Shown: piece after piece, positions 1 through 41,261 of the stretch | How the letters are laid out: each line of letters begins with the position of its first letter | Position numbering within the stretch: position 1 is the first letter of the stretch | Assembly: GCA_014192065.1 (NCBI GenBank) | Contig: BJHH01000003.1 | Coordinates: 312,751-354,011, forward strand | Reading direction: 5' to 3' | Length of the DNA stretch: 41,261 nucleotides | From: Gemmatimonadota bacterium | Lineage (GTDB): Bacteria > Gemmatimonadota > Gemmatimonadetes > Gemmatimonadales > Gemmatimonadaceae | Notes under the pieces: generated by a model | What the model saw: only the letters and a program-made list of their open reading frames with translations | The model's database searches: none | What the model was told of the DNA's origin: nothing | Position numbers and translations under genes: made by a program

Positions 1-25
1 GTGGCGACGGGGGCGAGGGGCTTCG

Positions 26-877
26 TCACAGCTGCTCCACGACGCCGCGTACGAGCGCCGTCAGCTGCGGCTCGGCATTCGCCGCCACCGCGAGAATTTT
101 GTCGAGTGACGCCGGCTCCAGCGCGTCGGGGATGCACAGGTCGGTGATGATCGAGAGGCCCAGCACGCGCATGCCCGCGTGCCGCGCCACGATCACTTCC
201 GGCACGGTGCTCATGCCCACCACGTCCGCACCGATCGAACGCAGCATGCGGTATTCCGCGCGCGTCTCGAGGTTCGGCCCGGCCACGGCCACGTACACAC
301 CTTCGCGCAGCGGGATGCCCTGCGCGGCCGCGACCGAACGCGCCAGCGTGCGCAGCGCCGCATCGTACGCCTCGCTCATATCGGGAAAGCGCGGACCCAA
401 CGCATCGTCGTTCGCTCCGACGAGGGGATTGTCGCCGATCATGTTGATGTGATCACTGATCAGCATCAGGTCGCCGGCGTTCCACTCCATGCGCATCCCA
501 CCGCAGGCATTACTCACAATGAGCGTGCGAGCGCCGAGCGCGTGCAACACACGCACCGGGAACGTCACCTGCTGCAGCGAGTAGCCTTCGTACTTGTGGA
601 ATCGGCCCTGCATCGCGATGACGCGCTTGCCGCCGAGTGTGCCGACGAGCAGGCGCCCCACGTGTGACTCGACGGTCGAGAGCGGGAATCCGGGGATGGC
701 GCCATAGTCGACGGTCGCCTCGACCTGAATGGCCCGGCCGAGCCCACCGAGCCCGGTGCCCAGAATGATGGCGACTTCAGGATTGGACGCACCGATCTGA
801 GCACGCACAGCGTCGGCAGCCGCACGCACCGCGTCCACACGGTGCGCATATTCGGCGCCCGCGATTCGCAGCGGCAT
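26..877 (-). CDS. punA: purine nucleoside phosphorylase
   Basis: This enzyme cleaves purine nucleosides with phosphate to the free base and ribose-1-phosphate in cytoplasmic purine salvage. The 283-residue product has the trimeric-type PNP signatures: the phosphate loop ILGTGLGG (38-45), ESHVGR (70-75), [11 protein letters not shown] (89-99), SNACGG (122-127), GPNLETRAE (200-208, base-binding Glu204) and GMSTVPE (221-227). The ATG at 877 was chosen because it gives the family's usual length; a GTG at 934 would add 19 residues and overlap the upstream divIVA-like gene. The position that is Asn in the human-type enzyme (motif ITN) is Asp246 here (ITD), which could affect 6-oxo versus 6-amino purine preference. 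It is the last gene of the yggS-divIVA-punA run. hpt, another purine salvage gene, lies about 4 kb upstream. Confidence 0.93.
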
Positions 878-906
878 CGGCTCTGCACGCGTTCCAGCCA
901 CCAGCG

Positions 907-1488
907 TTACTCGGCCACCTTCGTGTCGAGCCACGAGGCATCCTTCGCGCGCGCGCCCTTCACCTGAGCCACGGCCTCCGCGACGGCCTCCGCGGCGTAG
1001 ACCGGCGTTGGACGTGCGGGCAACGGCGCCTGCTCCGCGGCCGCGAGTTCCGCGAGTTGCATCTCGGCCATCGTCTTCATCTGGGCGAGGTAACTGCGAC
1101 GCAGTCGCTCGAGCGCATCGGCGTCACGCTCCAGCTGCCGCACGTCAACGCGTGCCGCCTCGATCAACCGTTCGGCTTCGAGCCGCGCTTCGCGGATGAT
1201 GACATCGGCCTCGCGCGCGGCCTGCTCCTTCGTCGCTTCGCGCATCTGCTGCGCGGAGATCAGGGCTTCGTTGAGCGCCTTGTCTCGCTCGCGAAAGGCG
1301 CGCAGCTGTTCGTGGAATGCCCGCGACTTGGCGTCGAGTTCCTGGTTCGCACGCACCAGTCGCTCGATCTCGTCGGCGACCTGCTCGCGAAACTGGTTGA
1401 CCCGCGCCGTGTCGTAGCCGCGAAACGTCGTACCAAATTCGTAGCGCCGGACATCAACCGGCGTGAGATGAAACCCTTCGTCAGTCAT
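907..1488 (-). CDS. DivIVA-domain coiled-coil protein
   Basis: This is a 193-residue protein with an N-terminal DivIVA signature: [11 protein letters not shown] at residues 8-18, then [12 protein letters not shown], the usual start of the membrane-binding DivIVA/GpsB domain. It is followed by a long charged, Ala/Glu/Arg-rich heptad region (about residues 35-150) expected to form a parallel coiled coil. Proteins of this family mark curved membranes or division sites and recruit partners. The exact partner here cannot be told. The C-terminal 40 residues are Ala/Pro-rich and probably disordered. The ATG overlaps the yggS stop codon as ATGA (1485-1488), so translation is probably coupled. The yggS-divIVA neighbourhood also occurs in Gram-positive division clusters, which supports the family call. 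Confidence 0.88.
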
Positions 1489-2216
1489 GGCGTTCGCTCC
1501 CCGAACAGGACGGTTCCGAGCCGCACCATCGTTGCCCCTTCTTCCACGGCGACTTCGTAGTCAGCAGACATCCCCATCGACAGATCAACGGCGGGCAGTC
1601 CCGCCCTTTCGCAGACCGTTCGCGCCGCTCTCGCTCCGCTGAAGACGCGCCGCAGCGTGGCTTCATCAGCATCGAATGGCGCCATCGTCATCACCCCACA
1701 CACCTTGATGCCCTTGAGTCCGGCAATCCGCTCCGCCTCACGCTCGAACCCGCCCGGCGCGTATCCACCCTTCGACGTTTCCCCTGAGACGTTTACCTCG
1801 AGCAAAACGTCAACCGGCGTCCCACGCGTGATGCCCAACGCGTCAATCTCATCCACCAGCCGACTGCTGTCGGCTGCCTGAAAGAGCGAAAACCGATCCA
1901 GAAACTTCACCTTGTTGCGTTGCAAGTGTCCGACCAGGTGCCAACGGAGCGGCGGCTCGGCACGCCCAACCGCCAGAATGCCACCCGGTACCACCACGAG
2001 CGCCGCGAGCAGATCCTGCTTCCCGATCGCTTCCTGCACCTTGTTCTCACCAACATCGGTCAGTCCGGCCCCAACCGCGGCGAGCACCGCATCCGGCCCG
2101 TGCGTCTTCGTGACGGCGATGATGCGGACGCCCTGTCCGTGACCGCCGCGCGCCTTCGCATCGGCGATTTTCTGACGGATTTCAGCGACCCTTTCGGGTA
2201 GGCCAGAAAATGACAT
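1485..2216 (-). CDS. yggS: YggS-family pyridoxal-phosphate homeostasis protein
   Basis: This is a 243-residue PLP-binding protein of the YggS/PipY/PLPBP family. It is a single alanine-racemase-like TIM barrel without racemase activity that buffers pyridoxal phosphate and affects amino-acid and keto-acid pools. Visible signatures are the PLP lysine in AVTKTHG (Lys37), GENKVQE in the following loop, HLVGHLQRNK (the conserved H-x-IG-x-LQ-x-NK motif), VNVSGETSKGG, and the C-terminal SMGMSADYEVAVEEGATMVR followed by LGTVLFGER. The length is normal for the family. The ATG at 2216 is preceded by an AT-rich promoter-like stretch only a few bases away. It is probably the first gene of a three-gene unit with divIVA and punA. 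Confidence 0.94.
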   Translation of the reverse strand: MSFSGLPERVAEIRQKIADAKARGGHGQGVRIIAVTKTHGPDAVLAAVGAGLTDVGENKVQEAIGKQDLLAALVVVPGGILAVGRAEPPLRWHLVGHLQRNKVKFLDRFSLFQAADSSRLVDEIDALGITRGTPVDVLLEVNVSGETSKGGYAPGGFEREAERIAGLKGIKVCGVMTMAPFDADEATLRRVFSGARAARTVCERAGLPAVDLSMGMSADYEVAVEEGATMVRLGTVLFGERTP

Positions 2217-2224
2217 AACAGTAT

Positions 2225-2253
2225 AAAATACAGAGAGTTACGCTCAGCTACAA
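2225..2253 (-). promoter_or_regulatory. putative yggS promoter
   Basis: Read on the minus strand there is TTGTAG (2253-2248), a 17-nt spacer, and TATTTT (2230-2225). The hexamer ends 8 nt before the yggS ATG. The spacing is that of a housekeeping sigma factor, and initiation would fall almost at the start codon. No Shine-Dalgarno sequence is visible. This is inferred from sequence alone. Confidence 0.4.
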
Positions 2254-2318
2254 GCGTGCGGCCTGTACCCAGAACATTGGGAGCGGCGTCCGGCGCGATG
2301 CCGGATTTTTTTGCTGTT

Positions 2319-2370
2319 AAAAAAACTGGGGGAACTGCCACGACATTGATCCGTCGTTCGCCGTTCCCCC
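2319..2370 (-). terminator. intrinsic terminator of the tilS-hpt-ftsH unit
   Basis: On the minus strand, downstream of ftsH, an 8-bp perfect stem (GGGGGAAC at 2370-2363 pairing with GTTCCCCC at 2335-2328) encloses a 27-nt loop. It is followed by AG and a run of seven T. The stem and T-run arrangement fits a Rho-independent terminator, although the loop is large. Confidence 0.75.
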
Positions 2371-2405
2371 AAAACCGTCAGAGACCGCAGCGCTGATCGG
2401 GGCCG

Positions 2406-4382
2406 TTACGCCGGACTCGGCTCCGCGCCGCCCAACATCGGCGGCGTGCGCTGCGGTTCCACCACGGCAGGCGCAACCGACGGGCTCGGATCTGACGCAA
2501 GCACCTCCTTGGCGCGCGGCGGCAGCGTATCGCCACGCATCAGCACGATGATGTCCTCGCGCGACAGCGTTTCCCGTTCGAGCAGGTTCGCCGCGATCTT
2601 GTCGAGGAGCTCACGATTTTCCGCGAGCACCTGCTTCGCGCGGTCAAACGCCCGCTGAATCACACGCTTCACTTCTTCGTCCACGAGCTGCGCGGTGCGC
2701 TCCGATACCGTGCGGCGGGTGCCGAAGTCACGGCCGAGAAATACTTCGGCCTCGTTCTCACCAACGAGAATTGGACCGATGGCATCCGACAGTCCCCACT
2801 GGGAGACGTAGCGTCGCGAAAGACCTGTCGCGAACTGGATGTCGCTCGCAGCGCCGGCCGTCACCTTGTCGTGACCGAACACGAGTTCCTCAGCCGCGCG
2901 GCCACCATACGCCATCACCAGGCGCGCTTCGAGCTGTTCGCGCGTGACGCTCACGCGATCGTCCTCGGGCAGCGTCCACGCCACGCCGAGCGTGCGCCCG
3001 CGCGGCACGATCGTCACCTTGTGCAGCGGATCGTTGCCTTTCACGAGCATCGCGCACACCGCGTGTCCACCTTCGTGGTACGCCGTCAGACGCCGCTCTT
3101 CGTCCTTCATGACGAGCGACTTGCGTTCGGCGCCAAGCATCACCTTGTCCTTGGCATCCTCAAAGTCGATCATAAAAATCTTTTCGTGGCTGCGCCGTGC
3201 CGCGAGCAGCGCGGCCTCGTTCACGAGATTGGCCAGGTCGGCGCCGGCCATACCCGGCGTCGAGCGCGCCATGGCCTCGATGTTCACATCTTCGGCGATT
3301 GGCTTGTTCCGCATGTGCACGCGGAGGATTCCCTCGCGGCCACGATAGTCGGGTGAGTCCACGACGATCTGCCGGTCGAAGCGGCCCGGGCGCAGCAGTG
3401 CCGGATCGAGCACATCGGGACGGTTCGTGGCAGCAATCAGGATCACGCCGTCGTTCGATTCAAAGCCGTCCATTTCGACGAGTAGCTGATTGAGCGTCTG
3501 CTCGCGCTCGTCGTGGCCGCCACCCATTCCGGCGCCGCGATGACGACCGACCGCGTCGATTTCATCGATGAAAATGATGCAGGGGGCGTGGGCCTTGCCC
3601 TGCTCAAACAGGTCGCGCACGCGGCTCGCCCCGACGCCCACGAACATCTCGACGAAGTCCGAACCCGACATCGAAAAGAAAGGACGCGCCGCTTCGCCGG
3701 CGACGGCCTTCGCGAGCAGCGTCTTGCCCGTGCCGGGCGGACCGACGAGCAGCGCGCCCTTGGGCAGCCGACCACCGAGCTTCGTGAAGCGAGCAGGCTC
3801 CTTGAGGAATTCGATGATCTCGCGCAGGTCGTACTTCGCTTCGTCGCAGCCCGCGACGTCGGCGAACGTGACCTTGGGCGTGTCACCCGAGAGCAGCTTG
3901 GCCTTCGACTTGCCGAACGAGAACGCCTTGGCGCCGTTGGACTGCATCTGCCGCATGATGAAGAACCAGAAGCCGATCATCAGGATCCACGGCAACGCCG
4001 CGATCAGGAAACTGCCGAACGACGGGCGGGCGTCCTCAGCGTCCACCTTCACGTTCTTGTCGCGAAGGCGTTGCAATTCGCGGTCAGAGTTCGTGACCGG
4101 TAGCATCGTCGTGAACTTCTTTGAGGCACGACCACCGGCCGGCGCGTAGTCGCGCGCAAACTCGCCATGCAGTTCCTTGCCAGCGACGATGGTCACCTTC
4201 GCGACGTTGCCCGCCGTGAGTTGATCGTCGTACTCGGAGTAGCTGAGCTTGATCGCCGCATCGGTCTTCGTGTTGGAGAACTGCAGGAAGGCCACCGGCA
4301 CGAGGATCACCAACAGCCAGAAGGCCAGTGTCTTCGAGAAGCGGTTCAGGCCGCCAGGGTTTTTCGGTGTTTCGTTTGCCAT
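2406..4382 (-). CDS. ftsH: ATP-dependent zinc metalloprotease FtsH
   Basis: This is a membrane-anchored AAA+ protease that degrades misfolded membrane proteins and selected cytoplasmic regulators. The 658-residue protein has a first transmembrane segment at about 19-36, a periplasmic domain to about 124, and a second transmembrane segment at about 125-143. The AAA domain has Walker A GPPGTGKT (214-221), Walker B FIDEID (271-276) and the second region of homology around RPGRFDRQ (331-338). The zinc protease motif is HEGGH (436-440). The C-terminal tail is Pro-rich. Length and domain order are normal for the family. It lies downstream of hpt with a 26-bp gap, in the common tilS-hpt-ftsH order, and ends before the terminator at 2319-2370. 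Confidence 0.98.
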
Positions 4383-4408
4383 GGGTCTCTTGGGATCCTT
4401 GCCTGCGG

Positions 4409-4993
4409 CTATCGCAAGCTCGCCACGTACGGCAGGTGGCGAAAATTCTCGGCGTGGTCGAGTCCGTACCCGACCAGGAACTCATTCGGCGCGTCGAATC
4501 CGACGAACCGAACAGGGTGCGCGAGTTCCGTCGCAATGCGCTTGTGCAGCAGCGCGCAAATTTCGATCGACTGGGGTGCACGCGCTTCGAGAAGCGTCAA
4601 CAGCTTCCGGAGCGTCCGCCCTGAATCCACGATGTCCTCAACGAGCAGGATGTGCTTGTCTTCGAGGGCGGTCTCTGGGTCATACACCAACCGGACCTCG
4701 CCGGACGAGATCGTGGCGTCACCGTAGCTCGACGCCACCAGGAAATCGACATGCAGCGGGCGCCGTATCTCGCGAACAAGGTCGGCGAGAAAGACGAAGC
4801 TCCCCTTAAGCAGACCGAGCACGAGCAGGTCGCCGTCCGGATACGCATCGTGAATTTCCTGACCGAGCTCGATCACCCGCGAGCGCAACGTCGCCGCGTC
4901 GAACGCGATGCGACGGACGTCGCGACCCAGCAGTCTGGGATCTTCGTGCTCGGGCGCGACGGAACCGAACAACACCTCAGGGACGGCGCTCAT
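4409..4993 (-). CDS. hpt: hypoxanthine phosphoribosyltransferase
   Basis: This enzyme transfers phosphoribose from PRPP to hypoxanthine (and usually guanine) in cytoplasmic purine salvage. The 194-residue product carries the PRPP-binding motif VEDIVDSGRTL (118-128), the LKGSF loop (62-66), the SSYGDAT flexible-loop region (88-94), and VRFVGFDAPNEFLVGYGLD near the C-terminus, where the purine is bound. About 20 extra N-terminal residues precede the usual start of the fold. The ATG at 4993 is only 7 bp past the tilS stop, so the genes are probably co-transcribed. An AT-rich hexamer (TATATT, 5008-5003) overlaps the tilS end and could be an internal promoter. AGAGG lies between it and the ATG. 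Confidence 0.95.
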   Translation of the reverse strand: MSAVPEVLFGSVAPEHEDPRLLGRDVRRIAFDAATLRSRVIELGQEIHDAYPDGDLLVLGLLKGSFVFLADLVREIRRPLHVDFLVASSYGDATISSGEVRLVYDPETALEDKHILLVEDIVDSGRTLRKLLTLLEARAPQSIEICALLHKRIATELAHPVRFVGFDAPNEFLVGYGLDHAENFRHLPYVASLR

Positions 4994-5000
4994 CGTGCCT

Positions 5001-6059
5001 CTAATATAGTGGCCCGTCTACCCCTTGATTCCGTACGACGAAGCTCGTCGGCGTACGCATCACGGAGAGGCCGCCTGCAATGGGGATCTCGGAGCCGGCC
5101 TTGAGGATTCCCGCCTCGCCGTTGAGCCTCGCCAGCCCACGCCAGTCGAGCGATCCGCCAGCCCGTGCGACCAATTCCGGCCAGATCACACCGAGTAGTT
5201 CGCGCTGCATCCCAATGAGCGCCGGCGCGGGGATCGCCACAGACAAGGTGCCTTCATCGCCCTGCCCCGGCTTGATGGCGACGTCAACCGCACCCAGAAT
5301 GTCCGCGCAGTCCGCAACAATCTCTCGCCACTCGGCCGCGCGTTCCGCGATCCGGATCAATTCCGCGCTGATGCCTGGCTGCACCCGTTCGGCAGCCGGC
5401 AACAACTCGTGGCGAATTCGGTTGCGCAGGAACCGCATGCTCGCGTTGGTCGGATCCTCGAGGAACTTGATCCCCTTCGACTTCGCGTAATCGGCCACGT
5501 CGTCGCGCGGCACGCGAATGAACGGCCGCACGATCGGCGACGGGGCAAACATCGCCGCGATGCCACGCGCGCCCGCATGCCGAAAGATACGCATGAAGAT
5601 CGTCTCGACCTGATCGTCGAGCGTATGCCCCGTGACAATGGTGGCGCCGAGTTCGCGGGCCTGGGCGTTGAGAAACTCCCACCGTGCGCGGCGCCACTCC
5701 TCCTCGCCGGCCTGCACCTTGGCCGCATCAGCGCCGTCGGACATCACGCGGCCTGTGCGCGACCCCGTGACGACGGTGAGCCCGCGCCGTTCGCCCTCAC
5801 GACGCGTATGATCGGCCGCTCGAGTCGACGCCGGGCCGGTGCCGTGGTCAAATGAAGCGACCACCGCGACCTGCGCCGGCCTCGCCGCCGCAAACGCGTC
5901 CATCAGCACCATGGAATCGCGCCCGCCCGATACCGCGAGCAGATACCGCCCTTCGGGCAGCGCGTCGATAGATGCTGCGATCGCATTGCGCCCGGAGGCC
6001 GGGCGGGCGGACTTCTTCGCTGGTTTGGCTGTTCGTCCCGCTTTCGCACGCTTTGTCAT
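5001..6059 (-). CDS. tilS: tRNA(Ile)-lysidine synthase
   Basis: This enzyme uses ATP and lysine to convert C34 of the CAU-anticodon tRNA-Ile to lysidine, so that the tRNA reads AUA and is charged with isoleucine. The 352-residue protein has the N-type ATP pyrophosphatase P-loop SGGRDS (44-49) after a Lys/Ala-rich leader of about 25 residues. The conserved DPTNASMRFLRNRIRHELLP block marks the TilS N-domain. It is shorter than the E. coli enzyme (about 430 residues), and the C-terminal domain looks reduced. The ATG at 6059 is preceded by TATCTT with a 6-nt gap and no Shine-Dalgarno sequence. It begins the tilS-hpt-ftsH unit and is divergent from the small gene at 6127. Confidence 0.93.
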   Translation of the reverse strand: MTKRAKAGRTAKPAKKSARPASGRNAIAASIDALPEGRYLLAVSGGRDSMVLMDAFAAARPAQVAVVASFDHGTGPASTRAADHTRREGERRGLTVVTGSRTGRVMSDGADAAKVQAGEEEWRRARWEFLNAQARELGATIVTGHTLDDQVETIFMRIFRHAGARGIAAMFAPSPIVRPFIRVPRDDVADYAKSKGIKFLEDPTNASMRFLRNRIRHELLPAAERVQPGISAELIRIAERAAEWREIVADCADILGAVDVAIKPGQGDEGTLSVAIPAPALIGMQRELLGVIWPELVARAGGSLDWRGLARLNGEAGILKAGSEIPIAGGLSVMRTPTSFVVRNQGVDGPLY

Positions 6060-6065
6060 CTTGCT

Positions 6066-6071
6066 AAGATA
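6066..6071 (-). promoter_or_regulatory. putative -10 hexamer of tilS
   Basis: TATCTT on the minus strand ends 6 nt before the tilS ATG, which would put the first transcribed base at or next to the start codon. The identical hexamer sits 5 nt before the DEAD-box helicase start at 12549. No clear -35 element was identified. Confidence 0.35.
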
Positions 6072-6126
6072 CGCTGCAGTAGCGGTCCATTCCTACCGGC
6101 TCCGATCCCCTACCTTCGTCCATCTC

Positions 6127-6306
6127 ATGGAACATTCGTTCGGCGGACCCCTCGGCGTGCTCGTGGCTGGCCTCGGCTTGGGCGCCTTTTACACGGCGTT
6201 GATCTGGGTCAACACCCTGCTCGGACTCTTCCTGACACCGCTCTTCCTGATGCCGCTGACCTGGATTCAGGATGCGTTGGCGGCGCGGAAAGCCGCGAAG
6301 CTGTAG
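6127..6306 (+). CDS. small single-pass membrane protein, unknown function
   Basis: This is a 59-residue open frame starting at ATG 6127, divergent from tilS. The predicted product has a long hydrophobic, Leu/Phe-rich stretch (about residues 10-45, including TALIWVNTLLGLFLTPLFLM), enough for one or two membrane segments, and a basic end AARKAAKL. TACCTT lies 10 nt before the ATG and an intrinsic terminator follows 87 bp after the stop, so it looks like a free-standing transcription unit. I recognise no family. Upstream in-frame extensions run antisense through tilS and were discarded. Confidence 0.6.
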   Translation: MEHSFGGPLGVLVAGLGLGAFYTALIWVNTLLGLFLTPLFLMPLTWIQDALAARKAAKL

Positions 6307-6392
6307 GACGGTTGAGGGCGACTTGCCATCAGGGCGGTACGCGGTAGCCGTTCTATGAAGAGGTATCCGTAGGTAGCCGTGCGCAGCGTTTC

Positions 6393-6418
6393 AGGGTCGG
6401 CTCAAGCCGGCCCTTTTT
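6393..6418 (+). terminator. intrinsic terminator after the small membrane-protein gene
   Basis: AGGGTCGGCT (6393-6402) pairs with AGCCGGCCCT (6405-6414) through one G-T wobble, with the innermost pairs opening to a short loop. A TTTTT run (6414-6418) follows. This is a good Rho-independent terminator for the plus strand. Confidence 0.75.
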
Positions 6419-6843
6419 CGCGCCCGGACCAGGCCGTCTTGACAGTCATACCTTTGCGCTGACAAGATCTAAGGTCTGGCCAGAACTGTTCAAAAACTGT
6501 GTCGAATCGCGACGATCCGTTGGTTCATTGCGCAGTCGCTCCGATACCGGACGCCTCGGTATGAGATTGGTGCTGATTGCAATATTTGTGATTATTGGTC
6601 GAGACGATGCATGCATCGCTCCAATATGCGGCGAATAACTGCATATCCACATCTGATTCATGCCGTGCAAACAACTTCACATGCATTGTGTTATCTACTC
6701 ATCTGATATGGTGTTACATGGTAATGCATACAGTGGCGCCATGCATACACATGCATTGGAACATTCCTGTGCATTAAATGGCCGACTTCGCCAAAGCGTG
6801 CTCAACGGAACAGTACCAAGCCTCGCCTAATCGGCCGATTGAT
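6419..6843. other. AT-rich island without a recognisable gene
   Basis: This stretch between the terminator and the minisatellite upstream of pntAA holds no gene I can support. From about 6570 to 6780 the composition falls to roughly 45% G+C, far below its surroundings. It contains six copies of the palindrome ATGCAT, two of them inside a perfect 14-bp palindrome, and a hairpin ATACCG/CGGTAT (6544-6549 with 6557-6562). Short open frames on both strands (60-74 codons) have no family resemblance. It could be a regulatory region, a non-coding RNA gene or foreign DNA. Confidence 0.6.
6605..6618. repeat. perfect 14-bp palindrome CGATGCATGCATCG
   Basis: This self-complementary 14-mer contains two overlapping ATGCAT sites. 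Further ATGCAT copies lie at 6681-6686, 6724-6729, 6741-6746 and 6751-6756. The symmetry suggests a dimeric DNA-binding protein site, but no regulator is identified. Confidence 0.7.
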
Positions 6844-6902
6844 CCCCACGCCAGCCAGCCCCACGCCAGCCAGCCCCACGCCAGCCAGCCCCAGCCAGCC
6901 AG
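6844..6902. repeat. 15-bp tandem repeat upstream of pntAA
   Basis: Three exact copies of CCCCACGCCAGCCAG (6844-6858, 6859-6873, 6874-6888) are followed by a shortened copy lacking five bases (6889-6902). The array ends 39 bp before the pntAA start. An open frame reads through it as repeating PHASQ, but it has no coding credibility. Confidence 0.85.
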
Positions 6903-6929
6903 CGCCTTCAGCAATGGTGCGCTGCCCGG

Positions 6930-6935
6930 TATTTA
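6930..6935 (+). promoter_or_regulatory. putative -10 hexamer of the pnt operon
   Basis: TATTTA ends 6 nt before the pntAA ATG. There is no Shine-Dalgarno sequence between them. The position fits a leaderless start, as seen at several other genes in the window. No convincing -35 element was found because the minisatellite lies close upstream. Confidence 0.3.
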
Positions 6936-6941
6936 TCCCGG

Positions 6942-8027
6942 ATGCAAATATCCGTCCCTAAAGAGCGCGCCGCGCTCGAAACGCGGGTCGCCCTCGTTCC
7001 AGAGAGCGTCGCCAAGCTGGTCAAAGCCGGCGCCACCGTTGTGGTTGAAAAGGATGCTGGGCTCGCGTCGGGGTTCACCACCGAGCAGTACGAGAAGGCG
7101 GGCGCGACGATCGCCGCGGACTTTGCTGCGACGGTCTCGGGCGCGACCGTCACCTGTAAGGTCCAGCCCGTCACCTCCGCCGAAGCCGCCGCGCTCCCCC
7201 AAGGATCCGCGGCGGTTTCATATTGGCTCCCCTACGGCACGCCGGATACGCTCACCGCGATCCAGGCGCGCGGCGTGAAGCTGCTCGCCCTGGAGAAGGT
7301 GCCGCGCATCACCCGCGCGCAGTCCATGGACGTCCTCTCGTCACAGGCCACCATCAGCGGCTACAAGGCCGTCCTGATGGGTGCCAACGCCCTCCCGAAG
7401 CTGCTCCCAATGCTCTCGACGGCCGCGGGCACACTCGTCCCGGCGAAAGTCTTCGTGATTGGCGCAGGCGTCGCGGGCCTTCAGGCGATCGCCACGGCCA
7501 AGCGCCTCGGCGGCATCGTCTCAGGCTTCGACGTCCGCCCTGCCGCTGCCGAACAGATCCTGTCGCTCGGCGCATCGCTTATGAAGCTCGACTTGGCAGC
7601 GGTGGCCGCCGAGGGTGAGGGTGGCTACGCCCGCGCCCAGACCGCTGAGCAGCAGGTGGACACGCAGGCTGCGATCGCGGCCCATATGAAGGAGATGGAC
7701 CTCGTGATCACGACCGCGGCGATCCCCGGCAAGAAGGCGCCCGTGCTAATCACCGAGGCGGCCGTCCAGGGCATGAAGCCTGGCTCGGTGATCGTGGACC
7801 TCGCATCGGAGACCGGTGGCAACTACGAAGGTACCAAGCCGGGCGAGACGATTGTCGCACAAGGCGTTACAGTGATCGGGCCGCTCAACCTGCCCGCCAC
7901 TGCGCCGTTCCACGCATCGCAGATGTTCTCACGCAACGTGCTGACCTTTCTGAATCACGTCATCAAGGACAACGCGCTGACGCTCGACGAGGCCGACGAA
8001 ATCACCGGCCCGATGCTGGTGAAGTGA
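6942..8027 (+). CDS. pntAA: NAD(P) transhydrogenase subunit alpha part 1 (domain I)
   Basis: This is the soluble NAD(H)-binding subunit of proton-translocating transhydrogenase, which uses the proton gradient to drive hydride transfer from NADH to NADP+. The 361-residue protein starts with the typical SVPKER (residues 4-9). It has the RQD-loop region RAQSMD (125-130), the Rossmann motif GAGVAG (174-179) with FDVRP downstream, and the KKAPVLIT/GSVIVDLA segment of alanine-dehydrogenase-type folds. It is the split alpha form: the membrane part is a separate gene, as in Rhodospirillum, not fused as in E. coli. The gap to pntAB is 130 bp and holds a long hairpin, unlike the tight pntAB-pntB junction. 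Confidence 0.96.
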   Translation: MQISVPKERAALETRVALVPESVAKLVKAGATVVVEKDAGLASGFTTEQYEKAGATIAADFAATVSGATVTCKVQPVTSAEAAALPQGSAAVSYWLPYGTPDTLTAIQARGVKLLALEKVPRITRAQSMDVLSSQATISGYKAVLMGANALPKLLPMLSTAAGTLVPAKVFVIGAGVAGLQAIATAKRLGGIVSGFDVRPAAAEQILSLGASLMKLDLAAVAAEGEGGYARAQTAEQQVDTQAAIAAHMKEMDLVITTAAIPGKKAPVLITEAAVQGMKPGSVIVDLASETGGNYEGTKPGETIVAQGVTVIGPLNLPATAPFHASQMFSRNVLTFLNHVIKDNALTLDEADEITGPMLVK

Positions 8028-8030
8028 CGG

Positions 8031-8077
8031 CCAGTGCATCGGCCTGGCCTGCGCGCAGGTTCGGCCGATGCCACTGG
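8031..8077 (+). repeat. long hairpin between pntAA and pntAB
   Basis: CCAGTGCATCGGCC (8031-8044) pairs with GGCCGATG-C-CACTGG (8063-8077) with one bulged base. The interior CCTGCGCGCAGG (8048-8059) is itself self-complementary. No T-run follows, so this is not a standard intrinsic terminator. It may act as an RNA processing or stabilising element, or as an attenuator, within the operon. Confidence 0.8.
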
Positions 8078-8157
8078 AATCGCTGTAGCTGTCGCAGTAC
8101 CCGAGCGTTCCCGCGGAAAGCCGCGTCCAGCCTTGCCGTGAACCCCTGAGCCTACCC

Positions 8158-8505
8158 ATGCTCCAAATCTTCCAGTTGTACGTGTTTGTCCTCGCCGGCT
8201 TCGTTGGATTCATCGTGATCCAACGCGTCCCGCCCCTGCTCCATACGCCGCTGATGTCGGCGACGAACGCGATCAGCGGCATCTCGCTGGTTGGCGCGAT
8301 CGTGGCAGCGGGTGGCCAATACGGCACGGTCTCCACGATCCTCGGCTTCGTCGCGGTGGTCTGCGCGACGACGAATGTCGTGGCCGGGTTCCTGATCACC
8401 GACCGTATGCTGGCGATGTTCAAGGGCCAAAAGCCTGCCACCGCCAAGGCCGCGGCTGAGAAGGCCGCGGCTGAGAAGGCCGCGCAGGCGGGGGCCGGCA
8501 AGTGA
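8158..8505 (+). CDS. pntAB: NAD(P) transhydrogenase subunit alpha part 2
   Basis: This is the small membrane subunit of the three-polypeptide transhydrogenase. The 115-residue product has three hydrophobic helices and the family signature PPLLHTPLMSATNAISGI (about 24-41). The C-terminal tail is Ala/Lys-rich and contains an exact 15-bp coding duplication (EKAAA repeated). It contributes part of the proton channel with PntB. Its stop codon overlaps the GTG start of pntB (8502-8505), which suggests translational coupling for equal amounts. Confidence 0.95.
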   Translation: MLQIFQLYVFVLAGFVGFIVIQRVPPLLHTPLMSATNAISGISLVGAIVAAGGQYGTVSTILGFVAVVCATTNVVAGFLITDRMLAMFKGQKPATAKAAAEKAAAEKAAQAGAGK

Positions 8506-9935
8506 GCGAACTCACTTCGCGCGACCTGATCATCCAGGCGACGTACTTCGTTGCGTCGATCCTGTTCATCCTGGGCCTCCGCTCGCTCACCAAGCCGACG
8601 CAGGCGCGGCTCGGCATGCAGCAGGCGGCGTTCGGCATGCTGTTCGCCGTGATCGGCACGCTGCTCAACGCGCATATCCTGTCGTATCAGTGGATCATGA
8701 TCGGCTTGATCGTCGGCACGATCATCGGCTACCCGATGGCCATGAAGGTCGCGATGACTTCGATGCCGCAGTTCGTCGCGTTTTCGCACGCGTTCGGCGC
8801 CATCGCGGCCACCATTGTGGGCGTCGTTGAGTACCGGCACATGCACACCATCGACGCGATGGGCAATATGCCCGGCATGTCGCGTGGCGTGGCCGCGGCG
8901 ATCGGCTTCGAGGTGTTGTTCGGCGCGCTGACGGTGACTGGTTCGTTCATGGCATTCGGCAAACTGCAGGAGTTGATCACTGGCCGTCCGATCACCTTCC
9001 GCGGCCAGAACGCGTTCAACATCACGCTCATCGCGGCCGCGTTCGTCTCGCTCGGCGTGCTCATCTACAATCCCGATACGACCTGGGCATTCTACACACT
9101 CGTGTCGCTCGGCCTCTTCCTCGGCGTCTCGATGGTGCTGCCGATCGGCGGCGGCGACATGCCCGTCGTGATCTCGCTGCTCAACTCGTACGCTGGACTC
9201 GCGGCGAGCGCGACTGGATTTGCGATCGGCAACAACGTGCTCATCATTGCGGGCGCGCTCGAGGGCGCCGGCGGTTTCATCCTCTCGCTGATCATGTCGA
9301 AGGCGATGAACCGTTCGTTCGCCAACATCGTTTTCGGCGCGTTCGGCTCGGCACCTGCCGCGTCGACCAAGGCTGGCGGCCCGACGAAGGAAGCAAAGAC
9401 CATCACCGCGGAGGACGCCGCGACGCAACTCGCCTACGCCGGCAGCGTGGTGATCATCCCCGGCTATGGCATGGCGGTGGCGCAGGCGCAGCACACCTGC
9501 CGCGAGCTGCACGAACTGATTCAGAAGAAGGGCGGCAAGGTCACATACGCGATTCACCCCGTGGCGGGCCGTATGCCCGGCCACTTAAACGTCATCCTGT
9601 CGGAAGCCGGGATTGACTACGGCGCACTGCTGACGGACGTGGACGATGCCAACCGCGTGCTCGCGTCGGCCGACGTCGCCGTGATCGTGGGCGCGAACGA
9701 CATCGTCAACCCCGATGCGGAAGAGGACAAGTCGTCGCCGCTGTATGGAATGCCGATCTTCCGGCCGTGGACGGCAAAGACGGTCTTCGTCGTGAAGCGC
9801 GGCAAGGGCACGGGTTTCAGCGGCGTGGAGAACCCGCTCTTCACTAAGGACAACGCGCTGATGATTTACGGCGACGCCAAAGGTGTACTGGGCAATCTCG
9901 TGAAGGAGATCAAGGCGCTCGACGAAGGGCACTAG
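8502..9935 (+). CDS. pntB: NAD(P) transhydrogenase subunit beta
   Basis: This 477-residue subunit carries the remaining membrane helices (about residues 1-265) and the NADP(H)-binding domain III. Visible domain III signatures are IIPGYGMAVAQAQH, YAIHPVAGRMPGHLNVILSE, GANDIVNP, the loop GMPIFRPWTAKTVFVVKR and ENPLFTKDNALMIYGDAK. GTG at 8502 is the start, overlapping the pntAB stop as GTGA. The complex sits in the inner membrane and supplies NADPH from the proton motive force. In this window a proteorhodopsin could feed the same gradient. The stop codon is part of the first unit of a G-rich tandem repeat, so the 3' end of the gene borders an unstable sequence. Confidence 0.97.
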   Translation: MSELTSRDLIIQATYFVASILFILGLRSLTKPTQARLGMQQAAFGMLFAVIGTLLNAHILSYQWIMIGLIVGTIIGYPMAMKVAMTSMPQFVAFSHAFGAIAATIVGVVEYRHMHTIDAMGNMPGMSRGVAAAIGFEVLFGALTVTGSFMAFGKLQELITGRPITFRGQNAFNITLIAAAFVSLGVLIYNPDTTWAFYTLVSLGLFLGVSMVLPIGGGDMPVVISLLNSYAGLAASATGFAIGNNVLIIAGALEGAGGFILSLIMSKAMNRSFANIVFGAFGSAPAASTKAGGPTKEAKTITAEDAATQLAYAGSVVIIPGYGMAVAQAQHTCRELHELIQKKGGKVTYAIHPVAGRMPGHLNVILSEAGIDYGALLTDVDDANRVLASADVAVIVGANDIVNPDAEEDKSSPLYGMPIFRPWTAKTVFVVKRGKGTGFSGVENPLFTKDNALMIYGDAKGVLGNLVKEIKALDEGH

Positions 9936-10008
9936 GGGCACTAGGGGCACTAGGGCACTAGGGGCACTAGGGAGGGCACTAGGGCATTATGGGGCTCTAG
10001 GGCTAGGG
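9927..10008 (+). repeat. GGGCACTAG tandem repeat, G-quadruplex-like, spanning the pntB stop
   Basis: Units of GGGCACTAG (9 bp, some 8 or 12 bp) begin at 9927. The first unit encodes the last two residues and the stop codon of pntB. About six good units are followed by degenerate ones. Four or more runs of three to four G separated by 5 nt meet the usual G-quadruplex pattern on the coding strand, so the mRNA 3' end could fold too. No conventional terminator was seen after pntB. Confidence 0.85.
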
Positions 10009-10129
10009 TGCGGCGTGCGGACTCGCAGGCCACGGCGAGGATCACACCGTAGGCTGGCGCGACCATGGCAACCGTCGCCACCATTGTGTGCATCGAATGT
10101 TCGCGCCTTCCCTCCACCGGTCCACGCTG

Positions 10130-10999
10130 ATGACACCGCGCTTCGGCCTGCTCCTCGCGCTCTGCGCTGCCTCCACACCGCTCGTGGCCCAGCAGCCCGC
10201 CCGACAGGCCGCTCGGCTCAAGGTCTTCATCTCCGTGGACATGGAAGGCCTCGCCGGCGTCGTGACCGGGCCCAACGTGAGCTCGAACGGTCCGGACTAC
10301 CCGCACTTCCGCGCGATCATGGCAGCGGAGACGAATGCGGCAATCGATGGTGCCTTTCGCGGGGGGGCCACCGAGGTGCTCGTGCGCGACTCGCACGGCA
10401 GCAAGGAAAACCTCTTACCGGGTGATCTGGACCCGCGCGCACGACTCCTCCGCGGCGTGAGTAGCGGCCCCAAGAATATGATGGAAGGGCTCGATTCCAC
10501 ATTCAGCGCCGTGGCGTTCGTAGGCTATCACGCCAAGGCGGGCACGCCGAACGCGATTCTCGAACACACATCAACTGGCAACGTCGTGGATTTTTCGATC
10601 AACGGCGTCTCGCTTCCTGAGGGCGGCTATAACGCGCTGGTGGCGGGGCTCTACGGGGTGCCGGTGGTCTTCGTCGCCGGAGACCGTGCCGTCGTGGATC
10701 AGATCCGCGGGCTCGTTGGCCCGATCGACGGCGTCGCGGTGAAGGACGAGATCGGCGACGCATCGAACGGGATGTCACCCAAAGCAGCGCAGGACGAGAT
10801 CCGGCGCACGGTCCAGCGCGCCGTGACCAATCGCGCGACCGCGAAGCCGTGGAAGCTGACGGGCCCGTACACGATGGTGCTCAAGGTCAAGCAGGAGCGG
10901 CCACTCTATGCGGGCGCACAGCGCACGAGCGCAGGTGAGTTCACCTTTTCGAGTCCTGATCTCCTGGCGATCCTGTCAGCGTTCAACGCAATGAAATGA
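10130..10999 (+). CDS. M55-family D-aminopeptidase, secreted
   Basis: This is a 289-residue protein of the DppA/M55 zinc aminopeptidase family, which removes N-terminal D-amino acids from short peptides. Residues 1-20 form a signal peptide ending LVA before QQPA, so it is periplasmic. The family's metal-ligand motifs are present: SVDMEG (Asp37, Glu39), DSHG (His89), GYHA (His134) and LEHT (His146). The ATG at 10130 was preferred over one 14 codons upstream because it gives a clean signal peptide. DppA in Bacillus is cytoplasmic, so export here suggests work on D-amino-acid peptides such as peptidoglycan fragments; this is an inference. It stands alone between the pnt operon and a convergent helicase. 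Confidence 0.88.
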   Translation: MTPRFGLLLALCAASTPLVAQQPARQAARLKVFISVDMEGLAGVVTGPNVSSNGPDYPHFRAIMAAETNAAIDGAFRGGATEVLVRDSHGSKENLLPGDLDPRARLLRGVSSGPKNMMEGLDSTFSAVAFVGYHAKAGTPNAILEHTSTGNVVDFSINGVSLPEGGYNALVAGLYGVPVVFVAGDRAVVDQIRGLVGPIDGVAVKDEIGDASNGMSPKAAQDEIRRTVQRAVTNRATAKPWKLTGPYTMVLKVKQERPLYAGAQRTSAGEFTFSSPDLLAILSAFNAMK

Positions 11000-11154
11000 G
11001 CGCCCGCGCGATTTCCCTGAACGCGTCAATCGCAGGCGCCATCGCGGCGCGCCATCGCGGGGCGCCGGGCCCGGTCAAGCAGGTGATGCCAGACTGAATC
11101 CACTGGACGTCGGACAGCTCCGCGATGCGCCGTCCCGACGCTTGGTGCGCCGGC

Positions 11155-12549
11155 TCAGCGAGGACTCCCGCCGCGACCGCCACCGCGCCGGCCGCCACCA
11201 CCACTTCGGCCACCACCGGCACTGCCACTCCCACCGCCGCTGCGTCCGGCGCCACCTGATCGGCCGCCGCTCGGCGGCCCACCACCCGAACGACCGCCCG
11301 CTGACGGCTTCTGCCCGGCACGACCACCGCCGCCGCCGCCGCCAGACGACCGCCCCTTGCTACGAGCCGCGCGGTGCGCCGCGAGCCGCTCCGCGATCGG
11401 GATCTCGAGACGACCCGCCGGCTTGGCCGCGTAGTCGAAGTCGGGCAACGTCACACGCGGCAGCGTCTTGCCAACGGCGCGTTCGATGTTCTTGAGGTCG
11501 GCTTCTTCCTCGCGCGAGACGAAGGTAAAGGCCTCGCCCGTCTGTTCCGCGCGCGCGGTGCGTCCCACGCGGTGGATATAGTCCTCGGACGCCATCGGCA
11601 CATCGAAGTTCACGACGTGGCCGAGTTCCTCGACGTCGATCCCGCGCGCCGCGATGTCCGTCGCAACGAGCACGCGATAGGCGCCGTCCTTGAACCCCGC
11701 GAGCGCGTCAGTGCGTTGCGCCTGTGACCGGTTGCCGTGAATGCGCGCGACCGAAATCCCTCGCTTGTCCAGAAACTCCCAGAGCCGGTTGGCCCGGTGC
11801 TTGGTGCGCGTAAAGACCAGCGCCTGCCGCATCGTGCCGCGATCCAGCAGCGTGAAGAGCAGAAGCGACTTGAGTTCCTGCGGCACGGGATAGATGGCCT
11901 GCGTGATGCCGACCGCCGGCGCCGCCTTCCGTGCGAGGTTGATCGTCGCCGGGTTGTGGAGCATCTCTTTCGTCAGCGTGATGATCGGGGCGGGCATCGT
12001 CGCCGAGAAGAAGAGCGTCTGCCGCTTGGCCGGGATCAGCTTGAGTACGCGACGGATGTCGGGGAGGAATCCCATGTCGAGCATCCGATCGGCTTCGTCG
12101 AGCACTAGGTACTCGATCTTATCGAGCTTGGCATACGGATTCTTGAGATGGTCGAGCAGCCGGCCTGGCGTCGCGACGATGACGTCAACGCCGGTCCGGA
12201 ATGCATGTTCCTGCGGCCCCATCCCGACGCCGCCAATGATCGCGGCCGCGGTCAGTGGCGTGTGCACGGCGATGTCCTGCAGATCCTCGACGATCTGCGC
12301 CGCGAGTTCGCGCGTGGGCGTCAGGATGAGCGCGCGGGTGGTCCCACGCGTGTTACTGAGCAGGCGGTGCAGAATGGGAAGCAGAAAGGCCGCGGTCTTG
12401 CCGCTGCCCGTCATAGCGCAGGCGAGCACGTCTCTGCCCTCGACGGCAGGCGGGATGGCCTCGAGCTGAATCGGGGTCGGGCGTAAGAAGCCGAGTTCCT
12501 TGACTCCGGAGAGCAGGCTCGGGTGGAGTTTCAACGAATTAAAGGGCAT
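11155..12549 (-). CDS. DEAD-box RNA helicase with glycine-rich tail
   Basis: This is a 464-residue ATP-dependent RNA helicase of the RhlE type. It has the F/Q motif region (FLRPTPIQ, 21-28), motif I AMTGSGKT (45-52), PTREL (78-82), TPGR (127-130), DEAD (151-154), SAT and HRVGRTAR. From about residue 397 the tail is almost entirely Gly, Ser, Arg and Pro with many RGG-like and GGRSGG repeats, typical of non-specific RNA binding. The start at 12549 matches the MPFNSL beginning of homologues; an 88-codon in-frame extension upstream has no domain similarity. TATCTT lies 5 nt before the ATG. Such helicases act in cold adaptation, rRNA maturation and mRNA decay. Confidence 0.93.
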   Translation of the reverse strand: MPFNSLKLHPSLLSGVKELGFLRPTPIQLEAIPPAVEGRDVLACAMTGSGKTAAFLLPILHRLLSNTRGTTRALILTPTRELAAQIVEDLQDIAVHTPLTAAAIIGGVGMGPQEHAFRTGVDVIVATPGRLLDHLKNPYAKLDKIEYLVLDEADRMLDMGFLPDIRRVLKLIPAKRQTLFFSATMPAPIITLTKEMLHNPATINLARKAAPAVGITQAIYPVPQELKSLLLFTLLDRGTMRQALVFTRTKHRANRLWEFLDKRGISVARIHGNRSQAQRTDALAGFKDGAYRVLVATDIAARGIDVEELGHVVNFDVPMASEDYIHRVGRTARAEQTGEAFTFVSREEEADLKNIERAVGKTLPRVTLPDFDYAAKPAGRLEIPIAERLAAHRAARSKGRSSGGGGGGGRAGQKPSAGGRSGGGPPSGGRSGGAGRSGGGSGSAGGGRSGGGGRRGGGRGGSPR

Positions 12550-12859
12550 AAGACAAGATAGCGGATCGTCAGGCGATGAATCGGCTTGTGTCGTGCCAGA
12601 TCCGCTAGCCAGATCCGCTAGCCAACTCGTGACCGTCGGCGGAAAAGACGGCTTGCGCCAGGGATGATGCGACCCACGCAGGGGCGGTGACCACGCCGTG
12701 ACGTCACCGTAGCCATTCCGTAGCCAGGGCGTCGTTGCTGCGTCACACGCAAACCGGAACTTGATCGACGCAGCACGGTGCGCACATGCCACGAGGCAAT
12801 CGCACTGGCACACTCTACCACGTGCGCGTATCGCCGCGCCGGCTTCCGGGATTCACTTC
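12550..12859. other. divergent intergenic region with repeated GATCCGCTA
   Basis: This is the 310-bp gap between the helicase and the lipoprotein gene. It contains an exact 13-bp tandem duplication GCCAGATCCGCTA (12595-12607, 12608-12620). The inverted copy TAGCGGATC (12559-12567) lies just upstream of the helicase start and overlaps its putative -10 hexamer. The arrangement of one inverted and two direct copies could be an operator. I see no gene in this stretch. Confidence 0.55.
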
Positions 12860-14587
12860 GTGTCATTTGTACAACGCTCCGCAGTACAGCGCATCGCGAT
12901 CGCGCTCGCCGCCGCGACCGCATTCGCCTGCGCCACCGACCAGTCCACGACGGCCCCCGCACCGGTCGTCGTCGTACCGGTCCTGACCTCCGTCACCGTG
13001 ACGCTGGCGTCGGCGACGCTCGCACCCGGGCAATCGGTCACCGCCACGGCTACCGGCAAGGACCAGACTGGCGCCGCGTTCCCGACGGGCTCCATCACCT
13101 GGTCATCGTCCGCCGCGACCGTGACCACGGTGAGCCCAACAGGCTTCATCGCCGCCATCGCGGCTGGAACCGCGACGATTACCGCCACGTCGGGCAGCAT
13201 CGCAGGAACTTCCGCGGTGACGGTAAGCGCGTTCCCGGGCGTCAAGATCAATGAAGTGGAGTCCAACGGCGGCACGCCCGGCGATTGGGTCGAGTTGTAC
13301 AACCCGACGACCGCAGCGATCGACATCTCGGGATGGGGTTTCCGCGATAACGATTCGACGCACGTTGTGTACAAAGTACCGGCCGGCACGAGCATCGCCG
13401 CCGGTGCCTACTACATACTCGAGGAAGCGCAGTTCGGGTTCGGGCTCGGCGCCGCCGACGAAGCGCGCCTCTTCAACCAATTCGGTGTGACCGTCGAGGT
13501 ATACGCATGGACGGCGCATGCGACGATCACCTACGCGCGCTGCCCGAACGGCTCCGGCTCGTTCGCTTCGGCGGCGAGCTCCACCAAGTCCGCCGCTAAC
13601 GACTGCGCAGGTCAGTCCCTGCTACTCTGGCCGGGTAGCGACGACGTCACGACGGTGGACGGCCTCAACGTTTTCGTGACGAACGGAAGCGGACTGACAT
13701 ACGAGGGCGCGGCCGCCGGCACACCCGCCGTGCTGTGGGCAGTACGCAACAACGCCGGCACCCTCTTCCGGATGATCTTCAGCGGCGGCATCTGGACTCC
13801 TGATCCGACCAATAATTGGACGGCCGGCAAGGCGCTCAAATACCGCAACGGAACGGGAAACCCTGACGCCGAAGGCGTCACCTTCGCGCTGGGTGGATCG
13901 ACGGCCGGGATGTACGTGGCGACGGAACGGAACAACGACTCGAGCACGGTCAGCCGCAACACTATTCTCCGCGTCAATCCGACTTCGACGGCCGCAACTC
14001 TCACCGCGACCAACGAATGGAATATCGGTTCCGACCTTCCAGTCGTCGGCGCCAACCTCGGGATCGAGGCGATCACCTGGATTCCAGACAGCTACCTCAC
14101 GGCCCGCGGATTCATCGACGAGATCACCGGTGCCGCGTACAACCCGGCGAACTACGCGGATCACGGCACCGGCCTGTTCGTGGTCGGCGTGGAGGGCAAT
14201 GGTACGCTCTACGCATACGCGCTCAACCACACCAACGACACGTTCAAGCGCGTCGCGACGATTTCTTCCGGCTTTAGCGGCGTGATGGAGCTGGCGTTCG
14301 ATCGCGAGCTCAATCAGCTGTGGGCCGTGTGCGACGACACCTGCAACGGACAGCACAACATCTTGCAGATCAACGCCACGTCCGGGTCGCCGACCACAGG
14401 TAAGTTCGCCATCACCAATCGATTCGCCCGTCCGACCTCGATGCCGAACATCAACAACGAAGGCTTCAGCTTCGCGCCCCTCTCGGAGTGCGTGAGCAAC
14501 CGCCGACCGGTGTTCTGGGCCGACGACAACGAGACCGCCGGCCACACAATTCGGAAGGCCACGATTCCCTGCACGGTGTTCCCGTAG
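12860..14587 (+). CDS. lipoprotein with BIG2-like and lamin-tail domains
   Basis: This is a 575-residue predicted lipoprotein. A GTG at 12860 gives a short basic N-terminus, a hydrophobic stretch and the lipobox-like AFAC with Cys24. Residues about 37-118 resemble a bacterial Ig-like (BIG2) domain with the GTATITATSG motif. Residues about 118-235 match a lamin-tail (LTD) domain, recognisable from KINEVESNGG and DWVELYNPT followed by ISGWGFRD. The remaining C-terminal part, rich in Thr, Asn and Trp and ending with a Cys-containing segment, is not recognised; repeated short beta-type motifs could be a propeller. LTD proteins are often tied to extracellular nucleases or cell-surface attachment. 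An upstream ATG frame (12761) was rejected because it lacks a signal sequence. A PQQ dehydrogenase follows 97 bp later. Confidence 0.75.
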   Translation: MSFVQRSAVQRIAIALAAATAFACATDQSTTAPAPVVVVPVLTSVTVTLASATLAPGQSVTATATGKDQTGAAFPTGSITWSSSAATVTTVSPTGFIAAIAAGTATITATSGSIAGTSAVTVSAFPGVKINEVESNGGTPGDWVELYNPTTAAIDISGWGFRDNDSTHVVYKVPAGTSIAAGAYYILEEAQFGFGLGAADEARLFNQFGVTVEVYAWTAHATITYARCPNGSGSFASAASSTKSAANDCAGQSLLLWPGSDDVTTVDGLNVFVTNGSGLTYEGAAAGTPAVLWAVRNNAGTLFRMIFSGGIWTPDPTNNWTAGKALKYRNGTGNPDAEGVTFALGGSTAGMYVATERNNDSSTVSRNTILRVNPTSTAATLTATNEWNIGSDLPVVGANLGIEAITWIPDSYLTARGFIDEITGAAYNPANYADHGTGLFVVGVEGNGTLYAYALNHTNDTFKRVATISSGFSGVMELAFDRELNQLWAVCDDTCNGQHNILQINATSGSPTTGKFAITNRFARPTSMPNINNEGFSFAPLSECVSNRRPVFWADDNETAGHTIRKATIPCTVFP

Positions 14588-14684
14588 GCAATACCGGGGG
14601 ATAGCGCGCGCATTGGCTCGGCGGCGGGGTCACCCTGCATATTTGCGTGGCTCCGCCGCCCGCCAACGCTTTCCCAGACCACCG

Positions 14685-16613
14685 ATGCGCCTGTTCGCCA
14701 CACACTCCTGCCGCGCCCTGTTTCTTGCGGCCACTATTGCCCTCAACGCCGCTGCCCAGTCGAGCGCGCCGGCGCTGCCAGGCGAATGGCCCAACTACCA
14801 CCGTGACCTCGCGAGCACGCGCTACTCGCCGCTCGACCTGATCACACGCGACAACGCTGGCACACTCGCTGTCGCTTGGACCTGGAAGCCGGACTCCACC
14901 GACAAGCCCGCCGAGTTCAAGAACGAGAACACGCCGATCATGGTCGGCGGCGTACTCTACGTCACGACCGGCACGCACCGCGGCGTTGTGGCACTCGACG
15001 CCGCGACAGGCGCGGAAAAGTGGCGCTGGCGCTGGGACGATACGCCGGCACGGTTTAGCAATGCACCCCGTATGGGTGCCGGCCGCGGCGTCGCGTATTG
15101 GACCGATGGGCGCGACGCGCGCATCTTCGTGACCACGCCCGGGTTCTTTCTGGTCGCACTCGACGCAAAGACGGGCAAGCCGGTCGTCTCGTTCGGAACG
15201 AGCGGCTTCGTGGACCTCAAACAGCAACTTGGCGTGCCGATCAACCTCGACAGCGCGGAGATCGGCGCCAGCTCACCACCGCTCGTCTTTGAAAACGTCG
15301 TTGTGATCGGGCCGGCGCTTCGTGAAGGCTCGCGCCCGGTCTCGAAGAAAAACGTCCCCGGCCGCGTGATGGCGTTCGACGCAAAGTCAGGTGCGCTCAA
15401 GTGGCGCTTCAACACGATTCCCTCGAAGGGTGAGTTCGGAGCCGATACCTGGCTCGACGGCTCCGCGGAATTTACCGGCAACACCGGTGTCTGGGCGCCG
15501 ATGAGTCTCGATACGAAACGTGGGTATCTCTACCTCCCGGTCGAAGGTGCGACAGGCGATTACTACGGCGGCCACCGCCCTGGCGACGATCTGTTCTCGT
15601 CAACGCTCGTCTGCCTCGACGTGCGAACCGGCAAGCGCGTCTGGCACTACCAGATCGTGCATCACGACGTCTGGGACCGCGACAACCCCACAGCCCCGAT
15701 TCTCACCGACATCATGGTGGATGGCCGCCGCGTCGAAGCGGTTGCGCAGATCACCAAGCAGGCGTTCACCTACGTCTTCGACCGGGCGACAGGCAAACCG
15801 GTCTGGCCGATTATTGAGACGCCCGTCCCGCAGTCCGACGTGCCGGGCGAGCGCACGTCGCCAACGCAGCCCTACCCAACCAAGCCGCCGCCGTTCGACC
15901 TGCAGGGCCTCACCGTGAACGATCTGATCGACTTCACACCCGAACTGCGCGCGAAAGCGATCGAGGCGATCAAACCGTTTCGCCTAGGCTCACTTTACCA
16001 GCCGCCGTCGGTGGTCCGCGGCCCCGACGGCACCATGGGGACCCTTTCGGTGCCCAACGCCGTGGGTGGCGCCAACTGGGAGCATGGATCGTTCGATCCC
16101 GAAACGGGAACGCTCTTCGTCGGCTCGTTCACGAGTCCATACAATTTTGGCCTTGAACACGACTCGACCCGCTCCGACATGCGCTACATCGGCGGCGCGG
16201 GACGGGTGCCAAACATCGACGGACTGCCGCTGCTCAAGCCGCCATACAATCGCATTACCGCGATCGATCTCAATAAGGGCGAGATCCTGTGGACCGTCCC
16301 CGGCGGCGACACGCCAGACAACATCAAGAATCACGCTGCCCTACAGGGGCTCGATATCCCGACCACCGGCGCGCGCACGAGGCCGGCAGTCATGGCGACG
16401 AAGACCCTGCTCTTCGCCACCGAAGGGTTCGGCAGCCGACCGGTCCTGCACATATTCGACAAAAAGACCGGTGCGCGAGTCGCCGACATTCCGCTCGCAG
16501 GGTCGGTTGGCGGGTCGCCGATGAGCTACGCCGTGAACGGCAGGCAGTACATCGCCTTCTGGGTCGGCAAGCAGGGGATGCCGGCAGAACTGACCGTGCT
16601 CAGCGTGCCCTGA
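14685..16613 (+). CDS. PQQ-dependent dehydrogenase (quinoprotein), secreted
   Basis: This is a 642-residue eight-bladed propeller of the PQQ membrane/soluble dehydrogenase superfamily. Residues 1-24 form a signal peptide. The mature N-terminus has the typical EWPNYHRDLASTRYSPL. Tryptophan-docking segments such as GALKWRFNT, YLYLPVEGATGDYYGG, VWHYQIVHHDVWD and KGEILWTVPGG are visible. It lacks the five-helix membrane anchor of E. coli Gcd and any C-terminal cytochrome c CxxCH motif, so electrons would go to a separate acceptor. The substrate (sugar or alcohol) cannot be read from sequence. The ATG at 14685 is the first that gives a signal peptide. It converges on the next gene with an 8-bp gap. 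Confidence 0.88.
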   Translation: MRLFATHSCRALFLAATIALNAAAQSSAPALPGEWPNYHRDLASTRYSPLDLITRDNAGTLAVAWTWKPDSTDKPAEFKNENTPIMVGGVLYVTTGTHRGVVALDAATGAEKWRWRWDDTPARFSNAPRMGAGRGVAYWTDGRDARIFVTTPGFFLVALDAKTGKPVVSFGTSGFVDLKQQLGVPINLDSAEIGASSPPLVFENVVVIGPALREGSRPVSKKNVPGRVMAFDAKSGALKWRFNTIPSKGEFGADTWLDGSAEFTGNTGVWAPMSLDTKRGYLYLPVEGATGDYYGGHRPGDDLFSSTLVCLDVRTGKRVWHYQIVHHDVWDRDNPTAPILTDIMVDGRRVEAVAQITKQAFTYVFDRATGKPVWPIIETPVPQSDVPGERTSPTQPYPTKPPPFDLQGLTVNDLIDFTPELRAKAIEAIKPFRLGSLYQPPSVVRGPDGTMGTLSVPNAVGGANWEHGSFDPETGTLFVGSFTSPYNFGLEHDSTRSDMRYIGGAGRVPNIDGLPLLKPPYNRITAIDLNKGEILWTVPGGDTPDNIKNHAALQGLDIPTTGARTRPAVMATKTLLFATEGFGSRPVLHIFDKKTGARVADIPLAGSVGGSPMSYAVNGRQYIAFWVGKQGMPAELTVLSVP

Positions 16614-16621
16614 GGAACCCG

Positions 16622-17569
16622 CTACGGCTTGGCGTTCGGCGCCTCTGTCACCAGCCACTGCCACGCCTTCGCGACCCGTTCGGTCGGCAGCCAGGCCGTG
16701 GGATACCCTGGCACCTTACCATCGCCGAGCGGCGCGTAGGTTTTGGCCCTGAGATCACCGATGAAGCCGGACTTCTCCGCGAGCGTCACGAGTTGACCGT
16801 TCGCAGCGAGGCGGCTGGCCAGCATCTCTTCATACAGCAGCAGCGCCAGATCGCGTGACCGCCCGATCAGGTGCGCCGCGCTCGGCTCCTCGGCGAGCGC
16901 CCAGAGCGCGCCGCCGCGGCGGTTCACTGCAAAGAGTCCGTTGATGGTGTTGTTGCGGAATTCGAGATCCTTGCCGCCCGTGAACAAGATGCCCGGCACC
17001 TGCCGTGACTCTTTGGAGAGCAGCGCCGAGTAGTAGACGCCGCCCTTGTTCACGACGAAGGCGAGCACGCGCTCCGGCTTCCATGCCACGAACTCCCAGT
17101 TGAACTGGCCTCCAGCCGACATCCCCCACATCAGGAATGGGGCCGTCGCGACCTCGGGATGGTTCGATCGCTCGGCAAAGTGATTCAGCGCCCTGAGGAG
17201 CGCCTCGCCACTGCCCTTGGAGACGTGGATGTACTCCTCAATAAACCCCTGATCGTGCTTCTTGTCGGTGAACCGACAGGCGATCAGCGCGAGGTGATGC
17301 TTCGTGGCGAAGTTCTGCCAGACCGAGTCCGCAGCCTCCGCACGCCCGTCGCCGTTAGAACCGGGGACGAGCACGGCGACCGCACGAACCGGCCCCGCGT
17401 TGGCGGGTAACCAGAATCGGAACTGCGCGATGTCGTAGTTGGCGCCCGAGGGGAGCGAGTCGTCGAGCGTGATCGCAGACTGGGCACGGCCAGTCGCGGA
17501 AATCGCGGTGATCGCCGCGAACACGGCCAAGCCCGCGGCGATGGGACAGAGACGACGGATCTGGCGCAT
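16622..17569 (-). CDS. secreted alpha/beta-hydrolase-like protein
   Basis: This is a 315-residue protein with a signal peptide ending around residue 29 (ATGRAQS). The body reads as an alpha/beta hydrolase or PHB-depolymerase/esterase-like fold: AVAVLVPGSNGDGR resembles the oxyanion-loop strand, and WGMSAGGQFNW contains the G-x-S-x-G nucleophile elbow with Ser151. A GKD segment (LFTGGKDLEFR) sits where the acidic residue usually lies, and a late His is harder to place, so the triad is incomplete by eye. ATG 17569 follows TATCAT by 5 nt. The substrate is unknown. It converges on the PQQ dehydrogenase. Confidence 0.7.
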   Translation of the reverse strand: MRQIRRLCPIAAGLAVFAAITAISATGRAQSAITLDDSLPSGANYDIAQFRFWLPANAGPVRAVAVLVPGSNGDGRAEAADSVWQNFATKHHLALIACRFTDKKHDQGFIEEYIHVSKGSGEALLRALNHFAERSNHPEVATAPFLMWGMSAGGQFNWEFVAWKPERVLAFVVNKGGVYYSALLSKESRQVPGILFTGGKDLEFRNNTINGLFAVNRRGGALWALAEEPSAAHLIGRSRDLALLLYEEMLASRLAANGQLVTLAEKSGFIGDLRAKTYAPLGDGKVPGYPTAWLPTERVAKAWQWLVTEAPNAKP

Positions 17570-17574
17570 GGCGG

Positions 17575-17580
17575 ATGATA
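17575..17580 (-). promoter_or_regulatory. putative -10 hexamer of the secreted hydrolase gene
   Basis: TATCAT on the minus strand ends 5 nt before the ATG at 17569, with no Shine-Dalgarno sequence. It belongs to the recurring close-promoter pattern of this window. Confidence 0.3.
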
Positions 17581-17633
17581 GCACCTCGCTCTCAGCTCGG
17601 CGATCAGCCCGCACCGCACGCATACGGCAGCCG

Positions 17634-17774
17634 TTAGCTCGCAGCCCCGCAGGTGAAGGCGATGGGCAGCACCAGCCACGCGACTCCCTTCAACAGGAAG
17701 GCGAGAAAGGCGACCACACCGAGGTTCCGGAGCGATCGAGGTTTTCTCGAGGTATAAACGGGGGCGGACTGCAT
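17634..17774 (-). CDS. 46-residue single-pass membrane protein
   Basis: This is a short gene between the hydrolase and glnS. It encodes 46 residues: a basic, Arg/Lys-rich N-terminus (about 1-17, including SRKPRSLRNLG) followed by one hydrophobic helix (about 19-41, including VVAFLAFLLKG). The positive-inside pattern predicts the N-terminus in the cytoplasm. Small proteins with the same RNLG-x-x-AFLAFL-x-KG layout are common in proteobacteria as unnamed proteins; I am recalling the pattern and cannot confirm homology. No strong Shine-Dalgarno sequence is visible. It is too short to be supported by codon statistics alone. Confidence 0.55.
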   Translation of the reverse strand: MQSAPVYTSRKPRSLRNLGVVAFLAFLLKGVAWLVLPIAFTCGAAS

Positions 17775-17840
17775 CAGAATGAATGAAACGCTGCGCTGGG
17801 AACAGGGTCAATCCGTAGAACTACTGAGTCGCACACAAAA

Positions 17841-17884
17841 GCTCCGCCACAGCTCCGCCACAGCTCCGCCACAGCTCCGCCACA
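17841..17884. repeat. 11-bp tandem repeat downstream of glnS
   Basis: Four exact head-to-tail copies of GCTCCGCCACA lie 39 bp beyond the glnS stop. There are no spacers, so this is a minisatellite and not a CRISPR array. It separates glnS from the 46-residue membrane-protein gene. Confidence 0.9.
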
Positions 17885-17922
17885 GGTCGGCCTCGCGTCG
17901 GCGACCAACCAACGACCCCGAC

Positions 17923-19632
17923 CTAGCCTTTGGCGATCACCTTGACCCAGCTGTCGCGCAGCGTGACCGTCCGGTTGAACACGAGCCGATCCGGCCGCGA
18001 GTCAACGGGATCGCTCATGAAATAGCCGGTGCGCTCGAACTGGTAGCGCGTACCAGCCGCGTCGGTCACCACGCCGGGCTCAATCTTGGCGCCACTGACC
18101 GTGATGAGCGACGTCGGATTCAGCGCCTTCGTGAAATCCACATCGTCGCCGCCCGCCTCGGGGTCGGGCACAGCGAAGAGCCGGTCGTACATGCGCAGCT
18201 CGCAGTCGAGCCCGCGCGCAGCGGAGACCCAGTGAATCGTCCCCTGGACCTTTCGCCCGTCGGGCGAATCACCGCCGCGAGTGGCCGGGTCGTAGGTGCA
18301 ACGGAGCTCGACGATCTCGCCCGCCGCGTCCTTGATGACTTCTTGACAGGTGATGAAATAGCCATAGCGAAGGCGCACTTCACGCCCCGGTGCGAGTCTG
18401 AAGAATTTTTTGGGCGGTGCTTCCATGAAATCATCGCGCTCGATCCAGAGCTCTCGCGAGAAGGGCACCTTGCGGGAGCCCGTCAGCGGCACATCATGCG
18501 GATAGAACGACGCGTCGAGCTCCTCGACCTCCCCTTCCGGGTAGTTCGTGAGCACGACCTTGAGCGGTTTGACCACGCACAGCACTCGGGGCACGCGCAT
18601 GTTCAGGTCGTTGCGCACCTCGTGCTCAAAAGTGGCGAGTTCGGTGCGCGCTTCCTTTCGCGCCACGCCGATGGTGCTGGCGAATGCACGAATGGCCTCT
18701 GGCGTCACGCCGCGTCGGCGCAGCCCGGCGATTGTCGGCATCCGTGGGTCGTCCCACCCGCCCACATGCCCCTCATTCACGAGCCGGAGCAGTTTACGCT
18801 TGCTGACGATGGTATAGTCGAGTTCGAGACGCGCGAACTCGGTCTGCTCGGGCGGTATATCGAAGCCCGCCTCGCGCACGAGCCACCGGTAGATGTCGTT
18901 GTTGTCCTTGAACTCGAGCGTACAGAGCGAATGGGTGATCCCCTCCATCGCATCCGACAGCCCGTGGGCGTAGTCGTAGAGCGGGTAGATGCACCACGCA
19001 TCGCCACGCCGGTAGTGCGACGCCTTGCGGATCCGGATCAGCAGCGGGTCGCGCATGATCATGTTCGGGTGCGTCATGTCGATTTTGGCGCGCAACACAT
19101 GTACGCCATCGGCGAACTCGCCCGCGCGCATGCGTCGCAACAGATCGAGGTTCTCCTCGGCACTGCGATTGCGGAACGGGCTGTCCTTGCCCGCCGACGT
19201 GACCGTGCCGCGCCCGGTGCGAATCGCCTCTTCGCTCTCGGAGTCCACGTACGCGCTGCCCTTGGTCACCAGCAGTTCGGCGAACTCATAAAGCTTCTCG
19301 AAGTAATCGCTCGCGTACCGCTCCTCCGCCCATGCGAAGCCGAGCCAGCGGACGTCTTCCTTGATCGCGTTGACGTACTTGATGTCTTCGGTGAACGGAT
19401 TCGTGTCGTCGAAGCGCAGGTTGCAACGGCCGCCGTATTCGTTCGCAATGCCGAAGTTGAGGCAGATCGACTTGGCGTGCCCGATATGGAGAAAGCCGTT
19501 GGGTTCTGGCGGAAAACGCGTCGCGATCGTACGGCCGAACCGCGCCGATGCGGCGTCCGCCGCGACCAGTTCACGGACGAAATCCTTTCGGGGGGCCTGC
19601 TCGCTCGGAGGCGTGATAACGGGCTCGTTCAT
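17923..19632 (-). CDS. glnS: glutaminyl-tRNA synthetase
   Basis: This class I aminoacyl-tRNA synthetase charges tRNA-Gln directly. The 569-residue product carries the HIGH motif in PPEPNGFLHIGHAK (41-54), the GlnRS-specific RFDDTNP segment, YDYAHGLSDAMEGITHSLCT (which separates GlnRS from GluRS), the KMSKS equivalent VSKRKLL, and the C-terminal beta-barrel anticodon-binding domains. The ATG at 19632 starts MNEPVITPP and is preceded by an AT-rich hexamer 4 nt away; a longer frame adds 27 unlikely residues. Its presence implies glutamine is charged directly and not through the GatCAB route, at least for this tRNA. Confidence 0.96.
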   Translation of the reverse strand: MNEPVITPPSEQAPRKDFVRELVAADAASARFGRTIATRFPPEPNGFLHIGHAKSICLNFGIANEYGGRCNLRFDDTNPFTEDIKYVNAIKEDVRWLGFAWAEERYASDYFEKLYEFAELLVTKGSAYVDSESEEAIRTGRGTVTSAGKDSPFRNRSAEENLDLLRRMRAGEFADGVHVLRAKIDMTHPNMIMRDPLLIRIRKASHYRRGDAWCIYPLYDYAHGLSDAMEGITHSLCTLEFKDNNDIYRWLVREAGFDIPPEQTEFARLELDYTIVSKRKLLRLVNEGHVGGWDDPRMPTIAGLRRRGVTPEAIRAFASTIGVARKEARTELATFEHEVRNDLNMRVPRVLCVVKPLKVVLTNYPEGEVEELDASFYPHDVPLTGSRKVPFSRELWIERDDFMEAPPKKFFRLAPGREVRLRYGYFITCQEVIKDAAGEIVELRCTYDPATRGGDSPDGRKVQGTIHWVSAARGLDCELRMYDRLFAVPDPEAGGDDVDFTKALNPTSLITVSGAKIEPGVVTDAAGTRYQFERTGYFMSDPVDSRPDRLVFNRTVTLRDSWVKVIAKG

Positions 19633-19717
19633 TGCTGAAATATGCCACGTTGAGCGCGTGAATACGGCGCCTAGCGCGCCGCAGATCCGAGAAGCGCGTA
19701 GGGCGCGTGGCACGACC

Positions 19718-19750
19718 TCGGTTCCGGGTCGGTTCCAGGTCGGTTCCAGG
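19718..19750. repeat. 11-bp tandem repeat between ptrB and glnS
   Basis: Three copies of TCGGTTCCAGG (the first with one difference, TCGGTTCCGGG) lie between the ptrB end at 19787 and the glnS start. No gene or terminator is visible in this 154-bp gap. Confidence 0.85.
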
Positions 19751-19786
19751 CATCATCGGCGCCAGAACGGTGCCCGGACGCGTTGC

Positions 19787-21856
19787 CTACGCAGCCCCAT
19801 GCGTCAGCATGAACGCATACCGGAAGGCCTGCTCTTTGAGGCGCTCGTAGCGGCCTGACGCGCCGCCGTGCCCCGACGCCATCTCCATCTTGAGCAGCAG
19901 CGGGTTGCTATCGGTTTTTAGCGACCGCAACTTCGCGATCCACTTGGCGGGCTCCCAGAACGCCACGCGCGGATCGTTGATGCCGCTCGTCGCGAGCATG
20001 CGCGGATACGCTTTCGCCTCGACATTGTCGTACGGCGAGTACTGGCGCATGTAGGCATAATGCTCGGCGATCATGGGATTGCCCCACTGTTCCCATTCCT
20101 GGGCCGTGAGTGGGATCGTTTCGTCGAGCATCGTATTGATCACATCCACAAAGGGTACGTCGGCCACCACGGCACGCCAGAGATCGGGGCGCATGTTGGC
20201 GATGGCACCCATCAGCAACCCGCCGGCGCTTCCGCCGTGGGCCACGATGGCCCCCTGCGTGGCGTAGCGGTGCTTCACGAGATGCTCGGCGCAGTCGATG
20301 AAATCGTAAAAGGTGTTGAGCTTCTTCATCATTTTTCCGTCATCGTACCAGGGCCGCCCCATCTCCTGCCCGCCCCGAATGTGTGCGATGGCATAGACGA
20401 ACCCGCGGTCGAGCAGTGACAGCCGCGACGATCCAAAACTGGGCTCCATCGTGTATCCGTAGGACCCGTACGCGTAGAGCAGCAACGGACGCGTCCCATC
20501 GCGAGCGAACGGCGTCTTGTACACGAGCGAGATCGGCACCAGCGCCCCATCGCGCGCCGGCGCCATCAGTCGCTCCACGGCGTATTGCGACGGATCGTAC
20601 CCGCCGAGCACCTCGTCGCGTTTGAGGAGCACCCGTGCCCGGGTCGTGATGTCGTAATCGTAGACGGAATCGGGGGTGATCAGCGAGGAGTAGGTGAAAC
20701 GCAGTAACAGCGTGTCGAACTCGGGGTTCGATCCGGGCGTGACGTCGTACGCGGCATCAGGAAACTCGATGTAGTGCGAAGCCTGTGTTGGCGCATCGGC
20801 TGCGTCTGGATCTGAGATCGTCGTATTGATAATTCGCAGACGACGGAGCCCTTCATGCCGCTCCAGCACGACCAGGTGTGAGCAAAATGCATCCACGCTC
20901 TCGACAAACACATCCGGGCGGTGCGCGAGCCACTCGGTCCATTGATCGGGCGCCGAGACCGGCGCGCGCATCACCTTGAAGTTCCTAGCGCCATCGCGAT
21001 TGGTCACGATGTAGAGCCAGTCGGCGCCGGGCGTGACGTCGTACTCGACGTCGGCTTGGCGTGGCCGCACAAGTTGCGCCTCGGCAGCGGGCTGGTGGGC
21101 GTCGAGCAGCCACGTTTCACCGCTCGTGAAACTGCCGCTCACGAGATGGATAAACATCCCGTTCCTCGCTCGTCCGACGCCGACGTTGTAGCGCGGGTCG
21201 TCGTCGCGGTACACCGACACGTCGGTGGCACGCTCGGCCCGAAGTGCGTGGCGCCACACTTCATTACTCCGATGCGCCGCATCGGTGGTGGTATAGAACA
21301 GCGTGCGATTGTCGCTCGCCCAGGCGAGGCCAAACCCGATCTTCTCGATGCGGTCGGGGAGCCAGTCGCGGGTTTCGAGGTCGAGGACCTGGAGCGCGAA
21401 GTCCTCGTAGCCTGAGGTATCCACGAGCAACGCGAGGTGGCGGTGATCGGGGCTCACGGCGAGCCCGCCGAGCTGGTAGTAGTCGTGACCCTTCGCAGCC
21501 TCGTTCTGGTCGAAGTACACCTGCTCGGGAGCGTCGGGCGAGCCCTTTCGCCGGCAGAACATCGGATAGGCCTTCCCCTGCTCGGTGCGCGAGTAGTAGT
21601 ACCAGTCACCGCGCTGCACCGGCGGCCGCGAGTCGTCCTCCTTGATCCTCGCCAGCATCTCGTCGTAGAGCTCGGCCTGTAGCGTTTCTGTGGGCTGCAT
21701 CACTGCGTTGGTGTACGCGTTCTCGGCCTCGAGATAGGCGATCACGTTCGGATCTGTTTTGTCGCGCAGCCAGGCGTAATCGTCGGACCGTGTTTCGCCG
21801 TGGAGGAGGGCGACGGTTGGGATCTTTCGTGCTACTGGGGGAGTGGGATCTCGCAT
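19787..21856 (-). CDS. ptrB: oligopeptidase B (S9 family)
   Basis: This is a 689-residue prolyl-oligopeptidase-family serine peptidase. It cleaves short peptides after basic residues in oligopeptidase B homologues. The N-terminus DDYAWLRD is family-typical. A seven-bladed propeller covers about residues 75-420 and the catalytic alpha/beta hydrolase domain follows. The nucleophile is Ser543 in HGGSAGGLLMG, the acid is Asp628 in GINDPRV, and the histidine is His663 in ASGHGG. IRGGQEMGRPWYDDGK matches the conserved oligopeptidase B segment. The ATG at 21856 avoids a 24-codon upstream extension. TAACTT lies 7 nt before it. No signal peptide is seen, so the enzyme is cytoplasmic. Confidence 0.94.
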   Translation of the reverse strand: MRDPTPPVARKIPTVALLHGETRSDDYAWLRDKTDPNVIAYLEAENAYTNAVMQPTETLQAELYDEMLARIKEDDSRPPVQRGDWYYYSRTEQGKAYPMFCRRKGSPDAPEQVYFDQNEAAKGHDYYQLGGLAVSPDHRHLALLVDTSGYEDFALQVLDLETRDWLPDRIEKIGFGLAWASDNRTLFYTTTDAAHRSNEVWRHALRAERATDVSVYRDDDPRYNVGVGRARNGMFIHLVSGSFTSGETWLLDAHQPAAEAQLVRPRQADVEYDVTPGADWLYIVTNRDGARNFKVMRAPVSAPDQWTEWLAHRPDVFVESVDAFCSHLVVLERHEGLRRLRIINTTISDPDAADAPTQASHYIEFPDAAYDVTPGSNPEFDTLLLRFTYSSLITPDSVYDYDITTRARVLLKRDEVLGGYDPSQYAVERLMAPARDGALVPISLVYKTPFARDGTRPLLLYAYGSYGYTMEPSFGSSRLSLLDRGFVYAIAHIRGGQEMGRPWYDDGKMMKKLNTFYDFIDCAEHLVKHRYATQGAIVAHGGSAGGLLMGAIANMRPDLWRAVVADVPFVDVINTMLDETIPLTAQEWEQWGNPMIAEHYAYMRQYSPYDNVEAKAYPRMLATSGINDPRVAFWEPAKWIAKLRSLKTDSNPLLLKMEMASGHGGASGRYERLKEQAFRYAFMLTHGAA

Positions 21857-21863
21857 AGCGCTG

Positions 21864-21869
21864 AAGTTA
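21864..21869 (-). promoter_or_regulatory. putative -10 hexamer of ptrB
   Basis: TAACTT on the minus strand ends 7 nt before the ptrB ATG. The 88-bp divergent gap with the DUF4442 gene holds both promoters. Confidence 0.35.
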
Positions 21870-21944
21870 ACCACTCCACTCAGCTGGCTACTCGGTGTGG
21901 ACAGTGCCGCGGCGGAACCACAAGCCATTCGTTACGCTTAGAGT

Positions 21945-22427
21945 ATGTCCGCACCGCGACGCACCGCAGGCGAACGACTGCTCTCCGCGTGGCGGGCGCT
22001 CTCCGGGCTGCCCGGCGGACGGTTGCTGTTCACCTGCCTCGTGCGGTTGATGATTCCCTACACCGGCTCCGTCTGGCCGCGTGTCGAGGTGCTGGAGCCC
22101 GGCCACGCGAAGATCTCGATCCGCCAGCGCCGACGGCTGGAGCAGCACCTGGGCTCGATCCACGCTATGGCCCTCGCCAACGTAGCCGAGTTCGCAAGCG
22201 GCGCCGCGATGAGCACCGCCATCCCGGCTGGGTATCGCGGCATCGTCACCAAGATGCAGATCGAGTACTTCAAGAAGGCGCGCGGCACCGTGACCGCCGA
22301 AGCGTGGGCCACTCTGCCCGATCTGTCCGTTGAGGCCGAACACGAATTCGTCTCCGCTGTTCGCGACGAGGCCGGCGACGTCGTGGCGTCAGCGGTCGTG
22401 ACGTGGCGACTTGGGCCGATGCAATGA
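21945..22427 (+). CDS. DUF4442 hotdog-fold protein
   Basis: This is a 160-residue protein resembling the DUF4442 family of hotdog-fold, thioesterase-like proteins. Typical features are LIPYTGS-like text at residues 36-42 (MIPYTGS), the pattern QRRRLEQHLGSIHAMALANV around 61-80 (conserved N/H-x-x-GS-x-H-A-x-A-x-x-N), and VTKMQIEYFKKARG after it. It is expected to be cytoplasmic and may act on acyl-CoA or acyl-ACP. The ATG at 21945 is 12 nt after a TTACGCTT-type AT-rich motif. The stop codon overlaps the next gene as ATGA, so the pair is probably functionally linked. Confidence 0.82.
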   Translation: MSAPRRTAGERLLSAWRALSGLPGGRLLFTCLVRLMIPYTGSVWPRVEVLEPGHAKISIRQRRRLEQHLGSIHAMALANVAEFASGAAMSTAIPAGYRGIVTKMQIEYFKKARGTVTAEAWATLPDLSVEAEHEFVSAVRDEAGDVVASAVVTWRLGPMQ

Positions 22428-23413
22428 ACCCGTCACAGGCTTTCTGTGATCGGCTCGGCGTCGCCCATCCGATCATCGGCGGCCCGATGTATCCGTGCAG
22501 CAACCCCGAACTCGTCGCGGCGGTCTCGGCGGCCGGCGGAATCGGCGTCCTGCAGCCGGTGTCGCTCACATACGTCCACGGGCACGAGTACCGGGCCGGG
22601 CTGCGTTACATCAAGCAGCTGACCGACCAGCCGATCGGATTCAACGCGCTCATTGAGCAATCGTCGCGTGCGTACCACCAACGGATGGTCCGTTGGGTGG
22701 AGATCGCCCTTGAAGAAGGCGTGCGATTCTTCGTCACGTCGCTCGGCAAGCCGCGCTGGGTGGTGGACCGCGTGCATGCGGCCGGCGGCGTCGTATACCA
22801 CGACGTCGTGGACGCCCGATGGGCGGCGAAAGCCATTGACGGTGGCGTGGACGGCCTCATTGCCGTGAATAGCCGCGCCGGCGGGCACGCAGGACCGCAG
22901 ACGCCAGAGGCCTTGATCGATTCACTCGCCCCGTTCGGGATTCCCATTGTTGCGGCCGGTGGCGTGGGCACGCCTGAAGAGTTCGTGCACCTACTGGGAC
23001 TCGGCTACGCCGCCGTGCAGCTTGGTACGCGCTTCATCGCGACCACGGAATGCAAAACCAGTCAGGCATACAAGCAGGCCATCATCGACTCGGGCGAGGA
23101 CGACATCGTCCTCACCGAACGCCTGACCGGCGTCCCGGTGGCAGTGATCAACAACGAGTGGGTGCAACGCACCGGCACGCGCGCGGGCCCGTTCGCACGC
23201 TGGATGCTGCGCGGCGCCAAGCGAAAGCATTGGATGCGGATGATCTACGCCCTCAAGGCTGGGATCGCACTGAAGTCGAGCCTCAACAACGAACGGAAGG
23301 CGGAGTACTGGCAAGCTGGGAAGTCGGTGGCGGGAATCCACGACATCCGGCCAGCGGGCGACATCGTGCGCGAATACGCCGCCGCATGGCAGGCAGCGCA
23401 GAGCAGCGGCTAA
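22424..23413 (+). CDS. nitronate monooxygenase-family flavoprotein
   Basis: This is a 329-residue FMN-binding TIM-barrel protein of the 2-nitropropane dioxygenase/nitronate monooxygenase family. Typical segments are HPIIGGPMYPCSNPELVAAV near the N-terminus, SAAGGIGVLQP, NSRAGGHAGPQTPE (phosphate-binding loop), IVAAGGVGTPEE and GAAVQLGTRFIAT-like text (YAAVQLGTRF). The conserved catalytic His corresponds to GGHAG. Start 22424 overlaps the DUF4442 stop as ATGA and removes seven residues of a longer frame. The family also includes enoyl-reductase-like and other flavin oxidoreductases, so the substrate is open. A perfect-stem terminator follows. Confidence 0.85.
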   Translation: MNPSQAFCDRLGVAHPIIGGPMYPCSNPELVAAVSAAGGIGVLQPVSLTYVHGHEYRAGLRYIKQLTDQPIGFNALIEQSSRAYHQRMVRWVEIALEEGVRFFVTSLGKPRWVVDRVHAAGGVVYHDVVDARWAAKAIDGGVDGLIAVNSRAGGHAGPQTPEALIDSLAPFGIPIVAAGGVGTPEEFVHLLGLGYAAVQLGTRFIATTECKTSQAYKQAIIDSGEDDIVLTERLTGVPVAVINNEWVQRTGTRAGPFARWMLRGAKRKHWMRMIYALKAGIALKSSLNNERKAEYWQAGKSVAGIHDIRPAGDIVREYAAAWQAAQSSG

Positions 23414-23438
23414 CCGCGGACTCGCAGCGTAGCGCACG

Positions 23439-23474
23439 AAACGGGCGGTCCGGAGTGATCCGGACCGCCCGTTT
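23439..23474. terminator. bidirectional intrinsic terminator between convergent units
   Basis: AAACGGGCGGTCCGG (23439-23453) and CCGGACCGCCCGTTT (23460-23474) form a perfect 15-bp stem with a 6-nt loop AGTGAT. The ends give three T on each strand. It lies between the nitronate monooxygenase-like gene and the convergent susD, so it can serve both. Confidence 0.85.
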
Positions 23475-23494
23475 GCCTGCTGTCACGCTTCGGC

Positions 23495-24889
23495 TTACGC
23501 CTTACGGTCTGTGCAACCCTTGAAGTTCGGGTTGTTGTACTCATCCGTTGTTACAGGGAAGTTCACATCCGAGAGATACGGCGTACCCGACTTGAAGAAA
23601 ATGCCCGTCGGGAACACCTGGTCCTGCGTGCGGCCGTACTGCCGCACCATGCGACGCAGGTCATTGAGCCGGAAACCGCGGCTGAACTGCCAGAGCGCCT
23701 TCTCACGGAAAAACAGCGTCACGGCTTCGGCCTGCGTGGCCGGAGCGGCGAGCGCAGGCAGCACGGCTGTGGTGTAGCTCGGCGAGAGCTTCTGCGTTGC
23801 CGCGCGAAGGGCATTGAGGATCGTCGTCACCCCCGCGATGTCCTGGGCCTGCAGGCGCGCTTCGGCTTCGATCAGGCGGGCATCGACGCCGCTGGCGAGG
23901 TACGCCGCGTCGCTGCGGGCGTACCAGCTCATGGTCACCAAGTTCGTCGTGCCGTCGAACCCGCGCCCAGCGGCCGACGTGCCTAGGGTCGACCCGACCG
24001 TGCGAACGCGTGTGTCGCCGAGTGACGCAAACGGAATCGCATTCGCGATGCGACCCGCCCCGTCGACGCTGTCACCAACCGTCCAGCGCTTGGCACTCGT
24101 ATTGAGCGACCAGACCTGATTGTCGCCCGTGGTGAGCGAGTAGGTCATGAGCGGCTCCACATACGATGTGGGAATACCACTCACCAGCGCCGCAGCCGCG
24201 GCGAACTGGCCGAGGTCGATGAGCGCGCGGGCCTTATGGACTTTCACCAGGTTTGCGAGCACAATCGCGCTCGCGTCCGTCGCCGGCAACGCATTCTGCG
24301 CCGCCGAGTCAAAGTGCGCGACGGCCAAGGCCAATACCTGAGCATTCGACAGCGCCGGTCCATAGATCGGCTCGCCAGTCGAACCGTCGCCGAGCGGCGT
24401 GCCGTTGCAGAAGTTTTCTGCAAGCATCAACTCGGCGAGTCCCATCGAGAAGTACATCTGCCCGATGCCCCAAGCTGGCGCCGGCTTGTACTGTTTCAGC
24501 GCATTGATCGCCTCGCGAGCCGACGTTCGGACGCGCGGCAACGCCTTCCACATGCCCTGCACATTGCCGTTCGACTCTTGGATACTGCGCTGGTCAGTCT
24601 CGTTTCGCTGCGAGAAGGTATCGCTCGACTTCCACTCGTCAACGAGGAGTCCGCCAAGCATCCAGACACCTTCGCCGCCTGCGGTGATGCCGCGGACACG
24701 GGAGAGCGTTCCTACCCGAAGTGCGTCTGCCGCCTCGGGTGAGGTGATGGTTGCCGGCATAATCAGGTCAGGATCGACAGCATCGAGCAGGTTACCACGC
24801 AGCTGTTCGCATCCCGGCGTGAAGGCAAGGAGGACGGCGGACAGGGTCAGCGCGGTTGCCCGACCCATGCGATTTTTTGAAATAGTCAT
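23495..24889 (-). CDS. SusD/RagB-family nutrient-binding lipoprotein
   Basis: This is a 464-residue outer-surface lipoprotein that caps a SusC-type transporter and binds the substrate. The signal peptide ends in the lipobox FTPGC (Cys27). The early segment LLDAVDPDLI and the helical TPR-like architecture fit the family, as does the C-terminal part with RGFRLNDLRRMVRQYGR (matching the usual R-x-x-DLRRW motif) and VFPTGIFFKSGTPYLSDVN. It follows susC with a 21-bp gap. No glycan-degrading enzyme is adjacent, so the ligand is unknown; peptides are as likely as glycans given the peptidases nearby. Confidence 0.88.
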   Translation of the reverse strand: MTISKNRMGRATALTLSAVLLAFTPGCEQLRGNLLDAVDPDLIMPATITSPEAADALRVGTLSRVRGITAGGEGVWMLGGLLVDEWKSSDTFSQRNETDQRSIQESNGNVQGMWKALPRVRTSAREAINALKQYKPAPAWGIGQMYFSMGLAELMLAENFCNGTPLGDGSTGEPIYGPALSNAQVLALAVAHFDSAAQNALPATDASAIVLANLVKVHKARALIDLGQFAAAAALVSGIPTSYVEPLMTYSLTTGDNQVWSLNTSAKRWTVGDSVDGAGRIANAIPFASLGDTRVRTVGSTLGTSAAGRGFDGTTNLVTMSWYARSDAAYLASGVDARLIEAEARLQAQDIAGVTTILNALRAATQKLSPSYTTAVLPALAAPATQAEAVTLFFREKALWQFSRGFRLNDLRRMVRQYGRTQDQVFPTGIFFKSGTPYLSDVNFPVTTDEYNNPNFKGCTDRKA

Positions 24890-24910
24890 CGGTATGGTCT
24901 CGGTCGGGGA

Positions 24911-27900
24911 TTAGTAGCGGAGATTGACGCGAAGCGTGACATACCGCGGCGGGCCGGCTGTCAGCAGCGTCTGCTGCGTGTCGCCCTGACCATAGTTGGC
25001 TTCGGGATCGACACCGGTGTAGGCCGTCCAGACCTTGATGTTGCGGACGGCGACGTTGACGTTCGCCGCGGACGCGAAGAACAGGGTACGGGCGATGCGA
25101 TCCGGCAGGTTGTACACCGCCGACAATTCGCGTAGGCGCCAGAACTGCAGCGTCTCCATAAAGCCCCACGCCGTGTTCAGCAGTCCCTGATCACGATAGG
25201 CCAGCGCCCGTGCCTGGTTGGCCAGTGACGGCTTCAGGCTCGAGATGTACGGGCAGGACACCGCCTGCTGGCAGAGGAATCCTTCCTCGTTATTGAAGAG
25301 GCTCGAGCCGCTCTTGAAGTCGGCCAGCGCTGTGATGCGGAGGCGGCGTCCAAACAGTTCGAAACCGTTCGTGATCGAGATTTCGTCCCGTGGCTGCGAA
25401 TAGCCCTTCGGGCGCCAGGTCGTATCAACGACGACGTCCGTTGAAACGAGCATGCCGTCGTTGTTCGGATCGGTGTAGCTGAACGGGCGTGACCAGTAGC
25501 TGTAGATCGGCAACCCACTACGTTGCTGCACCGTCGTATTGACACCGATGGTCGGGATCGTATCGCCATTGGGCTTCTTACCGAGCGTGACGATCTTGTT
25601 GGCGTTCTTCGACGCGGACACGGTGAGGTCCCATCCGAAGTTCCGCGAGTCCAGGATCTGCGCGTTGACCAAGAACTCGACGCCGGTGTTCTGCGTGGCA
25701 CCGAGGTTCATCAGAATGCTCGAGGCTGCCGTGCCCGCCGAACCAGCGAGTGGCAAGTTGAAGAGCTGGTCTGAGTTCAGCTTGTTGTAGTACGTGAAGT
25801 CGAAGTTGACGCGGCTGTCCCACAGCTTCGCCTCGAAGCCACCTTCAAATTCCCGCGTACGCTCCGGCCTGATTTCGGAGTTGCCGAGCGCACTGGAGAG
25901 CAGTCCGCTGAGGTCCGTGCCCCCGATGCTCGTCGCCGTCGTCGAAAAAGTGCGGAGCGCGTCGTTCGGGCCTGGCTGCTGGCCGGCAAACCCGTATGCC
26001 GTGCGCAACCGCAGGGTGTTGAGGAGCGGAATATTCTTCGGGAACCACTCTTCATCAGACATCATCCACGACGCCGATGCCTTCGGATAATACACGCGCT
26101 GGAAATTGCGTCCAAAGGCGCTGTTCTGATCCGTGCGGACACCGGCCGTCAGCCAGAGCCGGTCATAGAGCGAGATGGCTTCCTCGGCAAACAGACCGAG
26201 CGTATTCGCCATCGTCGTGCCCTGACTCACGTTTGGCGTCGTCGCCTGTCCGGCGTTCTGGGCGCCCGGTGGCAGGATCGAGCCACCTGCGGAATTCGTA
26301 TAGTTATTGAAGTTCACGTACTGCGTGCCAACCGTGGTCTTCGTATTGAGCCACGCGAAAGGCACCCAAGTGGCCGTCGCGTTGAGGTTTGCCGACATGT
26401 TGCGTGTACTGCCGCGCGCGTCGGTCACCGTACCCTGGCGCTGCGTACCAAAGTCCGGACCCTCGGCAAATTTCTGGAGCCCGTAGTCCGTACGACTGGT
26501 GAGATCCACGCCAAAATCGCCTCGGGCCGCGAGCCAGTTCCGAGGGCGCCAGTTGATGTTGGTGCCCACGATCATGCGCTGAATGCCCTGCGTCGCGAGA
26601 CGCTGGTAGATCTCGCCCGGCGTGAAGCTGGCATAACCCATCAGCGGCTGGCCAAGCGAGCCGACACCCGTGTAACCCGGGCCGGCGCCAGTGAAGCCTG
26701 GGCCGATCATACCATTGTACCAGAAGCTGTTGACATTGTTGTCGACCTGCGGCAGCCGCTGCTCGAGGCGTGTGAACATGCTGGTCACGCCCACATCGAG
26801 ATTCTGCGACAGCGCGGCGTTCACGTTCGTCCGGAACGACGCCTGCTCCAGCTGGCTGGGGCGCTTGAGATGGTCGTCAAGCGGCACCTTCAGCGAGTCA
26901 AAGCGCGCGCGATTGAAGTCCGGTAGGCCGAATGGTCCGACTTCCTTCTGGACGTCGAACGACATGAAGTAGCGAGCGACTTCCGTGCCGCCGTTGACCT
27001 GCAGCCCCATCTGGTCGCGCTGCCCGGGCTTGAGCGGCGTAAGGTCGGGGCGGTTGTACACGTTGAGCGACGTAGCGCTGTCGACGACGCAGGTCCCGGC
27101 CGCGACTTCGCGGAGGAAGCAACGACGCTGGACCGTGGCGCCCACCGACTTGCCGAGGATGGCGTGCTGCGTCGGGTACTCGTTCGGATCGGAGATCACG
27201 CCGTGCTCGACAAAGGTGTTCCAGTTCGTGCGGCCCGCGCGACCACGCTTGGTGGTGATCACGACGACGCCGTTCGCGGCGTCCGTGCCGTAGAGCGACG
27301 CAGCTGACGGGCCCTTCACGATTTCGATGTTCTCGATTTCGCTCGGGTTGATGTCGTTCACGCGGCTCGGCGCCGTACCACCCACGCCAATGCCACCCGC
27401 CGACGTGCTCGTCATGCGGATGCCGTCGATGATGTAGATCGGGTCGTTGGAGAGTGAAATCGAACTCGTGCCGCGAATACGCACGCGGCTACCACCGCCC
27501 GTCATGTTGGCCGGAAGCACCTGCACACCCGGGGCCTTCGCGACGAGCAGGTCGCCCATGTTCTTGATCGGCGACTCCCCCATCTTCTTCGAGACGTCAA
27601 CCGTGGCAACCGTGTGCCCCAGTTCGACACGGCGCTGTTCGCCCGTCGCCGTGGTCACGACTTCCTGGAGCTTCACAATCGCCGCGACCATCGCGAACTC
27701 GACCGTGGCGGTCTGTCCGGTGATCACTGTAATTGGTTTTTTCTGTGGCGTGTAGCCGACGCGGAAGGCGCGAACCTCGCGCGCGCCAGCCGGCACATTG
27801 CGCAGCGTGAAGCGGCCATCCGCGTTGGTCATCGTCACGATCGACGTGCCTTCGAGGAGAACCTGGACGTCGCCGATGGGCTGCTGGCCCTCCGCAACGA

Positions 27901-28012
27901 CAACTCGGCCGGTCACGGTGCCCTGAGCAAAAACCGGCACGGCTGCAACCAGCAGCAGCGCACCGATACTCGCCACGACCCGTGCTATCGAGCGGTGAAG
28001 CGCAACATACAT
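24911..28012 (-). CDS. SusC/RagA-family TonB-dependent outer-membrane transporter
   Basis: This is a 1033-residue TonB-dependent beta-barrel. After a signal peptide (to about residue 31, PVFAQG) comes a carboxypeptidase-regulatory-like Ig domain (GTVTGRVVVAEG and FTLRNVPAGAREV). The plug has the SusC marks RVRIRGTSSISLSNDPIYII, DGIRM and GPSAASLYGTDAANGVV. The long barrel ends YVTLRVNLRY with the aromatic last residue needed by the BAM machinery. ATG 28012 was chosen because AAGAGG lies 10 nt upstream; an in-frame start 16 codons earlier lacks this. It imports a ligand delivered by the SusD partner, powered by TonB-ExbBD. Confidence 0.93.
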   Translation of the reverse strand: MYVALHRSIARVVASIGALLLVAAVPVFAQGTVTGRVVVAEGQQPIGDVQVLLEGTSIVTMTNADGRFTLRNVPAGAREVRAFRVGYTPQKKPITVITGQTATVEFAMVAAIVKLQEVVTTATGEQRRVELGHTVATVDVSKKMGESPIKNMGDLLVAKAPGVQVLPANMTGGGSRVRIRGTSSISLSNDPIYIIDGIRMTSTSAGGIGVGGTAPSRVNDINPSEIENIEIVKGPSAASLYGTDAANGVVVITTKRGRAGRTNWNTFVEHGVISDPNEYPTQHAILGKSVGATVQRRCFLREVAAGTCVVDSATSLNVYNRPDLTPLKPGQRDQMGLQVNGGTEVARYFMSFDVQKEVGPFGLPDFNRARFDSLKVPLDDHLKRPSQLEQASFRTNVNAALSQNLDVGVTSMFTRLEQRLPQVDNNVNSFWYNGMIGPGFTGAGPGYTGVGSLGQPLMGYASFTPGEIYQRLATQGIQRMIVGTNINWRPRNWLAARGDFGVDLTSRTDYGLQKFAEGPDFGTQRQGTVTDARGSTRNMSANLNATATWVPFAWLNTKTTVGTQYVNFNNYTNSAGGSILPPGAQNAGQATTPNVSQGTTMANTLGLFAEEAISLYDRLWLTAGVRTDQNSAFGRNFQRVYYPKASASWMMSDEEWFPKNIPLLNTLRLRTAYGFAGQQPGPNDALRTFSTTATSIGGTDLSGLLSSALGNSEIRPERTREFEGGFEAKLWDSRVNFDFTYYNKLNSDQLFNLPLAGSAGTAASSILMNLGATQNTGVEFLVNAQILDSRNFGWDLTVSASKNANKIVTLGKKPNGDTIPTIGVNTTVQQRSGLPIYSYWSRPFSYTDPNNDGMLVSTDVVVDTTWRPKGYSQPRDEISITNGFELFGRRLRITALADFKSGSSLFNNEEGFLCQQAVSCPYISSLKPSLANQARALAYRDQGLLNTAWGFMETLQFWRLRELSAVYNLPDRIARTLFFASAANVNVAVRNIKVWTAYTGVDPEANYGQGDTQQTLLTAGPPRYVTLRVNLRY

Positions 28013-28161
28013 TGGCGGACTACCTCTTAATGAGTGGGGGTAACGATTGAACGTCTGCAACTTGGCTAAAATGGTAATACCTGCGCTAGGGGGCAGGCGT
28101 CACCGCTGACGGCGACAGTTGGCGCCACGAACGGCCCACTTGTTCGCGGAGCGACCGCCCG

Positions 28162-28167
28162 TAGTTT
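28162..28167 (+). promoter_or_regulatory. putative -10 hexamer of the penicillin-acylase-family gene
   Basis: TAGTTT ends 7 nt before the GTG at 28175. The 162-bp divergent region between susC and this gene also holds AT-rich text (28060-28080) that may serve the susC promoter. Confidence 0.3.
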
Positions 28168-28174
28168 CCTCACC

Positions 28175-30685
28175 GTGTCTCGGCGCCTAGGACCGTCTCC
28201 CGTCACTATCGTACTCGCGGCCGCAGTCCTAACGGGCACGCTGTACGTCGGTGCGCGCCCGGTCGGCGGCGCGCCGGCATTTGGGCCCCTGCTCGACCCG
28301 GTGCACGGCGTCTGGGCGCTCGCGCGAACGGCGACACCTCCGGCTGACGCCACCGTCCAGATCCCGTCGCTCGCTGACCTGGTCGAGGTCCGCTTCGACG
28401 ATCGCGGAGTGCCCCACATTTTTGCCACGTCGCTGACCGACGCCGCCCGCGCTATGGGATACGTGCACGCGCGCGATCGGCTGTTTCAGATGGAGCTACA
28501 GGCTCGGGCAGTGGCCGGCACGGTCGCCGAACTCGTCGGCGACCGCGCAGTCGCCGTCGACCGCGAAGCGCGCGCGCAGGGACTCGCGGCATTTGCCCGC
28601 CGCGGATACGAAGCCCTCGGCCCGCAGTCGGCCGGACGCACGCTCACCGAGGCGTACGCGCAGGGGGTGAACGCCTACATCGACGCGATGACGGACGACG
28701 ACATCCCGTTCGAGTTCAGGCTGCTTGGCGCGCGACCGCAGCGGTGGGAGCCAGTGTACACGGCATACCTGTTCGCGCGGATGGGACTCACGCTCGCCTA
28801 TTCCGAAGGCGAACTACGACGGGGCGCGATTGAGGCGTTGGTCGGTCGCGACGCCGCGGACGCGCTCTTCCCGCGCGACAATCCGATCCAGGAACCGATC
28901 CAACCCAACGGCCAGCACGCGGCGCGAATGGACTTCCGGAAGGTTCCTCCGCCGGCCCAACCTGATTCGGGCAAGTTAAAAATCGCGATGTCGTTACTGG
29001 AATCGGCGCGCACGCTGGCCGGAGCCGCGAACGAAGCACAACTCGACGATGTGGCGGTGGGCAGCAACAACTGGGCCGTGTCGCCACGACGCACGGCGGC
29101 GGGCAAGGCGCTACTGGCCGGCGACCCGCACCTCGCACTCACGCTGCCATCCATCTGGTACCAAGCGCAGATCGTCGTGCCCGACACGCTCGATGTGTAT
29201 GGCGTCACAATTCCCGGTGCGCCGATTCCGCCCATCGGATTCAATCGTGACGTGGCCTGGTCCGAGACCAACACAGGCGCCGATGTCGCCGATTATTTCG
29301 TCGAGACGGTTGACGATTCCACGCATCCAACGCGTTACCAAGTGGATGGCGCGTGGCGCGCACTCACGTATCGCGTTGAAGCGATTCGCGGCAAGGGCGG
29401 CCGTGTGATAAGCACCGACACGATCAGGGAATCGCATCGCGGATCAATGTTGCACGCCGGCGGCCAGTGGATTTCGCGTCGGTGGACCATCAATGATGGT
29501 GACGACATCACCGGGCCGTTCCTCGGTGCCGCACGGTCGAAGTCGGTCAAGGAACTCTGGGAAGCGACGAATGGCTTCTTCGCTCCGGCGCAGAACTTCG
29601 TCTCCGCGGATCGCGGCGGCCACATCGCCATTCGCTCAACCGGCCACTTCCCGATTCGCGGCAGGGGCGCTGTGCGCGGAGACCTGCTGCTCGACGGATC
29701 GAAGAGCGCCAGTGACTGGCAGGGATGGTGGAAGCTCGCAGAGTATCCGCAGGCCTACGATCCGCCGCAAGGCTTCGTCGTGTCGGCGAACCAACAGCCA
29801 AAAGATCCGCGGGTCGATCCACGCTACATCGGCTGGGACTGGCCGTCGCCATGGCGTGCGATACGCATCAACGAGATGCTGCGCGCCGATTCGGCCATCA
29901 CGCCCGATGCGATGCGTCGCATCCAGACCACGCCGGTGAGCGCGCAGACGAAGTACTTCCTGCCGATGATGGTGGAGGCCGACGCTACCGGCCGCGATTC
30001 GTCGTTCTCGAATGCGTCACGCCTGCTCCGCGACTGGGACGGCACATTTGACGCGGACAACAGGGCGGCCGTGTTGTACGAAACGACGCTCGCCGAACTC
30101 GCCGCGCGCACGTGGGATGAACTGCGTGCCGGTGGGACAGCCGGCGAACCGCTCCCACGTCGGGTGGACACACCGCAGAATGTGGTCCTGCTCCAACTCA
30201 TGCAGGATCCAACGAACCCGTGGTGGGATGACCAGCGGACGCCGGACGTCCGCGAGCGACGCGACGACATCATCCGGGCGAGTGTATTGGCCGCGTATCG
30301 CACACTCGTGCAACGCCTCGGCCAGCCGGGCGACATGTGGCGTTGGGGGCTCAACCGCCGCGCGTCGGTGCGGCACCTAGGCGGTATTGCCGCGCTGGGC
30401 CGTCCGAACGTGCCGGTCACTGGCGGCCCAGGATCGGTGAGCCCCTCTTCTGGTGATGGCAACCACGGAGCGAGTTGGCGCATGGTCGTCGAGTTGGGCG
30501 ATGAAGTCCGCGGCTGGGGCGTCTACCCTGGCGGCCAGTCGGGGAACCCTATCAGTCCACGCTACACCGACCTACTCGACAAGTGGAGCGCGGGCACGCT
30601 CGACTCACTCCCTTTCCCCCGCACCGCCGCCGATCTCCCGACAGCGAAGACATCGTCGCGGCTCCTATTGAAGAAGGCGCCATGA
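28175..30685 (+). CDS. penicillin acylase-family amidase, exported
   Basis: This is an 836-residue Ntn-hydrolase precursor of the S45 family, which hydrolyses amide bonds such as acyl-homoserine lactones, N-acyl amino acids or beta-lactam side chains. Residues about 9-28 form a signal or anchor helix. The alpha-chain motif GYVHARDRLFQMEL (95-108) is present. The self-processing site is DVAVGSNNWAV, with Ser297 as the new N-terminal nucleophile of the beta chain, followed by AGKALLAGDPHLALTLPSIWY. GDGNHGASWRMVVELGD near the C-terminus is also typical. The start is GTG. Its stop overlaps the next gene as ATGA. Substrate preference cannot be read; quorum quenching is one possibility. Confidence 0.92.
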   Translation: MSRRLGPSPVTIVLAAAVLTGTLYVGARPVGGAPAFGPLLDPVHGVWALARTATPPADATVQIPSLADLVEVRFDDRGVPHIFATSLTDAARAMGYVHARDRLFQMELQARAVAGTVAELVGDRAVAVDREARAQGLAAFARRGYEALGPQSAGRTLTEAYAQGVNAYIDAMTDDDIPFEFRLLGARPQRWEPVYTAYLFARMGLTLAYSEGELRRGAIEALVGRDAADALFPRDNPIQEPIQPNGQHAARMDFRKVPPPAQPDSGKLKIAMSLLESARTLAGAANEAQLDDVAVGSNNWAVSPRRTAAGKALLAGDPHLALTLPSIWYQAQIVVPDTLDVYGVTIPGAPIPPIGFNRDVAWSETNTGADVADYFVETVDDSTHPTRYQVDGAWRALTYRVEAIRGKGGRVISTDTIRESHRGSMLHAGGQWISRRWTINDGDDITGPFLGAARSKSVKELWEATNGFFAPAQNFVSADRGGHIAIRSTGHFPIRGRGAVRGDLLLDGSKSASDWQGWWKLAEYPQAYDPPQGFVVSANQQPKDPRVDPRYIGWDWPSPWRAIRINEMLRADSAITPDAMRRIQTTPVSAQTKYFLPMMVEADATGRDSSFSNASRLLRDWDGTFDADNRAAVLYETTLAELAARTWDELRAGGTAGEPLPRRVDTPQNVVLLQLMQDPTNPWWDDQRTPDVRERRDDIIRASVLAAYRTLVQRLGQPGDMWRWGLNRRASVRHLGGIAALGRPNVPVTGGPGSVSPSSGDGNHGASWRMVVELGDEVRGWGVYPGGQSGNPISPRYTDLLDKWSAGTLDSLPFPRTAADLPTAKTSSRLLLKKAP

Positions 30686-31062
30686 TGCGTCATCTCCTGA
30701 TGCGCACCGTGCTCGTGTCCGTGGCGATGGTGCTGGCGAGCATGATCGGCTGGTGGGCTATTCCGGTTGCCGGTGCGGTGTTTGGCGCGCTCACGTACAG
30801 GGACAGCGCCGGCCCGGTCGTCGCAGGGTTCGGCGCGATCATCGCATGGAGCGGACTCCTGATGTACGACGCCATCCGCGGCCCCGTCAGCAATGTGGCG
30901 GCGACTGTTGGGGCCGTGCTGCAGACAAAGCCGATCGCCGTCTACCTGCTCACGCTCGCGTTCGCCGGGCTCCTTGGCATCTGCTCCGCGCTGGTCTCGC
31001 GCACCTTCGCCCGCTTCTTCGCCCGCGTACGTGAACGCGGCGCGGAGTCGACCGAAGCCTGA
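30682..31062 (+). CDS. small multi-pass membrane protein, unknown
   Basis: This is a 126-residue protein with three or four hydrophobic helices (about 8-28, 29-58 and 83-110) and a basic C-terminus (FARFFARVRERG). ATG 30682 overlaps the penicillin-acylase stop as ATGA, and AAGAAGG lies upstream, which supports this start over a longer frame. I recognise no family. Coupling to the acylase suggests a role in its export, anchoring or product handling, but that is only context. Confidence 0.72.
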   Translation: MMRHLLMRTVLVSVAMVLASMIGWWAIPVAGAVFGALTYRDSAGPVVAGFGAIIAWSGLLMYDAIRGPVSNVAATVGAVLQTKPIAVYLLTLAFAGLLGICSALVSRTFARFFARVRERGAESTEA

Positions 31063-31093
31063 TCACACGCCGCGCGGGGTTGGTGCTGACCCG

Positions 31094-33220
31094 CTAAAAG
31101 CCGAGCGGGGTCCGGAGCGTGACGAGGATGTTGCGGGTCGCAATCGGGTAGAAGTACCGCGTCGTGCTGTCGGTGTACCCACCGGCGAAGGCGTTGGCGT
31201 CGAGCGCGTTGTTGATCTCCACGCGAATCTCACGCCCGGCGCGCGACCAGTGCAGCGCGAGATCCACGAGCGAGTACGCCGGCGTCACCAATGCGGCGTT
31301 GCCGTCGTTGGCGAGGTGGGCGCGGTCCACGTAGCGTCCCGCGACCGAAGCCGACCAGGGTCCAGTGAGCGGAACGTCCCACCGCAGGTTGGCGATGAGC
31401 GGCGGACTCATGAGCGGCTCGACGTTGCGATACGTCACGCCGGCATCGTCATCGACAAATTCGGCGATCTTGGCGCGCAGCACCGCGACATTTGCTGAAA
31501 GCGTGCCCTGCGGGCCGAAATCGTAGCTAACATCGAGTTCCACCCCGCGGCGGTAACTGCGCGGCACATTCTTGCGGAGCGGGCTCCCGGTGAGCGACAA
31601 CGCGCCGATCGCGGCAATCTCGTTGCGGAACTGCATGTCGAATAGGTTGGCGGTAAGCGTGCCGCGGTCGTGCCGCCAGGTCACTCCTGCCTCGAGGTCG
31701 TCCACCTGCTCGGGTCGCACGCGCGTCAGCGGGAGCAGATCGGCGGCGTTGCCAGTGTTCAGGTCATCGGCGCCGGCGAGGAGATCGCCGCGGGCGGGCT
31801 CACGCATGGTGCGGCCAGCCGAGGCGAAGAGCGATGTGTTCGACGAGATCGCCCACGTGATGCCGGCCCTCGGGCTGGCAAAGTTCCAGGAGAGTTCCTG
31901 CACGGCGATGCCAGCGTTCGCCGACGGGCGGTACCGCCACGCCGCGCGACGCAGGCTGAGGTCGGCCGCGACACGCACTGGACCGCTCGCCCACGCGAAC
32001 TTGACGAATCCCGCGGCATCGCGCTTCACGCCGGTGTTGGTGTAGTCGCGAATCGTGAGCGTGGGCCGCATGGCGAGCCAGTGGTCGCGATGGTAGTCCG
32101 TGGCCGTGGCCCCAGCGGCGATCGAGATGTCCGCAACGGCCCAGGTCAGGGCTGCCGTGGCGCCATGCCAGACGTGCGCGAGTCCGTAGTTCGCGAGCGT
32201 GAGCCCACCGCCCGGCGCCGCACCAAAACTCACGTCGTACGCGCCAGCGGCCGAGTTGCGGTACGCCATCAGCGTGGCATCGAACCCTGCGCCCAAGGAG
32301 CGGGCGTACTGCACGCTGACCATTTCCTGGTGGAAGCGATCGCCCTCGGACTCGGAAAGCGAATTCTGGCGCCGATTGACCTTCAGGTCGGCCTCGGATT
32401 CGGCGTAGTAGGCAAGCCGGGTACCGGAGTGGCCCGCAAACGCGGTGAGCTTCAATGCATCCCGTTCACGGAACCAGGCGACCGAACCGAATCCCGACCA
32501 CGCATCGTTACCGGAATGTTCACGGTAGCCCGAGGTTCCCTGCCGGCTGAACCGTCCGTAGGCCGCGAGCCCTTTCGCACCCACGCCGGTCGCACCCTGC
32601 AGGCTCGCCCGCCAGGTGCCGAACGATCCTGCGGAGAGCTCGGCCTGTGCCGACTGCGGCGTCGTGGCCAGTGGGACCGATTGAAAGTTGAGTGAGCCGG
32701 CGAACGAGGCAGTGCCGAACGTACTGGCGCCCACGCCGCGGCCCACGTCAACCGAGCCGATGCTGCCGAGGAAGTCTGGGACGTTGGAGAAGTAGAGCAC
32801 CTGATCTTCGGGATCGTTGAGCGGCACCCCGTCGATCGTGATGTTCAGCCGCGTCTGATCGAGCCCGCGCAATCGGATGTAGCTGTAGCCCGAGTAGCCA
32901 CCAGCGTCCGAATAGACGGTGACCGATGGCGTCGTGGCGACGATGAGCGGCGCGTCCTGCCCCGCGTTCCTGCGTTGCAACTGTGCGCGCGTGATCGTGC
33001 TGCGCGCGGCACCCGGCGCCGATGGCGAACGCGTCGCGCGCACAACCACGGACTCGAGCGTGTCGCGTTTCGCCGCGGCCGCCGTGACGGTCGTGTCGCG
33101 CACTTCAACCAACGCACGTCCGCCCTGGGCAGATGCGACCGAGGCCACGGAGCCGCACAGGGCGGCTGTCGCAGCAAGAACTCCCACTATGGAATGCGCA
33201 ATGACGCGGGTCTGCATCAT
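31094..33220 (-). CDS. TonB-dependent receptor under TPP riboswitch, probable thiamin importer
   Basis: This is a 708-residue TonB-dependent outer-membrane receptor. It has a signal peptide to about residue 32 (SVASAQG), a plug domain with TRSPSAPGAARSTITRAQLQ, then SYIRLRGLDQTRLNITIDGV and GVGASTFGTASFAGSLNFQS, and a barrel ending LVTLRTPLGF with the terminal Phe used for BAM recognition. The start is the first of two adjacent ATGs (33220); the Shine-Dalgarno AGGGAG lies inside the riboswitch 3' end. It shares no operon with thiamin-biosynthesis genes in the window, so its job is inferred from the riboswitch: uptake of thiamin or a precursor. Similar riboswitch-controlled TonB receptors are known in other Gram-negative groups. 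Confidence 0.92.
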   Translation of the reverse strand: MMQTRVIAHSIVGVLAATAALCGSVASVASAQGGRALVEVRDTTVTAAAAKRDTLESVVVRATRSPSAPGAARSTITRAQLQRRNAGQDAPLIVATTPSVTVYSDAGGYSGYSYIRLRGLDQTRLNITIDGVPLNDPEDQVLYFSNVPDFLGSIGSVDVGRGVGASTFGTASFAGSLNFQSVPLATTPQSAQAELSAGSFGTWRASLQGATGVGAKGLAAYGRFSRQGTSGYREHSGNDAWSGFGSVAWFRERDALKLTAFAGHSGTRLAYYAESEADLKVNRRQNSLSESEGDRFHQEMVSVQYARSLGAGFDATLMAYRNSAAGAYDVSFGAAPGGGLTLANYGLAHVWHGATAALTWAVADISIAAGATATDYHRDHWLAMRPTLTIRDYTNTGVKRDAAGFVKFAWASGPVRVAADLSLRRAAWRYRPSANAGIAVQELSWNFASPRAGITWAISSNTSLFASAGRTMREPARGDLLAGADDLNTGNAADLLPLTRVRPEQVDDLEAGVTWRHDRGTLTANLFDMQFRNEIAAIGALSLTGSPLRKNVPRSYRRGVELDVSYDFGPQGTLSANVAVLRAKIAEFVDDDAGVTYRNVEPLMSPPLIANLRWDVPLTGPWSASVAGRYVDRAHLANDGNAALVTPAYSLVDLALHWSRAGREIRVEINNALDANAFAGGYTDSTTRYFYPIATRNILVTLRTPLGF

Positions 33221-33303
33221 GCCGCTCTCCCTCCGCCGGTACGAACCGGATCAGGTTTCAGGGTGTGATCTCAGCCCGCATCGAAGCGGGCACCCCTGTC
33301 GGC
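33221..33303 (-). promoter_or_regulatory. TPP riboswitch (THI element)
   Basis: On the minus strand the element runs GCCG-ACAGGGGTGCCCGC, then GGGCTGAGATCACACCC, ACCTGATCCGGTTCGTACC, GGCGGAGGGA, and GCGGC. The strictly conserved CTGAGA, ACCTGATC and GGCG-AGGGA blocks of the thiamin pyrophosphate aptamer are all present. A short hairpin (CCCGC/GCGGG) fills the variable P3 position. The closing stem pairs GCCG with CGGC, which touches the ATG. The AGGGAG Shine-Dalgarno is part of the aptamer, so TPP binding should block translation initiation. No terminator hairpin lies between aptamer and gene. Confidence 0.95.
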
Positions 33304-33313
33304 TCACATCTGC

Positions 33314-33319
33314 AGTATA
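33314..33319 (-). promoter_or_regulatory. -10 box of the TPP-riboswitch transcript
   Basis: TATACT on the minus strand lies 10 nt upstream of the riboswitch 5' end, so transcription would start just before the aptamer. No TTGACA-like -35 element is seen at the expected distance. The box lies downstream of the metallo-beta-lactamase-fold gene end at 33343. Confidence 0.6.
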
Positions 33320-33342
33320 GCGGAGCACCACGCGATGCGCCG

Positions 33343-34320
33343 CTAGTAGCGATCCAGGTCCTTCGCGCTGACCACTAGGCCAGCAAATGTTGCCCGGACC
33401 TCACGCAGGAGTTGCGCATCGGAGGCGCCGAAGAAGAGCTGGTGCGTCAGCACGAGCATCTTGGCGCGGGCCTTGGTCGCCACCCGGCCAACCGCCGTGC
33501 CGCCTGTATGCGCCGCCGCGTGATACGGCTGACGCGCGGCCGGAACAGTCGTGAAACCGGAGTCAGAAAAAACTTCGTGGATCAGCAGGTCGCAGCCGTC
33601 GCAGGCCTGCGCCACGGCGTCCGACTCGCGCGTGTCGCCAGAAATCACGATCGAGCGGTCCGGCGTGTCGATGCGATAGCCGTAGGCGTTCGGCCACTCG
33701 CTATGCGGCACCTGGAACGCCCGGACCCTGATGCGCGAATCGCGGAACACCTCACCCGCTGCCACCTCGTGCACCTGCGCCTTCCATCCATCGCGTGACG
33801 GCCCGCCCGGCGACGCCACACGCTCGGCGATGTCCTCGGCATTGCCGTCGAGGACCGTCTGCACGAGATAGTGCAGACCGAAAGGACCGTAGATATTCAC
33901 CGGCTCGCGCTTTCCCTGAATCCAGGGCGTGAAGATCGCGTCGGCGAGGCCCATGGTGTGGTCGGAATGCAGGTGCGTGATGAAGATCGCTTCGAACCGC
34001 GGATTCGGCTGCGCACCCGGGTTGGGTGCGTTGAAGGCGGAGATGCCCGCCTTGCCCGCCTTGCCCGCCTTGCCAGCCGCCGACGCGCGACGCACGACGC
34101 CGACACCGGCGTCAAAGAGATAGGCAATGGAGTCGACCACGATCGCCACCGACGGGCCCGCGCGGTCCGGGTCGGGGATCGGGCTGCCGGTACCGAGCAT
34201 CACGACGGTGGTACGCGACGTCCCCTGCGCTGGCACCGCGACGATCGGCACCGCGACGATCGGCACCGCGACAGCGCACAATGCTACTGCGTAACCGCGA
34301 AGAGTCACAGAAAACCGCAC
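33343..34320 (-). CDS. periplasmic metallo-beta-lactamase-fold hydrolase
   Basis: This is a 325-residue RNase Z/arylsulfatase-like member of the MBL superfamily. The zinc motif is THLHSDHTMGL (His116, His118, Asp120, His121), with VMLGTGSPIPDPDRAGP at the start of the fold and ISGDTRESD and VLTHQLF further on. A signal peptide (about 1-33) indicates export, so it is unlikely to process tRNA. GTG 34320 was chosen because GAGG lies 5 nt upstream; a TTG at 34347 is the alternative. Two internal repeats are odd: the signal peptide contains a duplicated IVAVP unit, and residues 82-92 contain three GKA units encoded by 9-bp repeats. The substrate is unknown. Confidence 0.82.
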   Translation of the reverse strand: MRFSVTLRGYAVALCAVAVPIVAVPIVAVPAQGTSRTTVVMLGTGSPIPDPDRAGPSVAIVVDSIAYLFDAGVGVVRRASAAGKAGKAGKAGISAFNAPNPGAQPNPRFEAIFITHLHSDHTMGLADAIFTPWIQGKREPVNIYGPFGLHYLVQTVLDGNAEDIAERVASPGGPSRDGWKAQVHEVAAGEVFRDSRIRVRAFQVPHSEWPNAYGYRIDTPDRSIVISGDTRESDAVAQACDGCDLLIHEVFSDSGFTTVPAARQPYHAAAHTGGTAVGRVATKARAKMLVLTHQLFFGASDAQLLREVRATFAGLVVSAKDLDRY

Positions 34321-34386
34321 GGAGACCTCGCAGAGATGAGCAAACAACCGTGGACGAGCTGAATCAGTGAACGCTCGCGCGGGAGC

Positions 34387-37300
34387 CTATGGCTTTCGCG
34401 CGATTTCCTTTTCCAGCTCGGCCAGTGCGGCCTTCGCCGTTGCCAGCAGCGCGCGCTGTGTTCCGGTCGGTGCCTGCAGACCACCGTGGCGAGCACCATT
34501 GCCGTTCCACTGACCAGCCAGCCCGCCGAGCGCCGCGGCCGGCCCACCGCCGCCCCGACCACCGCGTCCGCCACGTCCGGCCGCTGGCGCGCCGACCGGA
34601 ATGCCAACCTTCTGACCGAGCGCCGTCAGCCGCGTCGCGTCAGCACCAGTCGCCGCCGCGAGCCGCGCGCGAAAGGCCGTCGTGGCCGCCTCGAGTTTCG
34701 CCTGTACCTCTTGGGCTTCGAGCAAGAACGCTTCACGCGCCTTGTGATCGGCAAGCGTTTCCATCAACGCGGGATCGGCACGTACTTCGAACGTACGGGT
34801 TTGCTTCTCGCCATCTACTTCCATCGTCACCGTGTAGGTACCCGGCGAGACGTAGAAGCCGCGTGCGCCGATGTTGTGCGCAGGGATCGGGATTGTGACG
34901 CGCGGTGGCCCACCGGCCCGCCCGCCCTGTCCGCCTGCACCGCCTGCCCGGCCGCCCCGACCGCCCGCTGCTGCCGGAGGAGGCGTCATGCCGCCGGCGC
35001 CGCTCGGCGGCTCGTCTTCACCACCACCACTTCCGCCACCGCCGGAAGCCGGCGCATACCGTAGGTCCCAGTTCACGCGATGCACGGTGCCCGCCGTCAT
35101 CGGACCGGACAGTTCACGAATCACACGGTTCGTGGCATTCGTCACGGTGAACTTGACGAGTTGCGCCGGCCGCGAGAGGTGATAGCTCAACACGGCGCCT
35201 TCAACCGGATTTTCCGCAGCGTAGATCCCTTGCGCGGCGGTGGACACGTCGGCCCAGTAGTTGATAATCGTCGCAGGCCGAACGGTGAAGAGGTGCGCCT
35301 TTTTTGCCGCGACCGCATCGGTCCACTCGGCGAACGGGCTCGCGTCGTCCAGCACCCAGATGGCACGACCATGCGTGCCAAACACGATGTCCTTGGTGCG
35401 CGGATGGACGATGATGTCGTCATAGCGCGTGGTCGGCAGGTTCGACGCGAGCCGCGACCACTTGGCACCGCTGTCGGTCGTGAAGAAGACATGCCGCTCA
35501 GTTCCAGCGAACAACACGTTCGCCTTGCCGGGATACTCAGCGATACTGCGCACTGGCGCGTCGCTGGGCAGTCCGGTGGACACACGCTTCCACGACTTGC
35601 CGAAGTCCGTGGTGCGGAAGATGTACGGCGTGAAATCACCGATCCGGTGATTGTCGAACGTCACGAACGCGGTACCGCGCGATGCGCCGGATGCGATGAC
35701 GCGATCGACGAAGCTGCCGTTCGCCACGCCGGCGATGGCGCCGCTCAGTTCGTTCCAACTCTTTCCCCCGTCCTGCGACAGCTGCACGTTGCCGTCGTCG
35801 GTACCGACCCAGAGCACGAGCGGATCGATCGGCGACTCGGCCATCGCGGTGATTTCGCTGTAGTTCGACTCGCCGTCGTTCCGGGAGAGACGAATGTCGG
35901 TATTGAGCACGCCGGCTAGGCGGAGCGTGTCCCGATTGACCTTGCGCGTCAGATCGGCGGTCGCGGTCCAGGTGGAGCCGAAGTTTTTCGAGATCAGCAA
36001 CTTGTTGGCACCGAGATACACGGTGCCCGCGGCGTGCGTCGACGCGACGATCGGCGCGGTCCAGTCAAAGCGATACGACTCGCCCGGAGGGGCCACTGGC
36101 TGGATCTCATACCGGTCGCCCGTCTCGGCATCCACGCGGGTGAGACTGCCGCCGCTCGACGTCGAGTACACGTAGCGGTGACCCTTTTTGTCCACCGCCT
36201 GGCCAGTACCATCGCTGAAGCCAATCTGCTTCCAATCGCTATTCAGGATGCCGAGCCAGTGGTTCGTGGCGCTCGGCCCCATCCACGAGTGCGCGTCCTG
36301 CAAGCCACCATAGATGAAGTAGGGATCGCGGTTGTCCACGGCGATCCGGTAGAACTGCGCGATCGCGAAGCCATTGAGCCGGTTGTAGGTGTAGCCGAGG
36401 TCCCAGCTCTCGTGCAATCCGCCGTCGCCGCCGAGGAGCAGATGGCGACTGTCTCGCGGGTCAACCCAGAGCACGTGATGATCGTCTTTGAGCCCGAGGT
36501 CGTAGGTTGGCGCATTCGGCATCTGATCGAACGTTGTGCCGCCATCCTCGCTCTTCATCGGCTGCACGCCCATCAGCCAGACGCGCTGGTCGGTCGTGGG
36601 ATCGATGAACGGATGACTGTAATACATCGGGCGCGGGTTGCTGCTGCTCGTGCGTCGCCAGTTTGCACCGGCATCGTCGGAGCGATAGAGGCCCGAGCCG
36701 GTCTGATGCTCGACCGTCGCGATCACCACGTTCGGATTCGACTTCGCCACGGCGATGCCGATTCTGCCTTTTTCGCCGGCCGGAATCCCGTTCTCGATCT
36801 TCCGCCACGTTGCCCCGCCATCGGTCGACTTCCAGAGCGCACTGCCCGGGCCGCCGCCGTTGAATCCATACACCGTGCGGAGCCGCTGGTACGTGGACGC
36901 ATAGAGCACGTTGGGATCGCGCGGGTCCATCGCGACCTCGTTCGCGCCGGTGAGCGAATCTACATACAGCGACTTCGTCCACGTGCGCCCTGCATCCGTG
37001 GTCTTGAACACGCCGCGCTCGGCGTTCGGTTTCCAAAGATTTCCGACCGCAGCGACCCACGCGACGTTCGGATCGATAGGGTGCAGCAGCACGCGTCCAA
37101 TGCTGCCCGATGCTTTCAGCCCAATGAACGACCAGGTCGCACCGGCGTCCGTGGAGCGGTACACGCCCCCGCCCCACGACGAGCTCTGCCGGTTGTTCTG
37201 CTCACCCGTGCCGGCCCAGACGATTCGCGAGTCACCGCCAAAGATCGCGATGTCACCGAAGGTGTTATCTGGCTGACCATCGAAGATGGGCGCCCAGGTG

Positions 37301-37512
37301 GTGCCCTTGTTCGTGGTTTTCCACATCCCGCCGGCTGCGGCGCCGATGTAAATGATGGACGGATCGCGCGGGTCCACCTCGACGTCGTGGATGCGACCAC
37401 CCATCACGGCGGGCCCGACAGACCGGACGTGCAGCGCATCGAAGGGTGACTGGGCGACCAGCGGCGCGCTGGAGAGTAGCGCGAGGGAGAGCGAAATCAG
37501 TGGACGACGCAC
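34387..37512 (-). CDS. secreted Asp-box/sortilin-type beta-propeller protein
   Basis: This is a 1041-residue exported protein. A GTG at 37512 starts a signal peptide (RRPLISLSLALLSSAPLVAQ). The body is built of BNR/Asp-box repeats (S/T-x-D-x-G-x-T-W); at least eight are visible, including MWKTTNKGTTW, VYRSTDAGATW, VFKTTDAGRTW, LWKSTDGGATW, LYRSDDAGANW, QLSQDGGKSW, IFRTTDFGKSW and FFTTDSGAKW. This is the pattern of VPS10/sortilin-like and glycosidase-like propellers. A Gly/Pro-rich linker follows, then a small beta-domain (YTVTMEVDG) and a helical C-terminus with a second Gly-rich run. Catalytic residues are not identifiable. Such proteins are abundant in Gemmatimonadota-like genomes as putative glycosyl hydrolases, but binding could be the real role. 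Confidence 0.8.
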   Translation of the reverse strand: MRRPLISLSLALLSSAPLVAQSPFDALHVRSVGPAVMGGRIHDVEVDPRDPSIIYIGAAAGGMWKTTNKGTTWAPIFDGQPDNTFGDIAIFGGDSRIVWAGTGEQNNRQSSSWGGGVYRSTDAGATWSFIGLKASGSIGRVLLHPIDPNVAWVAAVGNLWKPNAERGVFKTTDAGRTWTKSLYVDSLTGANEVAMDPRDPNVLYASTYQRLRTVYGFNGGGPGSALWKSTDGGATWRKIENGIPAGEKGRIGIAVAKSNPNVVIATVEHQTGSGLYRSDDAGANWRRTSSSNPRPMYYSHPFIDPTTDQRVWLMGVQPMKSEDGGTTFDQMPNAPTYDLGLKDDHHVLWVDPRDSRHLLLGGDGGLHESWDLGYTYNRLNGFAIAQFYRIAVDNRDPYFIYGGLQDAHSWMGPSATNHWLGILNSDWKQIGFSDGTGQAVDKKGHRYVYSTSSGGSLTRVDAETGDRYEIQPVAPPGESYRFDWTAPIVASTHAAGTVYLGANKLLISKNFGSTWTATADLTRKVNRDTLRLAGVLNTDIRLSRNDGESNYSEITAMAESPIDPLVLWVGTDDGNVQLSQDGGKSWNELSGAIAGVANGSFVDRVIASGASRGTAFVTFDNHRIGDFTPYIFRTTDFGKSWKRVSTGLPSDAPVRSIAEYPGKANVLFAGTERHVFFTTDSGAKWSRLASNLPTTRYDDIIVHPRTKDIVFGTHGRAIWVLDDASPFAEWTDAVAAKKAHLFTVRPATIINYWADVSTAAQGIYAAENPVEGAVLSYHLSRPAQLVKFTVTNATNRVIRELSGPMTAGTVHRVNWDLRYAPASGGGGSGGGEDEPPSGAGGMTPPPAAAGGRGGRAGGAGGQGGRAGGPPRVTIPIPAHNIGARGFYVSPGTYTVTMEVDGEKQTRTFEVRADPALMETLADHKAREAFLLEAQEVQAKLEAATTAFRARLAAATGADATRLTALGQKVGIPVGAPAAGRGGRGGRGGGGPAAALGGLAGQWNGNGARHGGLQAPTGTQRALLATAKAALAELEKEIARKP

Positions 37513-37663
37513 GAGGGAAAGCCCCGGTGGAGGAATTGATGCAATCTGGCTCGCGTACAGCGGCACCGACAGACGCCCGCCAGGTCCAGACGTTGGACCC
37601 CGCCACCGTGCCTTGGCGTTACCAGTCGCGGAGATCGCGACATCGGTGTTGATTTCTGCGGCA

Positions 37664-38806
37664 ATGAACCCCCCGGCACAATCAGGTCGCACCACCCACG
37701 ACAGGCCGATCGTCGTCTGGGTGCTCGTGCCGGCCGTCGAGACCACTGACGCCACGCTCGACTATTACTACGACTTCAGTGCGGGTCGCGCTGAATTCGA
37801 ACGGGCATTCGCCGCCCTCGAGACAGACTGGCGCTGGGAGCCGGTGACCACAACAACGTTCCGCACCGTGATTGACCGGATCGTCGCCGAGTCCGCGACG
37901 CAGACACCGCTTGTGTTCAACCTCTGCGATGGGGACGAGATCAACGCCGTCCCCGGCATCTCGGTGATCCGGTACCTCAATGCCGTCGGGCTTCGCTACA
38001 CCGGCTCGGACGAACACTTTTATCAGATCACCACGTCGAAGATCGACATGAAGCGCGCGTTCGAGCGCGCCGGTGTGCCGACCCCGCCGTGGGAGGCGCT
38101 GGCGCAGGGCGCCACGCTCGACGGGCTCTTCGAACGGCACGGTCGGCCACTCATTGTGAAGCCGGCGGTCTCGGCTGGCAGCATGGGCATCACGATCCAG
38201 TCGGTCGTGCACACGGACGATGCGCTCGCCGAGCAGCTGCAACTGCTACACGACGGCTACCACGGCTGGAACCTCGCCGACGGTGGCGTGTTCGTGGAGC
38301 GGTACATCGTTGGCCCAGAGTTCACCACGTTCATTGTCGGTTCGTCGGACTCGGCGGACTCCAGCACCATCTATCCGCCGGTCGAACGCGTTTTTCACGC
38401 GGCGCTCCCGCCGAACGAGCAGTTCCTCTCGTTCGACCGGTTGTGGGAAGTGCACGAGAAGGAATCGCCGATGGCCGATGGCGCCTCGCTCTGGGAATAC
38501 CAGCCGGCAGCCGCCGAGCTGCAGCAGCAGATCTCCGACATCAGCTGGGCCGCGTACGCGTCGGTCGGCGGCCAAGGCTATGGTCGTGTGGATCTGAGGA
38601 TGGACGCGGCGACCGGCGACCTCTACGTGCTCGAAGTCAACGCGCAGTGCGGGCTCTCAGAAGACGAGAACTACACCTCGATCGGTGCGATCCTCCGGTT
38701 TGCCGAACGGCCGTTCCACGGACTGCTACGCGAGATCATGGATTGCGCGGCGCCCGCACCGCGCTCGCGCGTCGTCGCCGACACCAGCGCCAGGATGCCC
38801 GCATGA
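37664..38806 (+). CDS. D-Ala-D-Ala ligase-like ATP-grasp enzyme
   Basis: This is a 380-residue ATP-grasp protein, related to D-alanine-D-alanine ligase and to amino-acid or peptide ligases. Visible parts are the N-terminal substrate domain with VFNLCDGDEINAVPGISVIR (84-103) and YTGSDEHFYQITTSKIDMK (112-130), the ATP lysine in LIVKPAVSAGSMGI (Lys166), the adenine-clasp strand FVERYIVGPEFTTFIVG (Glu212), and the metal ligands GYGRVDLRM (Asp310) and YVLEVNAQCGLS (Glu324, Asn326). The usual NTLPG after the metal ligands is replaced by NAQCG, so it is not a standard cell-wall ligase. Carboxylate and amine substrates are unknown. It is clearly paralogous to the next gene, whose ATG overlaps its stop. 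The 151-bp divergent gap shares regulation with the propeller gene. Confidence 0.88.
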   Translation: MNPPAQSGRTTHDRPIVVWVLVPAVETTDATLDYYYDFSAGRAEFERAFAALETDWRWEPVTTTTFRTVIDRIVAESATQTPLVFNLCDGDEINAVPGISVIRYLNAVGLRYTGSDEHFYQITTSKIDMKRAFERAGVPTPPWEALAQGATLDGLFERHGRPLIVKPAVSAGSMGITIQSVVHTDDALAEQLQLLHDGYHGWNLADGGVFVERYIVGPEFTTFIVGSSDSADSSTIYPPVERVFHAALPPNEQFLSFDRLWEVHEKESPMADGASLWEYQPAAAELQQQISDISWAAYASVGGQGYGRVDLRMDAATGDLYVLEVNAQCGLSEDENYTSIGAILRFAERPFHGLLREIMDCAAPAPRSRVVADTSARMPA

Positions 38807-40230
38807 AGATCTGTGTTCTGCAGCCCGACTATTCGGCGTCGGACGTGGACTACGGCACGTGGGATCCGTATCGCGACCTGACCACGATCCTCGCGGGCCA
38901 CACCGTCGATCATGTGAAACTCGACAAGCGATTCACCTTTCGCGACCTCAAGGCGCTGTCGACGCAGGGCTACGACTGCTTTCTCAATCTCTGCGAAGGC
39001 TACCCCGAGTGGGACGTACCGGGCATCGACGTCATCGATGCGCTCGAGCGGCTGAATCTTCCCTTTACCGGCCCGTCGTCTACCTACTACGACGTACCGA
39101 AGACGCTGATGAAGTACGTCGCGTACGCCGCAGGGGTCCGCACGCCGAAATACCTGTTGGCCACTACCGACCAACCGGTGGATCTGGTCGCGGCCGACCT
39201 GGCGTTTCCGCTCTTTGTGAAGGCGGCGCACGCGGGCGACAGCCGCGGCATTGACGCGCGGTCGCTCGTCCGCGATCGCGAATCACTCGATCGGCAGGTG
39301 GCCGCGATGCACGCCGAGTTCCGCGACGTGTTGGTTGAGGAATACATCGAAGGACGCGAACTGACGGTGCTTATCGTTGCGAGTCCAGACGAGCGCGGCG
39401 ACCCGATTGCGCTCACGCCGGTCGAGTACGTCTTCCCCACTCCCATCAAGTACAAGACCTACGCCAACAAGACGTCCGAGCTGCACCCCAACGCCAACAT
39501 CCCCGTGCACGATGCGGCGCTCGCCGCGCGGGTACGGGATGCGGCGATGCAGGTGTTTCGCGGCTTCGAGGCCGTGGGCTACGGTCGGATGGATTTTCGC
39601 GTGGACGCGGCCGACAACATCTACTTTCTCGAAGTCAACTTCACCTGCTCGGTATTTTACGCTGGCGGGTACGAAGGGTCTGCCGACTACATCCTCAAGT
39701 ACGACCCACTGGGCCAAAGCGGGTTCGCTGAGCGGATCATCGCCGAGGGCATCGCGCGGCACCGTCGCCGTCAGAAGGCGTACGCCGTGCGCGGCAACGC
39801 CATCGCCGGCTACGGGATCTTCGCGACGCGGAACATCAGCGCCGGCGATGTCGTGTTCGTCGGCGAAGGGCGTGCAAACCGCATCGTCACCCAACGCCAC
39901 GTGCACACCAGCTGGCGCACAGAGGACCAAAAGATCTTCCGGCAGTACGCCTACCCGCTCAGCGACGACGTCTTCATGCTCTGGGAGACGGACCCCATGG
40001 CCTGGGCGCCGCAGAACCATTCGTGCGATCCGAACACGGCGTTTGATGGACTGAACGTCGTCGCCCGGCGGTCGATTCCGAAGGACACCGAGTTGACGCT
40101 CGACTACGGTGCGTTTCTGAGCGACCGGAGTGAGCCATTCACCTGCCATTGCACGGCGGCGAACTGCCGGGGCATGATCGTGGGAACCCAAGGCAACTCG
40201 GTTACCGCACGCGAGCGCACGCGGCAATAA
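38803..40230 (+). CDS. ATP-grasp ligase fused to SET-domain methyltransferase
   Basis: This is a 475-residue two-domain protein. Residues 1-315 repeat the layout of the preceding ligase: FLNLCEGYPEWDVPGIDVID (60-79), FTGPSSTYYDVPKTLMK (88-104), ATP lysine Lys140 in FVKAAHAGDS, VEEYIEGRELTV (Glu180), GRMDFRV (Asp264) and YFLEVNFTCS (Glu277, Asn279). Residues about 325-458 are a full SET domain: GYGIFATRNISAGDVV (336-351), the pseudoknot NHSCDPN (405-411), the catalytic tyrosine in ELTLDYG (Tyr435), and a post-SET CxCxxxxC (Cys448, Cys450, Cys455), which with Cys408 can bind zinc. SET enzymes transfer methyl groups from S-adenosylmethionine to lysines. The fusion suggests one product is both ligated and methylated. 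ATG 38803 overlaps the previous stop as ATGA. Confidence 0.9.
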   Translation: MKICVLQPDYSASDVDYGTWDPYRDLTTILAGHTVDHVKLDKRFTFRDLKALSTQGYDCFLNLCEGYPEWDVPGIDVIDALERLNLPFTGPSSTYYDVPKTLMKYVAYAAGVRTPKYLLATTDQPVDLVAADLAFPLFVKAAHAGDSRGIDARSLVRDRESLDRQVAAMHAEFRDVLVEEYIEGRELTVLIVASPDERGDPIALTPVEYVFPTPIKYKTYANKTSELHPNANIPVHDAALAARVRDAAMQVFRGFEAVGYGRMDFRVDAADNIYFLEVNFTCSVFYAGGYEGSADYILKYDPLGQSGFAERIIAEGIARHRRRQKAYAVRGNAIAGYGIFATRNISAGDVVFVGEGRANRIVTQRHVHTSWRTEDQKIFRQYAYPLSDDVFMLWETDPMAWAPQNHSCDPNTAFDGLNVVARRSIPKDTELTLDYGAFLSDRSEPFTCHCTAANCRGMIVGTQGNSVTARERTRQ

Positions 40231-40418
40231 GCGACGGGGCACTCCGGGCGACCGCATTCACCGACTGTTCGTTGCTGGCATAGATGAGCCGGCGCGGAAC
40301 CTGCTGCACGTCAGGATAGTCCGCCGGGCCATCCAGAAGTTCAGCGAGGCTGGCCCGAAGGCGGTCATGACATTCTCCCGATTGAACTTCCTATCCCGTC
40401 CGATCCCACGAGGGGTGC
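40231..40418. other. convergent intergenic gap, possible gene remnant
   Basis: This 188-bp gap lies between the SET fusion and the rhodopsin gene. No clear terminator is seen. On the minus strand a frame of about 60 codons closed by TAA at 40202-40204 reads protein-like (LAELLDGPADYPDVQQVP) but has no ATG, GTG or TTG start and is preceded by an in-frame stop. It could be a decayed gene fragment or chance. Confidence 0.4.
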
Positions 40419-41213
40419 TTAGGGCTTGTCGGTTTCGCTGACCGCGCACTGCCAGATGATCACGCCGAAGCCGATCTTGTTCACGAAGTCGGCCAGATTG
40501 TAGACGACGTTCAGCACGTTGGCCGAGTTGGCAGCGGGCCCACCGGTCAGGTAGCCGAGGAAGTAACCAAGCGGGTAGATGGCCCAGCCGATCAGCACGA
40601 TGTTGCGCATGAGCTTGAAGGCGGACTGCACTGCGGGGGTCGCAGACTCGGCGTTGATCTTGCTGGCTTCGCCAAAGTAGATCTCGTAGATGATGCAGAC
40701 CCAGCCGGCCATGCCGATGATGAAGGCGGGCCAAGCACCCATGAGGCCGGCTTCACCGAGGTAACCGCCGACGAGCATCACCAGGGTACCGATGATCAGG
40801 CGCCAGAACACGCCGCCCGGGACCTTGGTCACGGCGGAGAGGATGATGTAGAACTCGACCATCAGAAGGGGCACGGTGATGAGCCAGTCGATGTAACGGA
40901 AGACCGTAGGGGTCGCGCCGGTGGCCACCCAGACCTCGCGCATGTAGAAGTAGTGCGTCGCGGCGACGAGGGTCACGAGGCCGGAGACGGTCAACGAGGT
41001 CTTCCACTTCGGCGCGACGCGCTGGATTTCCAGGAAGAAGAAGGCGGTCGCGGCGACGAGCGCCATCGAGATGACCCAGAAGGTCACTCCGACAAGGTCG
41101 TCGGCCCTAAGATTCGGCTCGCTGGCGGCGGCCATCGCATGGGTCGGAGTGAACAGGCTAAGGGCAAACAAGGCGCCTGACTTAACCACGGAGGATTTTA
41201 GTGATGTGATCAT
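40419..41213 (-). CDS. proteorhodopsin, light-driven proton pump
   Basis: This is a 264-residue microbial rhodopsin with a signal peptide (about 1-29) and seven helices. Helix C reads RYIDWLITVPLLMVEFY: Asp109 (Schiff-base counter-ion), Thr113 and Glu120 (proton donor) form the DTE triad of proton-pumping proteorhodopsins. His87 corresponds to the conserved His75 of marine proteorhodopsin. Leu117, at the spectral-tuning site 105, predicts green absorption. Lys246 in NLADFVNKIGFG binds retinal. Phe164 aligns with Phe152 of marine proteorhodopsin, so the small residue (Gly) that opens a fenestration for a carotenoid antenna is absent. No retinal or carotenoid genes are in the window. The pump would supply proton motive force for the transhydrogenase and TonB systems. 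The upstream region is cut off by the window end. Confidence 0.96.
   Translation of the reverse strand: MITSLKSSVVKSGALFALSLFTPTHAMAAASEPNLRADDLVGVTFWVISMALVAATAFFFLEIQRVAPKWKTSLTVSGLVTLVAATHYFYMREVWVATGATPTVFRYIDWLITVPLLMVEFYIILSAVTKVPGGVFWRLIIGTLVMLVGGYLGEAGLMGAWPAFIIGMAGWVCIIYEIYFGEASKINAESATPAVQSAFKLMRNIVLIGWAIYPLGYFLGYLTGGPAANSANVLNVVYNLADFVNKIGFGVIIWQCAVSETDKP

Positions 41214-41261
<48 letters not shown>

Follow-up and report, generated by a model that had tools for sequence, protein, structure and literature searches.

The window is a 41,261-nucleotide stretch of DNA at the end of contig C3 in a 2.45-Mb, 97.75% complete genome whose relatives are Gemmatimonadota MAGs. Two genes on its forward strand encode ATP-grasp ligases. 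The first (P1; window positions 37664–38806, +) encodes a 380 amino acid Ddl-fold ligase, assigned from its match to Dala_Dala_lig_C (PF07478, 54 bits), its predicted fold, and its ATP-site residues. The second (P2; 38803–40230, +) encodes a 475 amino acid protein in which an ATP-grasp ligase (PF07478, 71 bits) is fused to a SET/post-SET methyltransferase (PF00856, 43 bits over residues 336–436, with the model complete from 1 to 105). P1 is a lone ATP-grasp domain. In P2, the SET domain and a cluster of post-SET Cys residues come after the ATP-grasp domain, which extends to approximately residue 320. The start codon of P1 is uncertain, as homolog starts vary slightly and a clear ribosome-binding site is absent before position 37664.

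The stop codon of P1 lies over the start codon of P2 in an ATGA overlap (38803–38806, +). The identical 4-nt overlap is found in 24 of 25 P1-P2 pairs, although two of these loci share one contig, making the independent cases slightly fewer. This coupling bears out the earlier proposal that the two ligases are produced together. The gene coordinates, the overlap, and the domain calls of the preliminary description were all correct on recheck.

Immediately past P2 and in the opposite orientation, a microbial rhodopsin gene (Bac_rhodopsin, 160.6 bits; 40419–41213, −) sits at the contig end. Upstream of the pair are genes for a penicillin amidase-family enzyme (28301–30685, +), a metallo-beta-lactamase-fold protein (33343–34266, −), and a Sortilin/Vps10-like repeat protein (34387–37404, −). 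A search for plasmid carriage found no match, and PADLOC models for anti-phage defense gave none at E<0.01.

Distribution and origin of the pair

P2-type fusions were found in 27 of 295 sampled genomes of the class, in four further relatives, and in Acidobacteriota; phyla outside Gemmatimonadota and Acidobacteriota were covered by one pattern-based scan. Genes in relatives were called using a simple codon-model script rather than a standard annotator. Full-length P2 homologs share 54–65% identity within the same family and 36–40% in other families, and those of Acidobacteriota share 48–50% and 36–39%. A search for the same two-domain architecture, as recommended in the preliminary description, thus recovered full-length fusions in many genomes of two phyla. 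These homologs rule out a frameshift, merged gene, or assembly artifact as the source of the fusion.

The fusions fall into two clades. Clade A comprises those of Gemmatimonadaceae and a few Acidobacteriota, with P1 directly upstream of P2 at nearly all loci. Clade B fusions, which are 36–40% identical, stand alone without P1. Flanking genes vary, so the conserved unit is the P1-P2 pair itself. For one close homolog pair, dN/dS is ~0.11 in the ligase part and ~0.13 in the SET part; therefore, both halves of P2 are maintained by purifying selection. MAG assemblies are possibly misleading at contig ends. An example is L047, where the tail of a second, nearly L048-like fusion and its ABC_membrane_3 gene (L047:4258–5789) lie inverted at the contig end; this may be a true second copy or an assembly chimera.

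In a tree of 84 ATP-grasp domains, P1 and P2 form sister clades with 99% SH-aLRT support (by a quick method), apart from Ddl and from the other tandem ATP-grasps of the phylum. This placement fits the suggestion that the two arose by duplication. SET-less P2 forms nest at two places within the P2 clade, so the fusion is ancestral to P2 and the SET domain was lost at least two times. SET-less P2-type ATP-grasps of ~325 aa from Acidobacteriota (L153–L158) are nested within the fusion clade. A separate conserved Gemmatimonadota cluster (L160–L172) encodes an FAD oxidase, ThyX, two Ddl-like ATP-grasps, a GNAT protein, and a lysine 2,3-aminomutase-like radical SAM enzyme. Membership of P1 and P2 in this tandem ATP-grasp cluster was ruled out, as they belong to a different clade.

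Ligase domains

ATP-grasp residues were checked in an alignment numbered on E. coli DdlB. The equivalents of K97, K144, E180, E187, R255, D257, E270, and N272 are all invariant in P1 (24 homologs) and in clade A P2, and the sole departures in clade B P2 are Arg at K97 and a single Ser at N272. The ATP site, whose possible loss the preliminary description had raised, is therefore intact. The Pro three residues after Asn272 is replaced by Cys in both proteins. In P1, this is Cys329 of the loop NAQCG after the metal ligands (residues 326–330; 38639–38653, +), which is Cys in 24/24 homologs. In P2, it is Cys282 of NFTCS (residues 279–283; 39637–39651, +), which is Cys in 24/24 clade A, 16/17 clade B, and 7/7 SET-less P2 sequences. 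The altered, Cys-containing loop seen at the outset is thus a constant feature of P1 and an almost constant one of P2. Since the Pro is retained in every Ddl and every other tandem ATP-grasp sampled, the loop Cys is a hallmark of the P1/P2 family.

The D-Ala pocket loop of Ddl (EGSSVG, K215/Y216, and the Pro after Asn) is absent as such in both proteins. The corresponding positions are S170/A171/G172, Leu260, and Cys329 in P1 and A144/G145/D146, a retained Lys223, and Cys282 in P2; the equivalent of the carboxylate-binding Lys215 is present in P2 and absent from P1. An AF2 model of P1 (pLDDT 78) shows a full Ddl fold, with a TMt of ~0.8 to Ddl structures.

Membership in the Ddl superfamily raises a role in the cell wall, in which the pair would make a modified dipeptide for peptidoglycan, like Van-type ligases; wall genes (murA, murQ-type) are indeed located upstream in L140. 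However, P1 and P2 score 78.9 and 84 bits against Ddl family models and do not reach the cut-off of 243, their substrate-loop residues differ, their distribution is patchy, and vanH/vanX-like neighbors were not seen. The window genome also encodes a canonical Ddl elsewhere, so the pair is not the wall enzyme. We consider a wall variant very improbable.

SET domain

The SET core of P2 (residues 336–435; 39808–40107, +) contains GYG (residues 336–338), YAYP, WAPQNHSC (NHSC at residues 405–408, nt 40015–40026), and LTLDY, which ends in Tyr435. The post-SET zinc site CHC(x4)C (40144–40173, +) provides Cys448, Cys450, and Cys455, with Cys408 as the fourth ligand. The GxG, NHxC, catalytic Tyr, and post-SET zinc Cys of histone-type SET lysine methyltransferases are all present. 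Among 30 intact homologs, Trp401, Pro403, His406, Asp434, and the four zinc-site Cys are invariant, and Asn405 is kept in 28. Position 435 is Tyr in 25 homologs and Phe in five (L049, L050, L055, L056, and L060). The motifs first read from the window (NHSC, catalytic Tyr, and CxCxxxxC) are therefore confirmed in P2 and conserved among its homologs. In an AF2 model of P2 built from a seven-sequence alignment, the SET half is of low confidence.

The best phmmer match of the fused SET is MLL1. A 48-row SET tree has three separate groups: the fused SETs (98/94), BurB with free SETs (96/81, with BurB entered only as an 85-residue fragment), and trithorax-type SETs with MLL1 (100/100). The tree is unrooted with these three groups only, and sister relations among them are not given by it. 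The fused SET forms a branch of its own, next to the BurB-like bacterial SETs and outside the chromatin/trithorax branch, and therefore gives no reason to expect a histone-like substrate. The initial likening of this domain to chromatin methyltransferases did not hold at this level, and a trithorax origin of the fused SET is unsupported by its separate grouping.

BurB, a lone bacterial SET protein, is an S-methyltransferase that methylates free methionine, and its Y124F variant retains >60% activity (PMC12542666). In an alignment with BurB (PDB 9l4t), His406 of P2 corresponds to the SAM-contacting His93 and Tyr435 to Tyr124. The SET half could have the same function, with the ligases using S-methylmethionine. 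The Phe at position 435 in five of 30 homologs is consistent with such a role, as are the BurB-like free SETs within operons of relatives. However, the fused SET groups apart from BurB, has a longer SET-I insert, and carries the YAYP motif, which is missing from BurB. We regard a methionine S-methyltransferase as unlikely.

Operons and neighbors in relatives

In L053, P1 and P2 are followed by an ABC_membrane_3 protein (PF13748) and a free BurB-like SET, with an ATGA overlap at every junction. PF13748 proteins also adjoin P2 in L047, L048, and L060. In Acidobacteriota, L008 is ordered as a free SET, an ABC exporter, two ligases, and a P2 with a degenerate SET, and L139 as an ABC exporter, P2, an AlaDh/PNT-family dehydrogenase, and a free SET. 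L144, also of Acidobacteriota, has two lone SETs and two P2 proteins, one of which is extended at its C-terminus by a BurB-like SET. Membrane transport proteins, of two kinds and in two phyla, therefore recur near P2, as do further SETs. In L142, a clade B fusion is divergent from a related exporter. For most Gemmatimonadota pairs, an exporter is not adjacent. The L144 locus (L144:7968–11844) holds five SET domains in total, with one protein arranged as ATP-grasp-SET-SET.

In L008, NHSC and the zinc Cys are missing from the fused SET, and the free SET in the same operon is intact and matches BurB at 7e-14. In L009, the fused SET is lost. These cases, together with the SET-less Acidobacteriota forms, would suit a SET that binds or regulates but transfers no methyl group. 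Such a role has been reported for TTLL12, a protein with TTL ATP-grasp-like and SET-like domains that is reported to be inactive (PMC3520985). Against this, P2 of the window and 30 homologs retain the SAM- and zinc-site residues, the domain is under purifying selection, and the degenerate L008 copy is accompanied by its intact free SET. A non-catalytic SET in P2 therefore seems improbable to us.

No precursor or carrier ORF beside the pair is conserved across loci. The only small ORFs recurring there are P1’s own N-terminus and a secreted 146-aa protein in part of one lineage. A graspetide (RiPP) ligase reading was ruled out, as a conserved precursor-peptide gene was not found near the pair. 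The same result counts against methylation of a carrier protein, one of the targets proposed in the preliminary description; the remaining candidates for the target are a free small molecule and a distant protein. Neighbors from lysine metabolism include DapD in L140 and L141, LysA near L008, carboxynorspermidine genes in L127, and the AlaDh/PNT-family enzyme in L139; in these few genomes, they are suggestive of a conserved link to lysine metabolism. The L127 region (L127:2422–8026) encodes a SET protein beside an ABC exporter whose C-terminal region resembles a cyclic-nucleotide-binding domain, as well as carboxynorspermidine synthase and decarboxylase, and is possibly a methylated polyamine cluster.

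Proposed function

SET domains are generally regarded as protein lysine methyltransferases, and to our knowledge, BurB is the exception among them. A protein target is the main rival to a small-molecule one: the ligases would add one or more amino acids to a protein in a RimK- or TTL-like manner, and the SET would methylate a lysine of that protein or of the added residue. This agrees with the usual SET target, with the best sequence match being MLL1, a protein lysine methyltransferase, and with TTLL12, the sole ATP-grasp and SET protein found in the literature searched, belonging to a protein-ligating family (PMC3520985). However, P1 shows the complete Ddl fold and not a RimK/TTL match, a target gene is not conserved beside the pair, and the operons are shared with transporter proteins and BurB-like SETs. 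On balance, we find protein modification doubtful.

We instead favor a small-molecule product. The complete Ddl fold of P1 is that of enzymes joining free amino acids, the operons of some relatives contain transporters and SETs resembling BurB, which acts on free Met, and a conserved precursor or carrier ORF is missing beside the pair; each of these points to a small molecule. P1 and P2 would be coupled Ddl-superfamily carboxylate-amine ligases that catalyze successive ATP-dependent steps, and their product would be a small amino-acid conjugate, likely di- or tripeptide-like. With SAM as donor, the SET domain of P2 would methylate a nucleophile, located either on one building block or on the product. 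The most plausible acceptors are a side-chain amine, in a residue resembling Lys or Orn, and the Met sulfur as with BurB. In some relatives, the ABC transporter of the same operon may export the product. The direct evidence consists of the motifs, the selection on both halves of P2, and the gene order; from these, the small-molecule target, the sequence of steps, and export are inferred. Taken together, we give this two-ligase pathway to a methylated and, in some lineages, exported conjugate roughly even chances. The exporter-less Gemmatimonadota pairs, clade B without P1, the MLL1 best match, and the position of the SET outside the BurB branch all count against it.

More broadly, and tentatively, the pair could represent a new type of small-molecule pathway, shared by Gemmatimonadota and Acidobacteriota, whose ligase has a built-in SET that methylates the amino-acid building block or the ligated product; some lineages would use several SETs per pathway and ABC export. 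If true, SET domains act as tailoring enzymes of small-molecule pathways, and the conserved ligase-SET fusion points to an undescribed metabolite. P2 would also be a tractable protein for studying the evolution of SET substrate choice, whether small molecules preceded protein tails as substrates or followed them.

Comparison with known systems

As the preliminary description supposed, no described system matching a ligase pair with a fused SET was found in the literature searched. TTLL12, the only published case there with both kinds of domain in one protein, is eukaryotic, has the reverse domain order, and lacks key residues. Ddl shares its fold, its ATP/Mg site, and its family domain (PF07478) with P1 and P2, but the pair falls far under the Ddl cut-offs, has the loop Cys and an altered substrate loop, and in P2 adds a SET domain. 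Like the pair, the L160–L172 cluster has two adjoining Ddl-like ligases, accompanied by an enzyme that modifies lysine or an amine; unlike it, its ligases belong to another clade and keep the loop Pro, and a SET is absent.

For the SET domain, MLL1/KMT2A and the trithorax-type bacterial SETs have the GxG, NHSC, Tyr, and post-SET zinc motifs in common with P2. They differ in forming a separate branch (100/100), and the fused SET has a shorter stretch from NHSC to the next strand and no chromatin context. BurB is likewise a bacterial SET with post-SET Cys, but it stands alone as a protein of 172 aa without a ligase domain, its SET-I segment is shorter, and it belongs to another branch.
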